This document shows, piece by piece, positions 1-64,000 of a stretch of DNA of 64,000 bases. How positions within the stretch are numbered: position 1 is the stretch's first letter; each line of letters starts with the position of its first letter. The notes below the pieces were generated by a model. That model was not told the origin of the DNA and did no database searches. It was given only the letters and a program-made list of their open reading frames with translations. The position numbers were made by a program, and so were the translations under genes. This DNA comes from Ignavibacteriaceae bacterium (GTDB taxonomy: Bacteria > Bacteroidota > Ignavibacteria > Ignavibacteriales > Ignavibacteriaceae), in NCBI GenBank assembly GCA_013042995.1, contig JABDPB010000073.1, positions 1 through 64,000 on the forward strand, written 5' to 3'.

Positions 1-1395
1 AGATGTTTTATAAATGATACTCCTGTAAACTTAAACGTTGTGAAGGAAATTGGAAATTTACTTGTTGATTTGCACGGGCAGCATGAACACCAATCACTCC
101 TGCGAACAGAGACCCACATCGATTATCTCGACGAGTTCGGTGATTACCAGCCACTTATCCAGCAATTTAAAAATGCATATTCGGAAATAAGTAAAAAAGA
201 CAATGAATTAAAAGATTTGCAGAAAAAGGAAGAGAATATTAAAGAGAAAAAAGATTTTTATTCATTTCAGATAAAAGAAATTGATAATATTTCACCCGAA
301 GAAAATGAAGATGAAAAACTAAACGAAGAATTAAAAATTCTTGAAAACTCAGAGAAAATTGCTGAACTGGCATCGGAAATTTATACACTTCTTTACGAAT
401 CGGAGAGTTCTGTGCAGGATGCACTCTCAAAAGTTAAGAATCATCTACAAAAACTAAGTGAAATTGATAAAACATTTTCAGATGCTGTGGCCGAATCGGA
501 ATCTGCCCTCGCACAAATCGAAGACATTTCAAGTTTAGTGAGAAACTACAATTCAAGGTTAAATCTTAATCCTGAAGAACTAGAAGAGAAAAGAGAAAGG
601 CTTGGTGCAATAAATCTTCTAAAGAAAAAATATGGCGGCTCAGTAAAAAGTATACTTGAGCATAGAAAAAAAATTGGTGATGAGGTTGATCTTGCAGAAA
701 ACTTTGCAGAGAAAATCAATGAAATCTCAAATCAAATTTTTGAGTTAAGGGAAAATGCAGGCAGCATTGCAAAAAAAATATCAAAACAGAGAGAGCAAAC
801 GGCGAAAATTGTTAAAAAAGGAATCGAACAAAATTTAAAAGAGCTCGGAATTCAAAATCCCGAATTCAAAACGGAAATTGAAAATCATATGGCTGAAAAA
901 GACACAGGAGTTTTTGCAGATGGAAAATTTTTCAATACAACATCCAGAGGAATGGATGAAGTGGAGTTTTACATCTCTACAAATCCGGGAGAAGATTTAA
1001 AGCCGCTGCCAAAAGTCGCTTCAGGCGGCGAGATTTCGAGAGTTATGCTTTCTCTAAAATCTACACTTGCTAAAAACGATAAACTTCCGCTTTTAATTTT
1101 TGATGAAATTGATGTTGGTATAAGTGGAAGAATTGCACAAAAAGTTGGTAATGCGTTAAAAGAACTTTCAAAATATCATCAGATAATTTCAATTACACAC
1201 CTCCCTCAAATTGCCGGATTGGCGGATAGTCACTACTCAATTGAAAAATCGAAAAAAGACGACAGAGTTGTCAGTTCCATAAAGAAGCTCAAAAAATCTG
1301 AGCAAATTACGGAAGTAGCAAAGCTGCTAAGCGGTGAAAAAGTTACCGAAGCCAGCCTTAAAACAGCCCGTGAATTAGTTGTATCGAAGGAATAA
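1..1395 (+). CDS. recN: DNA repair protein RecN, 3' part (5' end outside the window)
   Basis: The reading frame is open from base 1, so this is the C-terminal ~464 residues of a protein usually about 550-570 residues long. RecN is an SMC-like ATPase that acts early in double-strand break repair. The visible part opens with the conserved VDLHGQHEHQ segment of the N-terminal head, continues through a long lysine/glutamate-rich coiled coil, and ends with the second half of the ATPase head: ABC signature SGGEISRVM, Walker B LLIFDEID, and the ITHLPQIA switch. A GTG at 40 is in frame, but the homology runs upstream of it, so it is not the start. No frameshift is seen. Confidence 0.95.
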   Translation, partial: RCFINDTPVNLNVVKEIGNLLVDLHGQHEHQSLLRTETHIDYLDEFGDYQPLIQQFKNAYSEISKKDNELKDLQKKEENIKEKKDFYSFQIKEIDNISPEENEDEKLNEELKILENSEKIAELASEIYTLLYESESSVQDALSKVKNHLQKLSEIDKTFSDAVAESESALAQIEDISSLVRNYNSRLNLNPEELEEKRERLGAINLLKKKYGGSVKSILEHRKKIGDEVDLAENFAEKINEISNQIFELRENAGSIAKKISKQREQTAKIVKKGIEQNLKELGIQNPEFKTEIENHMAEKDTGVFADGKFFNTTSRGMDEVEFYISTNPGEDLKPLPKVASGGEISRVMLSLKSTLAKNDKLPLLIFDEIDVGISGRIAQKVGNALKELSKYHQIISITHLPQIAGLADSHYSIEKSKKDDRVVSSIKKLKKSEQITEVAKLLSGEKVTEASLKTARELVVSKE

Positions 1396-1462
1396 TTTTT
1401 GCTGAATTTGACTAATAATTAAGAATAATAAATCAGAAAACTTCTTTGGAAAATTATTAATT

Positions 1463-2512
1463 ATGGCAAAAATGAAAACTTACTTATGGGCTTTGTTTCT
1501 AATTCCTTCAATTGGTATTTACTCACAATCAATTGAAGAGACACTCTCTTATCTTTCCTCGGATGCAGCAACAGAATATTCCCAGCCTGCAGTAACTGCC
1601 TTTGGATCGAATATGAGTTCTGGCTGGTTTACAGGCTTACCACCCACGTCGACTGTCGGCTTTCATGCGCGTTTAAGATTTGTGGGTGTTGGTTCACTTT
1701 TTACGGATGACGTAAGAAGGTTTTCTACAACTGGTCAGTTTCAGTACACTTCACAGCAAGCCAACGATATTTTAATTGCTTCCGGTTTAGATCCATCATT
1801 TATTCCAAATTATGATGAAATTAGAAATGAACTGCTTAATCAGGTTTGGGACGTAAGAATTGAAGGTCCAACTATAACCGGCAGCGCAAATGAATTTGTA
1901 ACAGTTGAATTTCCTGGAACAACCATTCAGGGTGTAACAATTAATCCATACGTAGTTGAAATGACTGATGTAAAGGGATTCTTAAATAATAGCGATATGC
2001 TGCCAACTCCCGCACTGCAATTGGATCTTTCCGGTTTTATTGGAACTGGTGTGTCAGTAAGATATTTCTCAGGTGTAAACATTAGTAATTTAGGAAAGAT
2101 GAATGTTTGGGGTGCGGGCTTTGTACACAATATTAATTATTGGTTTGAAGACCCAATACCGATTGATATTGGTTTTGGATACTACTTTCAACGTTTTGAC
2201 ATTGGAGATTCGTTTAAGAATACGGCATCACAGCTAGGACTTTACATATCCAAAAGTATTGGTACCATTGTTTCAATTGTTCCTTACATGGGGTTGACTT
2301 ACGAATCATCTAAGTCAAAACTTGATTATGACTACAGGTTTGATACCCCTACAGGCCCACAAGAAATAAATCTTTCAATTGATTATGAAGGGGAGAATCT
2401 TGTAGGACTGACAGTTGGTGCAACGATTATATTTCCTGTAATTAGTCTAAATTTTGATTATAAAGTTGCGCAATCACAAACCGGAACAATTGGAATCGGT
2501 TTTGGTTTCTAA
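1463..2512 (+). CDS. Secreted/outer-membrane beta-barrel-like protein (DUF6588-like)
   Basis: A 349-residue protein with an N-terminal signal peptide (hydrophobic stretch after MKTYLWALF, likely cleavage near YSQS). The rest alternates glycine and aromatic residues in short strands and ends in GIGFGF with a terminal aromatic, as outer-membrane barrels do. The motif order resembles the DUF6588 family known from Bacteroidota; that assignment is from memory of the family and is moderate. The first ATG (1463) and an ATG three codons later are both possible starts. It lies 67 nt after recN and 68 nt before hemW, all co-directional. No substrate can be assigned. Confidence 0.7.
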   Translation: MAKMKTYLWALFLIPSIGIYSQSIEETLSYLSSDAATEYSQPAVTAFGSNMSSGWFTGLPPTSTVGFHARLRFVGVGSLFTDDVRRFSTTGQFQYTSQQANDILIASGLDPSFIPNYDEIRNELLNQVWDVRIEGPTITGSANEFVTVEFPGTTIQGVTINPYVVEMTDVKGFLNNSDMLPTPALQLDLSGFIGTGVSVRYFSGVNISNLGKMNVWGAGFVHNINYWFEDPIPIDIGFGYYFQRFDIGDSFKNTASQLGLYISKSIGTIVSIVPYMGLTYESSKSKLDYDYRFDTPTGPQEINLSIDYEGENLVGLTVGATIIFPVISLNFDYKVAQSQTGTIGIGFGF

Positions 2513-2580
2513 CAATAGGTTTTTTATTGATTAAATTTCTCTATAATTTCATAAAAAGAAATTATTTTTGAAATTTTAAT

Positions 2581-3711
2581 TTGATAAAAACAGCTTGCTA
2601 TATTCACATTCCTTTTTGTGACCACAAGTGTATTTACTGCGATTTTTATTCTATTATAACCTCCGATAATATTAATCCATTCTTAAAATCAATTGAAAAA
2701 GAAATTAATTATTTTTCATCGAAGCATTCAAAAAACAGGGAACTCATTTCAATTTATTTCGGAGGCGGAACACCCTCGCTAATGGAGACCGATTACATTA
2801 AACAAATTATTTGTTTGGTTAAGAAGAATTTTACCGTAAATGAAGCAGCGGAAATAACTATTGAAACAAACCCCGGTACAGTAAGTTTAGATAAATTGAA
2901 AAGATTTAAAGAATCCGGTATTAACAGAATCAGTATTGGTATTCAATCTTTTGATGATGAAGAGTTAAAATTTTTAACGAGAATTCACAATTACAAAACT
3001 GCAATTGAAACAGTAAATAACGCTTACAACGCAGGCTTTGGAAATATTTCAATTGATTTAATTTTCAATCTTCCAAATCAAACGAAAAAAAAATGGAAGG
3101 AAAATTTAGTTAAAGCAATTGATCTTCCAATTAAACACATTTCAGCGTACAGTTTAATATTGGAAAGAGGAACAATTTTAAATAAAATGGTTTTGGATGG
3201 AAAAGTTGAGTTGCAAGATGCAGATTACGATGCAAATCTTTATGAAACCACAATCGAATTTTTAGATCAAAAAGGTTTTTATCAGTACGAAGTTTCAAAC
3301 TTTACTAAACCAGATTACGAATGCGTTCATAACAATGCTTACTGGCGTTATGGTGAATACTTTGGATTAGGAACATCTGCGCATTCATTCATCAATAAAA
3401 AAAGATGGTGGAATTTTTCAAGTTTAAAAAAATACATAAGTGAAATTGAACTGTGCGGACAAGCAATTGCAGGGTCTGAAATTATAACTGCAGAAAAAGA
3501 ATTGGATGAATATGTAATGCTTGCATTGCGCAGCTCCGGATTGAACTTAAATGAATTTAGCGAAAGATTTGGAGTTGCGTGGTTAGAGAAAAAAAATTCT
3601 TATTTTAATCTCTTAGAGAAGAAAAAACTTTTGGAAATTACTAACGGCAGCATAAAATTAACTGGAACAGGTTACGCTGTCTGCGATGAAATACTAAAAG
3701 AAATTTTATAA
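2581..3711 (+). CDS. hemW: Radical SAM heme chaperone HemW
   Basis: A 376-residue radical SAM protein. The N-terminus has the HemW form of the 4Fe-4S motif, PFCDHKCIYCDF, with cysteines 13, 17 and 20. It is followed by the glycine-rich SAM segment YFGGGTPS and, further on, HNNAYWRYGEYFGLGTSAHSF-type residues that mark HemW rather than the oxygen-independent coproporphyrinogen oxidase HemN. HemW inserts heme into apoproteins; many annotations still call it coproporphyrinogen oxidase. The start codon is TTG: there is no ATG between it and the cysteine motif, and the predicted N-terminus (MIKTACYIHIPFC) matches the family length. It is 15 nt upstream of the symporter gene. Confidence 0.92.
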   Translation: MIKTACYIHIPFCDHKCIYCDFYSIITSDNINPFLKSIEKEINYFSSKHSKNRELISIYFGGGTPSLMETDYIKQIICLVKKNFTVNEAAEITIETNPGTVSLDKLKRFKESGINRISIGIQSFDDEELKFLTRIHNYKTAIETVNNAYNAGFGNISIDLIFNLPNQTKKKWKENLVKAIDLPIKHISAYSLILERGTILNKMVLDGKVELQDADYDANLYETTIEFLDQKGFYQYEVSNFTKPDYECVHNNAYWRYGEYFGLGTSAHSFINKKRWWNFSSLKKYISEIELCGQAIAGSEIITAEKELDEYVMLALRSSGLNLNEFSERFGVAWLEKKNSYFNLLEKKKLLEITNGSIKLTGTGYAVCDEILKEIL

Positions 3712-3726
3712 ATCTTTACACTATTA

Positions 3727-4941
3727 ATGCTTAAGATTAAACTTCACTGGCAAATTTTATTTGCACTTGTAATTGCAATTTTATATGGATTGTATTTAAC
3801 TGAGTACGCTTATTTAGTTACGTGGATGGGAGTTTTATTCCTTCGTGCCCTGCAGATGATTATTATTCCGCTAATTCTCACTTCTATTATTTCGGGTGTA
3901 ACAAATATTGGCGATGCACACAATCTGGGCAGACTCGGATTCAAAACTATTTCCTACTACATCACAACTAGTCTTTTTGCAATTGTAACGGGATTAGTTT
4001 TCGTAAATCTAATTCAACCTGGTGTTGGTGCCGATTTAGGATTAAAGAAGGATGTACCAGAACTTGCAGCTTCTTCCGGCGACTTGTGGGAACTTGTTCT
4101 GCGGATGATACCTACAAACATATTTGAAGCTTTTGTCTCTTTTGATATTCTTGCAATAATTGTTTTTTCTATTCTATTTGGATTTTTTATAACAAGAGTT
4201 GGTGAAAAACCGAAAGAATTTTTAACAACTTTATTTAATTCCGGTTTTGAAGTGATGATGAAGTTAACACATTTTGTTATCCGGTTTACGCCGCTTGGAA
4301 TTCTTGGAATTGTAGTTGGGGTTGTTGCAGAGCAAAGAGAAAATTTAGTTGAAGTGTTAGGCAGCCTTGGAAAATATTCAATTACCGTTTTGATCGGGTT
4401 GTTCATTCATGGCGCCATCACTTTACCCTTAATTATTGGAACTGTTGGCAAAGTAAATCCTTGGAAACATTTTCAAGCAGTGACAACACCACTGCTAACT
4501 GCATTTTCAACGCGTTCATCTTCTGCAACATTACCGCTCACTATTGATGCGGTTGAAAACAATTCAGGCGTTTCAAATAAAATTTCTAGTTTTGTACTTC
4601 CGCTTGGGGCTACAATTAATATGGACGGCACAGCACTTTACGAATGTGTAGCAGCAATGTTTATAGCACAGGCTTACGCAATTGAACTGGGATTTTTACA
4701 GCAAATGATTGTAGTGATTACCGCACTATTAGCTTCAATTGGTGCTGCAGGAATTCCAATGGCTGGTTTGGTCATGATTTCTGTTATTCTAACTGCGGCT
4801 GGCTTGCCCCTTGAAGGCGTTGGATTAATCCTGGCAGTTGATCCATTTCTTGATATGTGCAGAACGAGCGTAAATGTGTGGAGCGACTCTTGTGGGACGG
4901 TAACAATTGCAAAAACTGAAGGGGAAAATCTTAATGTTTAA
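3727..4941 (+). CDS. Dicarboxylate/amino acid:cation symporter (DAACS/GltP-DctA family)
   Basis: A 404-residue inner-membrane transporter with about eight membrane helices and two re-entrant loops. Family hallmarks are all present: the serine-rich hairpin STRSSSATLPLT, the cation-binding NMDGTALYE, the second hairpin IGAAGIPMAG, and the C-terminal DPFLDMCRTSVNVWSDS carrying the substrate-contacting Asp/Arg/Asn residues. Family members import glutamate, aspartate or C4-dicarboxylates with Na+ or H+. The exact substrate cannot be read. It follows hemW by 15 nt, so the two are probably co-transcribed, although their functions are unrelated. Confidence 0.9.
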   Translation: MLKIKLHWQILFALVIAILYGLYLTEYAYLVTWMGVLFLRALQMIIIPLILTSIISGVTNIGDAHNLGRLGFKTISYYITTSLFAIVTGLVFVNLIQPGVGADLGLKKDVPELAASSGDLWELVLRMIPTNIFEAFVSFDILAIIVFSILFGFFITRVGEKPKEFLTTLFNSGFEVMMKLTHFVIRFTPLGILGIVVGVVAEQRENLVEVLGSLGKYSITVLIGLFIHGAITLPLIIGTVGKVNPWKHFQAVTTPLLTAFSTRSSSATLPLTIDAVENNSGVSNKISSFVLPLGATINMDGTALYECVAAMFIAQAYAIELGFLQQMIVVITALLASIGAAGIPMAGLVMISVILTAAGLPLEGVGLILAVDPFLDMCRTSVNVWSDSCGTVTIAKTEGENLNV

Positions 4942-5028
4942 TACATAGAATCCATTCGATTTTGGCTTCCATTTTGTAGGCAGAAACAATTATATTTCCT
5001 AATTAAATCGTAATTAAATGGTGTTAAT

Positions 5029-7443
5029 ATGAAATCTGTACTTTTATTTGTTCTGTTGGTTTTTACTTTATCTGTCTTCCCACAAAATATTAAAAAAGTA
5101 AAATTATTCATTAACAATGAAACCGATATTCAAAAAGTGGTTTCTCTTCAGCTCGATCTAGAGCACTCAATTGTAGATAAAGAAGGAAATGTATCTTTAT
5201 TCGTTGATGAAAAAGAATTCCAAAATTTGATTCAATCTAATTTGAGTTATGAAATATTAATTGATGATTGGAAGCAGTATTACAATTCACTTCCTGTTCC
5301 AACTGAAATAGAAAAACAAATTATAAAGTCAGAAAGTGAAAATCTGTTTGGAGTAACCGGATTTGATTTTGGCTCGATGGGGGGCTATTACACTCTGGCA
5401 GAAATTGAAGCAGATTTGGATGAAATGTTTCAACTGTATCCAAATCTTATCACACAAAAATATTCTATCGGAACAAGTGTTGAAGGCAGAACAATTTGGG
5501 CAGTAAAGATTTCGGATAATCCAAATATAAATGAAAATGAACCAAGCGTTGGATTCGATGCATTGGTGCATGCACGTGAGCCGCAATCAATGGCAACGCA
5601 GATGTATTTTATGTGGTACCTGCTGGAAAATTACGGCACCGATCCAACTGTCACCTATTTAGTGGATAACCGGGAAATTTACTGTGTTCCATGTTTTAAT
5701 CCCGATGGCTACGAATATAATAGGCAGACGGATCCTAATGGCGGTGGATGGTGGAGAAAAAACAGACGTGACAATGGCGGCAGCTGTTATGGTGTAGATC
5801 TAAACAGAAACTTTGGATATATGTGGGGATATGATAACATAGGCTCAAGCCCCGATCCTTGTGATAACACTTACAGGGGATCCTCCGCATTTTCAGAACC
5901 GGAAGCACAAGCTATTAGAGATCTTGCAATTCTTAAAAATTATGGAACCCACTTCAATATGCATTCATATGGTAATTACTATTTATACCCGTGGGGCTAC
6001 ATTGATCAGCAAACTCCCGACTCATCAACTTACAGGGAATTTGCAAGTGATATGGGGAATCTTAGCGGTTATGCTTACGGAACAGGTCCGCAGCTTTTAG
6101 GATATCCATCAAACGGAAGTGTACGTGATTGGATGTACGGTGGGCAAACTGATAAGAATAAAATTTTCGGCTATACAATAGAGATTGGTCCGGAATTCTG
6201 GCCAAACCAAAATCAAATATTCCCAATTGCACAGCAAAATGTTTTATCAAATATGTACCACGCTTTTGTAGCAGGCGAATATGTTCAGCTTGTTAACCCT
6301 AATTTCGATAGAGAATATTTTATTCCTGCAGATGCAGTTGAACTCACACCAGAATTTAAAAATAAAGGATTAGCTACTGCTTACAACTTAACATTTGAAC
6401 TTAGTTCACCAAGCCAATATATAACAATAAACAGTGGCAATGCTTCCTTAGATTCCTTAGAAGCGAGAACAGCTTCAACTCTTACAACACCTTTTTCTTT
6501 TGTAATTTCAATTTCTGCTCCGCTTGAAGAAGAAATTCCGATTGTTTTAACGACCCGGGTTAATGGAGATATAGTTGCAAGTGATACAACAACTATAATC
6601 ATCGGTTTCCCGGTTTTCATTTTTGAAGATTTAGCAAACGATCCTGCTGTAAATTGGACGATAACTGCGTCCCCATCTTCCCCTAAGTGGGATGAAACAA
6701 TCGAAGCATTTTACTCTGCTCCTAATTCTTATACAGACAGTAAAAACCAAAACTACAGGAACAATGCTACAGTGACCATGACTTTAACTAGTGCTTTAAA
6801 CTTGTCCGGCTACACAAATCCGCGATTAAGATTTTATACTCAATTTAATATTGAAAGTAATTGGGATTATGGCTGGGTTAGAGTTTCTACAAACAACGGT
6901 TCATCTTGGACTGCACTAGAAGGATATTACACTGAACCGGGCGAAGGCAGTTTTCAACCAAACGGGCAGCCGGTTTACGATGGTGTTATATCTGATTGGG
7001 TAAAAGAAGAAATAAGTCTGGCCAGTCATGTCAGTTCACAATTAAAATTACAGTTTCAATTAAGAACTGATGGTGGAGTGACAAGAGACGGCTGGTTTAT
7101 TGATGACATTGGAATTTTTATTTACACAATTCCAACTGATAATTCGAGCAATGACGGGCAGGTATATACTTTCTCTTTAGATCAGAATTTTCCAAATCCG
7201 TTTAACCCAACTACAAAAATTAATTACACTATCCCTTCTGCAGGAACTTCTTCTATGAAGCTCGTGCTGTTAAAAGTTTACGACGTTTTAGGCAACGAAA
7301 TTGCGGTATTGGTAAACAAAGAACAGGTGGCAGGAAATTATGAAGTAGAGTTCGATGCAACTAACCTAAGCAGCGGAACCTATTTTTATAAATTAGTTTC
7401 CGGCTCGTTTGTAGAAACTAAGAAGATGTTATTAATAAAGTAA
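5029..7443 (+). CDS. Secreted M14 zinc carboxypeptidase with MAM-like domain and type IX sorting signal
   Basis: An 804-residue exported protein. Residues 1-18 are a signal peptide. Residues ~115-420 form an M14 peptidase domain with zinc ligands H181, E184 (HAREP) and H312 (MHSYG), substrate-binding R246 (WRKNRR) and NR in DLNRNF, and catalytic E385 (YTIEIG). A beta domain follows, then ~610-700 a jelly-roll of the kind attached to secreted peptidases (MAM/immune-inhibitor-A-like, ending RDGWFIDDIGI). Residues ~717-804 are the sorting domain starting LDQNFPNPFNP and ending MLLIK, which sends cargo through the type IX secretion system in this phylum. Probable role is extracellular peptide degradation. 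A hairpin overlapping the converging gene may terminate it. Confidence 0.93.
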   Translation: MKSVLLFVLLVFTLSVFPQNIKKVKLFINNETDIQKVVSLQLDLEHSIVDKEGNVSLFVDEKEFQNLIQSNLSYEILIDDWKQYYNSLPVPTEIEKQIIKSESENLFGVTGFDFGSMGGYYTLAEIEADLDEMFQLYPNLITQKYSIGTSVEGRTIWAVKISDNPNINENEPSVGFDALVHAREPQSMATQMYFMWYLLENYGTDPTVTYLVDNREIYCVPCFNPDGYEYNRQTDPNGGGWWRKNRRDNGGSCYGVDLNRNFGYMWGYDNIGSSPDPCDNTYRGSSAFSEPEAQAIRDLAILKNYGTHFNMHSYGNYYLYPWGYIDQQTPDSSTYREFASDMGNLSGYAYGTGPQLLGYPSNGSVRDWMYGGQTDKNKIFGYTIEIGPEFWPNQNQIFPIAQQNVLSNMYHAFVAGEYVQLVNPNFDREYFIPADAVELTPEFKNKGLATAYNLTFELSSPSQYITINSGNASLDSLEARTASTLTTPFSFVISISAPLEEEIPIVLTTRVNGDIVASDTTTIIIGFPVFIFEDLANDPAVNWTITASPSSPKWDETIEAFYSAPNSYTDSKNQNYRNNATVTMTLTSALNLSGYTNPRLRFYTQFNIESNWDYGWVRVSTNNGSSWTALEGYYTEPGEGSFQPNGQPVYDGVISDWVKEEISLASHVSSQLKLQFQLRTDGGVTRDGWFIDDIGIFIYTIPTDNSSNDGQVYTFSLDQNFPNPFNPTTKINYTIPSAGTSSMKLVLLKVYDVLGNEIAVLVNKEQVAGNYEVEFDATNLSSGTYFYKLVSGSFVETKKMLLIK

Positions 7444-7462
7444 TCAGAAATCAAACTATATT

Positions 7463-8134
7463 TTATTCAAAAAAGCTGGAGATCTCTTCCAGCTTTTTCT
7501 TTTTTATATCCGGAACTTTTACCTCATTTGACGGATAACCAACTACAAGCAAAAGAAACGGTCTTTCATTTTTGGGTCTATCTAAAATATCATTTAAAAA
7601 GTTCATAGGACTTGGAGTGTGTGTAAGTGATGCTAATCCAGCATTGTGAATCGCGGTTATTAACATTCCAGTTGCAATTCCTGTTGATTCCATTGCATAG
7701 TACTGTTTAATATGTCTCCCATCTGGAAGCGGATCATAACTTTTATAAAATATTGCGATCAAAAATGGTGCTGTTTCTAAAAAGGGCTTATTTGAATCAG
7801 TGCCAAGCGGTTTAAGTGTTTCCAGCCATTCTTCTGGTGCACGTTTGCTGTAAAATTCTTTTTCTTCCTCTTCGGCAGCTATTCTTATTTTCTTTTTTAA
7901 TACGGGATTTGAAACAACAACAAAATGCCACGGCTGCAAATTTGCCCCGCTAGGCGCGGAACCGGCTGCCTTTATACAATTTTCAATTACTTCTCTTGGT
8001 ACAGCTGCATCTGAAAAATCTCTAACTGTTCTTCTTTTCTTCAAATCAGAACAGAATTCAACTGATCGCTTAAGCATTTCACTAGTTGAATATTTTTTAA
8101 AATCTATTAACGGAATGAATTTTGGTTTTGCCAT
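7463..8134 (-). CDS. Nitroreductase family FMN-dependent oxidoreductase
   Basis: A 223-residue nitroreductase-fold protein. Typical features are the FMN-phosphate contact RRTVRDFSDAAVP near residue 35, the APSGANLQPWHFVVV segment, GIATGMLITAIHNAGLASLTHTPSP in the second half, and LLLVVGYPSNEV near the C-terminus. Members bind FMN and reduce nitroaromatics, quinones or flavins with NAD(P)H; some reductively dehalogenate iodotyrosine, and the overall pattern here (long loop with EEWLETLKPLGT) resembles that branch. The substrate is not determined. It is a single gene, cytosolic, converging on the M14 peptidase with only 19 nt between the stops. Confidence 0.88.
   Translation of the reverse strand: MAKPKFIPLIDFKKYSTSEMLKRSVEFCSDLKKRRTVRDFSDAAVPREVIENCIKAAGSAPSGANLQPWHFVVVSNPVLKKKIRIAAEEEEKEFYSKRAPEEWLETLKPLGTDSNKPFLETAPFLIAIFYKSYDPLPDGRHIKQYYAMESTGIATGMLITAIHNAGLASLTHTPSPMNFLNDILDRPKNERPFLLLVVGYPSNEVKVPDIKKKKLEEISSFFE
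7470..7498 (+). terminator. Hairpin terminator for the M14 gene, embedded in the 3' end of the converging nitroreductase gene
   Basis: Arms aaaaagctgga (7470-7480) and tccagcttttt (7488-7498) pair perfectly over 11 bp around a 7-nt loop, followed by more thymines on the plus strand. The hairpin also encodes the last residues of the minus-strand nitroreductase (KKKLEEISSFFE), so the sequence is both coding and terminator-like. Confidence 0.7.
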
Positions 8135-8195
8135 GGTAATTTGGTTTTCTGAAAAATATTTTATTCAAAGATAAATACTAATATTATTTTATAAT

Positions 8196-8222
8196 AAAAA
8201 AGGCGATCTAAATCGACCGCCT
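8196..8222 (-). terminator. Hairpin terminator after the beta-propeller gene
   Basis: Read on the minus strand, aggcg...cgcct arms with an inner atcg/cgat pairing are followed by a run of seven thymines (plus-strand A-run 8196-8201). It sits 28 nt past the stop of the minus-strand gene ending at 8250. Confidence 0.65.
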
Positions 8223-8249
8223 ATAAATAAAATTTATTTTATCAACATA

Positions 8250-10841
8250 TCACTTCAGCAGGATCATTTTTTTAGTTTCAACAAAATTACCTGATTCTAA
8301 TCTGTATAAATATGTACCACTTGTTAAATTACTTGCATCGAAATCAATACTAAAATCGCCTGCAGGTAAATCCCTTTCAACTAAAGTAGCAACTTGATTA
8401 CCAATTACATCATACACCTTTAATGTAGTTAAACCAGCCCTTTGAACTTTAAATTCGATTGTTGTGCTAGGATTAAAAGGATTTGGATAATTTTGTCCAA
8501 GCTGATAATTAATTACCACAGAAGGACCAGAACCCGAGCTAGATACAATTGTGCTTAACAGTTTTCTTTCATAAGCACCATTTCCATGCGTCATTACTCT
8601 TAAAACATTATTAACTCTGCAAATATTTAAATCCATTCCCTGCACTCCATCCGGTAAGGCGTTGTTAAAATCCTGCCAGTTTCCTCCGCCATCGGTAGAA
8701 ACAAAGACTCCGATATCTGTTCCGATATAAACGTGATCAGTGTTGTTTGGATCAACAATCACTGCAGGTACGGGAACATCCGGCAGGTTATCGCTTACGT
8801 CAGTCCAGTTGTCTCCGCTGTTTGTTGATTTAAAGACATGTCCACTTCCAAAGCCGTAAAATGTAATGAAAACCACATTATCATTTAATGGATCAACAGC
8901 CATATCAGATGGGAAACGATCGGGAAGATTACCCGTAATGTTTGTCCATTCTGCTCCACCGTTTGTTGTTCTAAAAACATTTCCTCTGGAAGTTTGAAAA
9001 GGTGCAGTTGCAACGTAAACTATATCTTCACTTTGGTAGCTTATGTCCATTGCAAGTGCAGGATTTCCATCGAGCACGGTATTATTATTAGTTGCTGTCC
9101 AGCTATTTCCGGAATTTGTTGATTTAAATATTTTATCTCTGCCCGCATATATAATTGAAGCATCATTGTAGTACGTTCTGAATGGTGCAATAAAGGCAGT
9201 AATACCTGCACTTGGTGGAGTAATAGTGGAGAAGTTGCTTCCTCCATTTGTAGAACGCCGCATATTAAGATTTTGCCAGGATGCATATACAATATTATCG
9301 TTGGATGGATCAATAGAAGTCCAGCTTCCATCGCCTCCAATAACCCTTATCCAAGCTAAATCACCATCATAAATTACAGTACTATTATCCTGTAAGCCGC
9401 CCATAGCTTTAAGTGAATCTGTTTGTGAGCTTGATGTTCCGTTGTAAAACTGCGTAGTTTGCAATCTTCCGTTGTGTGATTGATAAGTCTCGCCAAAATC
9501 AATAGTTCTGAAAATACCGCCGTCTGTTCCAATATAATAAGTGTTCATATCAGTTGGGTGTTGAGCAACAACATGTGCGTCCGAATGAGTGTAATCTGCA
9601 GGGCCTTCCTGTCCCCCGATTGGAGGCCTTCCTAAAATTAATCCGCCTGAGGATTTTTGCACAACTGTGGAACCTCCGTTAGTAGATTTATAAACTTCAA
9701 TACCAATTACAATTAAATTATCAGGATTTGATTGATCAACTGAAACATCGTGTGAAAACCAGCCCTGCCATTTTGAATAATCTACCTGAGACATTATACT
9801 CCAGTTTAAACCAGCATCTGTTGATTTGCAAAGCCAGCTTGCACCGTTAGCACTTGAGAAACCGTTTCCAATACTTGCATAAACAATATTAGGGTTTGCT
9901 TTATAAATGTCCAAAAGAATCTTGCCTTCGTAGTAAGTTGGCAATCCCGAAGTGATGTGTGCCCAGTTTGTACCACCATCAGTTGTACGATAAATTCCAA
10001 AACCAGTGCTGGCAAAATTACCGTGCCCACTTATAACAATATTTGTATCAACAGGATTTATAACCAAACTCATTCCCATTATTACATTGTGTACTTGCTG
10101 CCATGTAGAACCTGCATCATAAGACCTGTAAATGCCCTCAGTTGTTGCTGCCCATACCGTGTTAGGATTTAAAGGATTTATTTCAACTGCCCAAACGCCT
10201 CTTCCCGAATTGTAAGCCCAATCTAAACTTTTACTCCAAGTTTGTCCGCCATCCGTAGATTTTAAGATTCCCATTCCATAAGTTCCTCTCATACTTCTGT
10301 AAGCGGCTCCGAAACCTGCACCTGAATAATTATAAACTTCTCCAGTACCTATGTAAATTATACTAGAATCATTCGATGCAATTGTTATTGAACTTACACC
10401 TAAAACGGGAAAACCTGTTGAAACATAGTGCCAAGCATCAACCCCTACCCCACCTGTATAACTTCTCCATAGTCCACCGCTTGCAGAACCCACATAAATT
10501 GTATTTGGATTTTGCGGATTAAAAGTTATTGCGTTAGTTCTGCCACCTGTATTATGCGGACCAATTGCATACCATGGGTCAACTGAGGAGGTATTTTGTT
10601 GTTTTTCAAATGAAATTAACTCAGCTTGTTCGAAAGCGCTCATAAAACCATCAGCTGGAATGTCTTCTTCAGGATAAGCTCTAACCATATTCCAAAATTC
10701 CAATGCGTGAAAAGCGCCTGAAACTTTCTCATTCGTTTTTGAAGAAGTATTCCAATCATTAATTAAATATGTAAATGCTCCCAAACCGGTTAACAGCGCT
10801 GATAATATGAAAATTGTGAAAACTGTAATTTTATTGTTCAT
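8250..10841 (-). CDS. Secreted BNR/VPS10-like beta-propeller protein with type IX sorting signal
   Basis: An 863-residue exported protein. An N-terminal hydrophobic segment (residues ~5-28) serves as signal. From ~95 to ~760 there are repeated BNR-type motifs (S-x-D-x-G-x-x-W: STDGGQTW, TTDGGTNW, STDAGLNW, STNSGNSW, TTNGGAEW, STNSGDNW, STDGGGNW), each preceded by a strand of the form TIYVGT/IYIGT. This is the pattern of sialidase-like or sortilin-type propellers. Residues ~780-863 are the sorting domain, LGQNYPNPFNP to KKMILLK. No sialidase catalytic Arg/Asp set was identified, so it is probably a surface binding or adhesion protein, not a glycosidase. It stands alone between terminators. Confidence 0.88.
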   Translation of the reverse strand: MNNKITVFTIFILSALLTGLGAFTYLINDWNTSSKTNEKVSGAFHALEFWNMVRAYPEEDIPADGFMSAFEQAELISFEKQQNTSSVDPWYAIGPHNTGGRTNAITFNPQNPNTIYVGSASGGLWRSYTGGVGVDAWHYVSTGFPVLGVSSITIASNDSSIIYIGTGEVYNYSGAGFGAAYRSMRGTYGMGILKSTDGGQTWSKSLDWAYNSGRGVWAVEINPLNPNTVWAATTEGIYRSYDAGSTWQQVHNVIMGMSLVINPVDTNIVISGHGNFASTGFGIYRTTDGGTNWAHITSGLPTYYEGKILLDIYKANPNIVYASIGNGFSSANGASWLCKSTDAGLNWSIMSQVDYSKWQGWFSHDVSVDQSNPDNLIVIGIEVYKSTNGGSTVVQKSSGGLILGRPPIGGQEGPADYTHSDAHVVAQHPTDMNTYYIGTDGGIFRTIDFGETYQSHNGRLQTTQFYNGTSSSQTDSLKAMGGLQDNSTVIYDGDLAWIRVIGGDGSWTSIDPSNDNIVYASWQNLNMRRSTNGGSNFSTITPPSAGITAFIAPFRTYYNDASIIYAGRDKIFKSTNSGNSWTATNNNTVLDGNPALAMDISYQSEDIVYVATAPFQTSRGNVFRTTNGGAEWTNITGNLPDRFPSDMAVDPLNDNVVFITFYGFGSGHVFKSTNSGDNWTDVSDNLPDVPVPAVIVDPNNTDHVYIGTDIGVFVSTDGGGNWQDFNNALPDGVQGMDLNICRVNNVLRVMTHGNGAYERKLLSTIVSSSGSGPSVVINYQLGQNYPNPFNPSTTIEFKVQRAGLTTLKVYDVIGNQVATLVERDLPAGDFSIDFDASNLTSGTYLYRLESGNFVETKKMILLK

Positions 10842-10952
10842 AACTTTTTCGCCCTTTTGTTAAAATAATTTCGATTTTTCAATAATTTAAAGATAAGATT
10901 AAAACAGAAGGAATTTAATATCAACACTAATTAATTGCCGATTTCTATAAAT

Positions 10953-10978
10953 AAAAAAGGGCGTGCCGAAGCACGCCC
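10953..10978 (-). terminator. Strong intrinsic terminator of trxA
   Basis: Arms gggcgtgc (10959-10966) and gcacgccc (10971-10978) pair perfectly. On the minus strand the loop is TTCG and a run of six thymines follows, the classic intrinsic terminator form. It lies 20 nt past the trxA stop codon. Confidence 0.9.
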
Positions 10979-10997
10979 GAGGGAGGAGGCTGAAAAC

Positions 10998-11333
10998 TTA
11001 ATTTATACTTAACAAATGCGGCTTAATTTTATCTTCGAGCTGATTTTTTGGAACCGCACCAATTACCGCATCAACTACTTTTCCATCTTTAAAGATTCCC
11101 AAAGTGGGAATGCTTCGTATTCCATATGTCATAGCAATATTCTGATTTTCATCAGTATTTAATTTTACTACTTTTAATTTTCCTTCGTATTCATCAGCAA
11201 GCTGCTGAACTATTGGAGCCACAGCTCTGCAAGGTCCGCACCAAGGTGCCCAGAAATCAACAAGTACAGGTGTATCTGAGTTTAAAACTTCCTGATCAAA
11301 ATTGAAGTCTGTTCCTTCAATTACATTTTTCAT
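10998..11333 (-). CDS. trxA: Thioredoxin
   Basis: A 111-residue thioredoxin of normal length. The active site is WCGPC with redox cysteines 32 and 35, preceded by VLVDFWAP. The cis-proline loop [10 protein letters not shown] and the buried aspartate in the VDFW strand are also intact. It reduces protein disulfides in the cytosol, with electrons from thioredoxin reductase, which is not encoded in this window. It is monocistronic and ends in a strong terminator. Confidence 0.96.
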
Positions 11334-11468
11334 TAGTTCATTACCTTTAAATGTATAAGATTTGTAAAAGGTGAGATGAAGTTTTGTAGGTTAGGATTCA
11401 ACAAAAGTATGATGAAAATCACGTGTAAATGTTTGATATTAAGCTAAATAGTAAACTTTTAAGGAAAT

Positions 11469-13031
11469 TTACAATTCCGCTTCCATTTCTTTTTCGTAGT
11501 ATGAGCGGTATGTTTTTATTGCGCTGAAAATAGACTCAGCAACCTGCTGCTGTCCTTTTTTACTTTTAAGAAATTTTGCCTCTTCCTTATTTGAAATAAA
11601 ACCTGTTTCAATTAAAACACTTGGCATTGAAGCGCCCACTAAAACATAAAATCCAGCTTGCTTTACGCCCCGGGTATTTAATTTTAGATTTGTAGCAAAC
11701 TCTTTATCGAGCAGTTCTGCAAATTTTTCAGAATATTTCATATATGATGAGTGGGCCATACTAACTAGTATAAAATTTTCGTCTGTGAGTTTTTCGTACC
11801 TATCTGGATTTTCTTCGTACTCAATTACACTGTTTTCTGTTTCAGCAATTTCAATTGCTTCAGTAGTTCTGCCGGGCCGCAAGAGATAAACTTCTGTTCC
11901 GTTTGCATCGGATGGTTTTTTCTTTGTTACGTTGCAATGAATTGAAATAAAAAGTTTGCCATTGTTTTCATTCGCAATTTTTCCACGCTTGTAAAGATCA
12001 ATAAAGTTGTCGTCTTTTCGGGTATAAACTGTTTTAACATCCGGCATTTCCTTTTTTAAGATTTCACCGAGCTTTAAAGCCACAGCCAGGGTAATTTCTT
12101 TCTCTTTAATTTTATCAACACCAATTGCTCCGGGATCTTTACCGCCGTGACCTGCATCAATTACGACTGCATCAAAACTCCATTTGTCAATATTCCTTTT
12201 AGTGTTCGAGTATGAAAAAACTTTGTTGTGAATTGTAATTAAAATATCATTACCACCGGGTGCATTCATTACTTCATTTGTAGAATACTGTTCTCCTACG
12301 TTAAAGATAAATTCAGTATCAGGACCAACATTTCTTGTTTGAATATTTTTTACAAGCTCGCCAACTTTTTCTTTATTTACCTTTTCAATTTCTGCATTAA
12401 CTTTTCTGAAAATTATTTTTAGTTCACCATCTTCATAGGAACTATAATAAGACGGAATTCTTGTTTTTGAATGAATGCGTATCAATGTACCGTTAGCTTT
12501 TTCATTAATTGTTAATCCGGTAATTCCGTAGCCAATAGTTGGTGGGAGATTTGGATTATCAAAAAACCAATCCTTTCCCTCAAAAAGCGAAGCAAGTCGT
12601 TCACCTAACAAAAACTTATTTGGAGTCTCAAACGTTAATTTTTTTTCAACGATCATTTCCAACGGATCTAAGCAGTATGCTATCGGTATATAAGTTTCAC
12701 CATTTCGTAAATAGCTTGATGTTGGAAGCTGGTATACTTTAGGCACACCTGTTGACCGTGGTGTTACTATTAGGAAAGAGTTTTTAGGTGTAGATTTCAA
12801 AAGCATGTAGTTTGATTTAAGCTCAACTTTACCAGTTTTCTCATTTGCAAAAAAGTTAATCTTCAAAGCTTCAGCGAAATCAACTATTGAAGAATAAATT
12901 GTTCCTTCTCTTAAAAATGCAGGAATATTTATTGTGCCTTCATCTGTAACAATAAGCAGTTCATCTATTTCCTGTGGAAAAGTAGCTAAGGTTAATAAAG
13001 AGAAAAATAAAAAGATGAGTTTAAATTTCAT
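11469..13031 (-). CDS. N-acetylmuramoyl-L-alanine amidase (Amidase_3) with signal peptide
   Basis: From the start chosen here this is 520 residues: signal peptide (MKFKLIFLFFSLLTLATFPQ), an N-terminal beta-rich region resembling copper-amine-oxidase-N/AMIN-type modules that bind the wall (~25-280), and an Amidase_3 catalytic domain (~288-510). Zinc ligands are H295 (DAGHGG), E312 and H365 (ISIHCN); the catalytic Glu is E475 (LIETGF). It cleaves the amide bond between N-acetylmuramic acid and the stem peptide during daughter-cell separation or wall turnover. A longer frame is open upstream (to 13166), but it overlaps the previous gene and lacks a signal peptide, so ATG 13031, 13 nt after the upstream stop, is preferred. 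Confidence 0.9.
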   Translation of the reverse strand: MKFKLIFLFFSLLTLATFPQEIDELLIVTDEGTINIPAFLREGTIYSSIVDFAEALKINFFANEKTGKVELKSNYMLLKSTPKNSFLIVTPRSTGVPKVYQLPTSSYLRNGETYIPIAYCLDPLEMIVEKKLTFETPNKFLLGERLASLFEGKDWFFDNPNLPPTIGYGITGLTINEKANGTLIRIHSKTRIPSYYSSYEDGELKIIFRKVNAEIEKVNKEKVGELVKNIQTRNVGPDTEFIFNVGEQYSTNEVMNAPGGNDILITIHNKVFSYSNTKRNIDKWSFDAVVIDAGHGGKDPGAIGVDKIKEKEITLAVALKLGEILKKEMPDVKTVYTRKDDNFIDLYKRGKIANENNGKLFISIHCNVTKKKPSDANGTEVYLLRPGRTTEAIEIAETENSVIEYEENPDRYEKLTDENFILVSMAHSSYMKYSEKFAELLDKEFATNLKLNTRGVKQAGFYVLVGASMPSVLIETGFISNKEEAKFLKSKKGQQQVAESIFSAIKTYRSYYEKEMEAEL

Positions 13032-13044
13032 TGGGTTTAAACTT

Positions 13045-13623
13045 TTATCCAATGAATGGTAAAAAGAATCCGCTTTTCTTTTTGTAGTGTGCAAACTTAT
13101 CACCGAAATGTTTTGAAAGCAGTTTATCTTCCATCGAAGCACGCATAATGTAAATAGGAATTTCAATTAAAGCGAAGCCTGATAAAATATAACTGAGAGT
13201 TGCCATTGCGCCGCCAATATCAACCAGTATTTGGCAAAAATACTGTGGGTGTCTGATAACTTTAAATGGACCCTTTGTTATAAGCTCATGCTTTTTCTTA
13301 ATAATTATATCCTGAGAATAATTATCGCCGAGTGTTTTAAACGACCAAACCTGAACCCAAGAAAAAATAAGATACACAGCTAAACCAATGTAACGGATTA
13401 TGTTATATTCTTCTACGTAATCTAAAGTACCAATTTGAAATGCTGCCACAAATAGAGCTATTAAAGAAAAAGTAGAAATAACAGGAGGAAATTTTTGAAG
13501 AAAAGTTTTGGGTTTTTCTTTAACTTCTGCAACGGTTGATTTTAGTCCGCGCTTTGCACCTGTTACGTTTGCACCAAAAGTTGCAATTACATTAATTAGC
13601 ACAATTATATTTATTGGGTCCAT
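13045..13623 (-). CDS. Isoprenylcysteine carboxyl methyltransferase-like membrane protein
   Basis: A 192-residue protein with about five membrane helices. The C-terminal half carries the ICMT/phospholipid-methyltransferase signature GPFKVIRHPQYFCQILVDIG, where the RHP-x-Y region binds S-adenosylmethionine, and ends KFAHYKKKSGFFLPF. Bacterial homologues methylate small molecules or lipids; the substrate is unknown because bacteria lack prenylated CaaX proteins of the eukaryotic kind. It lies in a minus-strand operon: Trm112-like gene, this gene (23 nt gap), then the amidase (13 nt gap). Confidence 0.8.
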   Translation of the reverse strand: MDPINIIVLINVIATFGANVTGAKRGLKSTVAEVKEKPKTFLQKFPPVISTFSLIALFVAAFQIGTLDYVEEYNIIRYIGLAVYLIFSWVQVWSFKTLGDNYSQDIIIKKKHELITKGPFKVIRHPQYFCQILVDIGGAMATLSYILSGFALIEIPIYIMRASMEDKLLSKHFGDKFAHYKKKSGFFLPFIG

Positions 13624-13646
13624 AAGTAAAAAATTTTGTGATGATG

Positions 13647-13862
13647 TTATTCCGCAGTTTTACCGTGCTTCTTCATAATTTTTGTCCACTCTTCCAGCGT
13701 AAGTTGTTCCGATTCATCAATAAGCATAATCGGGATGTCATCTTCAATTCTGTAGCAGCGTCGAGTTTCTTTATCCGTAGAAACTAAAGAGTTGCCTTCC
13801 AAAACTAGATCGGCTTTGGTTTCAGGACAGCATAGTATGTCTAAAAGTTTTTTGCTGATCAT
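13647..13862 (-). CDS. Trm112 family protein
   Basis: A 71-residue protein matching the Trm112 family: LLDILCCPETKADL at the N-terminus and RCYRIEDDIPIMLIDE in the second half. In eukaryotes and archaea Trm112 is an activating partner of several methyltransferases; small bacterial homologues are common, with poorly known roles. Only two adjacent cysteines (11, 12) remain from the zinc-ribbon set, so metal binding is uncertain. It is first in the operon with an ICMT-like methyltransferase, which fits a methyltransferase-partner role, though that is inference from position. Confidence 0.85.
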   Translation of the reverse strand: MISKKLLDILCCPETKADLVLEGNSLVSTDKETRRCYRIEDDIPIMLIDESEQLTLEEWTKIMKKHGKTAE

Positions 13863-13963
13863 ATTAATCTCATTTTTATTTCAAAAATAGTAAATATTTC
13901 AATATCATTTAATGTATAATTTTACTAAAGAAGTAAATTTTCACTTTTTAATCAGGATACGAA

Positions 13964-14848
13964 ATGAACACAAAAAAATTTCTTATTTCCCCAAATAAAA
14001 AGATAAACCTCTCAAAAATTAGAACTGATGAAACTTTAGGAATCAGCTCTAAAAAAGATTCAGTAAAACTGCTAAAAAAAAATGTTGAGCAAATGAGAGA
14101 ACTGCAGGCAAAAGTTTACGCCCAGGACAAATATTCTTTGCTAATAATTTTTCAGGCAATGGATGCTGCTGGAAAGGACGGCACAATTAAACATGTAATG
14201 AGCGGACTGAATCCGCAGGGTACACAAGTGTTTTCTTTTAAGCAACCATCTAAGGAAGAATTAGATCATGGTTACTTGTGGAGGATAAACAAAGCATTGC
14301 CGGAAAGGGGAAGAATAGGAATCTTCAACCGTTCGCATTATGAAGAAGTGCTTGTAGTGCGTGTGCACGATTTAGTAAAATATCAAAAAATTCCGGATAA
14401 GTTCAACAACAAAAAAATCTGGAAGCAGCGCTACCAGCAAATAAATGATTTTGAAAAATATCTTAATGAAAACGGAATAGTAGTGATCAAATTTTTTCTT
14501 CACGTTTCAAAAGAAGAACAGAAGGAAAGATTTATAAAGCGGATTGAAGACCCAGCGAAGAACTGGAAATTTTCTATGGGAGATATTGAGGAAAGAAAAT
14601 ACTGGGATGATTATCAAAAAGCTTATCAGGAATCAATTGCTGCAACGAGTAAAAAACATGCGCCGTGGTATGTAATTCCTGCAGATAAAAAATGGTTTAT
14701 GCGGCTTGCTGTTTCTGAAATTGTAGTAAAGGAGATGAAAAAATTAAAACCGGAATTTCCAAAGCTTAGCAAAAAGCAACTAAGTGAATTGGAAGAAGCA
14801 AGAAAAAAAATAATCGATGATTCTGCTCTAAACGAAAGAGATACGTAG
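13964..14848 (+). CDS. Polyphosphate kinase 2 family protein (polyphosphate:nucleotide phosphotransferase)
   Basis: A 294-residue cytosolic PPK2-fold kinase. Walker A is FQAMDAAGKDGT with K71; the lid and Walker B region follow as RIGIFNRSHYEEVLVVRVH. PPK2 enzymes move phosphate between polyphosphate and nucleoside mono- or diphosphates. The length and the RINKALPERG segment fit the single-domain enzymes that phosphorylate AMP/ADP (or GMP/GDP) with polyphosphate. Class cannot be settled by eye. It converges on the ArsC-like gene, with a palindromic repeat between them. Confidence 0.9.
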   Translation: MNTKKFLISPNKKINLSKIRTDETLGISSKKDSVKLLKKNVEQMRELQAKVYAQDKYSLLIIFQAMDAAGKDGTIKHVMSGLNPQGTQVFSFKQPSKEELDHGYLWRINKALPERGRIGIFNRSHYEEVLVVRVHDLVKYQKIPDKFNNKKIWKQRYQQINDFEKYLNENGIVVIKFFLHVSKEEQKERFIKRIEDPAKNWKFSMGDIEERKYWDDYQKAYQESIAATSKKHAPWYVIPADKKWFMRLAVSEIVVKEMKKLKPEFPKLSKKQLSELEEARKKIIDDSALNERDT

Positions 14849-14888
14849 AATAATTTGTTTTTAACGTAAAGAATTTATAAAATACTAT

Positions 14889-14948
14889 CCCTCACCCTAA
14901 CGTCCCCCGCAAAACTCTGTCTCTTTTCGAAGAGAGAGAGGGGGGACG
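14889..14948 (+). repeat. Palindromic intergenic repeat (CCCTCACCCTAAC type)
   Basis: It opens with ccctcaccctaacg and forms a nested hairpin: cgtccccc (14901-14908) pairs with gggggacg (14941-14948), and tctctt pairs with aagaga around a ttcg loop. The opening words match a dispersed palindrome seen between genes in many bacteria (recalled, not searched). It lies between two converging genes and may also act as a terminator. Confidence 0.6.
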
Positions 14949-14982
14949 GTTTTAATTACCTAGATTTTAAATAAAAAATAGA

Positions 14983-15333
14983 CTAGAAAAGTTCGCTTAT
15001 TTTCTCCGGCGGGCGAGCCAATATCACTTTATTTCCTTTCTCAATAATAGGTCTCTGCACAAGATCGGGATGCTTTACCATTAAATCTAAAATTTGAGCT
15101 TCAGTATATTTTTTTTCTTTGAACTTTAAATTCTTATAAGCCAGTTCATTTTTACGCAGCAATTCAGAAGGTTTTAGTTTAGCCTTTTTCAATAATGTTT
15201 TTAGTTTTGTTTTTGAAAACGGCTTGATGTAATAATTTACTTTTTCAAAATTGACACCGTTTTCTGTTAAAGCTTTTGCCACCTTTCGGCAGGTTGTGCA
15301 GGTTGGTTTTTCATAAATAGTAATTTTTTGCAT
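14983..15333 (-). CDS. ArsC/Spx-family thioredoxin-fold protein (arsenate reductase-like)
   Basis: A 116-residue protein of the ArsC/YffB/Spx group. It has the N-terminal CTTC pair (C12, C15) in IYEKPTCTTCRKV, the NYYIKPFSKTKLKTLL segment, ELLRKNELAYK and the closing PIIEKGNKVILARPPEKI. Glutaredoxin-dependent arsenate reductases in this family use a single cysteine, whereas Spx-like members carry CxxC, so calling it an arsenate reductase is uncertain. No other ars gene is nearby. It ends 27 nt before the ParA gene's upstream boundary on the same strand and may be co-transcribed with it. Confidence 0.82.
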   Translation of the reverse strand: MQKITIYEKPTCTTCRKVAKALTENGVNFEKVNYYIKPFSKTKLKTLLKKAKLKPSELLRKNELAYKNLKFKEKKYTEAQILDLMVKHPDLVQRPIIEKGNKVILARPPEKISELF

Positions 15334-15360
15334 TGCCTTCTCTTCATAAAATTATTAATT

Positions 15361-16149
15361 CTAAAACTGATTCTCTAAATTAATCAAATCCCGTTTCTGA
15401 ATTATTTCCTGAGCTAAATTTATATATGCCAAGGAGGCTTTAGCAGCAGGATCGAAAATTAAAACAGGTTTATTATTTACTGATGCTTCGCCTACCGTAG
15501 CATTTTTCGGAATCGTTGTGTTGAAAATAAGATTTGGATATTTTCTGAACAAATTTTTCTTTGTGGCGAATGAAACTCTTGTGTTGTATTCATAAATAGT
15601 CAATAGTATTCCTTCAATTCGTAATCTGGAATTGTATTTTTTTTGGATGTCCTTTACGTGATTTACAATTTTATTAACTGCATTTATTGAAAGCTGTCCG
15701 GGCATTGTTGGAATAAGCACAGTATCGGCTGCAATTAAGGCTGCGTTTGTAGTTCCAATTAGATAAGGCGGGCAATCAATGACTACATAATCGTACGAGT
15801 ATGCTTCGGGTTTTAAAATGTTGCTAAGCAGTTTTTCATTAGTTGATAATCTCCCCAATCTTATTTCATCAATATAAGTAAGATGCTTCATCGGAATGAA
15901 ATTGAGATTTGCAGCGGGGGATTTTAGCAGGACCTGCTGAAATGAGCTGTTAAACTGTAAAACGTTGAATATATCTGAGGTAATTTCTTCTTTTTTATAT
16001 CCTAAAATTTCTGCGCAAGAGCCTGCAGGATCAACATCAATCAGGAGTGTTCTTTTACCGGAAAGAGCAAAAGCTATTGCCAAATTTACTGCAGTAGTTG
16101 TTTTGCCTACTCCGCCTTTCGGAATTGCAACTGCTATTATTTTCCCCAT
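15361..16149 (-). CDS. ParA/MinD-type ATPase (orphan, no ParB nearby)
   Basis: A 262-residue deviant-Walker ATPase. The motif PKGGVGKTTTAVNLA has the signature lysine K11 and Walker lysine K16; DVDPAGSCAEILGY is the switch I/A' region, and YVVIDCPPYLIG is Walker B. Members position chromosomes, plasmids or protein arrays by cycling on the nucleoid. No parB-like gene or obvious cargo lies beside it; the next gene downstream on the strand is the ArsC-like protein, 27 nt away. It could be a chromosomal orphan ParA or a cargo-positioning one. No codon or base oddity suggests a plasmid origin. Confidence 0.88.
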   Translation of the reverse strand: MGKIIAVAIPKGGVGKTTTAVNLAIAFALSGKRTLLIDVDPAGSCAEILGYKKEEITSDIFNVLQFNSSFQQVLLKSPAANLNFIPMKHLTYIDEIRLGRLSTNEKLLSNILKPEAYSYDYVVIDCPPYLIGTTNAALIAADTVLIPTMPGQLSINAVNKIVNHVKDIQKKYNSRLRIEGILLTIYEYNTRVSFATKKNLFRKYPNLIFNTTIPKNATVGEASVNNKPVLIFDPAAKASLAYINLAQEIIQKRDLINLENQF

Positions 16150-16363
16150 AATGCCTTTTGTAAATCGAAGATGGCTATGTTTGCCAGCATTAAAAAGTTA
16201 GGTAAGATTGTGAGCAATTATAGTGATTTATATTTTAAGATTAAATTGTATCTGTAACTATAGAACTAAAAATTGTTATTTATTTTATTAGAAATAAATT
16301 CATTAATTGTTTTTAACTTATCAGTTTTCTTTCTTATAAAAACCAATTTTCATATATTTCAAC

Positions 16364-16377
16364 CCCGATAAATCGGG
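16364..16377 (+). other. Small hairpin in the 5' leader of the GGGP synthase gene
   Basis: cccgat (16364-16369) pairs with atcggg (16372-16377) just 13 nt before the start codon at 16391, where a ribosome-binding site would be expected. No clear Shine-Dalgarno sequence is visible. It may influence translation or be a remnant of a dispersed repeat. Confidence 0.4.
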
Positions 16378-16390
16378 ATCACTACCAAAT

Positions 16391-17149
16391 ATGGAAATAT
16401 ATAAAAATCTCTTAAATACTATCGAAATTAAAGGCGCAGCCTATCTGGTTCTTCTGGATCCAGATAAGATTTCAGATGCAAAACTTGTTCCATTTATTCA
16501 TCATTGCGAAAAATCCGGCGTTGATGGTTTCCTGATTGGCGGCAGTCTAATGATTAGTGGGAATTTAGATTCTTTTATTGATAGAGTAAAAAGCACAACT
16601 TCTCTGCCCGCAATTATTTTTCCAGGAAGTATAAACCAAGTTTCGCCAATTGCTGACGCAATACTATTTTTGTCGGTCATTTCTGGCAGGAACGCCGAAC
16701 ATTTAATCGGCAAACATGTCGTTGCATCAAGTTTAGTGAAAAAGGCAAACATTGAACCAATTTCGACGGGCTACATACTTGTAGAATCAGGAAAAACAAC
16801 AACAGCGGTATATATGAGTGGTAGTTTACCTGTGCCGAGAAACAAACCTGAAATAGCTGCTGCAACAGCACTTGCAGGAGAGTATCTTGGAATGAAATTA
16901 ATTTATCTTGAAGCAGGTTCCGGCGCAGAAGAAGCGGTTCCAAATGAAATGGTAAAAGCTGTCGCTGAAGAGTGCACTATACCAATTGTTGTCGGCGGCG
17001 GAATTCGAAATGCCCAGACTGCACGTGCAAAGGTAGAAAACGGCGCAAGCATAATTATTACAGGTAACTTTTTCGAGAATGAGAATAATTGGGATTTGAT
17101 TAAAGACTTTGCACAAGCCGTTCATTTTAAATTACCCATTGAGGTTTAA
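16391..17149 (+). CDS. Geranylgeranylglyceryl/heptaprenylglyceryl phosphate synthase family (GGGPS/PcrB)
   Basis: A 252-residue TIM-barrel prenyltransferase. Recognised from YLVLLDPDKIS near the N-terminus, GVDGFLIGGSLM, LPAIIFPGSINQVSPIADAILF, the Y-LEAGSGAEEAVP loop and the phosphate-binding IVVGGGIRNAQTA. The family joins sn-glycerol-1-phosphate to a prenyl diphosphate through an ether bond, the first step of archaeal-type lipids; bacterial members are known in Bacillota (PcrB) and Bacteroidota. Length and motifs fit the larger Bacteroidota/archaeal group rather than the shorter PcrB. No glycerol-1-phosphate dehydrogenase is in the window. GmhA follows after 65 nt that include a hairpin. 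Confidence 0.9.
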   Translation: MEIYKNLLNTIEIKGAAYLVLLDPDKISDAKLVPFIHHCEKSGVDGFLIGGSLMISGNLDSFIDRVKSTTSLPAIIFPGSINQVSPIADAILFLSVISGRNAEHLIGKHVVASSLVKKANIEPISTGYILVESGKTTTAVYMSGSLPVPRNKPEIAAATALAGEYLGMKLIYLEAGSGAEEAVPNEMVKAVAEECTIPIVVGGGIRNAQTARAKVENGASIIITGNFFENENNWDLIKDFAQAVHFKLPIEV

Positions 17150-17170
17150 TTTATAAAACATTAATTGATG

Positions 17171-17201
17171 TCATTTCCACGAAAGTGGAAGTCTCTTTTT
17201 T
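17171..17201 (+). terminator. Hairpin with T-run after the GGGP synthase gene; TCATTTCCACGAAAGTGGAA-type repeat
   Basis: ttccac (17175-17180) and gtggaa (17185-17190) pair around a gaaa tetraloop, followed by gtctc and six thymines. The flanking words tcat...gtctc resemble the widespread GTCATTCC-GCGAA-GGAATCT palindromes of many bacterial genomes. It probably serves as a terminator or attenuator ahead of gmhA. Confidence 0.6.
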
Positions 17202-17214
17202 ATAGTAGAAGCAA

Positions 17215-17799
17215 ATGGATGTAAAAAAATTTATAGCTGATTCTTTAAACGAAAGCTCTGAAACAAAATTAAAAATAAAAGCTCAGTTAGAAGATGAATT
17301 GCTTAAAGCAGTTGAACTCTTGGCCGGATGTTTTAAATCCGAAAACAAACTTTTACTATGTGGTAACGGAGGCAGCGCCGCCGATTGCCAGCACATTGCA
17401 ACTGAATTGATGATAAGATTGAGCCATCATATTGAACGACCAGCATTGCCAGCAATTGCGCTTACGACGGACACATCCAATTTAACTGCAGGTGGGAACG
17501 ATATTGGATTTGAAAATGTTTTTGCCAGAAATGTAGAAGGACTTGGAAAGAAAAGCGACATTTTATTAGCTATCTCAACCAGCGGAAACTCTCCGAATGT
17601 AATTAAAGCTACACATGCCGCACACAGTAAAGAAATGAAAGTTATAGGATTTTTAGGTGGCAGTGGTGGAAAGCTTAAGGATCTTGTTGATCTGGCAATC
17701 GTTATTCCTTCTTCAAATGTTCAGCGGATACAGGAAGGGCATATAACGATTGCACATATTATTTGTGAATTAGTTGAAGATAAGCTCTATGGAAAATAA
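17215..17799 (+). CDS. gmhA: D-sedoheptulose 7-phosphate isomerase (SIS domain)
   Basis: A 194-residue single SIS-domain protein. The family signature LLCGNGGSAADCQHIATELMIR is intact, as are LTTDTSNLTAGGND, LLAISTSGNSPNVIKA and the C-terminal VQRIQEGHITIAHIICELVE with the metal-binding His/Glu. GmhA converts sedoheptulose 7-phosphate to D-glycero-D-manno-heptose 7-phosphate, the first step of ADP- or GDP-heptose synthesis for lipopolysaccharide core or surface glycans. The rest of the heptose pathway is not in the window. Confidence 0.92.
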   Translation: MDVKKFIADSLNESSETKLKIKAQLEDELLKAVELLAGCFKSENKLLLCGNGGSAADCQHIATELMIRLSHHIERPALPAIALTTDTSNLTAGGNDIGFENVFARNVEGLGKKSDILLAISTSGNSPNVIKATHAAHSKEMKVIGFLGGSGGKLKDLVDLAIVIPSSNVQRIQEGHITIAHIICELVEDKLYGK

Positions 17800-17857
17800 T
17801 GATAGTAGGTCATTCTATTTGATAGGAACTACCGAAGAATCTCATACCAGAAATCAC

Positions 17858-18421
17858 CTATATATTAATTTTCGTTCCGATCCAAAAAACTTTATCCCCT
17901 TCGTTAATATTATACTTATCTGTAAACCCTGCAATCACTTCTAAAACAAATTTTGCTGGCATAGAAGACGGATAACCTTGTTGGGAAAGTGGAGTCGTAT
18001 TTTTATGAATAGTTACTATTTCATTTTTACTATTAATAAATAGCATATCCAGAGAAAAAAGTGTATTAAGCATCCAAAAGGACTGATAACGTTCTGCAGG
18101 AAAAATAAAAAGCATGCCTTGTAGCTCTTCCATACTTTCACGGTTCATTAATCCAAGCTGTCTTTCGTAATCCGAATCCGCAATTTCAATATCAATTTTT
18201 ACAATTGAATTAGCTGAGCTGTCTGTAAAAGTTAATTCGCCTTCTTTTTTAAATGTATAGTAATTCACGTCGTTTGGATCATCATCGCAATTATTAAAAA
18301 TGAAAAATGCTGCAATAACTATAAAGAGTGTTGCTATTCCTATTTTCACGATTAAGGGCTTAAATCTTTTTTTTTGTAGCTGAGTTTCTTTCTGCTTCTT
18401 TTTTCTTTTCTTTTGAGCCAT
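17858..18421 (-). CDS. DUF192 family protein with N-terminal membrane anchor
   Basis: A 187-residue protein. After a lysine-rich start there is one hydrophobic segment (~25-44), then a DUF192 domain (~75-187): ERQLGLMNRESMEELQGMLFIF, FWMLNTLFSLDMLFI, and AKFVLEVIAGFTDKYNINEGDKV. DUF192 proteins are small beta-barrel proteins found widely in bacteria and archaea with no settled function. Anchored, with the domain likely outside the cytoplasmic membrane. It is a single gene convergent with gmhA. Confidence 0.88.
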   Translation of the reverse strand: MAQKKRKKKQKETQLQKKRFKPLIVKIGIATLFIVIAAFFIFNNCDDDPNDVNYYTFKKEGELTFTDSSANSIVKIDIEIADSDYERQLGLMNRESMEELQGMLFIFPAERYQSFWMLNTLFSLDMLFINSKNEIVTIHKNTTPLSQQGYPSSMPAKFVLEVIAGFTDKYNINEGDKVFWIGTKINI

Positions 18422-18487
18422 TCAATAAATCCCGATATTTGCAGAAACTAATATAGCTAATAGCATCTTAAATTTAATACCACAAAT

Positions 18488-19348
18488 ATGATTGAACTTA
18501 AATCTGAATTCGTGGAAAGAAAAGAAATTAATTTATCAGATTCCCAAGATAAAATGATAGCAAGCGGATGGGGAGATAATGTTGTTGAAAATACTATTAC
18601 AGAAAAAATAACTTATTTATCGGATGGATTAAAAGTGAAAGGGTATATTGCTTATCCAAAAGATGATTCAAAAAAATATCCTTGTGTAATCTGGAATCGA
18701 GGTGGAATTGGCAATAAGGGTGCGATTGATTCTTTTACGGCAAGAGGTTTGTTCGGACAAATAGCAAGCTGGGGACATGTTGTTTTTGCTTCGCAGTACC
18801 GCGGCAATGATGGTGGAGAAGGAAAAGACGAATTTGGCGGAAGTGATGTAAATGATGTATTAAATTTAATTCCGCTTGCAAATGAAATTAAAAATACCCA
18901 TAAAGAGAAATGGGGAATAGAAGGCTGGAGCCGCGGTGGGATGATGACTTATCTTGCTCTAACAAAAACAGATAGATTTAAATGCGCAATTGTAAACGGC
19001 GGCATTGCAAACTTGCGCTGTAGTTCGGATGAGAGTCCGTTTATGAGAAGATTGTATGAAGTTACACTGGGTAAGCACAAAGAAAAAGAATTTTATGAAA
19101 AATGTGAGAGCCGCTCAATTGTAAAGTTTGCTGATAAAATTTCTAAAAAAACACAACTGCTGATAATTCACGGAACAAATGATGAAAGAGTTTTGCCGCG
19201 CGATTCAATCGATCTTTCATATGAATTACTAAAACTCAAAATTCCTTTTCGTTTGGTAATGCTTGAAGGTGGTGATCATTTTAACAAGAAGCACCGTAAA
19301 GAAGTTGATGAGATGAGAAGGATGTGGTTCAATAAATATTTGAGATAG
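18488..19348 (+). CDS. Alpha/beta hydrolase of the prolyl oligopeptidase (S9) type
   Basis: A 286-residue cytosolic protein with no signal peptide. The catalytic triad is readable: S148 in GIEGWSRGGMM, D232 in IHGTNDERV and H264 in GGDHF. The upstream strand YPCVIWNRGG and oxyanion region fit the S9/dienelactone-hydrolase-like fold. There is no beta-propeller domain, so it is a stand-alone catalytic domain; its substrate may be a peptide or an ester. It is monocistronic. Confidence 0.88.
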   Translation: MIELKSEFVERKEINLSDSQDKMIASGWGDNVVENTITEKITYLSDGLKVKGYIAYPKDDSKKYPCVIWNRGGIGNKGAIDSFTARGLFGQIASWGHVVFASQYRGNDGGEGKDEFGGSDVNDVLNLIPLANEIKNTHKEKWGIEGWSRGGMMTYLALTKTDRFKCAIVNGGIANLRCSSDESPFMRRLYEVTLGKHKEKEFYEKCESRSIVKFADKISKKTQLLIIHGTNDERVLPRDSIDLSYELLKLKIPFRLVMLEGGDHFNKKHRKEVDEMRRMWFNKYLR

Positions 19349-19473
19349 GCCTAAGTAATTTCGAAATTGGCTGGGCATTTCAGTTCTTTGCGATCATTTC
19401 AACTACTTGAGTAACGTTTGGTCGGACAAAAATGAAATGTTCTTTTGTTTTGAAGTTATGTTAAACTTAAGGT

Positions 19474-19514
19474 TACGGAGCAGGAACTTCATTGATGAAA
19501 TTCCTGCGACCGTA
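19474..19514 (+). repeat. Long imperfect intergenic hairpin
   Basis: tacgg (19474-19478) pairs with ccgta (19510-19514), gcaggaa (19480-19486) with ttcctgc (19501-19507), and ttcat with atgaa at the tip, with single-base bulges. The 251-nt gap between the converging hydrolase and lipoprotein genes holds nothing else I can identify. It may terminate transcription or be a degraded copy of a dispersed palindrome. Confidence 0.55.
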
Positions 19515-19599
19515 TTTCATGTTTTAATATTGTTCTTCTGTATAGCATATATATATAATTTCAAACACATAAATACAATACAATATGAAATATTAGTTC

Positions 19600-20361
19600 T
19601 TATTCCTCCAACTTTTTGACATTGAAGGGGAAATAGTCGCGCTCTATTACTCTCTGGCTGGCCTCATCAAATACAACACAAAGTCTGTATTCTACCTCAT
19701 AATTTTCCTTATCGACTGATTCTACAACAGCTTCTTTTTTACCAACAGTTTTGGTAACGTATTCTATCCTTTTTTCAATCATTTTCCCTGTTGTTTTAGG
19801 TAGTTTCATTTTTGGTTGCTTTAGTTTCAGACTGTCAACCGGCACCTTTGTTTGCTGTCCGGTTTTGCTAACTACTTTCTGTTTACCTGTTTCCCCCGGT
19901 TCTTTATAGAGTGAACCGGTTGCTGCATTATATTCTTCCTTTGTGACTTTTTTGTCACCTAAATAATAAACCGGGACTTTTTTTGTTATAGTTCCACCTT
20001 CTTTATAATTATTGTACAGAACATAGTGCTCCTCGGTTTTTACATCATCATAGACCCAGGTAACATAAAGTTCTTCCTTGCTTGCTTTCACCTCTTGTGG
20101 AGCCATCCAGCGATTCTCTTCATTCTTTGTATCAATAGTATCTACATTGATTGCCCTCAAAGATTCTTCGGGCATTTCTTCTACATCAATTAATTCGTTC
20201 ATTCCCCTTAAAATTGATGTTGGCTTGCCAACTATAACTTCTACTTCCTCATATGTCATTCCAACTGTAACTTCTGCAGGTGGTTTTTCTTCCTCTTTCT
20301 TGTTGCAAGAAAAGAATAAAAAAGCGATTACAATAATTAATATTAAATTGAGTAATTTCAT
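19600..20361 (-). CDS. Lipoprotein with SmpA/BamE-like N-terminal segment
   Basis: A 253-residue lipoprotein: signal LLNLILIIVIAFLFFSC with lipidated C19, then a lysine/glutamate-rich stretch and a segment resembling the BamE/SmpA fold (VTVGMTYEEVEVIVGKPTSI, ~34-55) in which a short helix precedes a KP turn. The remainder is charged, with tyrosine-rich strands (TWVYDDVKTEEHYVLY) and a proline/lysine-rich linker. No enzyme motif is seen. It is the last gene of the minus-strand run from 25866, 96 nt after the GT39 gene, and may be independent of that cluster. Confidence 0.72.
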   Translation of the reverse strand: MKLLNLILIIVIAFLFFSCNKKEEEKPPAEVTVGMTYEEVEVIVGKPTSILRGMNELIDVEEMPEESLRAINVDTIDTKNEENRWMAPQEVKASKEELYVTWVYDDVKTEEHYVLYNNYKEGGTITKKVPVYYLGDKKVTKEEYNAATGSLYKEPGETGKQKVVSKTGQQTKVPVDSLKLKQPKMKLPKTTGKMIEKRIEYVTKTVGKKEAVVESVDKENYEVEYRLCVVFDEASQRVIERDYFPFNVKKLEE

Positions 20362-20457
20362 GACTTTACAGTCTCCTATTATGGTTGAAAATTCTAATTT
20401 TGAATTAGTCCTAAATTTAATCTTAATTATCTTAAAAACAAGATTACTTTATACAAT

Positions 20458-22227
20458 TTATTTAACCAGATTGAATATTGGGCTTTCAAGTTTCGGATAC
20501 TTTGCTTTTTGAAAAGGAATTTCCTCCTGATCCTTTAATCCCAATCGATACAACACATAGCGATAATCATTTTCCTTATATTCCTTGATCAAATCAACCT
20601 TATAATCATTTAGTATGTTATCACAAAACGAACTTTGTAATGAATCGGCTGCATTACACCAAAAATTCCAATGCAGATAAACTCCTTCCTCATATTGATG
20701 AAACAATATTTGATTCACATAACTTTTTTCGGTAGTTGCAAGAGAAATTTGAGCTGCATTTTTGCCCCAAAGATGAAACATATTAGGATTGTGAGTTAAA
20801 ACAATTGAGTTTTCAGGTAGAAGTGTTGCAAATTCTTTCGCATAAAGATGATCTGCCCGGGCCCCCCAGCCTTCCTGAGTTTCTGCACGAACTTGCGGAA
20901 GGAATTTTAGAAAAGATATTGTTATCATAATTCCAACAATCGGATTGAGATATGATTTCAATGATAAATTATTTTTCAAAAACGCCTGCAGTTGATAGAC
21001 TCCTAAACCCCCAAGAATAACTAACGGGAAATAAGACACTAAAGAATACCTTACGTCCGCCCCATATTCATAACTACCAGCATAGAAGAATAGAAAAACT
21101 CCCCAAAAACAAAAAAACCAAACAGCTAACAGTATCTTTTCTTTAAGAAATGATTTTGCAAAAAAGCTTGATAGGAAGAATAGTGTAAAGAGAATCGGGA
21201 ACTTTATGTTATCAACATAAAACAACGAATTAACTGTAAAATTATGCGAGAAGTAATCTAGACTGAATTTTGCAGCAGTAGTTCCCCAGCTATCACCGCT
21301 GGTTACGAAGAGGTGAATTATAAATCCAAAAGAAAGAGCCAACAATAGTAATCCGGCATTATAAATTCTCATACTTTTGAATTCAGAGGGTTTGTAGATG
21401 ATTATACTTAGCAAAGCTACAAATATTAATAAAATTGATTCCTGTCTAAATTGTATTGCAAAACTTGCTGTTACAATAGCTAGAAATAATGACCTGTTAG
21501 ATTTTTCCTTTAAATATATTATTAAGGATAATATGAAAATTGCACCAAATAGAGCGGTAGAAGGTTCCGCCGCAGTAGTGCTAAACCATAGCAAGTTTTG
21601 TGGTATCAGGGTATACATTAGAGCAGCGAAAATTCCTATTTTATAGTTTTTAAAAAGAAGAAACGTAATAAGAAAGACTATAAAAATAGAGAAGCCCAAA
21701 AGGAAATTGTTAAAAATAAATGATGCAGTTTCGCTTACACCAAATAACCGATATACTATGCTGAGTAAGTAAGGATATCCATAAGGTTGTTTATTATATA
21801 TACCATTCTGGCAATCATAAACTCCATAAACAGTACTGCCATCAATGCATAGTTGGGCTTTCTGAAGAGATGCTAAATTTTGACCAATATTTTGATAAAT
21901 ATCTTCATCGTAATAAATTCGATGTGTCTGAGGTGCAACAAAGCTTGTTATTAAAACTCCACTAATAGTAATACCCAGCAGAATATATATGATTTTACGG
22001 GGGATTGTAAGGATAAGGTTTTTAATAAACTTAGATACTAATATGAACCCTATTATAATTAGGATGAAATTAATTTCTAAGAAATAAAATTGTGAATCAA
22101 TTAATACTCTTTTTATTTCAGACAAATTGAATAACAAAAAACATAAAGCTATTAATGCTACGTAACCGACATACCCCGCAATAAGCATTGACAGTAAGAA
22201 TTTAGATCTTGAGCTGTTTTTTATCAT
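20458..22227 (-). CDS. Membrane glycosyltransferase of the GT39/ArnT type
   Basis: A 589-residue protein with about 11-12 membrane helices. The first periplasmic loop carries HRIYYDEDIYQNIGQ, the acidic motif expected in GT39/GT83-type enzymes that use polyprenyl-phosphate sugars. Cysteine-containing loop CIDGSTVYGVYDCQNG, the GYPYLLSIVYRLFG segment and a soluble C-terminal domain of ~150 residues fit the same group. It would transfer a sugar from a lipid carrier to a lipid, protein or glycan outside the membrane. The GT2 gene three positions upstream is the kind that makes such carriers. Acceptor unknown. Confidence 0.8.
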   Translation of the reverse strand: MIKNSSRSKFLLSMLIAGYVGYVALIALCFLLFNLSEIKRVLIDSQFYFLEINFILIIIGFILVSKFIKNLILTIPRKIIYILLGITISGVLITSFVAPQTHRIYYDEDIYQNIGQNLASLQKAQLCIDGSTVYGVYDCQNGIYNKQPYGYPYLLSIVYRLFGVSETASFIFNNFLLGFSIFIVFLITFLLFKNYKIGIFAALMYTLIPQNLLWFSTTAAEPSTALFGAIFILSLIIYLKEKSNRSLFLAIVTASFAIQFRQESILLIFVALLSIIIYKPSEFKSMRIYNAGLLLLALSFGFIIHLFVTSGDSWGTTAAKFSLDYFSHNFTVNSLFYVDNIKFPILFTLFFLSSFFAKSFLKEKILLAVWFFCFWGVFLFFYAGSYEYGADVRYSLVSYFPLVILGGLGVYQLQAFLKNNLSLKSYLNPIVGIMITISFLKFLPQVRAETQEGWGARADHLYAKEFATLLPENSIVLTHNPNMFHLWGKNAAQISLATTEKSYVNQILFHQYEEGVYLHWNFWCNAADSLQSSFCDNILNDYKVDLIKEYKENDYRYVLYRLGLKDQEEIPFQKAKYPKLESPIFNLVK

Positions 22228-22283
22228 TATAAAAATTTGGAAAATATTCTTTTATATAAATGATTCCGGTTAACATTTATAAT

Positions 22284-23972
22284 TTACTGTGTAACAATCA
22301 AATCGCCAATTATTAGATATTTTATACCAGTGGAAATAAAGGTATCAATTGCATCCTTTGGGGAACAAACCAACGGTTCCCCATGTATGTTAAAACTGGT
22401 ATTTAGTAGAACTCCATAGCCCGTTAGTGTTTTAATTTCTTTGAGCAACCTCACATATTTTGAATTATTATCTGCCAATAGTTGTGGCCGGCATGAGCCA
22501 TCAATATTTATCACCCCAATTAATTTTTGTTTAAATTCATCTCGGACTTTATAGGCCATTGTCATAAAGTGATCAGGATGTCCGTTATAGTCTTCCAGTA
22601 CAGTTGAAGCATCTTCCAGTAAAATTGTCGGACAGAATGGTTGATACCATACCCTTTTTTTTAACTTGAGATTTAATTCATCCTTAATGTTCAAATTATC
22701 TGGTAGTGCTAATATACTTCTTGAACCTAGAGCGCGAGGTCCGTATTCCATCCTTCCCTGAAACCATAGTACGATATTTCCTTGATTGATAAGTTCAGCT
22801 GTTTCCTTTTCAGGATTAGGAGACTTTGTATAAGTCAGGTTTGTCCGCTTCAATTCGTTTTCTATTACTTCGTTTGAATATTCCAATCCGAATGCAACCG
22901 ATTCAAATTTGTAATTGGTGATTTTATTTAACTCGTAATTACGATACATAGCCGCACCCATCGCCAAACCCCCATCTCCCATATGAGGAAAAACAAAACA
23001 CTCCTCACATTCCGGTAAATTTCTTATCATCATATTTACTTTTACATTTGATGCAACTCCACCTGAAAGTGCAATCTTTTTTAATCCCGTATCAGCAATT
23101 GCATTTTTAATTAATTTGATAATGTGATACTCCAGGGTTTTCTGGGCCATGTTTGCAAACTGTTCAGATGGAAACCGCCATAAAATCTTTTTTAATTTCT
23201 GAAACATATCTAGACTGCTGTACTTTGCCTTGATAGTTAAATCTTCTGTTTTGAAAAATTCCATTAGCGGATTATCTTTATCGGCAATAGGATACGCATA
23301 ATCTGCCAAAGCCATTACTTTTCCTTCATCCTCCAGCTCCCTCATATTCATTAAATTGGTAACATGCTCAAAGAATATTCCAAATGAATCTTTTGCTGAT
23401 ATAGTGGATACTTTTTTAAGCTTTTTATCTTTGAAAATATTTACAGTTCCCGAAACGCCATCTCCAAGACCATCTAATGTAATTACCAAGCATTCTTTAA
23501 AATCACTGCAGAAAGCTGCTGCAGCAATATGACTAATATGATGGTCAATGACGCTAAGACTGTAATTAGCAAAGCCAATTTTATCCAATTCCTTTTGTAC
23601 AATCTTCTTGCTTAAAAAAGTTGTTATCCGGTTGGGACTTAATTCTGTGAGCTTGTATTTAAATCTTTTCTTCTGATAGTTCAGATAGGTTAAATCTTTT
23701 TTCCTTCTTCTTATTAAATAATATTCTTCTTTTGTTGAAGGTACTATACGGGCAAGCGTTTTAGCAGGATCGGAAGTAGAGACTGCAATTTCTGAAATAT
23801 CTGATGGCCCCAGGTTCAGATATTTTAAGCATGCTTCTACTGATTTCTTTGGAAAATTTATTTCAAGTTTTCTTCTGGTAAGTCTCTCTTCATTAATAGC
23901 AACTAGGATCTCATTATCTTTAATGACTGCTGCACCGGAATCATGTCCATCCCAAATTCCGAGAATGTACAT
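22284..23972 (-). CDS. O-carbamoyltransferase (NodU/CmcH/TobZ family)
   Basis: A 562-residue enzyme. The N-terminal Kae1/YrdC-like ATPase-fold domain has GIWDGHDSGAAVI, the metal-binding HHISHIAAAAF and the phosphate loops ITLDGLGDG and ALSGGVASNVK. The C-terminal carbamoyltransferase domain has FQGRMEYGPRALGSRSILA and later LLNTSFNIHGEPLV. Family members make carbamoyl-adenylate from carbamoyl phosphate and ATP and transfer the carbamoyl group to a hydroxyl of a sugar, antibiotic or Nod factor. It abuts the GT2 gene exactly (stop and start adjacent, no gap), so the two are translationally linked. Carbamate kinase at 38.5 kb handles the same donor, but is not adjacent. Confidence 0.92.
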   Translation of the reverse strand: MYILGIWDGHDSGAAVIKDNEILVAINEERLTRRKLEINFPKKSVEACLKYLNLGPSDISEIAVSTSDPAKTLARIVPSTKEEYYLIRRRKKDLTYLNYQKKRFKYKLTELSPNRITTFLSKKIVQKELDKIGFANYSLSVIDHHISHIAAAAFCSDFKECLVITLDGLGDGVSGTVNIFKDKKLKKVSTISAKDSFGIFFEHVTNLMNMRELEDEGKVMALADYAYPIADKDNPLMEFFKTEDLTIKAKYSSLDMFQKLKKILWRFPSEQFANMAQKTLEYHIIKLIKNAIADTGLKKIALSGGVASNVKVNMMIRNLPECEECFVFPHMGDGGLAMGAAMYRNYELNKITNYKFESVAFGLEYSNEVIENELKRTNLTYTKSPNPEKETAELINQGNIVLWFQGRMEYGPRALGSRSILALPDNLNIKDELNLKLKKRVWYQPFCPTILLEDASTVLEDYNGHPDHFMTMAYKVRDEFKQKLIGVINIDGSCRPQLLADNNSKYVRLLKEIKTLTGYGVLLNTSFNIHGEPLVCSPKDAIDTFISTGIKYLIIGDLIVTQ

Positions 23973-24680
23973 TCAATGCCCCTTTTTCGACTTTGTAAAG
24001 AATAAATATTTTATAAAGGAATAAACATATCTGAAGGATACTTTCCTTAAATTGATATTCGACTCACCATAGAATCTTCTCCTTTCGTGAGTGGGAACTT
24101 CGGCCATGCGGTAACCTAATTTCAATGTCTTAATAATCATTTCCTGTTCAATTGTAGTTATCTTTTCCTTAAGATTTAATTTTTTAAGTACATCTGTTCT
24201 GATAGCGCGAAAACCGTTCTGACTCTCACTGAGTTTTATATTGAATTTCCAGTTTATACATGCGGTAATTAATGAGCTGCCCATCAATCTAAGAGTTTCA
24301 TCAAAAGTTCCGTGTAATTCATCAGAGCCGCCTAGAAGTCTTGAACCGGAAACATGGTCTGCTTCGCCCACAAGAATTGGTTGAACAAGCTTTGGAATGT
24401 CCTCCGGAATATGTGAGCCATCTGCATCCATAAATACCGTAATTTTGTTTTTGATGTGCTGGATTGACTCACAAAGTGCGTTTCCTTTTCCTATTGGTGG
24501 AATATTAATGACTCTTGCTCCGGCGGCTGCAGCGTATTCTGAGGTTTTATCTTCGGAATTACCATTGATAACGATTATATCATCAGAATATTTCGTGGCA
24601 GCCGTTACCATTTCACCAATAGTTTTTTCTTCATTTTTTGCTGGTATTACAATAGAAATGGAGTTTAGAGGTGTTGTCAT
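23973..24680 (-). CDS. Family 2 glycosyltransferase, polyprenyl-phosphate sugar synthase-like
   Basis: A 235-residue GT-A fold transferase: SIVIPAKNEEKTIGEMV at the N-terminus, nucleotide-sugar contact VINGNSEDKT, the metal-binding DADGSH, and the VSGSRL acceptor loop. The short length without trailing membrane helices and the C-terminal RRFYGESNINLRKV resemble dolichyl/undecaprenyl-phosphate mannose or glucose synthases. It may load the lipid carrier used by the GT39-type enzyme. Co-transcribed with the carbamoyltransferase (0 nt gap); 130 nt separate it from the radical SAM gene upstream. Confidence 0.87.
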   Translation of the reverse strand: MTTPLNSISIVIPAKNEEKTIGEMVTAATKYSDDIIVINGNSEDKTSEYAAAAGARVINIPPIGKGNALCESIQHIKNKITVFMDADGSHIPEDIPKLVQPILVGEADHVSGSRLLGGSDELHGTFDETLRLMGSSLITACINWKFNIKLSESQNGFRAIRTDVLKKLNLKEKITTIEQEMIIKTLKLGYRMAEVPTHERRRFYGESNINLRKVSFRYVYSFIKYLFFTKSKKGH

Positions 24681-24810
24681 TAATAATTCGTGTTGATTTT
24701 TCGAGATAAGTTATTTTTAGATTGAATAAATAATTAAAGTATCTAAAATGAAATCTTAAACTAAAAATAAGTAATATTTGATGCCCTGACAATCTACTGC
24801 ATTGAACTGA

Positions 24811-25866
24811 TCACTTAAATCTGAATAAACTAGCTAAGATGCTTTGGTAAGCTTCACAGGGAGTCCAACAGTTCGGACATTTTTTTTCACTTATTGTCTG
24901 GCGAAGTTCATGAACTTTTTGTTGCTCTAATAGTTTGATTAAATCGTATTCGAAATCTTTTATATTCCCAATTTTCTTATCCCAAATACTGCATGGAAAT
25001 ACATTACCATAAGGATCAAGAAATACTGATGATGATAGCGATTTGCAATCTATCGGGGTTATGCCTGATTTGATATATTCTTTTGCTAGAGTAAGGTATT
25101 TATTTTCCAGGTTATTAATAGGATTAAGAATATTCTTTTTTCTCAATCGAAATTCCTCCACCTCTTTAATAAACTTATCTTCTTTGTCCTTCATTCCAAT
25201 CTCGAAATTACTGTTGTTGTAATAATGCCCTGATGTATGGGCAATATTCATGTGGAAATCTTCATAATGGACTTCCGGAAATTCTTTTTTAACAGCTGAA
25301 ACTGTTTCATTAAATTTACCTGAGTTTAATCCTGATAAGGTGAATCCAAAAAAGATTTTAAAGTTTTTGTTTTCATATTTCCGTAATTCATTAAAAGCTT
25401 TCATTACAGAAGAAAAGTTGTTGTCAACCCCCCTTATATGATCGTGATGTTCTGGTGGACCGTCAATGCTTAAGGTAATAGTAAACTTGTTGGGTTTAGG
25501 CGATAATTTTAATATTTCCTTTATTTTGTCTACTGTTAATTGTGTGACAATACTGTTTGTAGGAATATGAAGATGATATAAGTCCTTGCAGGATTGTAAA
25601 ATAATATCTGCAATTTCTACAATATCTTTTCGTAAAAAAACTTCTCCCCCTGTAACATCAATCCATGAGAATTTGTTAGAGTATTTAAAAAATTTTCTTA
25701 TTTCATCTGTCCTCAGCTCATTAACACTTTTAATCTTCCAGATATCGCAGCTTAAACACTTTGAGTTGCATTTATATGTCAGACAAAAATTTAACTTGTA
25801 CGGAAAGCTGACTCTTCTGAAGTTAGATACCAAAATTTGTTTAGTGAGAAAAAACTGATTTTTCAT
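24811..25866 (-). CDS. Radical SAM protein with SPASM-type C-terminal cysteine domain
   Basis: A 351-residue radical SAM enzyme. Cysteines 33, 37 and 40 form the CX3CX2C cluster (YKCNSKCLSC), followed by the SAM segment VTGGEVFLRKDI and the LSIDGPPEHHDHIRG strand. The C-terminus has the SPASM arrangement for auxiliary clusters: CKSLSSSVFLDPYGNVFPC and KKCPNCWTPCEAY. Enzymes of this type modify ribosomal peptides, proteins or small molecules. No precursor peptide was recognised next to it. It heads the minus-strand run with GT2, carbamoyltransferase and GT39, so a role in a glycan or tailored metabolite is also possible. Substrate unknown. Confidence 0.87.
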   Translation of the reverse strand: MKNQFFLTKQILVSNFRRVSFPYKLNFCLTYKCNSKCLSCDIWKIKSVNELRTDEIRKFFKYSNKFSWIDVTGGEVFLRKDIVEIADIILQSCKDLYHLHIPTNSIVTQLTVDKIKEILKLSPKPNKFTITLSIDGPPEHHDHIRGVDNNFSSVMKAFNELRKYENKNFKIFFGFTLSGLNSGKFNETVSAVKKEFPEVHYEDFHMNIAHTSGHYYNNSNFEIGMKDKEDKFIKEVEEFRLRKKNILNPINNLENKYLTLAKEYIKSGITPIDCKSLSSSVFLDPYGNVFPCSIWDKKIGNIKDFEYDLIKLLEQQKVHELRQTISEKKCPNCWTPCEAYQSILASLFRFK

Positions 25867-26212
25867 TTAATTAGTGTGTTATATTGTTTTATTACTGATT
25901 TATTAAAAATATTTATTCATTCAATGACCAAAAGGTAATATTATTTTACAAGGCCTAAATCGTTTGTATATACGCTTGTATAAAAATTTGTTAATTATCT
26001 ATGATTAATCCAGCCACACCCATTATTACACGCATAACATTAACTGCCCGAACAAGATAAAAATATAAATTTTGCTGGACAATTAGACCAAAAAAAATTA
26101 TATTTATATTATTAGTAAGCTTCTATAGTAAAGTTTACAGAAATAGTTGTATATTTTTTTGTCAAAAAGAAATTAATCAGTTCTCATTCTCATTTAACGG
26201 AGGAACTTCATT
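25867..26212. other. Intergenic region, divergent promoters expected
   Basis: 346 bases, very AT-rich, between the divergent radical SAM gene and the small lipoprotein gene. I see no RNA gene, no convincing repeat and no open frame. Promoters for both neighbours should lie here. The plus-strand gene has a strong Shine-Dalgarno (ggagga, 26200-26205). Confidence 0.5.
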
Positions 26213-26692
26213 ATGAAGAAATTAGTTTACGTTTTATCCATTCTCACCTTAGGCATAATCGTTATGTTTGTCTATGGAGGTTGTAACGATGAAACAACTC
26301 CAGTTGCACCTACAACAGTAGCAACAACAGTAGCAACAACAGTACCTACAACTGCAACTGCTACTGGTACTGGTTCTTTACCACCTGGAGTCTCCGGATC
26401 AATAAGTAACACTCGTGTGGCCCTTTATACGGACCTTAATAACTGGAATTTAGATGTTACTTTCAAATTTGGTGCCTGCGATGCCAACGGTAACTATACA
26501 TTGGCTGATTTTAATCCGGGTAATTATTTTATGGATGCATGGAAGGATAATGACAACAACAGTGTATGGGGTTCTTCAGGGGATTATGTGTGGGTGTTCG
26601 GAAGCGGATCGTATCCTAACTACACACTCTCGGAAAAATCATTTACTCTCGGTTCAAACTCTCAAAATTTTGAAATTTTTATTGTCCCCTGA
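26213..26692 (+). CDS. Small lipoprotein with threonine-rich linker
   Basis: A 159-residue predicted lipoprotein: signal segment with VYGGC, lipidated C24, then a threonine/alanine/valine-rich linker (TTVATTVATTVPTTATATGTG, split across a short DNA repeat), then a ~105-residue beta domain containing DANGNYTLADFNPGNYFMDAWKD. That last pattern, a calcium-like DxNG followed by Y-L-x-x-PGNY, resembles the small carboxypeptidase-regulatory-like or SdrD B-type beta-sandwich modules. Likely displayed on the cell surface; the linker would hold the domain away from the membrane. Strong RBS and a strong terminator show an independent, expressed unit. Confidence 0.8.
   Translation: MKKLVYVLSILTLGIIVMFVYGGCNDETTPVAPTTVATTVATTVPTTATATGTGSLPPGVSGSISNTRVALYTDLNNWNLDVTFKFGACDANGNYTLADFNPGNYFMDAWKDNDNNSVWGSSGDYVWVFGSGSYPNYTLSEKSFTLGSNSQNFEIFIVP
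26312..26345 (+). repeat. 12-bp tandem repeat in the lipoprotein linker
   Basis: The unit acaacagtagca occurs at 26312-26323 and 26324-26335, with a partial third copy to 26345. It encodes the Thr-Thr-Val-Ala linker. Whole-codon periodicity means copy-number change would lengthen or shorten the linker without a frameshift. Confidence 0.85.
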
Positions 26693-26719
26693 TTTGGCTT
26701 AAAAATTTGATTTATTTTA

Positions 26720-26755
26720 CTAATCCTCTCAATCTTTTGAGAGGATTAGTTTTTT
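26720..26755 (+). terminator. Strong intrinsic terminator after the small lipoprotein
   Basis: A perfect 13-bp stem, ctaatcctctcaa (26720-26732) with ttgagaggattag (26737-26749), 4-nt loop, then six thymines. Its distance from the stop codon is 27 nt. Confidence 0.93.
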
Positions 26756-26820
26756 AAACTCCTTATGCAGTTTTTGTTCTCACTTGTTTCTACAGCACAT
26801 AAATGTCAAAATAAAGGTTT

Positions 26821-27336
26821 CTATTTTTCTTCAAACACCGGTGGAAGTATTTGAAAACCTAGCTGTTTATAAAGCTCCAACACATTCCAATATGTATGTT
26901 CTTCGAGAATTTTCCCATCTTTTACTCTATAAAAAGTAAAACCCGAAAAATTAATTTTTTTACCAGTAGTAGGCATTCTTCCGAGTGAACCTGTATTTGT
27001 TCCCTTTCTTGTCCAGTAAGAATAAATAATATCACCTTTTACAAAAAAGGAATCTATCTTTAGCGAAAAATCAGGGAATGAACGTAAGTTGGATTTAATA
27101 TTATATGCATAAGCATCAATTCCACTTGCAGGCGATGGAAACAAGGGAGAATAATGAATATAGCTTGAATCCAAAATTTCGTAAGCTAATTTACCATCAA
27201 CATCAATATGCATTGTCTCAACTTTATCAAGAACCAATTTTGCTTCTTCATTAGTTATGGAATTTTCATTGGACTGGCAGCCAACACTGATGCTTAGAAC
27301 TATAAGAGTGAATAAAATGATATTGTTATACTTCAT
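26821..27336 (-). CDS. SnoaL-like (NTF2-fold) lipoprotein
   Basis: A 171-residue lipoprotein: signal LFTLIVLSISVGC with lipidated C20, then a SnoaL/ester-cyclase-like NTF2 domain (HYSPLFPSPASGIDAYAYNIKSNL, FPDFSLKIDSFFVKGDIIYSYWTRKGTNTG, INFSGFTFYRVKDGKILEEHTYWNVLELYKQLG). The fold binds small hydrophobic molecules and includes polyketide cyclases, but many members have no known activity. Lipid anchoring is unusual for the family. It is a single gene convergent with the threonine-linker lipoprotein. Confidence 0.85.
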   Translation of the reverse strand: MKYNNIILFTLIVLSISVGCQSNENSITNEEAKLVLDKVETMHIDVDGKLAYEILDSSYIHYSPLFPSPASGIDAYAYNIKSNLRSFPDFSLKIDSFFVKGDIIYSYWTRKGTNTGSLGRMPTTGKKINFSGFTFYRVKDGKILEEHTYWNVLELYKQLGFQILPPVFEEK

Positions 27337-27817
27337 TAACTACTCCATCTGTTTTAGAATAAGTTTTTTATTAAAATTAAAACATTTACTATCAAATTTT
27401 TATTTTCCTTAAAATTTGTAACAGCTTACTAAATAATTAAGCTATATGTTCCTTTAGAAGTTCATTGGTTTTACCATACCAGTGCTTGATCACAAGTCTT
27501 TCAAGTAAACTGTAGAAAAATGAATTTTGTTAAATAATATCTACAATATTATAAACAAAATAAATATGTGAAAGTCAAGGAGGTAGTTTAAGTTCAAGCT
27601 TTCAATCACAGGTTATTTACAATTGGGGGAAAGCTCAGGTTAAATATTAGGTTGATATTTCTTAATTATTCATTCTTGATCATTTCTTATCATTCCTATT
27701 CCTTGTATTTCACTCATCAATAGATTATTTTGGCGACTCGATTTTTGGCTAAAACAGTACAAAAACTCACTTTTTTTGTTAGTTTTTCATTTTGAAATTA
27801 GAATTTTAAGGTAAGTT
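27337..27817. other. Intergenic region upstream of aceE
   Basis: 481 bases between the divergent SnoaL-like lipoprotein and aceE. It holds a candidate promoter for aceE (27703-27733) and otherwise long A/T tracts. A Shine-Dalgarno-like aaggaggta at 27577-27585 is not followed by a start codon. No RNA gene was recognised. Confidence 0.5.
27703..27733 (+). promoter_or_regulatory. Candidate Bacteroidota-type promoter of aceE
   Basis: ttg (27703-27705), 20 nt, then tattttgg (27726-27733), close to the TTG-N20-TAnnTTTG promoters of Bacteroidota. It would give an 80-90 nt leader for aceE. Whether this organism uses that promoter type is an assumption. Confidence 0.35.
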
Positions 27818-30493
27818 ATGGCTAAGGATATCAAACGCGATCCTGAAATAGAAGAAGTAGAAACAAGCGAGTGGCTATATTCACTCGATTACGTTTTAGA
27901 ACATGGTGGTCCTGATAGAGTAATAGAATTGCTTCAGAAGTTACAAGTGCGCGCACACAAAGCTGGTGTTCACATCCCGTTTTCTGCAAACACACCTTAT
28001 ATAAATACTATCCCGAGAGAACAACAAACTCCCTTCCCGGGCAACAGGGAAACTGAAAGAAGAATAAAAAGTCTTATCCGCTGGAATGCAATGGCGATGG
28101 TTGTAAATGCAAATAAAATAGAAGAAGGAATTGGTGGACATATTTCTACTTTTGCGAGTGCAGCAACTTTGTATGAAATCGGCTTTAATCATTTCTTTAA
28201 AGGAAAAGGTAACAACTACAGCGGTGATCAAATCTTTTTTCAGGGACATGCATCCCCTGGAATTTATGCACGTGCTTTTTTAGAGGGAAGAATTTCAAAA
28301 GAAAAAATAAAAAATTTCAGAAGAGAATTTGCAAAGGGCGGAGGACTTTCATCATATCCGCACCCATGGCTTATGCCCGATTTTTGGGAGTTCCCGACCG
28401 TCTCAATGGGACTTGGACCTATTATGGCAATTTACCAGGCACGGTTCAATCGTTATTTAGAAGATCGCGGATTGAAAACAGATACTGGAAGCAAAGTATG
28501 GGCATTTCTCGGCGATGGTGAAACCGATGAACCTGAAACTCTCGGTGCAATTACGCTTGCAGCAAGAGAGCAGCTTGACAATTTAATTTTTGTAGTCAAC
28601 TGCAACTTGCAAAGATTGGATGGACCTGTTAGAGGAAATGGAAAAATCATTCAGGAGCTTGAAGCGATTTTCCGCGGTGCTGGATGGAATGTAATTAAAG
28701 TTATTTGGGGCGATGATTGGGATCCTCTTTTGGCAAAGGATAATGACGGCAAACTTGTTAAACGAATGGGTGAAGTTGTTGACGGGCAGTATCAAAAATA
28801 TACAGTAGAAAGTGGTGGATATATTCGGGAACATTTTTTTGGAGTAAATGATGATATAAAAGAAATGGTAAGCGATATGACCGATGACCAGCTGAGAAAA
28901 ATGCGCCGGGGCGGACACGATCCACAAAAAGTTTATGCTGCTTACAATGCTGCTGTAAATCATACAGGATCGCCTACTGTTATTCTTGCCAAAACAATAA
29001 AAGGATACGGACTGGGTGAAAGCGGTGAAGGGAAAAATATTACTCATCAGCAGAAAAAACTAAATGAAGATGAAATGAAAGAATTCAGAGCACGATTTGG
29101 CATTCCAATTTCTGATGAGCAGATACACAATGATCCTTTTTACAGACCGGATGACGACAGTGAAGAAATAAAATATCTTAAAGCAAGAAGAGAATCATTA
29201 GGTGGTTTTGTTCCTACCAGAAAAGCAGAATTAAAACCGATTAAGACTCCGGAAGAATCTGTGTTCGAAGAATTCTATAAAGGAACGGAAGGAAGAGAAG
29301 TTTCAACTACAATGGTCTTCGTTCGAATTCTTGCCAAGCTTTTAAAGGATGAGAAGTTGGGTAAAAATATTGTTCCAATTGTTCCCGATGAAGCACGGAC
29401 CTTTGGAATGGAATCACTTTTCAGACAGGTGGGAATTTATGCACACGCAGGACAAAAGTACGAACCCGTGGATGCTGATAGTCTTCTTTATTATAAAGAA
29501 GCTGAAAACGGACAAATACTTGAAGAAGGAATAACTGAAGCAGGTTCGATGTCATCGTTTATTGCAGCAGGAACTGCTTATGCAACACACGGCATAAATA
29601 TGATCCCGTTTTTTATTTACTACTCGATGTTTGGATTGCAAAGAATTGGTGATCTTGCTTGGGCTGCTGGTGATATTCGTGCAAAAGGATTCCTAATTGG
29701 CGGAACGGCGGGGAGAACCACACTTAACGGCGAAGGTTTGCAGCATCAGGATGGGCACAGCCATTTGCTTGCTTATTCAATTCCTAATCTTGTCGCTTAT
29801 GATCCTGCGTTTGCTTATGAACTTGCAGTAATTATTCGTGATGGAATTAAGCGAATGTTTCAAGACCAGGAAAACATTTTTTATTACATAACTGCAATGA
29901 ACGAAAATTATGCAATGCCCGAAATGCCAAAAGGTGTAAAAGAGGGTATTCTGAAAGGAATGTATAAATTCAAATCTTCAAAAATGAAAAATGCGAAAAC
30001 AAGAGCACATTTATTTGGAAGCGGGACCATTTTAAATGAGGTATTAAAAGCACAGGAAATTTTAGAAAAAGACCACAAAGTTTCTGCAGATGTTTGGAGC
30101 GTTACAAGTTATAAAGAATTAAGAAGAGAAGCTTTAGAAGTTGAAAGATGGAACATGCTTAACCCAACTAAAAAACAAAAAGTAAGTTACATTGAACAAA
30201 CACTTAAAAAAGAAGATGGTGTTTTTGTTGCTTCATCCGATTATGTTAAAGCTTTGCCTGATTCGATCGCTAAATGGTTTCCACAAACTTTGTATTCTTT
30301 GGGAACTGATGGTTTCGGAAGAAGCGGTTCGCGTGAAGCTTTGCGAGACTTTTTTGAAGTTGACCACAGGCACATTGTTTATGCAGTACTCGGTGCACTT
30401 GCTAAAGAAGGAAAGATAAAAGATACATTACTCGAAAAAGTAAAAAAAGACTTGAAAATTAAAACGGACAAACCAAACCCAATGATATCGTAA
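27818..30493 (+). CDS. aceE: Pyruvate dehydrogenase E1 component, homodimeric type
   Basis: An 891-residue E1 subunit, the length of E. coli AceE. It decarboxylates pyruvate with thiamine diphosphate and passes the acetyl group to the lipoyl arm of E2. Recognised from GHISTFASAATLYEIGFNHFF, FFQGHASPGIYARAFLEGR, the thiamine-diphosphate motif GDGETDEPETLGAI...NCNLQRLDGPVRGNGK, and the C-terminal TDGFGRSGSREALRDFFEVD. This is the alpha2-homodimeric class, not the alpha2beta2 type. First gene of aceE-aceF-lpdA; 114 nt separate it from aceF, and a palindromic repeat sits in that gap. Confidence 0.97.
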   Translation: MAKDIKRDPEIEEVETSEWLYSLDYVLEHGGPDRVIELLQKLQVRAHKAGVHIPFSANTPYINTIPREQQTPFPGNRETERRIKSLIRWNAMAMVVNANKIEEGIGGHISTFASAATLYEIGFNHFFKGKGNNYSGDQIFFQGHASPGIYARAFLEGRISKEKIKNFRREFAKGGGLSSYPHPWLMPDFWEFPTVSMGLGPIMAIYQARFNRYLEDRGLKTDTGSKVWAFLGDGETDEPETLGAITLAAREQLDNLIFVVNCNLQRLDGPVRGNGKIIQELEAIFRGAGWNVIKVIWGDDWDPLLAKDNDGKLVKRMGEVVDGQYQKYTVESGGYIREHFFGVNDDIKEMVSDMTDDQLRKMRRGGHDPQKVYAAYNAAVNHTGSPTVILAKTIKGYGLGESGEGKNITHQQKKLNEDEMKEFRARFGIPISDEQIHNDPFYRPDDDSEEIKYLKARRESLGGFVPTRKAELKPIKTPEESVFEEFYKGTEGREVSTTMVFVRILAKLLKDEKLGKNIVPIVPDEARTFGMESLFRQVGIYAHAGQKYEPVDADSLLYYKEAENGQILEEGITEAGSMSSFIAAGTAYATHGINMIPFFIYYSMFGLQRIGDLAWAAGDIRAKGFLIGGTAGRTTLNGEGLQHQDGHSHLLAYSIPNLVAYDPAFAYELAVIIRDGIKRMFQDQENIFYYITAMNENYAMPEMPKGVKEGILKGMYKFKSSKMKNAKTRAHLFGSGTILNEVLKAQEILEKDHKVSADVWSVTSYKELRREALEVERWNMLNPTKKQKVSYIEQTLKKEDGVFVASSDYVKALPDSIAKWFPQTLYSLGTDGFGRSGSREALRDFFEVDHRHIVYAVLGALAKEGKIKDTLLEKVKKDLKIKTDKPNPMIS

Positions 30494-30507
30494 ATATATT
30501 CTTCCTT

Positions 30508-30570
30508 TCTGAACGATGTGAGAAATCTCAAAGATCCTTTGCGAAGTTTTTCGAGTTCGCTCAGAATGAC
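30508..30570 (+). repeat. Palindromic repeat between aceE and aceF
   Basis: tctga (30508-30512) pairs with tcaga (30561-30565), enclosing gagaaatctc and a hairpin gcgaa/ttcgc (30541-30560). The words gagaaatctc...gatcc and ctcagaatgac resemble the dispersed palindromes ending TCNGAATGAC seen in many genomes. It sits inside an operon, so it may set the aceE:aceF ratio. Copy number cannot be judged from one window. Confidence 0.55.
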
Positions 30571-30607
30571 ACTAAAATGAATTGAAAAAAATAGACAAAA
30601 GAAAATA

Positions 30608-32284
30608 ATGGCAAAAGAATTTAAACTACCAGATCTTGGTGAAAATATAGAATCTGCAGAAGTAGTTAGCGTACTTATTAAAGTCGGTGACACAGTAAAA
30701 AAGGAACAATCAATAATAGAAATAGAAACCGATAAAGCTACGATTGAAGTTCCATCAAACATTGCAGGTAAAATAAGTGAAGTACTTGTGAACGAAGGCG
30801 ACAGTGTTAAGGTTGGACAAACAATTATAAACGTTGATGAAGATGGAAAATCGGATGAGAAAGAGGAAGCTAAAGCTGAGGCAAAAGAAGGAAAGAAGAC
30901 CGACGGAAAAGGAGAAAGAGAGGAGGAAGAGTTATCACCTAAAAAAGAAGAAGCTCAGTCTGGTGTTAGTGAAGTATTGGACTTTAAAGTACCTGATTTA
31001 GGGGAGAGTATTGAATCTGCAGATGTGATTAATGTACTTGTAAAAAAGGGTGATAGTATATCCAAAGATGAAAGTGTGATTGAGATAGAAACTGATAAAG
31101 CAACCGTAGAAGTGCCATCTTCTGTGGAAGGTAAAATTGTTGAACTGAATGTTAAAATCGGTGACAAAGTTAAGATGGGAGACGTGCTGTTAAAAGTAGA
31201 ATCGTCAAAAGGAGCAGTACCAAGTAAAGAAGATAAAGAGAAACCTGTAGAAAAATATGAAGAACAAAAGCAGGAAGATGAGCAAAAAGAAAAATTTGAA
31301 GAGGAAGAACAATCTACAGCAGAAAAGGGCGAAGTGGAAGAAATGAAACCCGGCGAATGTGATGACCAGCCCCCTATTTTAAAAGCTTCCGCACCAGCCG
31401 CTCCATCTGTTAGAAGAATTGCACGTGAGCTTGGAGTCGATATTAATGCAGTGCGGGGAACCGGACCGGGTGGAAGAATTTCGATGAATGATGTTAAGGC
31501 TCACGTTAAAAAGTTAATGCAAAAACCTGCTGAAGGTTTCGGATTTGGAATTAAAAAAGAAGCACTACCGGACTTTAGCAAATACGGTAAAATTGAACGC
31601 GAGTCAATGAGCAAAATCCGTGAGAAAACAGCAACTCATTTAAGCTATGCCTGGGCAGTTACTCCGCATGTTACTCAATTCGATCAAACAGATATAACTG
31701 AATTCGAAAAAGACAGGAAAGAATTAAGCAAACGGATTGAAGAGCACGGTGCAAAACTCACAGTTACAGGAATTCTTATAAAAATTATCTCTGAAGGATT
31801 GAAGAAATTTCCCCAGTTCAATAGCAGTATTGATATGGAGAAGAAAGAAATCATTTACAAAAAATACATAAATATTGGAGTTGCTGTAGATACTGAATAC
31901 GGTTTACTTGTACCGGTTATAAAAAATGTTGATGAAAAAAACCTTATTGATATTTCCGTCGAACTTAACTCTTTAGCAGAAAAAGCACGCAATAAAAAAC
32001 TCTCACTAGAGGAAATGCAGGGCGGATGTTTTACAATAACAAATCTTGGCGGAATTGGGGGAACGTATTTTACTCCGATTGTAAATTCACCGGAAGTAGC
32101 AATAATGGGAATTTCACGTGCAAATTATAAGCCTGTTTACGATAAAGAAGGTAGCTTTGAGCCAAGACTTATGCTTCCGCTTTCAATTTCGTACGATCAC
32201 AGGATAATAGACGGCGCAGATGCGATTAGATTTTTAAGATGGGTTTGTGAAGCTCTGGAAGAGCCATTAAAAATATTTATGTAA
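30608..32284 (+). CDS. aceF: Pyruvate dehydrogenase E2 (dihydrolipoamide acetyltransferase), two lipoyl domains
   Basis: A 558-residue E2. Domains in order: lipoyl 1 (~1-77, lipoylated K43 in ETDKATIE), a charged Glu/Lys linker, lipoyl 2 (~125-198, K164 in ETDKATVE), a second charged linker (~200-255), the E3/E1-binding domain (~263-302, APSVRRIARELGV...GTGPGGRI), and the catalytic domain (~328-558) with the acetyltransferase motif DHRIIDG (H531, D535). It forms the core of the complex and moves acetyl groups to CoA. E. coli AceF has three lipoyl domains; two are common elsewhere. lpdA follows after 20 nt. Confidence 0.97.
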   Translation: MAKEFKLPDLGENIESAEVVSVLIKVGDTVKKEQSIIEIETDKATIEVPSNIAGKISEVLVNEGDSVKVGQTIINVDEDGKSDEKEEAKAEAKEGKKTDGKGEREEEELSPKKEEAQSGVSEVLDFKVPDLGESIESADVINVLVKKGDSISKDESVIEIETDKATVEVPSSVEGKIVELNVKIGDKVKMGDVLLKVESSKGAVPSKEDKEKPVEKYEEQKQEDEQKEKFEEEEQSTAEKGEVEEMKPGECDDQPPILKASAPAAPSVRRIARELGVDINAVRGTGPGGRISMNDVKAHVKKLMQKPAEGFGFGIKKEALPDFSKYGKIERESMSKIREKTATHLSYAWAVTPHVTQFDQTDITEFEKDRKELSKRIEEHGAKLTVTGILIKIISEGLKKFPQFNSSIDMEKKEIIYKKYINIGVAVDTEYGLLVPVIKNVDEKNLIDISVELNSLAEKARNKKLSLEEMQGGCFTITNLGGIGGTYFTPIVNSPEVAIMGISRANYKPVYDKEGSFEPRLMLPLSISYDHRIIDGADAIRFLRWVCEALEEPLKIFM

Positions 32285-32304
32285 AAAAACTGATAATAAG
32301 AGAA

Positions 32305-33723
32305 ATGCCTGACAAAATAAACTTAGCAGTAATTGGCGCAGGACCCGGCGGATATGCCGCAGCTTTTCTTGCCGCTGATCTTGGAATGAATGTTACTCTG
32401 ATTGATAAGGAAGAAAATCCCGGCGGTGTATGTTTGTACCGTGGCTGCATTCCGTCAAAAGCCTTACTTCATGTTGCAAAGCTTATCAGTGAAACTGAAG
32501 AAGCTAAAAATTGGGGAATAGAATTTCCAAAACCTAAAATTCATTTGGATAAGCTTCGTGAGTGGAAAAATAATGTTGTTAACAAATTGACAGGTGGTTT
32601 GGGCACACTTTCGAAGCAAAGAAAAATTAATTTTATCCAGGGTACTGCAAGCTTTACAGAATCTAATTCTCTATTAATAAAAAAAGAAAATGAAAAAGAC
32701 CAAGAACTTTCTTTTGATAAGATAATAATTGCAACCGGTTCTAAAATTGTCAGCATTCCATCTTTGGAACTTAAGAGTGAAAGACTTCTAAACTCTAACT
32801 CTGCACTTAATCTGCCTGCGATTCCAAAATCATTGTTGGTAATTGGTGGCGGCTACATTGGTTTGGAACTCGGCTCAGTTTACCAGGCGTTAGGTTCGAA
32901 GGTTTCTGTTGTTGAAATGTTAGATGGTCTGCTGCCCGGTGCTGATCGTGATCTTGTTTCTCATCTTTCCAAAAGATTAAAAACTAAATTTGATAATATT
33001 ATGCTCAAGTCAAAAGTAGTTAAAATGAATGAGCAGAAAGCAGGAATACAAGTTAAGATTGAATCTGAAGATGGAAATACCTCGGAAATCACTTATGATT
33101 ATGTTTTAATGTCTATTGGTAGAAAACCTGATACTTCCGGTTTGGGACTGGAAAACACAAAAGTAAAAGTTAACAAACGCGGCTGGATAAATGTAGATAA
33201 TCAAATGAAAACCGATGATCCAAATATTTTTGCAATTGGTGATATTGTTGGCGAACCGATGTTAGCACACAAAGCATCGCACGAAGGAAGAGTTGCTGTT
33301 GAAGTGATTTCCGGACACAAATCTGCTTTCGAACCAATGGCAATTCCTGCTGTTGTTTTTACAGATCCTGAAATAGCTTGGGCTGGCTTAACTGAGAATC
33401 AAGCAAAAGAAAAAAATATTATTTATGAAGTTGCAAAATTTCCCTGGGCCGCTTCCGGAAGAGCAACTACTCTAGACAGGTTTGATGGTGTAACAAAAAT
33501 TTTGCTTGATCCGGAAACTGAAAGAATTTTAGGGATTGGTATTTGCGGACCAGGCGCCGGAGAATTAATTGCCGAAGGTATGCTTGCAATTGAGATGGGT
33601 GCAAACCTGACAGATCTTAAACTGACTATTCATCCACATCCAACTCTATCTGAAACAATTATGGAAGCTGCTGAAGTTTTCTTTGGACAAAGCACACATA
33701 TTTATAGACCAAAGAAAAAATAG
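32305..33723 (+). CDS. lpdA: Dihydrolipoyl dehydrogenase (E3)
   Basis: A 472-residue flavoprotein that reoxidises the dihydrolipoyl arm with NAD+. FAD-binding GAGPGGYAAA lies at 11-20, the redox disulfide C43/C48 in GVCLYRGCIPSK, the NAD-binding GGGYIGLELGSVY in the middle, and the second FAD contact FAIGDIVGEPMLAHKA. The active-site pair H445 and E450 lies in IHPHPTLSETI. Last gene of the aceE-aceF-lpdA operon; it ends 10 nt before the stop of the converging sigma/FecR gene. Confidence 0.97.
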   Translation: MPDKINLAVIGAGPGGYAAAFLAADLGMNVTLIDKEENPGGVCLYRGCIPSKALLHVAKLISETEEAKNWGIEFPKPKIHLDKLREWKNNVVNKLTGGLGTLSKQRKINFIQGTASFTESNSLLIKKENEKDQELSFDKIIIATGSKIVSIPSLELKSERLLNSNSALNLPAIPKSLLVIGGGYIGLELGSVYQALGSKVSVVEMLDGLLPGADRDLVSHLSKRLKTKFDNIMLKSKVVKMNEQKAGIQVKIESEDGNTSEITYDYVLMSIGRKPDTSGLGLENTKVKVNKRGWINVDNQMKTDDPNIFAIGDIVGEPMLAHKASHEGRVAVEVISGHKSAFEPMAIPAVVFTDPEIAWAGLTENQAKEKNIIYEVAKFPWAASGRATTLDRFDGVTKILLDPETERILGIGICGPGAGELIAEGMLAIEMGANLTDLKLTIHPHPTLSETIMEAAEVFFGQSTHIYRPKKK

Positions 33724-33732
33724 ATGCTCTAT

Positions 33733-35316
33733 CTAAAAATTCCATTCAATCTCTTCAAGCCAAATTTGTAATTTTAATTTATCGAGATTTAAAACATCAT
33801 CGTTTGTAACTGAGGGAGGATGGGGTATAAGAGAATTTAAGGTGCTATAAACTAAGAGTCGCTTTGAAGGACTTACAATATTAAAAAGATTCCATAATGT
33901 AAGCGCATCTCTTTTTTCTGCAAGTGAAACTATTCTTTCTACATACAGTTCGCTTTTTGTGTATAAAAATTCTTTTACTGCATCTGCAAAATCGGTTGCC
34001 GCATTTTTATTGTACGGAACGCTTAATCCAAATGTTGCATTGAAATCCACATAGTGATTTGTAGCTGCAATAATTTCTTTATCATTGTTTGTAATCGTAA
34101 TCCAACCATTATCAACAAACACTTGTCCGCTTTTATCTGCATTAAGCTCAACTGAATAAATTGAACCCAAATAGTAACCTGAAATAATTGATTCAGGAAT
34201 CTGCAAATTAAAAAACTCTTCTGCACCAGAACAATCAACCTTAATTTTTCCCTTAATTAATTCCGCAGAATTTTTTTGATCAAGCCGTTTAAATTCGGTT
34301 TGCTCTTCAACAGTAATTTTTCCCACACTCGGTATAGTGACTTCCGCCACAGAGTTCTCCTCTGTCTTCAGTATTTCATTGGCAGCAAATGTTGAACTTC
34401 CGGTTAATTGATTGCGCCCAAGCTTAGCCGTTCCGCCTTGCAAGCTTGCTTCCCAGCCTTTTAGGCCACTTGTAATTACAATGTAACCGGCAACTGCTAT
34501 TGCTATAATTAGTATCGTCCAGCCAAGCTTCTTTTTAAATTCAGGACTAAATGAAGGAACTTCTATGCCTATTTCCCTCTTTACTTTTAAATCTTTGGGC
34601 TTCGATTTAATTGGTTCTTTTTTTACATCAACTACTTCGGTATATTCATCTACTATCTCTTCTTCTTCCTCTTCAACTCTATCTATAAGTTTTAATTCAT
34701 ATATTTCTGTAAATGCATCTTTTAGAATTTTTTTATCAGCTTTAAATTTTTGGGGAAGTTCTGTAATCTTCTTTTTTAGCATCTCACTTGTTTGAATGAA
34801 ATCTGCTTTAAGTAAAAAATCTTCCGCGCTTTTAATTTTATCTTTTATTTGATTCGGAGAAAGTGCAGTCATTCCAAAAAGTTCTTCGGCAGAATAATTC
34901 TCTATTTTACTTAATACAAAAACCGAACGTTCCTCTTTCGGCAGTTTGCATATCTCTGCATCGAGCTGAGAAATTTTTGAGTCCGGTTCTTTTTCCTCTA
35001 TTTTATTTTTATTAAAAAGTCGCCTTTTTTTCTTCTCCTCTTTAATTTCTCTTAGATGCTTAAGTGCCTGGTTTATATTTAAGCTATCAAGCCAAAGATT
35101 AAACGGCACATCAGTTCGGATTTTATGGATCTGTTTCCAGGCTTCAACTAAAGTTTTAGATGCTAATAATTCTGCATCCTGCTTGTTGCCAGTTAACCTG
35201 TGCGATATTGTATAAACCCTGTTCAGGTTCATTTCAAAAAGTTGCTCGAGCGCAGCATTGTTGCCCGATTGTGCACTCTGAAGCAGCGAACGTATGTATC
35301 TGCTTTCTACTTCCAT
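33733..35316 (-). CDS. ECF-type sigma factor fused to a transmembrane FecR-like domain
   Basis: A 527-residue protein with an order I have not seen in a named family. Residues ~8-90 look like sigma-70 region 2 (AALEQLFEMNLNRVYTISHR, DAELLASKTLVEAWKQI, DVPFNLWLDSLNINQALKHLR). Residues ~117-172 look like ECF region 4 (LPKEERSVFVLSKIENYSAEELF, then SPNQIKDKIKSAEDFLL). A helical, very acidic linker (~175-255) leads to one membrane helix (~264-284). Residues ~290-415 follow the FecR plan: L-TGSSTFAANEILKTEENSVAEVTI, AELIKGKIKV, LGSIYSVELNADKSGQVFVDNGWITI. The last ~110 residues are helical. Normally FecR-like regulators and their sigma factors are separate proteins. Topology predicted: sigma inside, FecR domain outside. 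It is a single gene with no TonB receptor nearby. It could be a membrane-tethered sigma factor released by proteolysis, or a sigma-derived DNA-binding sensor. Confidence 0.78.
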   Translation of the reverse strand: MEVESRYIRSLLQSAQSGNNAALEQLFEMNLNRVYTISHRLTGNKQDAELLASKTLVEAWKQIHKIRTDVPFNLWLDSLNINQALKHLREIKEEKKKRRLFNKNKIEEKEPDSKISQLDAEICKLPKEERSVFVLSKIENYSAEELFGMTALSPNQIKDKIKSAEDFLLKADFIQTSEMLKKKITELPQKFKADKKILKDAFTEIYELKLIDRVEEEEEEIVDEYTEVVDVKKEPIKSKPKDLKVKREIGIEVPSFSPEFKKKLGWTILIIAIAVAGYIVITSGLKGWEASLQGGTAKLGRNQLTGSSTFAANEILKTEENSVAEVTIPSVGKITVEEQTEFKRLDQKNSAELIKGKIKVDCSGAEEFFNLQIPESIISGYYLGSIYSVELNADKSGQVFVDNGWITITNNDKEIIAATNHYVDFNATFGLSVPYNKNAATDFADAVKEFLYTKSELYVERIVSLAEKRDALTLWNLFNIVSPSKRLLVYSTLNSLIPHPPSVTNDDVLNLDKLKLQIWLEEIEWNF

Positions 35317-35438
35317 TAATTACTTATGATTTTTGTAGATGCTTGTCTTCTTTTCAAATTTACAGTTTGATGTCTATTATATGCAATTATTATACCCCTT
35401 TTTGTTTTTCGACTGAGATGTAAGATGGCTGAAAATCA

Positions 35439-35469
35439 TTGTTTAAGTAGGCTGTTTTTGATATGTTTG
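35439..35469 (+). promoter_or_regulatory. Candidate Bacteroidota-type promoter of the cytochrome c gene
   Basis: ttg (35439-35441), 20 nt, then tatgtttg (35462-35469), matching TTG-N20-TAnnTTTG. It is about 45 nt upstream of the start codon at 35514. Confidence 0.4.
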
Positions 35470-35513
35470 AAGCTCAATTTACGGATTATTACAGACTTTA
35501 AAAGATATTATTT

Positions 35514-35933
35514 ATGACTAAACCTCAAATTTGGGTATCTGCCTTCTTAGTTTTATTTATACTTCTTTTTATTATTGGCAGAATCACAAAAGAAAAAGAA
35601 ACAGAACGTATTTTTTCAAATCAAATTAATAATACTACATCTCAACAAAATACTACCGAGTTAACTGCTGAACAGCTTGTTAAAAATTTTGGATGTGTAA
35701 ATTGCCACGGTACGGATTTAGCCGGAACTAATTTAGGACCATCTCTCAAAAAGCTTTCCGAATATTGGAGTAAAAAAAGCCTGATTGCTTATCTACGTAA
35801 TCCTACGAATTACATGAATGAGGAAAGATTTAAAGAATACAAGGAAAAATATCCCAGCCAGATTATGCCCGGTTATGGTGAAAAGAATATTAAAGACCTT
35901 GGTAAAATTGCAGAATATTTGTTAAGACTTTAG
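35514..35933 (+). CDS. Membrane-anchored monoheme cytochrome c
   Basis: A 139-residue class I cytochrome c. One N-terminal hydrophobic segment (~7-24) is an anchor or signal. The heme motif is CVNCH (C61, C64, H65) and the likely sixth ligand is M118 in QIMPGYG. The spacing of heme motif and methionine (about 54 residues) and the LIAYLRNP segment resemble the small cytochromes c that accompany oxidases and nitrite or nitric oxide reductases. No redox partner lies next to it, and a shared terminator isolates it from fbaB. Confidence 0.92.
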   Translation: MTKPQIWVSAFLVLFILLFIIGRITKEKETERIFSNQINNTTSQQNTTELTAEQLVKNFGCVNCHGTDLAGTNLGPSLKKLSEYWSKKSLIAYLRNPTNYMNEERFKEYKEKYPSQIMPGYGEKNIKDLGKIAEYLLRL

Positions 35934-35940
35934 TACATAA

Positions 35941-35966
35941 AAAACGTCCCAAACTTGGGACGTTTT
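35941..35966. terminator. Bidirectional terminator between the cytochrome c gene and fbaB
   Basis: aaaacgtccca pairs with tgggacgtttt over 11 bp with a 4-nt loop. Thymine runs follow on both strands, as expected for a terminator shared by converging genes. Confidence 0.9.
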
Positions 35967-35984
35967 ATTTAATTCCGTTTCTAC

Positions 35985-37031
35985 TTACGCAACAGTTATT
36001 TCTTTAGTAAGATATACATCCTGAATCGTATTCAATAACTTAACACCATCTTTCATTGGGCGCTGGAATGCTTTTCTTCCGGAGATCAATCCCATACCGC
36101 CTGCACGCTTATTAATTACTGCTGTGCGTGCTGCATCTGCAAAATCGTTATCTCCTGAAGCGCCGCCGCTGTTTATCAATCCTGCTCTTCCCATATAATT
36201 ATTTATTACCTGGTAACGAGTTAAATCAATTGGATGGTCTGAAGTTAAATCGGAGTAAACTTTTTTGTGTGTCTTCCCAAATTTAATTGCGTTGTATCCA
36301 CCGTTGTTTTCCGGCAGTTTTTGTTTGATTATATCAGCCTCTAATGTAACACCGAGATGATTTGCCTGACCTGTTAAATCCGCTGATACGTGGTAGTCTT
36401 TATCTTTTTTGAATTCGGAATTTCTAAGGTAACACCATAGAATTGTAGCCATTCCCATATCGTGTGCGTATTTAAATGCTTCACTCACTTCAATAATCTG
36501 TCTTCCGCTCTCTTCCGATCCAAAATATATTGTTGCACCAACTGCTGCAGCACCCATATCAAAAGCCTGATCGACGCCAGCAAACATTATCTGATCGTAT
36601 TTGTTGGGATATGTTAAAAGTTCGTTGTGGTTGAGTTTTAAAATGAACGGCAGTTTGTGTGAATACTTTCTTGATACGATTCCAAGCACACCAAGAGTTG
36701 AAGCGCACGCATTACAACCACCCTCTATTGCAAGTTTAACTATATTTTCCGGATCAAAATAAACAGGATTAGGTGCAAATGATGCACCTGCTGAATGCTC
36801 GATACCCTGATCAACAGGTAAAATTGATACATAACCTGTTCCTGCAAGTCTTCCTGTACTTAAAATCCAGTTAAGATTTTTTAAAACGTTCGGACTTCTA
36901 TCCGATTGTAAATGAACTCTATCAACAAAATCAGGTCCTGGAAGGTTAAGCTGATCCTTAGGAAATACAGCTTTGTGGCTTAGAAGGGAATCAGTATCCT
37001 TTCCAAGCAGTTCTTGAATTTTATCTAACAT
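35985..37031 (-). CDS. fbaB: Class I fructose-bisphosphate aldolase (FbaB/DhnA type)
   Basis: A 348-residue glycolytic/gluconeogenic aldolase, colinear with E. coli FbaB over its full length (for example [81 protein letters not shown]). It uses a Schiff-base lysine, probably the one in [12 protein letters not shown], and needs no metal. It interconverts fructose 1,6-bisphosphate with glyceraldehyde 3-phosphate and dihydroxyacetone phosphate. It is a single gene whose terminator is shared with the cytochrome. Confidence 0.96.
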
Positions 37032-37140
37032 TATAACTCCAAATTAAAATTGGATAATTTCTCTGATTAGCAACGTTAAAATAAGCTTAATGTAATTTGA
37101 ATTCAATTTGGAATAAGCTCAAACATTACAAGATTTAAAA

Positions 37141-37171
37141 TAAAAAAGGCGAAGTGAAAGACTTCGCCTTT
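37141..37171 (-). terminator. Intrinsic terminator of the minus-strand outer-membrane protein gene
   Basis: aaaggcgaagt (37145-37155) pairs with acttcgccttt (37161-37171) around a 5-nt loop, and on the minus strand a thymine run follows. It lies 20 nt past the stop at 37191. Confidence 0.88.
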
Positions 37172-37190
37172 AAATCTATATATGAATATT

Positions 37191-37901
37191 TTAATGAAAG
37201 GCAAACATAGCTCCCACCATTGCAGCAAGGGCAGATGTACTCGAGCCTTCGCTGAAAATTACATCATACTGCAACGTAATAGCGAGCATTGTTGTAGCAG
37301 CTAGCATGTAATAAAAACCTGCACGAGGAGCTATACCAATTTCTGTACTTGATCCCGTTTCTTCTCCACCTCCTACTGTGCCGAAGCCAGGTATGGTCAC
37401 CGAAGGTATTGTTATAGTTGTACTAAAGAAATATAAACCAACCGCAAATCCAATAAATGGCATGAACTTTTTACCGGGATTGAATACATAATTCAGCCCT
37501 ACTAATAATGGGACCCAGGATGCGCTGTAATCAAAACCTTCCTGTTCTTCTTTAGCACCATAAGTTTGATAACCGATCGTCAGGTTTATTAATAAGCTTC
37601 TTGCAATCATATATCCGATCATTGCGTGACCAGAAAAACCTATGCTTGCAACATCACCGAAATCACCCATGGGGAAAGATATATCGGCCATAATACCTAC
37701 AAGCCACATTTTCATGAACTCGCCTCCGGGTGTAGTCACATGCTGTGGTAGCTCCAATTTCAGGTTGGATTCCAAATCGTGATTTAGAAATGTTTTTGAT
37801 TTTTCGCCGGTTATTTCTGTCGGCAATTGCAGTTGCATCTTTGCAAAGCTAAATGATGAAACTATAAAAACAGAAAGAAGTGTATAAATGACTTTATTCA
37901 C
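37191..37901 (-). CDS. Outer-membrane beta-barrel protein, paralogue of the gene at 57676
   Basis: A 236-residue protein: signal peptide (VIYTLLSVFIVSSFSFAK), a short charged region, then alternating hydrophobic/glycine strands typical of a small barrel (LVGIMADISFPMGDF, GHAMIGYMI, VPLLVGLNYVFNPGKKFMPFIGFAVGLYFF, LAITLQYDVIF) with a terminal aromatic residue. The start is GTG: a strong Shine-Dalgarno (aggagg) lies five nt upstream and no ATG is available. N-terminal words SSFSFAKMQLQLP match SSFSFSQMKLNLP of the protein at 57676, and the following D-I-S/T-F-P-G segment also matches, so the two are paralogues. Function unknown. Confidence 0.8.
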   Translation of the reverse strand: MNKVIYTLLSVFIVSSFSFAKMQLQLPTEITGEKSKTFLNHDLESNLKLELPQHVTTPGGEFMKMWLVGIMADISFPMGDFGDVASIGFSGHAMIGYMIARSLLINLTIGYQTYGAKEEQEGFDYSASWVPLLVGLNYVFNPGKKFMPFIGFAVGLYFFSTTITIPSVTIPGFGTVGGGEETGSSTEIGIAPRAGFYYMLAATTMLAITLQYDVIFSEGSSTSALAAMVGAMFAFH

Positions 37902-38072
37902 AAAAGCCTCCTATATTATTTATGAATGATGATTTAGGAAAAATCTGATTTTTATACTATTCATAATTAACATCATTTGAAAATAATCAATCATTTCTAA
38001 AAGTCAAATAAATTTTTAATATGATTTTTCAAAAAAAAGCTTATATTAGAGAAAAAATAAGGAGTTGCATTT

Positions 38073-38498
38073 ATGGGAAAAATTCTTGAGTTACTGCAAA
38101 GCAGAGAATTATTCACTGTCCGTGTTAATACAACAGTGAAAGATGCTGTGTTTTACATGGCTGAAAAGGGAGTGGGATTGGTTCCGGTAATGGATAACGG
38201 AAAGTTGGTTGGAGTTTTTTCTGAAAGGGATTTGGTAAAAAGAGTGATTTCAAAGAACAAAAAGATTGAAGAAACCAAAGTTGATGAAGTAATGACAAAA
38301 GATTTAATCATTGCATCTGCTAATGAACCGAACGAATCAATTCTCGCGAAAATGAAAGACGCACGAATCAGACACATTTTAGCTATTGAAAATGAAAAAC
38401 TGATTGGTGTACTTTCGATGAGAGATTTGCTGGAGCTTGATCTTTCTGTTTGCAAAACTAAAGTTGAAGTTTTAAATAATTATATCTATTCAAAATAA
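38073..38498 (+). CDS. Two-CBS-domain protein
   Basis: A 141-residue protein made of a CBS pair (~8-62 and ~75-133): VKDAVFYMAEKGVGLVPVMDNGKLVGVFSERDLVKRV and, in the second repeat, ILAKMKDARIRHILAIENEKLIGVLSMRDLLEL. CBS pairs bind adenosine nucleotides such as AMP, ATP or SAM and serve as sensors. There is no catalytic domain attached, so it must act on a partner, which is not obvious here. A good Shine-Dalgarno (aaggag) precedes the start. It converges on carbamate kinase with 16 nt between stops. Confidence 0.93.
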   Translation: MGKILELLQSRELFTVRVNTTVKDAVFYMAEKGVGLVPVMDNGKLVGVFSERDLVKRVISKNKKIEETKVDEVMTKDLIIASANEPNESILAKMKDARIRHILAIENEKLIGVLSMRDLLELDLSVCKTKVEVLNNYIYSK

Positions 38499-38514
38499 AT
38501 ACTGAAGGAATATT

Positions 38515-39462
38515 TTAAGAGGGTAATATTCTAGTTCCGCAATTCGGATCAGATAGTTGTGTGGATTCTGTGATAACAGTTTCCCTTCCACCGTTCTCCA
38601 CAAATTCAATTGCTGCTTTTATTTTAGGTCCCATACTGCCGTCTGCAAACTCTTTCCGTTTCAAATATTTTTTAGCCTTTGCAACAGTTATGCTGTCCAA
38701 TGCTTTCTGATCGGGCTTATTAAAGTTGATATAAACTTTTGATACATCTGTTAAAATGAAAAAAGAATCTGCTTTGATTTCTGCAGCAAGTAACGATGAA
38801 GCAAGATCTTTATCAATAACAGCTTCAACACCCAATAGGTTTTTATTTTTATCCCTGTATACAGGGACTCCACCACCACCGGCAGCAATTACTATATTCC
38901 CTTTTTTTACAAGATCGCGAATTATTTTTTTGTTTAAAATTTCTACAGGTTTAGGAGAAGGCACAACTCTTCGCCAGCCTCTTCTACCCGGGTCTTCTTT
39001 AAAATTCAATCCACCCGATTTAGCCAGAAGTTCAGCTTCTTCCTTTAAATAATAACCACCTACAGGTTTTGTAGGCTCATTAAATGCTGAGTCATTTATG
39101 TCTACCACTACCTGTGTAATTACTGTTACAACGTTTTTACGTATTTTATATTCCACAAGTATGTTTTTCATTTGCCGTTCAATCATATAACCAATGCCGC
39201 CCTGCGAATCAGCTACACAGATATCTAAAGGCATTTGAGGAATTTTATATTCATTGTAACCAGCCTGATTACGAAGCATGATGTTTCCAACCTGCGGACC
39301 ATTGCCATGAGTAATTACAACATTGTATCCTTCTTCTAAAAGTTTTAAAAGATGAATACAAGTGTCATACGTATTTTTTTCCTGCTGTTGAATTGTGCCG
39401 GCTTCGTTTCCTCTTAAAAGAGCATTGCCACCAAGAGCAACAACAGCTATTTTTTTATCCAT
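38515..39462 (-). CDS. arcC: Carbamate kinase
   Basis: A 315-residue enzyme of the amino-acid kinase fold, of normal length. Motifs: VVALGGNALL at the N-terminus, VVITHGNGPQVGN, GGIGYMIERQM, DPGRRGWRRVVPSP, VIAAGGGGVPVY, and FADGSMGPKIKAAI. It makes ATP from carbamoyl phosphate and ADP, usually as the last step of arginine deimination or purine/allantoin fermentation. No arcA, arcB or ygeW-type gene is beside it. The O-carbamoyltransferase at 22-24 kb uses the same substrate, carbamoyl phosphate. Confidence 0.95.
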   Translation of the reverse strand: MDKKIAVVALGGNALLRGNEAGTIQQQEKNTYDTCIHLLKLLEEGYNVVITHGNGPQVGNIMLRNQAGYNEYKIPQMPLDICVADSQGGIGYMIERQMKNILVEYKIRKNVVTVITQVVVDINDSAFNEPTKPVGGYYLKEEAELLAKSGGLNFKEDPGRRGWRRVVPSPKPVEILNKKIIRDLVKKGNIVIAAGGGGVPVYRDKNKNLLGVEAVIDKDLASSLLAAEIKADSFFILTDVSKVYINFNKPDQKALDSITVAKAKKYLKRKEFADGSMGPKIKAAIEFVENGGRETVITESTQLSDPNCGTRILPS

Positions 39463-39625
39463 ATTTAGCGATCATATTAAAAATTTTTCAATAAGAAATA
39501 CAAACTTAATTAGCTTTAACGGCAAATAAAATTTATTCAATATAGCATTTGCTGTGCCATTTTAGGTTTGAGTCTAAGAGCACAAATTTATATGTTTGTT
39601 TTGATTTAGATGATATAAATAAAAA

Positions 39626-40228
39626 ATGAACAGTAAAGACAAATTCAATCCAAGGGATTTTTTACAGCCCAACAACATGCTACGGCTATACGCAAGTGGT
39701 GCTTTTCCTATGGCGGATGAAGAAAAGGGCGGCATTAATTGGTACCTGCCGGATGTCAGAACAATTATTCCTTTAATTGATCTCAAGGTTCCACGTACTG
39801 CACGAAAAGCGATTGAAAAAATGAATTTTAAAGTGAAAATTGATAAGGATTTTGACGGAGTTGTAAATGGTTGTGCAAACAGAGAATCAACTTGGATTTC
39901 GGAAGAATTGATAAAAGCATATAAAAGATTAAAAAGAAGAGGACACGTTCACACAGTTGAAACATATCTAAATAATGAACTTGTTGGCGGGCTCTACGGG
40001 ATTACATTCCGCGGTGCATTTTTTGGCGAAAGTATGTTCTCTAAAGTAAGTGAAGCCTCAAAAGCTGCACTGGTTGCACTATTACAACATTTAAAGCAAA
40101 AAGATTTTGTTCTACTCGATGTGCAGTATATGACTGAACACTTAAAAATGTTCGGAGCAATTGAAATTTCTTTTGACGAATATACAAAGCTCCTGCATCA
40201 ATCTTATACAAGAGCTTGTGAGTTTTGA
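39626..40228 (+). CDS. aat: Leucyl/phenylalanyl-tRNA-protein transferase
   Basis: A 200-residue Aat enzyme. Motifs: LYASGAFPMADEE, INWYLPDVRTIIPL, ANRESTWISEELIKAYKRL, VHTVETYLNNELVGGLYGI, GAFFGESMFSKVSEASKAAL and VLLDVQYMTEHLKMFGA. It adds Leu or Phe from aminoacyl-tRNA to N-terminal Lys or Arg, making an N-end-rule degradation signal for ClpS/ClpAP. The protein is slightly short at the N-terminus compared with E. coli (234 residues), as in many Bacteroidota. Single gene. Confidence 0.95.
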   Translation: MNSKDKFNPRDFLQPNNMLRLYASGAFPMADEEKGGINWYLPDVRTIIPLIDLKVPRTARKAIEKMNFKVKIDKDFDGVVNGCANRESTWISEELIKAYKRLKRRGHVHTVETYLNNELVGGLYGITFRGAFFGESMFSKVSEASKAALVALLQHLKQKDFVLLDVQYMTEHLKMFGAIEISFDEYTKLLHQSYTRACEF

Positions 40229-40276
40229 TAGCATTCACAAACCCAGTTCCTCAAAGGAAATGGGCCAGTAACATTT

Positions 40277-41470
40277 TTACGGCTTCACTAAAATCAATTC
40301 TTTCTGTGGAGGAGTTAAAAACTCACAGCCGTCTTTTGTAATTTTAACTTCTTCCTCAATTGTGGAAACTCCAAAACCTTTTACAGGCAGTCTTGGTTCA
40401 ATTGTATAAACTTGCCCCTCTTCTAAAGGAAGGTGAGGCGCATCACCGTAACGTTCCCATCTGGGGAACAACCCTCCAACACCATCATGCGCTGTTTTGC
40501 CCAATTGATGTCCTAATCCGTGCGGGTATTCATCGTAACCGTTTTTTGTAATATGGTTTCTTGCAATATCATCCATTTCGCAGCCCTTAACTCCGGGTTT
40601 CAATTTATCTGCCACCATTTGTATTGAATCACGGATTACTTCGAATCCTTTTTGTACATCTGCTGGTGCTTTTGTTTCACCATCATTTAAAATGTACCAA
40701 GTTCTCTGTATATCTGAACAATAACCGTTTAGTTTAATTCCAAAATCCATATTTACAATTGTGCCTTTTGTAAGAACTTTATCACTCGGTCCTTCGTGCG
40801 GTCCATTGGGGTTTGGACCCGCAAAAACTGCAGGACAGTGTGTTTCTTCCCAGGCAAGATCAAAATTTCGATCTACACATTTTTGTTTTACAAAATTTGC
40901 AACTTCAATTTCCGTCATTCCTGGTTTCATAAAATGTGTTACTTCATCAAAAATCTTTAGAGTTTCTTTAATCGCATCTTTCATCAAATTGATTTCTGTC
41001 GGGGATTTTCTTCCGCGCAGCGCAGAAATAATTTCCTCAGAGCTAAACAAATTATTTTTATAGTCCGTTCCATTAAGATGATCGAGTAAAACCTGGTACA
41101 TACCATAAGTTAAACCATCTGCCAGTACAGCATTTTTAGAATAATTGATTGCAATTTTTTTTGGATTTTTTTTAGTAACGTATTGAATTAGAGGTTCTTT
41201 AATTGATTTTAAGTAAGGAATAATATTTTGAAACAAACCAGCTTTCTTAAAATTTCCTTCCTCCATTGAACCGATTATTGCTGTATTTTCACCATCTTTA
41301 TTAATAATAAATGCTGCCTGCCACGTAGAGTTTGTTCCAACCACCATTTCCATTACTGGATCGTTTATTACAGAACTCTCTCGAACAAATGTAAGCCACA
41401 TATCAACATTTTTTTCATTTAAAATTTCAACTGCCTGTTTTGTCTTTTCTATTAATATCTCTCTTTCCAT
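40277..41470 (-). CDS. M24 family metallopeptidase (Xaa-Pro aminopeptidase-like)
   Basis: A 397-residue cytosolic protein. It has a creatinase-type N-terminal domain (~1-150) and a pita-bread peptidase domain (~155-397). Metal ligands are D242 (VNMDFGI), D253 (CSDIQRT), H321 (HGLGHQLG), E358 (TIEPRL) and E372 (STIEEEV). Family members remove the residue before proline or act on related bonds. ATG 41470 has a Shine-Dalgarno (ggag) eight nt upstream; a start 20 codons earlier has none and is less likely. The last residues overlap no other gene. Confidence 0.9.
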   Translation of the reverse strand: MEREILIEKTKQAVEILNEKNVDMWLTFVRESSVINDPVMEMVVGTNSTWQAAFIINKDGENTAIIGSMEEGNFKKAGLFQNIIPYLKSIKEPLIQYVTKKNPKKIAINYSKNAVLADGLTYGMYQVLLDHLNGTDYKNNLFSSEEIISALRGRKSPTEINLMKDAIKETLKIFDEVTHFMKPGMTEIEVANFVKQKCVDRNFDLAWEETHCPAVFAGPNPNGPHEGPSDKVLTKGTIVNMDFGIKLNGYCSDIQRTWYILNDGETKAPADVQKGFEVIRDSIQMVADKLKPGVKGCEMDDIARNHITKNGYDEYPHGLGHQLGKTAHDGVGGLFPRWERYGDAPHLPLEEGQVYTIEPRLPVKGFGVSTIEEEVKITKDGCEFLTPPQKELILVKP

Positions 41471-41550
41471 CTCAATCTCCGGTTTAATTTTTCTTAAAAA
41501 TAATTGGCAATTTATTAAATAATGAGGCAAGTTACTTCTTTATATGTGAT

Positions 41551-41593
41551 TTTTCTCAACAGCATCAATTGCTTTTAGCGAATTTTGAGAAAA
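41551..41593 (+). promoter_or_regulatory. Inverted repeat upstream of the first glutamate dehydrogenase gene
   Basis: ttttctcaa (41551-41559) and ttgagaaaa (41585-41593) are perfect 9-bp arms with a 25-nt spacer that contains caattgctttta. The spacing is too wide for a terminator, and the region is 130-170 nt before the gdh start. It is a candidate regulator site; no protein can be named. Confidence 0.35.
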
Positions 41594-41723
41594 TGAATTG
41601 TCTATTTAGTAATTTTCAAAGAGGATTTTAATAGTTTTTGGGAATAGAGTAATTGAATAACAAAAAGTTTAAAATCCAATAGAAATATCAATACAAAAAA
41701 TATTGTAGTTTAAGAGGTGCACA

Positions 41724-43064
41724 ATGTCCGAATACATAGAAAAAATATTAAATGATGTTAAAGTAAAAAACCCAAATGAGCCTGAATTCCATCAAGCTGT
41801 ACACGAAGTGCTCGAATCATTAGAAGTAGTTCTACAGCGCCATCCAGAATACCAATCATTAAAAATTTTAGAAAGGATGGTAGAACCGGAAAGAGTAGTT
41901 ATGTTCCGTGTTCCTTGGATGGATGACCAGGGGGAAATTCATATCAACCGCGGATACAGAATTGAAATGAACAGCGCGATTGGTCCTTACAAAGGCGGTC
42001 TACGTTTTCACCCCTCAGTTACTCTAGGCATACTTAAATTTTTGGGTTTTGAACAAGTATTTAAAAATTCGCTTACAACACTTCCAATGGGGGGAGGTAA
42101 GGGCGGCTCTGATTTCAACACAAAAGGTAAAAGTGATAACGAAATTATGCGCTTCTGCCAGAGTTTTATGACAGAACTTTGCAGACACATCGGCCCAAAC
42201 ACTGATGTTCCTGCTGGAGACATTGGAGTGGGAACTCGGGAAATTGGTTTTCTTTACGGGCAGTATAAAAGAATCAGAAATGAATCAACTGGTGTACTTA
42301 CTGGCAAAGGAATAAATTGGGGAGGATCACTTGTTCGACCTGAAGCAACTGGTTTTGGATGTGTTTACTTTGCACAGGAAATGTTAAAAACGCACAATAC
42401 AGGTTTTGAAGATAAGGTGGTTGCTGTATCGGGATTCGGAAACGTAGCCTGGGGTGCAGTGCAAAAAGTAAATGATCTTGGGGGAAAAGTTGTTACACTT
42501 TCCGGTCCAGATGGATTTATTTACGATCCAGATGGTATTAAAGGTGAAAAGGTAGATTACATGCTAAAGCTAAGATCCAGCAATAAAGATGCAGTAGAAG
42601 ATTATTCGAAAGAATTTGGCGTGGAATTTTTTCAGGGTAAAAAACCTTGGGGAGTTAAAGTTGATGTTGCTCTACCTTGCGCAACTGAAAATGAAATTTA
42701 TGCCGATGATGCAAAGGAATTAATTAAAAACGGGTGCATCTGTGTTTGCGAGGGTGCAAACATGCCTACAACAATGGAAGCGTATGACGTAATTAAAGAA
42801 GCAAAAATTCTATATGCTCCGGGTAAAGCATCCAACGCAGGCGGCGTTGCTACTTCCGGTCTGGAAATGTCGCAAAATAGTATGCGTCTTCCCTGGCCAA
42901 GAGAAGAAGTTGACAAACGTTTGCACGAAATTATGGTCAGGATTCACAATACGTGCATCGAGACTGCCGAAAAATTTGGTAATGCAGGTAATTACGTAAT
43001 CGGTGCAAACATTGCTGGCTTCTTAAAGGTTGCCGATGCAATGATTGATCAAGGATTAGTATAA
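41724..43064 (+). CDS. gdhA: NADP-type glutamate dehydrogenase, copy 1
   Basis: A 446-residue hexameric glutamate dehydrogenase of the E. coli GdhA class. Catalytic residues align in position: K90 (IGPYKGGL), K114, K126 (PMGGGKGGSDF) and D166 (VPAGDIGVG). The nucleotide fold has GFGNVAWGAVQ and ends in TLSGPDG at the cofactor loop, differing from copy 2 (SGSGNVAQ, TLSDSNG), so cofactor preference or regulation may differ. It interconverts 2-oxoglutarate, ammonium and glutamate. Strong RBS (agaggtg). Followed by a terminator, then by the receiver/PPDK_N gene. Confidence 0.96.
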   Translation: MSEYIEKILNDVKVKNPNEPEFHQAVHEVLESLEVVLQRHPEYQSLKILERMVEPERVVMFRVPWMDDQGEIHINRGYRIEMNSAIGPYKGGLRFHPSVTLGILKFLGFEQVFKNSLTTLPMGGGKGGSDFNTKGKSDNEIMRFCQSFMTELCRHIGPNTDVPAGDIGVGTREIGFLYGQYKRIRNESTGVLTGKGINWGGSLVRPEATGFGCVYFAQEMLKTHNTGFEDKVVAVSGFGNVAWGAVQKVNDLGGKVVTLSGPDGFIYDPDGIKGEKVDYMLKLRSSNKDAVEDYSKEFGVEFFQGKKPWGVKVDVALPCATENEIYADDAKELIKNGCICVCEGANMPTTMEAYDVIKEAKILYAPGKASNAGGVATSGLEMSQNSMRLPWPREEVDKRLHEIMVRIHNTCIETAEKFGNAGNYVIGANIAGFLKVADAMIDQGLV

Positions 43065-43092
43065 TTAATAAATAATTTGCTAATTGATAACT

Positions 43093-43118
43093 AAGGCGAT
43101 TTACTGAATCGCCTTTTT
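43093..43118 (+). terminator. Intrinsic terminator or attenuator after gdh copy 1
   Basis: aaggcgatt (43093-43101) pairs perfectly with aatcgcctt (43107-43115), 5-nt loop, then thymines to 43118. It lies 29 nt past the gdh stop and 86 nt before the receiver/PPDK_N gene, so the two genes are either separate units or coupled by read-through. Confidence 0.88.
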
Positions 43119-43203
43119 AATTTAAAGTATATCTGCTTTTCACTTTCCCTTTTTCTATATTAGCAACTAAAGAATATCAAACCATAACAATCGCCTTTCT
43201 AAA

Positions 43204-46194
43204 ATGGATATAAAAGGTCAACTAAAAGAACTAAAATTAGAAAACGTATTCGGCTCAAGACTTAAAAAGTTTCAGAAGTTAATGCGTATAAAAATTCGTG
43301 ATATTCTTTTGGTTTCAAGTATCTACGATTACTATCTGTTTGAAGAAGACGGTAGGCTCTATGAACTGATCAGAAGTGAATACCAAAACTTAAACTTAAG
43401 CCAGGCTCCTGAGGTAACGCATGTAACCACAGGTACAGAGGCATTAGATTTATTAAGAAACGAAAATCAATTTGATTTGATTATTACAACCCTACACATA
43501 GAAGATATGCATGTAATTAATTTTGCAAATGAAATAAAAAAAGAAAAAATAAATCTGCCCATTATTTTACTTGCTTACGACAATAAAGAAAGAAAGGAAC
43601 TAACTACACACTATGATACTTCTGTTTTTGAAAGAATATTTATTTGGAGCGGTGACTTTCATTTGTTAATAGGAATTATAAAATACCTTGAAGATAAAAT
43701 GAATGTTGAAAACGATACTCAAAATATTGGGGTGCAGGTAATAATTCTTGTTGAAGATAATATAAAATTTTATTCGTCATATCTTCCCTTAATTTATACT
43801 GAGATTTTTAACCAATCGCAACGCCTCTTACAAGAAGGAATCAACATTACTCATAAATTTCTAAGAATGCGTGCGCGTCCTAAAATTTTATTATGCTCTA
43901 AATATGAGGAAGCCTGGGCTTATTACGAAAAATATGAAAAATACGTACTTGGAATTATTCTCGATAATAACTTTAGACATAACGAAGTAAGGGATTCAGA
44001 AGCAGGATTAAAATTTGCTACTGAAGTAAATAGTCGCCATAAAGATATTCCTATCTTAATTCAAACAAGCGATCAGAATCTTGAAGAAAAAGTGAAGGAA
44101 CTTGGAGTATCATTTCTCTATAAAAATTCACCAAGATTATTGCACCATTTAAGACAGTTTATGTTAGACCACTTTGGTTTTGGTGATTTTGTTTTTCAAA
44201 TGCGCGATGGAGAGGTGGTTGGAAGAGCTTCAAACTTAATGGAGTTTGCAGATCAAATCGGTAAAATTCCTGATGAAAGTCTTGTACATCATGCAGAAAG
44301 AAATCACTTCTCACGATGGCTTAAAGCAAGAACTGAGTTCTATCTCGCACATAAATTAAGACCGCAAAAAGTGAGTGACTATAAAACACCAGATCACTTG
44401 CGTAATGATTTAATAAACGCAGTTTACGATTTTATAGATGATAGACAAAGGGGGGTTATTTCAGAATTCAACAAAGAAACTTTTGATCCTAAAAATAGCT
44501 TTGCAAGAATTGGTGGAGGTTCTCTTGGTGGTAAAGCTCGTGGTTTGGGATTTATCAATTCATTAATTACTAACTATAATGTAAAAGATTTATTTAAAGA
44601 TATTGAAGTATCTGTTCCTTCAGCAATTGTTATTGGTACAGAAATTTTTGATGACTTTATTAGAAATAACAACCTGGAGATGTTTGCACTTCAGGAAAAT
44701 GATGATTTAAAGTTAACTCAAACATTTATTGAGGCACCTTACTTCTCACATGATATAGAGCAGAAGCTTACAGATTTTTTGGAGATAACTAAGGTACCGC
44801 TTGCTGTTAGATCATCTAGTCTGCTTGAAGATTCTCAGTTTCAACCGTTTGCTGGAGTTTATCAAACCTACATGCTTCCAAACAGCAATCCAGATATAAC
44901 TGTACGATTGGAAGAGCTTCTTCAAACTATAAAATGCGTTTACGCTTCAACCTATCATCAAAAAGTAAAAGACTATATGAAAGCGACCTCCTACCGGTTA
45001 GAGGAGGAGAAGATGGCAGTTATTGTTCAACGGCTTGTTGGTTCGAAACATGGTGAAAAGTTCTATCCTGATTTTGCTGGTGTTGGAAAGTCATTCAACT
45101 TTTATCCTGTTCCGCCACAAAAATCCGATGATGGAATTGCTTTAGTGGCTCTTGGTTTGGGAAAAACGGTTGTGGAGGGAGGAAACACAGTAAGGTTCTG
45201 CCCAAGGTTTCCAAAACATCTTCTTCAATTCTTTTCTACAAAAGAAACATTAATGCACGCCCAGCAGGATTTTTATGCACTTGATCTCAAAGGAAAACTT
45301 GATCATCATCCTGATTCAATTAAAGATCCGCTTGTTAAAAAATACGAGTTAACAGTTTCTGAAGAAGATGGAACGCTATACTCAGTTGGTTCAACATATT
45401 CAACTGAAGATGAAGCAGTTTACGATGGTATATCGAGAGATGGAATTAGAGTTGTAACTTTTTCACCAATCTTAAAACACAAAATGTTTCCACTGCCGGA
45501 AATTTTAAATCTTTTGCTCAATCTTGGAACCTGGGGAATGGGCTCGCCTGTTGAAATTGAATTTGCAGTTAATCTTAGTGTCCCAAAAGGTAAGCCAAAA
45601 GAATTTGCAATGCTTCAAATGCGTCCATTGGTTATAAGCCGAGAGCTGGATGAATTAAAAATTGATTTTGATAGAAATGAATTAATTTGCGAAAGCAGGC
45701 AAGTGCTTGGCAACGGTGCAACAGATGACATTTTTGATTTAGTATTTGTAGATATTAACAAATTCGATAGGGGAAAAAGTAAAGTAGTCGCAGGTGAAAT
45801 TGCTCAACTAAACTCTAAGCTATTGAAAGAAAAGAAACCTTATGTTTTAGTTGGAATTGGAAGATGGGGCTCACTCGATCCCTGGCTAGGAATTCCAGTC
45901 ACTTGGGATCAGATATCAGGAGCGGCTGCGATTGTCGAATCCGGCTTTAAAAATTTTGAAGTCGAGCCATCGCAAGGATCACACTTTTTTCAGAATATTA
46001 CCTCTTTTCGCGTTGGTTATTTTACGGTGGATGCATCGAATAAAATAGGTTTTATTGATTGGGATTGGCTTCAATTTCAAAAAGCTGTTAAAGAATTTGA
46101 ATTTACTAAACATCTACAATTTCAAGCTCCTATTTCTGTTAGAATAAACGGGCACAAAAATAAAGGTATAATTATAAAGCCGGGAAATAATTAA
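43204..46194 (+). CDS. Two-receiver/PPDK_N fusion protein, copy 1
   Basis: A 996-residue cytosolic protein. (1) ~33-165, a degenerate receiver: the acidic pair is VSS and the phosphoacceptor site reads T96 (DLIITTLH). (2) ~178-325, a second receiver with acidic pair E184/D185 (LVEDN), phosphoacceptor candidate D254 (GIILD), T288 and K307, and an insert of ~60 residues with RMRARPKILLC between strand 1 and D254. (3) ~330-430, a linker (RNHFSRWLKARTEF, LAHKLRP). (4) ~432-810, the ATP-grasp domain of PEP synthase/pyruvate phosphate dikinase: GGSLGGKARGLGF, LAVRSSSLLEDS, EEKMAVIVQRLVG, VEIEFAVN, LQMRPL. (5) ~811-996, a conserved tail with VGIGRWGSLDPWLGIPVTW and H927 in SQGSHFFQN. The usual phosphohistidine and PEP-binding domains are absent. 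No Shine-Dalgarno precedes the ATG. Calling it PEP synthase would be wrong; a regulatory or phosphotransfer role is inferred. Confidence 0.85.
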   Translation: MDIKGQLKELKLENVFGSRLKKFQKLMRIKIRDILLVSSIYDYYLFEEDGRLYELIRSEYQNLNLSQAPEVTHVTTGTEALDLLRNENQFDLIITTLHIEDMHVINFANEIKKEKINLPIILLAYDNKERKELTTHYDTSVFERIFIWSGDFHLLIGIIKYLEDKMNVENDTQNIGVQVIILVEDNIKFYSSYLPLIYTEIFNQSQRLLQEGINITHKFLRMRARPKILLCSKYEEAWAYYEKYEKYVLGIILDNNFRHNEVRDSEAGLKFATEVNSRHKDIPILIQTSDQNLEEKVKELGVSFLYKNSPRLLHHLRQFMLDHFGFGDFVFQMRDGEVVGRASNLMEFADQIGKIPDESLVHHAERNHFSRWLKARTEFYLAHKLRPQKVSDYKTPDHLRNDLINAVYDFIDDRQRGVISEFNKETFDPKNSFARIGGGSLGGKARGLGFINSLITNYNVKDLFKDIEVSVPSAIVIGTEIFDDFIRNNNLEMFALQENDDLKLTQTFIEAPYFSHDIEQKLTDFLEITKVPLAVRSSSLLEDSQFQPFAGVYQTYMLPNSNPDITVRLEELLQTIKCVYASTYHQKVKDYMKATSYRLEEEKMAVIVQRLVGSKHGEKFYPDFAGVGKSFNFYPVPPQKSDDGIALVALGLGKTVVEGGNTVRFCPRFPKHLLQFFSTKETLMHAQQDFYALDLKGKLDHHPDSIKDPLVKKYELTVSEEDGTLYSVGSTYSTEDEAVYDGISRDGIRVVTFSPILKHKMFPLPEILNLLLNLGTWGMGSPVEIEFAVNLSVPKGKPKEFAMLQMRPLVISRELDELKIDFDRNELICESRQVLGNGATDDIFDLVFVDINKFDRGKSKVVAGEIAQLNSKLLKEKKPYVLVGIGRWGSLDPWLGIPVTWDQISGAAAIVESGFKNFEVEPSQGSHFFQNITSFRVGYFTVDASNKIGFIDWDWLQFQKAVKEFEFTKHLQFQAPISVRINGHKNKGIIIKPGNN

Positions 46195-46277
46195 TAATTC
46201 CTTCCAATTATTTCATCCACTTCTGATGATTTGTAATAATTTCTATTACAAGCTTTTCAGAAAAGTTATTATACCGT

Positions 46278-46316
46278 ATTAATTGCTTAAATATTAGCTT
46301 GCTTAGAGCAATTAAT
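46278..46316 (+). promoter_or_regulatory. Inverted repeat upstream of the second glutamate dehydrogenase gene
   Basis: attaattgct (46278-46287) and agcaattaat (46307-46316) are perfect 10-bp arms separated by 19 nt, ending 37 nt before the gdh start and 25 nt before its Shine-Dalgarno. Candidate operator or leader hairpin. The core aattgctt also occurs near 41568 upstream of gdh copy 1. Confidence 0.4.
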
Positions 46317-46352
46317 AACACTACAAAATACATTCAATAAGAGGAGTTAAAC

Positions 46353-47714
46353 ATGTCTGAATACGTAAAAAGTCTAATGGCAGAAGTAAGGGCCAAGCAT
46401 GCAGCTCAGCCGGAATTTCATCAAGCGGTAGAAGAGGTTGCAGAATCCATTGACATCGTTCTTGATCGTCATCCTGAGTACAGATCCGCAAAAATTCTGG
46501 AAAGAATAATTGAACCTGAAAGGGTAATTATTTTCAGAGTGCCGTGGATTGATGACCAGGGAGAAGTACACATAAACATTGGTTACAGAATTGAAATGAA
46601 CAGTGCCATTGGTCCATACAAAGGCGGTTTAAGATTTCACCCATCCGTTAACCTTGGTATATTAAAATTTCTTGCCTTCGAACAAGTATTTAAAAATTCA
46701 TTAACATCACTTCCAATGGGCGGTGGTAAAGGTGGTTCTGATTTTGATCCTAAAGGAAAAAGTGATTTGAAAATTATGAGATTCTGCCATGCTTTTATGA
46801 GCGAATTGTTCCGGCATATCGGACCCAACACAGATGTACCTGCAGGTGACATAGGCGTTGGCGGAAGAGAAATTGGTTACTTGTTTGGACTTTACAAAAA
46901 ATTAAGAAATGAATTTACAGGAGTACTCACAGGTAAAGGTTTAAATTGGGGCGGCTCACTTATTCGTCCTGAAGCAACGGGTTATGGTGCTGTTTATTTT
47001 GCTGCTGAAATGCTTGGGACAAAAAATGAAACTCTCGAAGGAAAAACCTGTTTAGTTTCAGGCAGCGGTAATGTTGCACAGTACACAACTGAGAAAATTT
47101 TGGATCTCGGCGGTAAAGTTGTTACTCTATCTGATTCTAACGGTTATATTCATGATGAAGAGGGAATTGACAGAGAAAAACTTGCTTATGTAATGGAACT
47201 TAAAAACGTACGCCGTGGAAGAATTAAAGAGTACACTGATAAATATAAAAATGCAGTCTATACCGCAATTGATGCTAATGCGGAGTTCAATCCATTGTGG
47301 AATCACAAAGCTGATTGTGCTTTCCCAAGTGCCACACAAAATGAAATAAATGCAAAAGATGCACAAAACCTTGTTAAGAATGGTGTTTACGTTGTAAGCG
47401 AAGGAGCTAATATGCCAACAACTCCTGATGGTGTTGAAGTGCTTATGGATAAAAAGATTCTTTACGGACCGGGTAAAGCAGCAAATGCAGGTGGTGTTGC
47501 GGTTTCTGGTTTGGAAATGTCACAGAACAGCCAGCGTTTGCCATGGACACGCGAAGAAGTAGATAAAAGGCTGCAATTAATTATGAAGAATATTCATGGC
47601 ACTTGCGTAGAAATGGCAGATAGATTTGGAACACCAGGCAACTATGTAAACGGTGCAAATATAGGCGGCTTCCTGAAAGTTGCTGATTCTATGATTGATC
47701 AGGGTGTTGTTTAG
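46353..47714 (+). CDS. gdhA: NADP-type glutamate dehydrogenase, copy 2
   Basis: A 453-residue hexameric GDH, colinear with copy 1 at the N-terminus, so K90, K114, K126 and D166 fall at the same numbers. The nucleotide fold (SGSGNVAQYTTEKI, TLSDSNG) is nearly the E. coli GdhA form, suggesting NADP preference. Strong RBS (gaggag). A structured element follows in the 222-nt gap to the next receiver/PPDK_N gene. The pair copy 2 plus 47937 repeats the layout of copy 1 plus 43204, so the unit appears duplicated. The copies are clearly diverged, so the duplication is old or the copies have separate origins. Confidence 0.96.
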   Translation: MSEYVKSLMAEVRAKHAAQPEFHQAVEEVAESIDIVLDRHPEYRSAKILERIIEPERVIIFRVPWIDDQGEVHINIGYRIEMNSAIGPYKGGLRFHPSVNLGILKFLAFEQVFKNSLTSLPMGGGKGGSDFDPKGKSDLKIMRFCHAFMSELFRHIGPNTDVPAGDIGVGGREIGYLFGLYKKLRNEFTGVLTGKGLNWGGSLIRPEATGYGAVYFAAEMLGTKNETLEGKTCLVSGSGNVAQYTTEKILDLGGKVVTLSDSNGYIHDEEGIDREKLAYVMELKNVRRGRIKEYTDKYKNAVYTAIDANAEFNPLWNHKADCAFPSATQNEINAKDAQNLVKNGVYVVSEGANMPTTPDGVEVLMDKKILYGPGKAANAGGVAVSGLEMSQNSQRLPWTREEVDKRLQLIMKNIHGTCVEMADRFGTPGNYVNGANIGGFLKVADSMIDQGVV

Positions 47715-47773
47715 TTAATCATTGAAGTTTTGATGACTTAATACTCAAATTTCTGATAAGTCATCAATTATAG

Positions 47774-47833
47774 GCGAAGCGGAGTAAATCCTCCTTGCCT
47801 GTTGAAAGACAGGCTTTCCCGCTTCGCTTTTTT
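47774..47833 (+). terminator. Branched RNA element (three-way junction) with T-run after gdh copy 2
   Basis: An outer stem gcgaagc (47774-47780) pairs with gcttcgc (47821-47827) and is followed by six thymines. Inside are two further hairpins: ggag/ctcc (47781-47784 with 47791-47794) and gcctgt/acaggc (47797-47802 with 47809-47814). A simple terminator needs only one stem, so the branched form is notable. It lies 60 nt after gdh copy 2 and about 100 nt before the receiver/PPDK_N copy 2. Confidence 0.7.
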
Positions 47834-47936
47834 AATAATTGAATAAAAAACCAAGATTTTTGTATATACATCTTGAATTTTATCTCGACTCAATTCTTAA
47901 TATATTTAAAAACAACTTTTAAAGAGAATTTTTTAT

Positions 47937-50933
47937 ATGGATTACATAAAAGAATTCCGCAGTAATCCAGAAGCACAATGGGTTGAACACGGATACGGAA
48001 CTCGCTTTCAGGGTTTTCAAAACCTTATGCGGCTTCGTGTATCCAACATTTTGCTGGTTTCCAGCCTTTACGATCTGTACCTCTTTGAAGAAGACGGCAG
48101 ACTCTATGAGCTTATTCGCAATGAGTACCAGGGATTAAACTTAAGTCATTCACCTGAACTTACAAGAGTTTCCAGCGGCTACGATGCTATAAATCGTGCA
48201 AAGGATGAGGGAAGATTTGATCTCATTATTACCACAATGCACATCGAAGATATGACTGCACTTAATTTTGCCAATCTTGCAAAACAATCTGGGTTGGAAA
48301 TACCTATTGTTTTATTAGGGCACGATAATCGAGAACTAAAATCTTTAATGGTGAATCCTGACAGCGAGCTTTTTGACAAAGTATTTATCTGGACTGGCGA
48401 TTTTAGAATTATAATAGGAATCATAAAATACTTAGAAGACAAAATGAACGTTGAGCACGACAGCAGAATTGTAGGTGTTCAAAACATAATTGTTATTGAA
48501 GATAATATAAGATATTACTCAGCTTTCCTTCCTATTATTTATACTGAAATGTTAAAACAAAGCCAAAGATTAATTTCTGAAGGAATAAATCTATCACATA
48601 AATTTTTAAGAATGCGTGCCCGCCCGAAAATTCTATTGTGCACCAACTATGAAGAGGCATGGCAGCATTTTATAAAATATAAAGAGCTTGTGCTCGGTGT
48701 AATTTCTGATATTGAATTCCCGAGAAATGGGGAACTTGATGATTCTGCCGGAATTAACTTTGCTAAAGCTGTGAATAAATCCATTAGTGATATTCCAATA
48801 CTTCTGACCTCAAACAATTCTGAAAAGAAAGCTGAAGCAAAAGATGCAGGATTTCAATTTGTACTTAAAGATTCTGCTACTCTAATTTTTGAGCTGCAAA
48901 AATTTATGAATAACCATTTCGGATTCGGAGATTTTATTTTCAGAATTCCTGGAGGTGAGGAAGTTGGAAGAGCTAAAGATCTATTAAGTATGGAAGAACA
49001 ATTAAAAGTTGTTCCAAATGAAAGCATAAAATTTCACGCCGTACGCAACCACTTTTCAAATTGGTTTAAAGCAAGAACCGAGTTTTGGCTAGCGCACAAA
49101 TTAAGGCCACGAAAAGTATCCGATTATCCAACTGATGAAGATTTAAGAAAGGATCTTGTTGAATCAATTAACCATTACCGCATGGTAAGGCAGAGGGGAA
49201 TAATTGCAGATTTTCATAAAGATACTTTTGATGCTGACAGCAGCTTTGCAAGAATTGGCGGCGGTTCACTCGGGGGTAAAGCGAGGGGCCTAGGCTTTGT
49301 GAATACACTTATAAATGATTACCAACTTCGCGATCAGTTTGAAGATGTTTTAATTTATGTCCCGCCGGCAGTTATTTTAGGAACCGATGTGTTTGATGAT
49401 TTTTTGGATATGAATAAACTCCGTGAGTTTGCACTAAAGTGCGATGACGATGAAGAAATTACAGAGCGTTTTCTTGAAGCTTCAAAATTTCCCGAAGAAA
49501 TTTTAGGAGAGCTTGCTGCGTTTTTGGACATTATCAAAACACCTCTCGCAGTTCGTTCCTCTAGTCTGCTAGAAGATTCTCAGTATCATCCGTTTGCTGG
49601 TGTCTATCAAACTTACATGATTCCAAACAACAATGCCAATCCTTTAATTAAGCTTAACGATTTACTTACAACTATTAAAAGAGTTTACGCATCTACATTT
49701 TATCAAAATGCAAAAAATTATATAAAGATTACATCATACCGTTCCGAAGAAGAAAAGATGGCGGTGATAATTCAGAAAGTGATTGGTAAAACACATAAAA
49801 ACAGGTTTTACCCTGATTTTTCAGGTGTTGCAAAATCATATAATTTTTATCCTCTACCTCCGCAAAAACCTAACGATGGAATTGTATCAGCAGCACTTGG
49901 TTTAGGTAAGTGGGTAGTTGAAGGAGGTAATTCAGTTAGGTTCTGTCCCAGGTACTCGAAAGATATAATTCAATTTTATTCTGTTAAAGAATCTCTTAAC
50001 AGCAGCCAGCGGGAATTTTTTGCTCTACAACTCGATGAAAAAACCGATTTTGGAAACATCACCTACGATAAGCTTGTAAAAACTCATCCCTTAAATACTG
50101 CTGAAGAAGACGGTTCACTAAATTATGTTGGCTCTACTTATGTCCCTGAAAATGATGCAATTTATGACGGCTTGGGTAGAAAAGGACCGCGTGTGGTTAC
50201 ATTTGGTCCGGTACTTCGAAATAAAATTTTCCCGCTAGCAAATGTATTAGATTTGCTACTTGAAATGGGAACTTGGGGAATGGGAACACCTGTTGAGATT
50301 GAATTTGCTGTAAATTTAACAACGCCGCCGGGAACTAAAAAAGAATTTGGTCTTTTGCAGATGCGACCTCTAGTGGTAAGCCACGAAACCGAAGAACTCC
50401 AGGTAGATAACATTGGACAAGAGAAGCTCATCTGTAAAAGTACTCAGGTTTTAGGCAATGGAGTTATTGATGAAATATATGATGCTGTGGTTGTTGACTA
50501 TAATTTGTTTAATCGTGCGAAAAGCAGAGATGTTGCTGCAGAAGTTGCGTCTTTTAATAAAAAACTATTAAATGAAGGAAAACCTTACTTGTTGGTTGGC
50601 GTTGGCAGATGGGGCTCGCTTGATCCTTGGCTGGGAATTCCGGTAACTTGGGAACAAATTGCGGGTGCAAGAGCAATCATCGAAACATCATTTAAGGATA
50701 TGGCAGTTGAACCCTCTCAAGGCTCACACTTTTTTCAAAATATAACTTCTTTTATGATTGGATATTTTACAATTAATACAGTTCAACAAAATGGTTTTGT
50801 TGATTGGGAGTGGCTGTTAAAACAAAAGCCAATTGAAAGTAAGACTTTTACAAAACATATAAATTTTGAGAACCCCTTAATTGTAAAAATGAACGGACAT
50901 GAAAACAAAGGAATAATATTAAAACCCGCTTGA
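47937..50933 (+). CDS. Two-receiver/PPDK_N fusion protein, copy 2
   Basis: A 998-residue paralogue of the protein at 43204 along its whole length. It keeps the same plan: degenerate first receiver (DLIITTMH), second receiver with IVIEDN, phosphoacceptor candidate D258 (GVISDIEFP) and a lysine in FVLKDS, the RNHFSNWFKARTEFWLAHKLRP linker, ATP-grasp segments (GGSLGGKARGLGF, LAVRSSSLLEDS, VEIEFAVN, LQMRPL) and the VGVGRWGSLDPWLGIPVTW...SQGSHFFQN tail with H931. Its second-receiver site (SDIEFPRNG) looks closer to a canonical receiver than copy 1. It runs into a small zinc-ribbon gene (28 nt) and the third GDH, so these three form an operon. Confidence 0.85.
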   Translation: MDYIKEFRSNPEAQWVEHGYGTRFQGFQNLMRLRVSNILLVSSLYDLYLFEEDGRLYELIRNEYQGLNLSHSPELTRVSSGYDAINRAKDEGRFDLIITTMHIEDMTALNFANLAKQSGLEIPIVLLGHDNRELKSLMVNPDSELFDKVFIWTGDFRIIIGIIKYLEDKMNVEHDSRIVGVQNIIVIEDNIRYYSAFLPIIYTEMLKQSQRLISEGINLSHKFLRMRARPKILLCTNYEEAWQHFIKYKELVLGVISDIEFPRNGELDDSAGINFAKAVNKSISDIPILLTSNNSEKKAEAKDAGFQFVLKDSATLIFELQKFMNNHFGFGDFIFRIPGGEEVGRAKDLLSMEEQLKVVPNESIKFHAVRNHFSNWFKARTEFWLAHKLRPRKVSDYPTDEDLRKDLVESINHYRMVRQRGIIADFHKDTFDADSSFARIGGGSLGGKARGLGFVNTLINDYQLRDQFEDVLIYVPPAVILGTDVFDDFLDMNKLREFALKCDDDEEITERFLEASKFPEEILGELAAFLDIIKTPLAVRSSSLLEDSQYHPFAGVYQTYMIPNNNANPLIKLNDLLTTIKRVYASTFYQNAKNYIKITSYRSEEEKMAVIIQKVIGKTHKNRFYPDFSGVAKSYNFYPLPPQKPNDGIVSAALGLGKWVVEGGNSVRFCPRYSKDIIQFYSVKESLNSSQREFFALQLDEKTDFGNITYDKLVKTHPLNTAEEDGSLNYVGSTYVPENDAIYDGLGRKGPRVVTFGPVLRNKIFPLANVLDLLLEMGTWGMGTPVEIEFAVNLTTPPGTKKEFGLLQMRPLVVSHETEELQVDNIGQEKLICKSTQVLGNGVIDEIYDAVVVDYNLFNRAKSRDVAAEVASFNKKLLNEGKPYLLVGVGRWGSLDPWLGIPVTWEQIAGARAIIETSFKDMAVEPSQGSHFFQNITSFMIGYFTINTVQQNGFVDWEWLLKQKPIESKTFTKHINFENPLIVKMNGHENKGIILKPA

Positions 50934-50961
50934 GCAGCGGATAAACCGGAGTAGTAATTTT

Positions 50962-51162
50962 ATGACTAAAAAATTGCCTGAAAAATCAGGGATACCTGAA
51001 GCCTGCCCGCATTGCGGGACTAAGCTTTCTCCTTGGCAGCAGGTATTACTTGCAACCGACAGGGCATTAGTTTGCAGAGAGTGTTGGTATAGAATCATAT
51101 TGGATGTGAATCCTGAACCGCAAAAAAAAGATTCGGAAAAATTACAGAACAAGGGAAATTGA
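50962..51162 (+). CDS. 66-residue four-cysteine (zinc-ribbon-like) protein
   Basis: A small protein with two CxxC pairs: C15/C18 in ACPHCGT and C38/C41 in VCRECWY, spaced like a zinc ribbon. The tail is lysine-rich. No known family was recognised. It lies 28 nt after the receiver/PPDK_N copy 2 and its stop overlaps the leader of GDH copy 3, two nt before that ATG, so it is part of the same operon. Such ribbons often act as small adaptors or nucleic-acid binders; here a partner role to GDH or to the fusion protein is inferred only from position. Confidence 0.75.
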   Translation: MTKKLPEKSGIPEACPHCGTKLSPWQQVLLATDRALVCRECWYRIILDVNPEPQKKDSEKLQNKGN

Positions 51163-51164
51163 AA

Positions 51165-52412
51165 ATGAAATCATACAATTCATTTAATGTTGCACGCCAG
51201 CAGGTATTAGAAGCTGCTAAAATTTTTAATTTGGATGATGCTATTACAGAGTTTTTAAGCAAACCTCAAATTGAGGTTAATTTTACTATCCCAGTAAAAT
51301 TAGATTCGGGTAAAACAAAAATTTTTGAGGCATTTAGAATTCAATATAATTATGCAAGGGGCCCGGCAAAAGGGGGTGTCCGTTTTCATCCTGAAGAAAC
51401 AGTAGATACAATACGAGCACTCGCCTGCTGGATGACTTGGAAGACTGCTGTTGTAGATTTACCGTTAGGTGGAAGCAAAGGTGGCGTACGTTGCGATCCT
51501 AAGGTTTTATCCAATTCTGAATTGGAAAGATTATCAAGAGAATATATTAGAGCAATCTCTCCACTATTGGGTGTTGATATAGATGTGCCTGCTACTGATG
51601 TTTATACAAATCCGCAAACAATGGCTTGGATGATGGATGAATACGAAACTATTAACAAAAGACACAGCCCGGGTGTGTTTACGGATAAACCGCTTCAAGT
51701 TGGTGGCACCGAAGGCAGAAGAGATGCAACTGCTCGTGGAGGAATTATTACAGTACGTGAGGCATGTAAAGCATTTGGTTTCGATCCTACGAAAGAATTT
51801 GCTGTGCAAGGTTTTGGTGATGCAGGACAAAGAGCAGCACTGTTGCATAAAGAGATGCTGGGAGGCGGTAAGTTAGTTGCAGCAAGTGATTCACAAGGAG
51901 CTATTTATAATAAAAACGGATTTGATCCCGAAGAGCTTGTTCATCATAAGTTAAAAACGGGAACTGTTCTAAAATATCCTGGCGCAAAGCAAATACCGCA
52001 GCAAGAACTACTTGAGCTTGATGTGGAAATTCTTTACCCCGCTGCTTTGGAAAATGCAATCAATGTTAAAAATGCAGAGAGTATTAAAGCTAAGATAGTG
52101 TGCGAACTTGCTAATGGTCCTACAACTCCGGAAGCAGATAAAATTCTTTTCGAAAAAAATGTGCACGTAATCCCGGATATACTTGCAAGTGCAGGAGGTG
52201 TTACGGTTTCGTATTTTGAAATGGTACAGGATAAATCTCTATTTTTCTGGGAAGAAGAAGAGGTACACAAACAGCTCGATAAAAAATTAACACTTGCATA
52301 CAACCGTGTGTGTGAGGCAATGAAAGAGAAAAAGGTTCACCCGCGTTTAGCGGCTATGCTTGTTGGTGTTGCACGAGTTGCACAAGCCTGTAAAATTAGA
52401 GGCTGGGTTTAG
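51165..52412 (+). CDS. Glu/Leu/Phe/Val dehydrogenase family glutamate dehydrogenase, copy 3
   Basis: A 415-residue dehydrogenase of the archaeal/Gram-positive class, not the GdhA class of copies 1 and 2. Catalytic residues: K69 (GPAKGGVRF), K93, K105 (LGGSKGGV) and D145 (VPATDVYTNPQTMAWMMDEY). The Rossmann motif reads GFGDAG (216-221) instead of the usual GFGNVG, and the cofactor loop is AASDSQG. Such enzymes often run catabolically with NAD+. ATG 51165 has an aaggga Shine-Dalgarno at 51151-51156; a TTG two codons earlier overlaps the previous stop and is less likely. It closes the operon with the fusion protein and the zinc ribbon. Confidence 0.93.
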   Translation: MKSYNSFNVARQQVLEAAKIFNLDDAITEFLSKPQIEVNFTIPVKLDSGKTKIFEAFRIQYNYARGPAKGGVRFHPEETVDTIRALACWMTWKTAVVDLPLGGSKGGVRCDPKVLSNSELERLSREYIRAISPLLGVDIDVPATDVYTNPQTMAWMMDEYETINKRHSPGVFTDKPLQVGGTEGRRDATARGGIITVREACKAFGFDPTKEFAVQGFGDAGQRAALLHKEMLGGGKLVAASDSQGAIYNKNGFDPEELVHHKLKTGTVLKYPGAKQIPQQELLELDVEILYPAALENAINVKNAESIKAKIVCELANGPTTPEADKILFEKNVHVIPDILASAGGVTVSYFEMVQDKSLFFWEEEEVHKQLDKKLTLAYNRVCEAMKEKKVHPRLAAMLVGVARVAQACKIRGWV

Positions 52413-52633
52413 ATTGATCATCAATATTTCATATCACTGTGAATAGTTATGAAATTCGTACCTCAAAACGAATCACTTATTAAGTATGCTTTGTGCCATT
52501 ATTTTACAGATTATTCTTTTAAATGAGTATATTTACTCATGAGTGTATTTTTTGACAAATAATATTTTGGCATACTTTTTTAACAAAATAGGTGTTTAAA
52601 CTAAATTTCAAACAGAAAGAATTGGCTATTAAA

Positions 52634-53056
52634 ATGAAAATTATACCTGCAATCACGTTTATAATTTCACTCGTTCTATTGAGTAATTCCTTTGCGCAAG
52701 AGCAGGAAAGTAATACTCTATTAGAAGGCACCTGGGTGCTAGCAGCATTCAAGTACACCCTTCCTGATACAGTAATTACTGGCAATTCAAAATCTTTTAA
52801 TTCAATAAAGATCTTTGGTAAATCTCATTTTACTTACATAGGAAAAGCACTTCCAGATCATGTATTCAAAAGAGCAGGGGGTGGCAGATATCAATTAAAC
52901 GGTGATCAGCTAACTGAAATTATGGATTTTTCCTCCCTCGCCAATATGCTTGGAAAAACTTTTAAATATAAATATAGGATCGAAGAAGATACCTATTTTC
53001 ACTCCGGGCAGATAAACGATCTTTATGTAGAAGAAATTTGGAAAAAGCTGGAATAA
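52634..53056 (+). CDS. Small exported protein, lipocalin-like (DUF4488-like)
   Basis: A 140-residue protein from the chosen start, with a signal peptide (MKIIPAITFIISLVLLSNSFA, then QEQES). The body starts LLEGTWVLAAFKY and continues in short strands (FNSIKIFGKSHFTYIG, GGGRYQLNGDQLTEIMDF, YKYRIEEDTYFHSGQI), like small lipocalin-type domains common in Bacteroidota. A longer frame upstream to 52592 is open but would place a charged stretch before the signal, so ATG 52634 is preferred. Function unknown. Nothing in its surroundings links it to the GDH operon. Confidence 0.68.
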   Translation: MKIIPAITFIISLVLLSNSFAQEQESNTLLEGTWVLAAFKYTLPDTVITGNSKSFNSIKIFGKSHFTYIGKALPDHVFKRAGGGRYQLNGDQLTEIMDFSSLANMLGKTFKYKYRIEEDTYFHSGQINDLYVEEIWKKLE

Positions 53057-53155
53057 AATATTTTCTTGAATTTTCTACTTCAATCTGGCATTCTAAAGCA
53101 ACTAATTTAAACGGGCATAGTAAAATGGCTAAGTTTAACTTAGCCGGAGGTTACC

Positions 53156-53803
53156 ATGTCTGCATTAAAAAGGCCTGTTGTTGATTTAAAAAGCAAATAT
53201 AAACGCAGCTTAAGTGTAAGCTTTATTGCATCTCTTTCAATATTAATCATTGCATTCAAGTTCTCGCCTCATTCCAAAGAAGTGGCTTCCATAACAACCA
53301 CTGAGCAGGAATTAATCCACGTAGAAAATATTATTAACACTATACAAAAACCTGGAAAACCTATTCCTCCAAAAGCTCCCCAAATAATTGATGTAACTCC
53401 TGATGATATTGAAGATATTGAATTGCAGGATGTGGAAATTGATGAAAATGATATTATTGGTCCTCCTGATTTACCACCCGATAATCCTTTAATTGAAGAA
53501 GATATTATTTTTATAGCAGTTGAGCACATGCCTGAAATACTTGGTGGAATTACTGTAATTCAAGAAAAAGCACACTTCACAGAAATAGCTAAGCGAAGTG
53601 GGATTGAAGGCAAGGCTATAATTGAGGCAATTGTAAATGAAACGGGAGATGTTATTGATGCCAAAGTAATCAAAGGACTGGGCGGGGGTTTAAATGAAGT
53701 TTCATTAAACGCTGTTATAAGCACTAGATTTAAACCGGGATTGCAAAGAGGAAAACCTGTAAAAGTTAGAATTACAATTCCAATCAAATTTGTGCTCAAA
53801 TAA
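53156..53803 (+). CDS. TonB family energy transducer
   Basis: A 215-residue protein: short cytoplasmic N-terminus, one membrane helix (~18-38), a proline/aspartate-rich periplasmic spacer (PGKPIPPKAPQI, PPDLPPDNPL), and a C-terminal TonB domain (~130-215) with GIEGKAIIEAIVNETGDVIDAKVIKGLGGGLNEVSLNAV and KPVKVRITIPIKFVLK. TonB passes proton-motive energy from ExbB/ExbD to outer-membrane receptors. It is preceded by a strong Shine-Dalgarno (ggaggt). No exbB/exbD gene or receptor lies beside it. Confidence 0.93.
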   Translation: MSALKRPVVDLKSKYKRSLSVSFIASLSILIIAFKFSPHSKEVASITTTEQELIHVENIINTIQKPGKPIPPKAPQIIDVTPDDIEDIELQDVEIDENDIIGPPDLPPDNPLIEEDIIFIAVEHMPEILGGITVIQEKAHFTEIAKRSGIEGKAIIEAIVNETGDVIDAKVIKGLGGGLNEVSLNAVISTRFKPGLQRGKPVKVRITIPIKFVLK

Positions 53804-53841
53804 TTATAATTTACAATTAAATTTCCAATTTACTTTCTGTA

Positions 53842-53870
53842 AAGCTCAGTTAATATAAACTGAGCCTTAT
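53842..53870 (+). terminator. Hairpin after the tonB-like gene
   Basis: gctcagtt (53844-53851) pairs with aactgagc (53858-53865), 6-nt loop. The downstream thymine run is broken (cttatgcttctt), so termination may be weak. Confidence 0.55.
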
Positions 53871-53942
53871 GCTTCTTATATTTACCACACAAAAATTTTT
53901 CTATTTATATACCACCGATTGCATTAAAATAAATAATCTGAC

Positions 53943-55898
53943 ATGCATGATTTCGTAGTTATAAAAGACTTAGTAATAATATTGCTGGTTTCTGTTCCCA
54001 TCATTCTATTGTTCAATAAAATTCGTATGCCGAGCATAGTTGGTTTTTTAATTGCTGGAATGATTATCGGACCTTTCGGATTTAAGCTAATTACCGGTAT
54101 TGAAGAAATTGAAATAATGGCGGAAGTTGGAATTATCCTTCTTCTGTTTACAATTGGTTTGGAGGTTTCATTAAAAGAATTGATAAAAGTAAAAAAACTT
54201 TTATTTATTGGCGGTGGATTGCAGGTTGTCTTTACCATCCTAATTTCAGGATTAATTTTTTACTTTTTAGAAATGCCTATTCATCAAGCAATATTCTTTG
54301 GAATGCTCGTTAGTCTCTCGAGTACAGCTATAGTATTGAAACTACTTTCAGATAAAGATGAATTAGAATCGCCGCACGGAAAAATTTCTTTGGCAATACT
54401 AATATTTCAGGATTTGGCAATTGTTCCAATGCTATTACTAATTGACACGTTTGGAAGCGGTGAATCGATTAGTTTTCTATCAATAATTACTAAAATGGGA
54501 ATTGCAATTACTGTAGTAGCTTTAATAGTAGTTGCAGCGAAATATCTGACCCCTAAGATTTTATACTATCTTGCTCGTTCCCGAACAAGAGAATTGTTTA
54601 CAATTGGTGTTTTACTCATTTTATTAGGAACAGCTTATCTTACTTTTTCATTCGGATTGTCTTTTGCGCTAGGCGCTTTTATTGCGGGGCTTATTCTTTC
54701 AGATTCGGAATACTCACCACAAATATTCTCCGATATTCTTCCTTTCAAGGATGCGTTTAACAGCATTTTTTTTGTCTCCGTTGGCTTGCTGCTAAATATG
54801 GGTTTTGTTGTAAACAATCCGATTACTGTGATTATTTCTACATTTGGAATCATCTTATTAAAATTAATAATCATATTCGCAATAGTTTTATTTCTGAGAT
54901 ACCCTGCGCGAGTTGCAGTGGTTGCGGGATTGGGACTTGCACAAATAGGTGAATTTTCATTCATACTTGCACAGCAAGGATTAGAATCGGGTTTGATGGG
55001 AGATTATAGTAATCTTTTTCTATCATCTACAATTTTTACAATGATTCTTACTCCCTTTTTAATCAGGATTTCTCCATATGTAGCGGATAAATCTCAAATT
55101 ATGAACAAAGAAAAAAATAATAGACTACTTAAAGATAAACTAACAGGACATGTTATTATCGGTGGATTTGGACTTAACGGAAAAAACCTTGCAAAGGTAC
55201 TTAAAGAAACAGGAATAAATTATCTTATAGTAGAAATGAATCCCGATACTGTAAAAGAAGAACAGAAAAAAGGAGAAATTATTGTTTACGGTGATTTAAG
55301 TAGAAAAGAAGTTCTTGAGAAAGCAATGATAAACACAGCAAAAGTTTTGGTTATTGCAATTTCCGATCGCACAATTTCAAAGAGAATTATAACTCTGGCT
55401 AAAAGCTTAAATGAAGAAATTTTTACAATAGTAAGAACAAGATTTTTCAGTGAGACTGAGGAGCTAATTAAACTTGGCGCAAACGATGTAATCCCGGAGG
55501 AGTTTGAAACCTCGATTCAAATTTTTAGGAAAGTTTTAGAGCAGTATCACATTCCTCTTAACGTAATATTACAGCAGATAGCCTTGCTTCGTGGTGAGTC
55601 TTACCGCTGGATGAGAAGCGAAAAACCTTCAACCGATATTTTTACACATCTTGAACAATTACTTGCAGCCGGAATTACAGATACATTTTATGTGAATGAT
55701 GATAACAACCATGAGGGTAAAACAATTGGCGAATTGAATTTTAGGGCACAGACAGATGCAACAATTATTGCAATTGTAAGGGAAGCCAAAACAATTTCTA
55801 ATCCAAACGCAAATCAAAAAATATTAGCAAACGATACTGTTGTAATTACAGGTACTCATAAAGCAGTAGATAAAGCATTCCGGCTTTTATCCGAGTAG
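53943..55898 (+). CDS. CPA2-family monovalent cation:proton antiporter with TrkA domains (KefB type)
   Basis: A 651-residue membrane protein. About 12 helices (residues ~5-380) form the CPA2 antiporter, including GLEVSLKEL, VSLSSTAIVLKLLSDKDEL and IFQDLAIVPMLLL, typical of K+ or Na+/H+ exchange. A TrkA-N nucleotide-binding domain (~400-520, VIIGGFGLNGKNLAKVLKETGINYLIVE) and a TrkA-C domain (~565-650) follow; these gate the channel by NAD(H) or related ligands. Probable role is potassium or pH homeostasis. The upstream tonB-like gene is separate. A short HAD gene converges downstream. Confidence 0.92.
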   Translation: MHDFVVIKDLVIILLVSVPIILLFNKIRMPSIVGFLIAGMIIGPFGFKLITGIEEIEIMAEVGIILLLFTIGLEVSLKELIKVKKLLFIGGGLQVVFTILISGLIFYFLEMPIHQAIFFGMLVSLSSTAIVLKLLSDKDELESPHGKISLAILIFQDLAIVPMLLLIDTFGSGESISFLSIITKMGIAITVVALIVVAAKYLTPKILYYLARSRTRELFTIGVLLILLGTAYLTFSFGLSFALGAFIAGLILSDSEYSPQIFSDILPFKDAFNSIFFVSVGLLLNMGFVVNNPITVIISTFGIILLKLIIIFAIVLFLRYPARVAVVAGLGLAQIGEFSFILAQQGLESGLMGDYSNLFLSSTIFTMILTPFLIRISPYVADKSQIMNKEKNNRLLKDKLTGHVIIGGFGLNGKNLAKVLKETGINYLIVEMNPDTVKEEQKKGEIIVYGDLSRKEVLEKAMINTAKVLVIAISDRTISKRIITLAKSLNEEIFTIVRTRFFSETEELIKLGANDVIPEEFETSIQIFRKVLEQYHIPLNVILQQIALLRGESYRWMRSEKPSTDIFTHLEQLLAAGITDTFYVNDDNNHEGKTIGELNFRAQTDATIIAIVREAKTISNPNANQKILANDTVVITGTHKAVDKAFRLLSE

Positions 55899-55918
55899 CA
55901 AAATACAAATCAATCACT

Positions 55919-56575
55919 TTATTTGATGTCTAAACTTAAAAGTTCGCCTAAATTTGATATGATAAAGTCTGGTTTTTCCTTTTCTATCTGTTCCTTAGTT
56001 CTGTATCCATATAAAACACCACAAGTTTTTGCTTTTGCGTTCTTTCCGCATTGAATATCAAGATCAGTATCACCCACCATTAAAGTTTCTGCAGTATCAA
56101 TTTTTAGTTCCCCACAAATTTTTAATAATGGCTCTGGTGAAGGTTTATGGGCAATGCCATCTCTTCTGCCCATAATATAATTCATTTTGTCATTTAAGTT
56201 AAAATGATTTATGATTTTATCTGCCTGATCCTGTGCTTTAGTTGTTAGCAAGGAAACTTTTACCTCATTATCATTAAAATAATCCAGTGTTTCCTCAACA
56301 TGATTGTATAAAATGGATTTATCAATAAAATTAAAATAGACTGACTTATAAATTGAAATGAACTCTTTAAAATCTGGCAGGTAAATATTTAATTCATTAA
56401 AAATATCAACAAAGTGTTTGCCTATCATTCCACTAAATTTTTCCTCAGCTAGATTGGAAGAGAGGCTTAATTTTTCAAGAGCTTCAATTGTCGCCAGGTA
56501 AATAGTTTTGCTTGAGTTTACAAGTGTTCCATCTAAATCGAAACAAATGTGTTTTATTTTGGTATAATTATTCAT
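55919..56575 (-). CDS. HAD-superfamily phosphatase (phosphoglycolate phosphatase-like)
   Basis: A 218-residue HAD hydrolase. Motif I is CFDLDGTLVNSS with nucleophile D13 and general acid D15; the cap domain spans ~20-85; motif II is LLTTKA; motif III/IV are the lysine in AHKPSPEP and LMVGDTDLDIQCGKNA. The KPSPEPLL segment and overall length resemble Gph/PpaX enzymes, which hydrolyse 2-phosphoglycolate or pyrophosphate. The true substrate cannot be read. It converges on the CPA2 antiporter, 20 nt between stops. Confidence 0.9.
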   Translation of the reverse strand: MNNYTKIKHICFDLDGTLVNSSKTIYLATIEALEKLSLSSNLAEEKFSGMIGKHFVDIFNELNIYLPDFKEFISIYKSVYFNFIDKSILYNHVEETLDYFNDNEVKVSLLTTKAQDQADKIINHFNLNDKMNYIMGRRDGIAHKPSPEPLLKICGELKIDTAETLMVGDTDLDIQCGKNAKAKTCGVLYGYRTKEQIEKEKPDFIISNLGELLSLDIK

Positions 56576-56949
56576 TAAAATAAAAAGATAAATTGTTAAA
56601 TTATTTGTGTTATCAATTGTAGATTAGGCCAACTAATAGAATTTAGCTAAAATATTTTGTAGATAGTACTTGATTTTTTGTTGTAAAAGCATGCATTTTA
56701 TAGGTGAGGGCTTGAACATTTCGTACAACGGTTCACTCCCCATTCAAAAATAAGTTTTCAAATGCAATTTATAGTTTATAAAAAACAACATAACAGACCA
56801 ATAATTTAAGGTAAAATTTTACTTTTCGATCAAATTTTTGAACAAATAGTTTGTTTTTTTAATTAAACTATAAATATTGTTTGTGGTATAATTTTTTATA
56901 ATGAATACAAACTTAAAAATCACTTAACTAACAATAAAAGGAGAACCTA
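56576..56949. other. Intergenic region upstream of the small exported protein
   Basis: 374 very AT-rich bases between the divergent HAD gene and the gene at 56950. I see no RNA gene and no convincing inverted repeat. A tataat hexamer at 56887-56892 has no matching upstream box, so the promoter is not called. Confidence 0.5.
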
Positions 56950-57372
56950 ATGAAAAAAGCTAATGTTGCTTTTTTATTCTTGATGTTCCTTGCATTTTTT
57001 GTGATGAACACAACAATATTCGCTCAATCTGAACCTGTTATGTACTTCTGTGAAAGATATGACAGTTACGATGGTGAGGTTGGCGTTAGTGATAGATTCA
57101 CCACAGGTTACTTGACCGTTATGGTTAAAAATGACAAAGCTTTAAGACTAGATGATGTTGCAATTCAGTATGACAAGTACAACTTTAGAAACGGAAAATT
57201 TGAATACTACAAGAAATTTTATTTTAATGTTGATAGAGACATGAAATACATCTTCTTCTCACGTAACGATGAGAGCGATTTGGAATTTGAAGATCCTGGA
57301 TTTTACAGAGTTTTCTTGCTTGATGAAGATGACAGAACGGTAGCAAGCGCAATAATTGAAATAATTCCGTAA
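56950..57372 (+). CDS. Small exported protein of unknown function
   Basis: A 140-residue protein with a signal peptide (VAFLFLMFLAFFVMNTTIFA, then QSEP). The mature part starts VMYFCERYDSYDGEVG and is rich in aspartate and aromatic residues, with a single cysteine, and short strands ending in ASAIIEII. I do not recognise the family. It has a strong Shine-Dalgarno (aaggag) and an intrinsic terminator, so it is an expressed single gene. A small secreted beta-sandwich is likely; no function is proposed. Confidence 0.75.
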   Translation: MKKANVAFLFLMFLAFFVMNTTIFAQSEPVMYFCERYDSYDGEVGVSDRFTTGYLTVMVKNDKALRLDDVAIQYDKYNFRNGKFEYYKKFYFNVDRDMKYIFFSRNDESDLEFEDPGFYRVFLLDEDDRTVASAIIEIIP

Positions 57373-57394
57373 AATATTATTTCTATCTTTTTAT

Positions 57395-57418
57395 AGGCGG
57401 TTTTAGACCGCCTTTTTT
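57395..57418 (+). terminator. Intrinsic terminator after the small exported protein
   Basis: aggcggt (57395-57401) pairs with accgcct (57407-57413), 5-nt loop, then six thymines. It lies 23 nt past the stop. Confidence 0.88.
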
Positions 57419-57675
57419 ACTTTAAAATTATATCTACCTCAGTTTATCTTGTCTTAAACCTACAACTCAGATACAGTTTCTTGTTACGCGCATAAACGTA
57501 TTTTTATTTGCGGAATATTAACTGTTGATAATTTCGTATGAGTATTTTTATTATTATAGAATATCAAAACGGAAATTAATATATCATTTAGGCAATTTAT
57601 TTAAGAGAAGTAAATAATATTATTGATGCTAAAAAATTATAATTAAACTATTTTATAATTATTGCAGGAGGCGCT
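57419..57675. other. Intergenic region upstream of the second outer-membrane protein
   Basis: The 303-base gap from 57373 holds the terminator of the previous gene and then AT-rich sequence in which I see no repeat, RNA gene or frame. The next gene has a strong Shine-Dalgarno (ggagg) just upstream of its ATG. Confidence 0.45.
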
Positions 57676-58458
57676 ATGTATAAATATTTACTTTGTTTAC
57701 TAACTGTTATATTAATTTCATCTTTTTCTTTTTCACAGATGAAATTAAATTTACCATCAGATATGAATGAAGAAGAGACCTCTAATCTGAAATTAGTTTT
57801 GGACAAAACAGAAACTCCAGCCGATGCAACAAGTTTAATCCCTGGTACATTTATGATTGGTTTACTAGGGGATATTACTTTTCCATTTGGTGAAGTGTTT
57901 AAAACTTATGCTGGAACTGGCTGGTCGATTCATGGCTTTGGTGAGTATTCAATACTCAATTCACTATCCATAGGAGCGAAAGTTGGTTATATAAAATTTG
58001 GAGAGGTTGAAACTGATTTCAATACATTTAACAAAACCTCACGAATTAGTGAGGGTATCAAACAGACTAATAGTCAGGTTATATTGGCATTTCTAATAAA
58101 ATATTTATTAGGAGGTGATCCAACTTGCTTAGGTGGTTTTTTGTCTGGTGGTATTATTCAACCTTTTATAGCTCTTCAACTTTGCCTGATTCTAAAGGCA
58201 TATACCGCTATATATCCTGGCTTATTAGAAATTAATAAGATACAAAATACTTCACAATCAAATGAATTTGAAGATAATAGTACCATTTTTGGAATTTCAC
58301 CATCTGTAGGAACTTACATTAAAGTATCAAAAGATATTAGACTAATTTTTAGTGCAGATTATTATTACCTATTTGATAAAGCAGATGAGACAATTGATGA
58401 TTCCGGGAATATAAATTACCTATCACTTTCTTTTGGTGCAGCATATTCCTTTAATTGA
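57676..58458 (+). CDS. Outer-membrane beta-barrel protein, paralogue of the gene at 37191
   Basis: A 260-residue protein: signal (YLLCLLTVILISSFSFSQ), acidic segment, then barrel-type strands ending with LSFGAAYSFN, a terminal aromatic typical of the outer membrane. It shares with the 37191 protein the N-terminal word SSFSFSQMKLNLP and the segment MIGLLGDITFPFGEV, then similar strand spacing, although it is 24 residues longer and has an extra central cysteine-containing insert (GDPTCLGGFLSGGI). Function unknown. The copies lie 20 kb apart on opposite strands, in single-gene units, each with its own terminator. Confidence 0.78.
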   Translation: MYKYLLCLLTVILISSFSFSQMKLNLPSDMNEEETSNLKLVLDKTETPADATSLIPGTFMIGLLGDITFPFGEVFKTYAGTGWSIHGFGEYSILNSLSIGAKVGYIKFGEVETDFNTFNKTSRISEGIKQTNSQVILAFLIKYLLGGDPTCLGGFLSGGIIQPFIALQLCLILKAYTAIYPGLLEINKIQNTSQSNEFEDNSTIFGISPSVGTYIKVSKDIRLIFSADYYYLFDKADETIDDSGNINYLSLSFGAAYSFN

Positions 58459-58483
58459 GAATTGCTATTTATTAATCTGATTT

Positions 58484-58512
58484 AGGCGAAGATCTTCTCT
58501 TCGCCTTTTTAT
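58484..58512 (+). terminator. Intrinsic terminator after the second outer-membrane protein
   Basis: aggcgaaga (58484-58492) pairs perfectly with tcttcgcct (58498-58506), 5-nt loop, then thymines. It lies 26 nt past the stop. Confidence 0.88.
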
Positions 58513-58523
58513 TTTAAAAATTG

Positions 58524-59252
58524 CTACTCAGTTCTCTTAATAAACTCTCTGATTATAAAATCATCCGAGTTAAGCAGTTCTTTTGGGGAACCAACAAAAT
58601 GAATTATTCCTTCGTGCATCATAGCAACCTGATGTGCAACTTCTTTTACGCTGTACATATCGTGAGTAACAACAATGGAAGTAACATTTAATCTATCGGT
58701 AAGTTCTTTAATTAGCTCATCAATTGAATCCGACATTATCGGATCCAAACCTGTTGTTGGCTCATCATAAAAAATATAATCTGGATCTGTTATTAGAGCA
58801 CGTGCAAGTCCGACTCTTTTTTTCATCCCACCTGAAAGTTCTGCCGGTTTAAGCTTTTGAACGCCGGACATACCTACCATTTCTAGTTTTTCTTCAATTC
58901 TACTATCAAGTTCATCTTTTGTATAAATATTTTTAGATTCAACAAGAGGCAAAGCAATGTTTTCTTCCACTGTCATCGAATCGAATAAAGCAGAGCCCTG
59001 GAATAAAAATCCAAAGCCTGTTCGCAATTCATAAAGCTCCTGCATATCCATTTCATCAACACGCCTTCCTTCTATTTTCACATAGCCTTCATCAGGGTAG
59101 AGTAATCCAACTATATGTTTTACCAATACACTTTTACCGCATCCACTTCTTCCGATTACTACAATTGTTTCGCCTGTATCAATATCCAGGTTAACACCGC
59201 GTAATACTTTGTTACTTCCAAAAGATTTGTGAAGGTTGTTTATTTCTATCAT
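58524..59252 (-). CDS. ABC transporter ATPase, MlaF type (phospholipid transport)
   Basis: A 242-residue ABC ATPase with Walker A GRSGCGKS (34-41), the family signature LSGGMKKRVGLARAL, Walker B YIFYDEPTTGLDPIMSD and the switch VTHDMYSVKEV. GMKKRVGLARA with PTTGLDPI is diagnostic of MlaF/Ttg2A, the ATPase of the Mla phospholipid transport system that maintains outer-membrane asymmetry. Here it stands without mlaE or mlaD next to it; the gene upstream on the strand is an unrelated peptidase (18 nt). Partners must be elsewhere on the chromosome. Confidence 0.92.
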   Translation of the reverse strand: MIEINNLHKSFGSNKVLRGVNLDIDTGETIVVIGRSGCGKSVLVKHIVGLLYPDEGYVKIEGRRVDEMDMQELYELRTGFGFLFQGSALFDSMTVEENIALPLVESKNIYTKDELDSRIEEKLEMVGMSGVQKLKPAELSGGMKKRVGLARALITDPDYIFYDEPTTGLDPIMSDSIDELIKELTDRLNVTSIVVTHDMYSVKEVAHQVAMMHEGIIHFVGSPKELLNSDDFIIREFIKRTE

Positions 59253-59270
59253 TATTGTGAGATTATTTTT

Positions 59271-61079
59271 TCATATAACTTGAATTGATTCCGGAAGCGT
59301 ATACTTTCTTCCTTTGTTCTGTTCTTTGAGCCATTCCAATAGCGGAGAAAAATAGTCTACCATTGGCTTTGCGCTCATTTCTGAGCCAATGCTGCTCTTC
59401 AGATGTTCTCGCCAATCAACACTTGCGCCGGGTGAAAGTAAATCGTTCAAAAACTTGCCTGTTTCCTTATTTCCGTAATAATTAGTTGCGTGAGGATCCT
59501 GCTTTAAAAAATTATTTGCTATGTAATCGTGAAATTGAAATAAAAGAATGTTTGAAATTGCATAATCATAATATTGAGCTGCGTCGTTATTTATGTGTGT
59601 CTTAGTTGCAGCATCACAAAATTCGCTTCCTCTTTCATTTGGGGGAATTATTCCCTGGTATTTTTCCACGAGTTCCCACCACTTATTGTTAAGTTGATCT
59701 TTAGGGAGGTTTTTTGAATATAGTTCGTATTCAAAATCAGTCATCACACCTGCACTCCAGGGAATGAAAACAATATAATCAAGCGATTCTTTTAACAGTG
59801 TTTGAATTTTATCAATTTCGAAATCTTGTGGTAACAATTCCATTTGCTTAAGAAATGGAGTTTGGAGTGATGCTAATCCAATTAAGCTACCTACCGCTTC
59901 ATGGTAACCGCGGTTTGCTCCCTCTCTTAAAATTATTGGAACATTGGGATTTGAATAGCTGATGTAGTAATAAATGTGTCCAAGTTCGTGAAGTGAAGTT
60001 CCCCACCATCTTGTGTTTGGAATCACACTCATTAACGAACGAACATCTTTATCGTTATCCATGTGCCATGCGGACGCATGATTATTCTTTTTATAATCTG
60101 CATCAGGTGGGAGAGGGTAGAGGCTTGATAAATCCCAAAATGACTGCGGCAGTTCCGGGAAACCAAGGCTAACATAAAATTCTTCACCTTTTTTAACAAT
60201 CCACTCTGCCGAATGCTGCTGTAAAGCTTCATCAATGTTTAATCCGCTAGTACCAATTATTCCTTGCCAATCTTGTCCCCAGCGATTTGGAAGCCAATGT
60301 GCAGGTAGCAGATCTGGAACTTCAGCATTATATTTTTCCGCTAAAGTGTAACGAGCCCAAGTGTGAAGTTCACGGTAGAGTGGCCATATATCTTTAATCA
60401 TACTCTGACTGACATCTCTCATCTCATCTACCGTCATTCCATATTCTGAAACCTGGTAAGCAAAAAAATCATCGTAGCCCAATGCCTGCACAGTTTTATT
60501 CCTTAAATTTTGAAGATTCACCAAACCATCCTTTAATCCCTTTCCGACTTCTTTACTTGTTTCCCAGACTTCTAGCCTTTTTCTTAAATCAGTTTCATTG
60601 ATAAGAATTGCATCTATTTCGTTTGTAGAAATTGATTTGCCATCTAGTTTAAAGTCGAATCCATAAAGAAGTTCTACTTGCTTGGTATCTGCTTCAATTT
60701 TTTGTTTAACTAATTCACCCGCAGTTTCAGGATTACTACCTGCAAGAAATAATATTCTTTTTAGCTGTTTTACCTGCAAGTCTGTTAAATCGTCTTTACT
60801 TTCCAGAAACTTAGTTGCAATTTCAATATTTTCTTTACTACCGACGAAATTCGCATATTGCTGTTGTGCATCTTGTGCAAGTTTACTTGTAACCGTATCG
60901 CCTTCTACAATTCGTGTGTTTAAAGCCCACTCGCCTTTATTCCATTCGTATAAGTATTTTTGAAATTCTTTATTGTATTCATCCAAATAAGTCTGAACTT
61001 TTTGTTGAACGTCTGACTCATCTGAGCAGGACATAATTAATAAAATTGTCATCGCAAAAAATATGATTAGAATTTTCAT
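59271..61079 (-). CDS. M2-family (ACE-like) peptidyl-dipeptidase lipoprotein
   Basis: A 602-residue exported metallopeptidase. The signal ends LLIMSC, lipidated C18, so it is anchored to a membrane. The catalytic motif HELGH (H364, H368) is followed by E394 in GYHEAVGSLIGLAS, the angiotensin-converting-enzyme arrangement. Other family words are RNKTVQALGYDDFFAYQ, GTSLHELGHIYYY and WDLSSLYPLPPDADY. M2 enzymes remove dipeptides from peptide C-termini. Length and architecture fit the bacterial single-domain ACE homologues. It lies 18 nt upstream of the MlaF-type ATPase, probably only by chance co-transcribed. Confidence 0.9.
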   Translation of the reverse strand: MKILIIFFAMTILLIMSCSDESDVQQKVQTYLDEYNKEFQKYLYEWNKGEWALNTRIVEGDTVTSKLAQDAQQQYANFVGSKENIEIATKFLESKDDLTDLQVKQLKRILFLAGSNPETAGELVKQKIEADTKQVELLYGFDFKLDGKSISTNEIDAILINETDLRKRLEVWETSKEVGKGLKDGLVNLQNLRNKTVQALGYDDFFAYQVSEYGMTVDEMRDVSQSMIKDIWPLYRELHTWARYTLAEKYNAEVPDLLPAHWLPNRWGQDWQGIIGTSGLNIDEALQQHSAEWIVKKGEEFYVSLGFPELPQSFWDLSSLYPLPPDADYKKNNHASAWHMDNDKDVRSLMSVIPNTRWWGTSLHELGHIYYYISYSNPNVPIILREGANRGYHEAVGSLIGLASLQTPFLKQMELLPQDFEIDKIQTLLKESLDYIVFIPWSAGVMTDFEYELYSKNLPKDQLNNKWWELVEKYQGIIPPNERGSEFCDAATKTHINNDAAQYYDYAISNILLFQFHDYIANNFLKQDPHATNYYGNKETGKFLNDLLSPGASVDWREHLKSSIGSEMSAKPMVDYFSPLLEWLKEQNKGRKYTLPESIQVI

Positions 61080-61141
61080 CTTTCCTTAATTCCTTTGTGA
61101 ATGGAGATTAGATTTAGAAAAACAAAATAAATATTCATTCT

Positions 61142-61612
61142 TTATTTTGAAACATATTTAAATGCAGCAATTGCATTTGATAAATTTTCTTTATCACTGC
61201 CGCTCACTAAAAATATCCAGCTATTATTAACCCATGCAAACCATCGTCTGCCGTTTTCATCGGTGCCGCTTGCTGTCCATCTGCCGTTTATATTACCCCT
61301 AAAATGATTTTTCATTTTATCGAAGCGCGGCGCAATTACTTCTTTAAAGTGTGCATCAGCATTTGATTTTGAACCTGCAAGTATTGCATCAATTGTAATT
61401 TCTCCGTCTCCATAAAATGCTGTAAAGCCTTCCAATGGGCGATCTAAATTCATTCTTTCAATTTTGCTTTTCATTCCGGATATTTCTTTTGGGAAAACAT
61501 CATCGAGTCTTGCATCCGGTGGCGGCGGATCAAAATTTGTATTGTAATCAGGTCCGCAAGCTGTGATGAATAATAATGTAAACACTAAAAGTGTATTAAC
61601 TATCTTTAACAT
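61142..61612 (-). CDS. Small lipoprotein of unknown function
   Basis: A 156-residue lipoprotein: signal LLVFTLLFITAC with lipidated C19, then a proline-rich segment (DPPPPDARL) and a ~120-residue domain containing FTAFYGDGEITIDAILAGS and RWFAWVNNSWIFLVSGSD, like a small stand-alone alpha/beta sensor fold. ATG 61612 has a strong Shine-Dalgarno (ggagag) and is chosen over a TTG four codons upstream. The DinB-family gene precedes it with 18 nt between that gene's stop and this ATG. Function unknown. Confidence 0.78.
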   Translation of the reverse strand: MLKIVNTLLVFTLLFITACGPDYNTNFDPPPPDARLDDVFPKEISGMKSKIERMNLDRPLEGFTAFYGDGEITIDAILAGSKSNADAHFKEVIAPRFDKMKNHFRGNINGRWTASGTDENGRRWFAWVNNSWIFLVSGSDKENLSNAIAAFKYVSK

Positions 61613-61630
61613 TTTACTCTCCAATAATTA

Positions 61631-62092
61631 TTAGTTAAAAATTTTATTTAGATGATGATCCATATGATCAACGTAGTCTTTCATTAAGAGAAATAGTGTA
61701 TCCGTATTTTCGAATGGATCTTCAGCCTTCAATTCTATATTTAAATTTTCTTCAGGGGTATTATTCATAATATTAATGATATGTACGTTAAATACTTTCC
61801 ACAATTTAATAAGTTCACTTGTCTCTATTTCATTGTAGTTCTGAATTTTCACCCAATCATTTTGCGCATAGCTATCTATTAGAACAGGAGAAGGCAAATA
61901 CTGTGCTTTAATAAATCTCATATGATTATTTACTGCGGAATCGATTAAATGCCCTAGTATTTCTTTTTTTGACCACTTTTCTGGTGCAAACTTTCTGTTT
62001 AATTCACCTTCAGGATATTTAAGAAATTCTTGTGGAATAGAATCGATATGCGCTTGCAAACGATCAATAACAGTTTTTAGTTTCTCAATCAT
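61631..62092 (-). CDS. DinB family protein
   Basis: A 153-residue four-helix-bundle protein of the DinB/YfiT type: WSKKEILGHLIDSAVNNHMRFIKAQ with metal-binding His, and YVDHMDHHLNKIF near the C-terminus with the second His pair. Many members bind a divalent metal, and some are bacillithiol or mycothiol transferases; most have no known substrate. It is in a minus-strand run: YfcC transporter, DinB protein, small lipoprotein, M2 peptidase, MlaF, with short gaps. Confidence 0.85.
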   Translation of the reverse strand: MIEKLKTVIDRLQAHIDSIPQEFLKYPEGELNRKFAPEKWSKKEILGHLIDSAVNNHMRFIKAQYLPSPVLIDSYAQNDWVKIQNYNEIETSELIKLWKVFNVHIINIMNNTPEENLNIELKAEDPFENTDTLFLLMKDYVDHMDHHLNKIFN

Positions 62093-62111
62093 TTAGTACC
62101 AAATTTTGTTA

Positions 62112-63542
62112 TTAGTAATTAATTAAAACGGCAATTCCTAAAAAGATAAAAGAAAGAAACATCATTATTAAAAACAAAGGCAGCACAAACTTAACCCATT
62201 TTGTGTAGGGAATTTTCGCAAGACTGAGAACAGCCATTAGTAAACCTGATGTTGGAATTACCATATTAGAAAAACCATCACCGCATGTAAATGCAAGCAC
62301 CGCTGTTTGGCGCGTAATTCCAAGGAGATCTGAAAGCGGAGCCATTAAGGGCATAGTTACAGCAGCTTGTCCCGATCCCGAAGGGATAAAGAAGTTTAGT
62401 GTTGTCTGGAAGACTAACATTCCTCCAGCTGCAACAAATTGGTGAAAGTTTTGAAGTGTGCCTGCAGCGGAAAAAATTATTGTGTCAAGAATTTGCCCAT
62501 CTTCTAAAACAACTTGTACACCTTTAGCGAAGCCGACAACCATTGCAGCTACAATCATTTCTTCCATTCCTTTTACAAACGATTTTGCAGCCTCATTAAT
62601 TGGGATTTTTGAGATGATAATTGAAGCGATCCCGATAAGTAAAAATCCTCCTGCCATTTCACTCATCCACCATCCAAATTTCTGCACAGCAAATATTATT
62701 AATCCAAAAAGCAATACTCCAATTAAAATAATAAACATGTGCTCTTTTTTGAATTCTACTTTTTCGAATGAAAAATGTTCAATTGAAAAATCATCATCAG
62801 GCATAATAGATTTTGATGGATCCTTTTTGATTTTTGCGCCATAACGGAGAAGATAAATTACAGCAATTGTTATTGTAATAAGAAAGAAAATCAATCTTAA
62901 CTCTAGCCCACTGTTCAGAGGTACTTCTGCTATTCCCTGGGCAATCTGAACTGTAAAAGGATTGGTGGTTGCGGCAGAGAAACCAACTTCCATTGCTAAC
63001 ATCACAATTGCCAATCCAAAAACTCTATCGTAACCAAGTTTTTTTGAGACTATGAGAAAGAGGGGAATTAAAGGAATGAACTCTTCACCCATTCCAAGAG
63101 TGGAAGAACCAACTGCAACAACAATCATTAAAATTATAACCATTACTTCTGCTTTGTGTCCGAAAACATCCAGCAGCTTTTGAATAGAAGCCATTATCGT
63201 TCCTGTACGCTGCAGAATTCCAAATACGCCGCCAATGATAAAAATGAAAAAGATAATATCAGCAGCAGCTTCCATTCCTCGTGGTATCGAGCTTAAAAAA
63301 CCAAAGAAACTTACTGGAGTTGCTTTATCTTCGCTTTCTTCACCAATGATTATACTCTCAGCAGAAATGTGTTTTTCCATTTGCAGGTAGGTGCCCGGTT
63401 TAACAACCGTGCGTGTAAGTGAACCTATTTTTTTTGTTTCTCGTTCGTACTCACCGGAGGGAACAATATAAGTAAAAACAGAGCAGACAAGAATCACCAC
63501 AGTTAGGAGAACAAATACGTGGGGGAGTTTTAATTTTTTAAT
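62112..63542 (-). CDS. YfcC-family (DcuC superfamily) membrane transporter with an apparent ATT start
   Basis: A transporter of about 476 residues with roughly 12 membrane helices. YfcC-type words: FTYIVPSGEYER at the N-terminus, GGVFGILQRTGTIMASI, GSSTLGMGEEFIPLIPLFL, SAATTNPFTVQIAQGIAEVP, NFFIPSGSGQAAVTMPL. The family moves C4-dicarboxylates, basic amino acids or related compounds; the substrate is unknown. The nearest standard start (GTG 63500) would cut the first helix. The frame is open to ATT at 63542, giving an N-terminus (KKLKLPHVFVLL) that matches family proteins, with an agaggt Shine-Dalgarno four nt before ATT. Starting at ATT, or a recent ATG-to-ATT change, is inferred. Confidence 0.82.
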   Translation of the reverse strand: MKKLKLPHVFVLLTVVILVCSVFTYIVPSGEYERETKKIGSLTRTVVKPGTYLQMEKHISAESIIIGEESEDKATPVSFFGFLSSIPRGMEAAADIIFFIFIIGGVFGILQRTGTIMASIQKLLDVFGHKAEVMVIILMIVVAVGSSTLGMGEEFIPLIPLFLIVSKKLGYDRVFGLAIVMLAMEVGFSAATTNPFTVQIAQGIAEVPLNSGLELRLIFFLITITIAVIYLLRYGAKIKKDPSKSIMPDDDFSIEHFSFEKVEFKKEHMFIILIGVLLFGLIIFAVQKFGWWMSEMAGGFLLIGIASIIISKIPINEAAKSFVKGMEEMIVAAMVVGFAKGVQVVLEDGQILDTIIFSAAGTLQNFHQFVAAGGMLVFQTTLNFFIPSGSGQAAVTMPLMAPLSDLLGITRQTAVLAFTCGDGFSNMVIPTSGLLMAVLSLAKIPYTKWVKFVLPLFLIMMFLSFIFLGIAVLINY

Positions 63543-63575
63543 TTATACCTCTGTGGATTAAAGTAAAACAAATAA

Positions 63576-64000
63576 TTACAATTTTCTGGCAACAACGACT
63601 ACAGTTTTCATTGTTTCAACTACACCTGTGCCTTCGTTTATTGCTTCCAGAAAAATGATGTAAATTCCAATTCGCAGCGCTTGCCCATCATCACCAAGCC
63701 CGTCAAAAATAACAGAACCGCTGGAACCACTTGCCTGGTTGTTCGTCAGCGTTCTGACTAATCTTCCCTTGCTGTCGTATATTTTTATTCTAACCTGCGA
63801 AGTTGCTTGCGTTAATTTGTAGTTAATGATTGTAAAATCTTCAAAGCCATCATTATCCGGCGAAAAAGGATTTGGAGAAACAGAAAGTGAAGATTCTTCA
63901 TTTAAATTTACTGTATAAATGCTGTTCTGTTTTCCCGGAGTTGCACCAATTGGATCTGCACTGCTGCTCCAATTACTCGGATCGTTTGCACCGAGATTAG
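63576..64000 (-). CDS. C-terminal part of a secreted protein with lamin-tail and FlgD-like sorting domain (cut by window edge)
   Basis: The frame is open from the right edge and ends at a TAA at 63576-63578, giving the last ~141 residues. The visible part starts in a lamin-tail-like end (NDPSNWSSSADPIGATPGKQN) and continues to the FlgD-type/gliding-motility C-terminal domain: VSPNPFSPDNDGFEDFTIINYKL, RIKIYDSKGRLVRTL, GIYIIFLEA. This last domain type directs export through the type IX system in Bacteroidota and Chlorobiota. The start is outside the window. Confidence 0.82.
   Translation of the reverse strand, partial: NLGANDPSNWSSSADPIGATPGKQNSIYTVNLNEESSLSVSPNPFSPDNDGFEDFTIINYKLTQATSQVRIKIYDSKGRLVRTLTNNQASGSSGSVIFDGLGDDGQALRIGIYIIFLEAINEGTGVVETMKTVVVVARKL

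Follow-up and report, generated by a model that had tools for sequence, protein, structure and literature searches.

A sigma factor of the ECF class fused to a FecR-like membrane protein in the Ignavibacteriaceae: a probable latent, membrane-tethered regulator

The window analysed here, a 64,000-nucleotide stretch of an Ignavibacteriaceae bacterium genome, encodes at 33733-35316 of the minus strand a 527-residue protein that joins an ECF sigma factor to a FecR-like membrane protein. This fusion is real and conserved, and we consider it probable that its product is a latent, self-inhibited, membrane-tethered ECF sigma factor that would be released by proteolysis. The gene is a single open frame of 527 codons, from ATG to stop, with no internal stops or frameshifts, and it has orthologous full-length fusions; the plus strand over the same interval is riddled with stops. 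An earlier note on this DNA had given exactly these coordinates and described a continuous frame without a join, which the analysis bears out, with the gene placed on the minus strand.

Reading from the N-terminus (all coordinates on the minus strand), the protein begins with a sigma-2 domain (residues 6-98, 35023-35301), its best-conserved part, assigned from Pfam Sigma70_r2, a Foldseek match to 4lup and a pN/pS of 0.07-0.18, followed by a sigma-4 domain with its helix-turn-helix (residues 117-169, 34810-34968), recognised by Pfam r4_2 in relatives and by its AlphaFold helices. Next comes an anti-sigma remnant made of the end of helix 3 and helix 4 (residues 177-214, 34675-34788), delimited by AlphaFold and by the junction alignment described below, and then a Glu/Lys low-complexity linker (residues 215-257, 34546-34674) of low pLDDT and poor conservation. 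The linker had been described as acidic, which holds for a short glutamate run (about 216-221) but not for the Lys-rich stretch that comes next. A single membrane helix with its N-terminus inside (residues 258-283, 34468-34545), a hydrophobic stretch with KKK on its cytoplasmic side that AlphaFold also models, connects to a periplasmic FecR-fold beta domain (residues 288-426, 34039-34455; AlphaFold, with Foldseek matches to 4m0n and to PupR, 6ovk). A periplasmic helical C-terminal domain (residues 441-526, 33739-33996), seen in the AlphaFold model and carrying conserved LTLWnL and mL..W..eIEw motifs, ends the chain. The two sigma domains, the one membrane helix and the FecR-like periplasmic domain that the earlier note had read from the letters are thus all present according to Pfam/NCBIfam, AlphaFold and Foldseek.

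Pfam searches with the single sequence gave a match above cutoff for Sigma70_r2 (E=2.3e-7) and sub-cutoff matches for Sigma70_r4_2 (E=1.1e-3) and FecR (E=0.15). NCBIfam ECF models match the protein with a best E of 5e-16, Sigma70_r2 and r4_2 were each found in 28/29 cytoplasmic modules of relatives, and the FecR cutoff is passed by the corresponding region of L024, a split relative (E=8e-7). The weak sigma-4 and FecR signals were settled by AlphaFold and Foldseek, which give those folds. With sigma-2 and sigma-4 only, no sigma-3, and ECF-type folds, the cytoplasmic part belongs to the ECF class.

A full-length AlphaFold model, built from an alignment of five orthologues (pLDDT 79.5), shows an all-helical cytoplasmic part, in which two sigma domains are followed by a pair of helices (177-229), then a disordered linker of Glu and Lys (pLDDT <50 over most of 220-257), a helix long enough to cross the membrane (258-283), a beta domain (288-426) and, at the end, a helical tail. 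Searched against the PDB with Foldseek, the N-terminal part resembled SigW bound by RsiW (E=3e-7), and its sigma-2 domain resembled sigma-E region 2 on -10 DNA (4lup; TM 0.91 over the target, rmsd 1.0). The periplasmic part resembled the putative anti-sigma protein BDI_1681 (4m0n, E=4e-5) and the cell-surface-signalling domain of PupR (6ovk, E=4e-4). A profile from five fused sequences, run against PDB sequences, also retrieved ECF sigma factors, SigW with E=6e-18. The sigma-2/sigma-4 folds that the earlier note had proposed to look for by structure prediction were therefore obtained.

The cytoplasmic module (residues 1-215) was modelled separately, with 29 fused and truncated relatives in the alignment, and folds compactly (pLDDT 88.5, pTM 0.84), with sigma-4 helices at 117-123, 127-138, 143-150 and 154-169 and with helices 177-185 and 195-214 at pLDDT about 92-95. 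Compared with inhibitor-bound sigma factors it gave a TM of 0.71 (SigW/RsiW) and an rmsd of 3.9 over 151 columns (RpoE/NepR), versus an rmsd of about 21-27 against ECF chains bound to RNA polymerase. The sigma domains are thus predicted to adopt the anti-sigma-bound and not the polymerase-bound arrangement, in a comparison that covers this fused module. In such an arrangement the helix-4 segment would probably be docked on sigma-2.

Full-length fusions of 511-537 residues are found in 17 genomes from six genera of the same family (g1, g13, g26, g19, g4 and g14), and an 18th genome (G085) carries an interrupted copy. Orthologous full-length fusions stand at 28-31% identity, and most fusion-bearing genomes share the gene neighbourhood: the usual order is cytochrome c, SIMPL, yyaL (DUF255 thioredoxin), fusion, lpd, aceF and aceE, while the window, like G017, G059 and G061, has lpd, fusion and cytochrome c. 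A strong palindromic terminator with an 11 bp stem (35941-35966) separates the cytochrome c gene of the window from the convergent aldolase gene. G060 and G062 hold two copies each of the fusion lacking the zinc-binding anti-sigma (ZAS) bundle (L104-L107), at sites without the usual lpd or yyaL neighbours. All five available congeners of the window genome lack the fusion, and two of them, G001 and G002, have lost the gene. Apart from this absence, nothing was found in favour of a misassembly or missed frameshift that had joined two genes, an explanation that is hardly credible and that we regard as ruled out: independent assemblies share the fusion, including the single-contig assemblies G030 and G023, with matching neighbours, and three genomes have the very gene order of the window. 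The earlier note had held that a failure to predict sigma folds, or absence of the fusion from close relatives, would tell against its reading; neither outcome was obtained, given the folds and the 17 genomes, although the five congeners do lack the gene. Beyond the order, in class and phylum samples, none of the matches listed covered both halves; the partners there are separate, often as FecR-like proteins of 580-800 residues. Whole-genome searches proved far better for finding relatives than a single-protein search for related loci, which returned one irrelevant ECF match.

The origin of the fusion can be read at its own locus. Split sigma/anti-sigma pairs are widespread across the order, and in G033 and G101 such a pair lies between yyaL and lpd, the same locus as the fusion, while in G026 it lies beside yyaL. 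The pair consists of two genes with a 4-base overlap, the first encoding an ECF sigma factor of 163-172 residues and the second a protein of 391-397 residues with an N-terminal ZAS domain (zf-HC2), a single membrane helix and the same periplasmic domains as the fusion. By synteny and homology, such a pair, carried at this locus by two related genera, is the direct ancestor of the fusion. In the junction alignment about 36-40 residues are missing from the fused proteins, a gap that takes in helices 1-2 of the anti-sigma domain together with its H-x3-C-x2-C ligands. The match picks up again immediately ahead of a conserved 'LPxxIxPxxxLWxxIF' segment, the counterpart of anti-sigma helix 4. This helix is retained in the fused proteins as 'LP.xIxP...IF..I'. 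Hence the class I (ZAS) domain that is intact in the split relatives is reduced in the 527-residue protein to helix 4, the bundle and its zinc ligands being gone.

Shorter forms with the sigma domains and helix 4 but no FecR domain occur in G015, G018, G032, G034, G066, G070, G071, G072, G074, G076 and G077, most of them at the same locus as the fusion; in G032 the protein ends just after the membrane helix. Six truncated orthologues (L014, L016, L033, L126, L127 and L128) appear to begin at CTG, with a conserved N-terminus that lies ahead of the next conventional start codon in frame and, in some of them, an AGGAG Shine-Dalgarno-like sequence just upstream. Split and fused forms are interleaved in both the sigma-domain and the FecR-domain tree. 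A single origin of all fusions and truncations was rejected (AU p=0.0006). For the ZAS-less fusions a single origin was not rejected (AU p=0.195), although in the best tree split pairs fall among them. Because the AU test rejects one origin, and because fusions that keep a CxxC motif (G026i and G065i) or have degenerate anti-sigma regions (G057i, G131i, G143i and G102i/G103i) stand apart, the sequences indicate that fusion arose at least twice in the order, and probably through several events. Genome G026 (L067 1968-3656, L066 2818-4493) combines the split pair, still in its ancestral place, with a separately formed fusion in which the zinc-finger motif survives. Elsewhere in the order, several of the split pairs have in front of them a gene for a small membrane protein of ~127-135 residues with a Gly-rich GGGG motif (L017 3276-3683, L020 3216-3599, L023 3240-3641, L024 1094-1477, L025 1918-2313, L029 2018-2401 and L032 187-570). 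Pfam returned no significant family for the one searched; these proteins resemble a pilin or minor envelope component, and are perhaps the sensor or target.

From these data we infer self-inhibition, cleavage, a signal and targets, in the following scheme. Two neighbours in one operon, the sigma gene and, downstream of it, the gene for the ZAS/FecR-like anti-sigma protein, fused and shed about 36-40 codons for the zinc-finger helical bundle; the covalent link would have taken over the role of the contact between helix 1 and sigma-4. The retained helix 4 would fold back onto the sigma domains and keep these closed, at the membrane. A signal from the envelope, sensed by the two periplasmic domains (FecR-like and C-terminal), would lead to site-1 cleavage, then to an intramembrane cut by a site-2 protease, and the freed sigma would recruit RNA polymerase. 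The self-inhibition reading is supported by the split ZAS pairs at the locus, the junction alignment, the module fold, selection and the precedent of IutY (see below). Against it count the closed conformation being a prediction, the weaker constraint on helix 4 in genus g26 (pN/pS 0.29), the variation of sigma-4 recognition residues in fused and split proteins, and the largely one-clade distribution of the substitutions considered next.

Class I anti-sigma factors grip their partner at two sites, helix 1 holding sigma-4 (at R149 and R178 of E. coli RpoE, from coevolution and crystal structures) and helix 4 covering regions 2.1/2.2 of sigma-2, where the polymerase binds (PMC7406223). At the aligned sites, split sigmas have H in 18/20 and R in 19/20, whereas fused proteins have N in 15/19 and I/V in 15/19, and R178 is kept in 2/19 (G095/G096, although fused). 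The numbering follows the E. coli RpoE sequence. This change, found mainly in one clade, fits a lost contact with helix 1, at sites that also contact -35 DNA. More tentatively, at a little under even odds, we propose that the covalent bond stands in for one of the two contact sites of the interface, that the zinc bundle is dispensable and helix 4 alone may shut sigma-2, that fusions occurred repeatedly, and that some lineages then came to hold a soluble, sensor-less sigma with a clamp helix.

A need for cleavage appears the best inference for how the sigma would be freed. Two M50 site-2 protease genes are present in the genome; since such proteases are near universal, their presence lends weak support to release. 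The protein could instead be active uncut, the helix-4 clamp opening reversibly and the tethered sigma binding polymerase at the membrane. Truncated descendants that drop the anchor and FecR domain yet retain helix 4 would suit a reversible switch of this kind, which is nevertheless improbable: IutY, the sole characterised hybrid, requires Prc and RseP (PMC5411451), and promoters all over the nucleoid would need to be within reach of a sigma held at the membrane.

Selection was examined between congeners. In g19 and g26, dN/dS was 0.02-0.11 in the sigma half and about 0.10-0.14 in the periplasmic half, values that are approximate as synonymous sites are near saturation. By region, pN/pS was 0.06-0.28 for sigma-2 and sigma-4 and higher for the flexible linker and membrane helix; the helix-4 segment gave 0.05 in g19, 0.17 in g14 and 0.29 in g26. 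Sigma-2 ranks with the regions under the strongest constraint, and the gene shows no decay in g19, g26 or g14. For the species of the window, purifying selection is suggested by the intact frame, the only guide as the gene is missing from close relatives. That the regulator is decaying, with fusion a step toward loss, might be read into a single locus that is found split, fused, truncated or without the gene, into the absence of the gene from congeners G001 and G002 and into the interrupted copy of G085. We think this very improbable, and largely ruled out for the three genera by low dN/dS and pN/pS, as dN/dS lies well below 1 and frames are intact in 17 genomes at identities down to about 28%, two genomes having two copies each.

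A more serious alternative, still unlikely, is a sigma-derived membrane regulator that keeps the sigma fold as a module for binding protein or DNA and has lost polymerase binding or -35 recognition. Regions 2.1/2.2 are conserved, yet the D..Q motif usually seen in region 2.2 is missing from this family, from its fused and its split members. Sigma-4 recognition positions are variable and poorly conserved in fused and split proteins alike, with an identity among fused proteins of just 0.27 in the recognition helix versus about 0.5 in regions 2.1/2.2, and R178 is gone in most of them. Weighing on the other side are the strong constraint on sigma-2, the detection of both Pfam sigma domains in 28/29 modules and the fact that the region 2.2 divergence is common to normally organised split pairs.

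Upstream of the gene, 46 bp from the start, a promoter-like TAAATTTG (35355-35362, minus strand) matches TAnnTTTG, the consensus of the Bacteroidota -7 element. This element occurs in 17/30 orthologous upstream regions versus a shuffle mean of 3.3 (0/200 shuffles as high), the upstream rows being related and hence not independent. Inspection by eye of the regions upstream of 19 fused genes revealed no shared ECF-like motif. An ECF autoregulatory promoter was accordingly rejected, and the sequences suggest an ordinary housekeeping-type promoter with no sign of autoregulation, which we count against the latent-sigma explanation.

The closest known counterpart is IutY of Pseudomonas putida, a characterised sigma/anti-sigma hybrid released stepwise by Prc and RseP (PMC5411451; reviewed in PMC9249621) and the only fused protein of this sort characterised experimentally (PMC8999054). 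ECF48, ECF52 and ECF53 are predicted one-piece membrane sigma factors for which activation by proteolysis is likewise predicted (PMC8999054). The fusion that the earlier note had described is thus real, continuous and present in other genomes, but the idea of it has precedents. Like IutY (ECF243), the 527-residue protein carries in a single chain an ECF sigma, one membrane helix and a FecR-like domain in the periplasm, with no intact cytoplasmic anti-sigma domain. It differs from IutY, which has 374 residues and whose partner is a TonB-dependent receptor with a signalling domain, IutA, in its ZAS anti-sigma ancestor, in the helix-4 segment and long linker before the membrane, and in its helical C-terminal domain. 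By analogy, it may work like IutY, release included, without being a FecR/TonB system.

Such a system, in which FecR senses through a TonB-dependent receptor, was the framing of the earlier note, and it does not hold. Although the FecR-fold domain on a single membrane helix (Foldseek BDI_1681 and PupR) recalls FecI/FecR/FecA, the split ancestors carry ZAS (zf-HC2) in place of the FecR cytoplasmic tail, the C-terminal domain is helical, and no STN receptor partner was found. A search of the genome (about 92% complete) for STN (PF07660) gave no match, while STN-bearing control genomes gave matches; a Pfam FecR scan of the genome found nothing; and within the window no TonB receptor gene adjoins the fusion. 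We therefore rejected a FecR/TonB signalling system.

The actinobacterial ECF48, ECF52 and ECF53 proteins (e.g. SCO4117) similarly fuse sigma to a membrane-anchored anti-sigma extension, but they keep the zinc finger between sigma and membrane that is lost in the 527-residue protein, which has the FecR fold; SCO4117 has Pro-rich and carbohydrate-binding extracytoplasmic parts instead. The CxxC-retaining G026i and G065i are closer in plan to ECF52. SigW/RsiW-type pairs of an ECF sigma and a membrane ZAS protein represent the ancestral kind, and the predicted conformation matches RsiW-bound SigW, although these are two non-covalently held proteins and here there is one chain without the ZAS bundle. 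The design is rare but already known, while its ZAS-less, FecR-fold version is new; a search of a library of papers found none linking Ignavibacteri- with 'ECF sigma factor'. The locus displays across living genomes separate genes, a fusion minus the zinc bundle, then sensor loss, and makes testable which part of an anti-sigma factor silences an ECF sigma once both are tethered. Pipelines that count only stand-alone region 2 + 4 ECF proteins (as in PMC9239204) will miss such regulators.

Two other genes of the window were noted. The gene at 26213-26692 (plus strand) encodes a small protein, a putative lipoprotein, whose signal peptide is followed by a TTVATTVATTVPTTAT repeat and which has no Pfam match. 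At 43204-46194 (plus strand), a 996-residue protein combines a response-regulator receiver with a PPDK/PEP-synthase ATP-binding domain (Pfam), an unusual pairing of signalling and enzyme domains.
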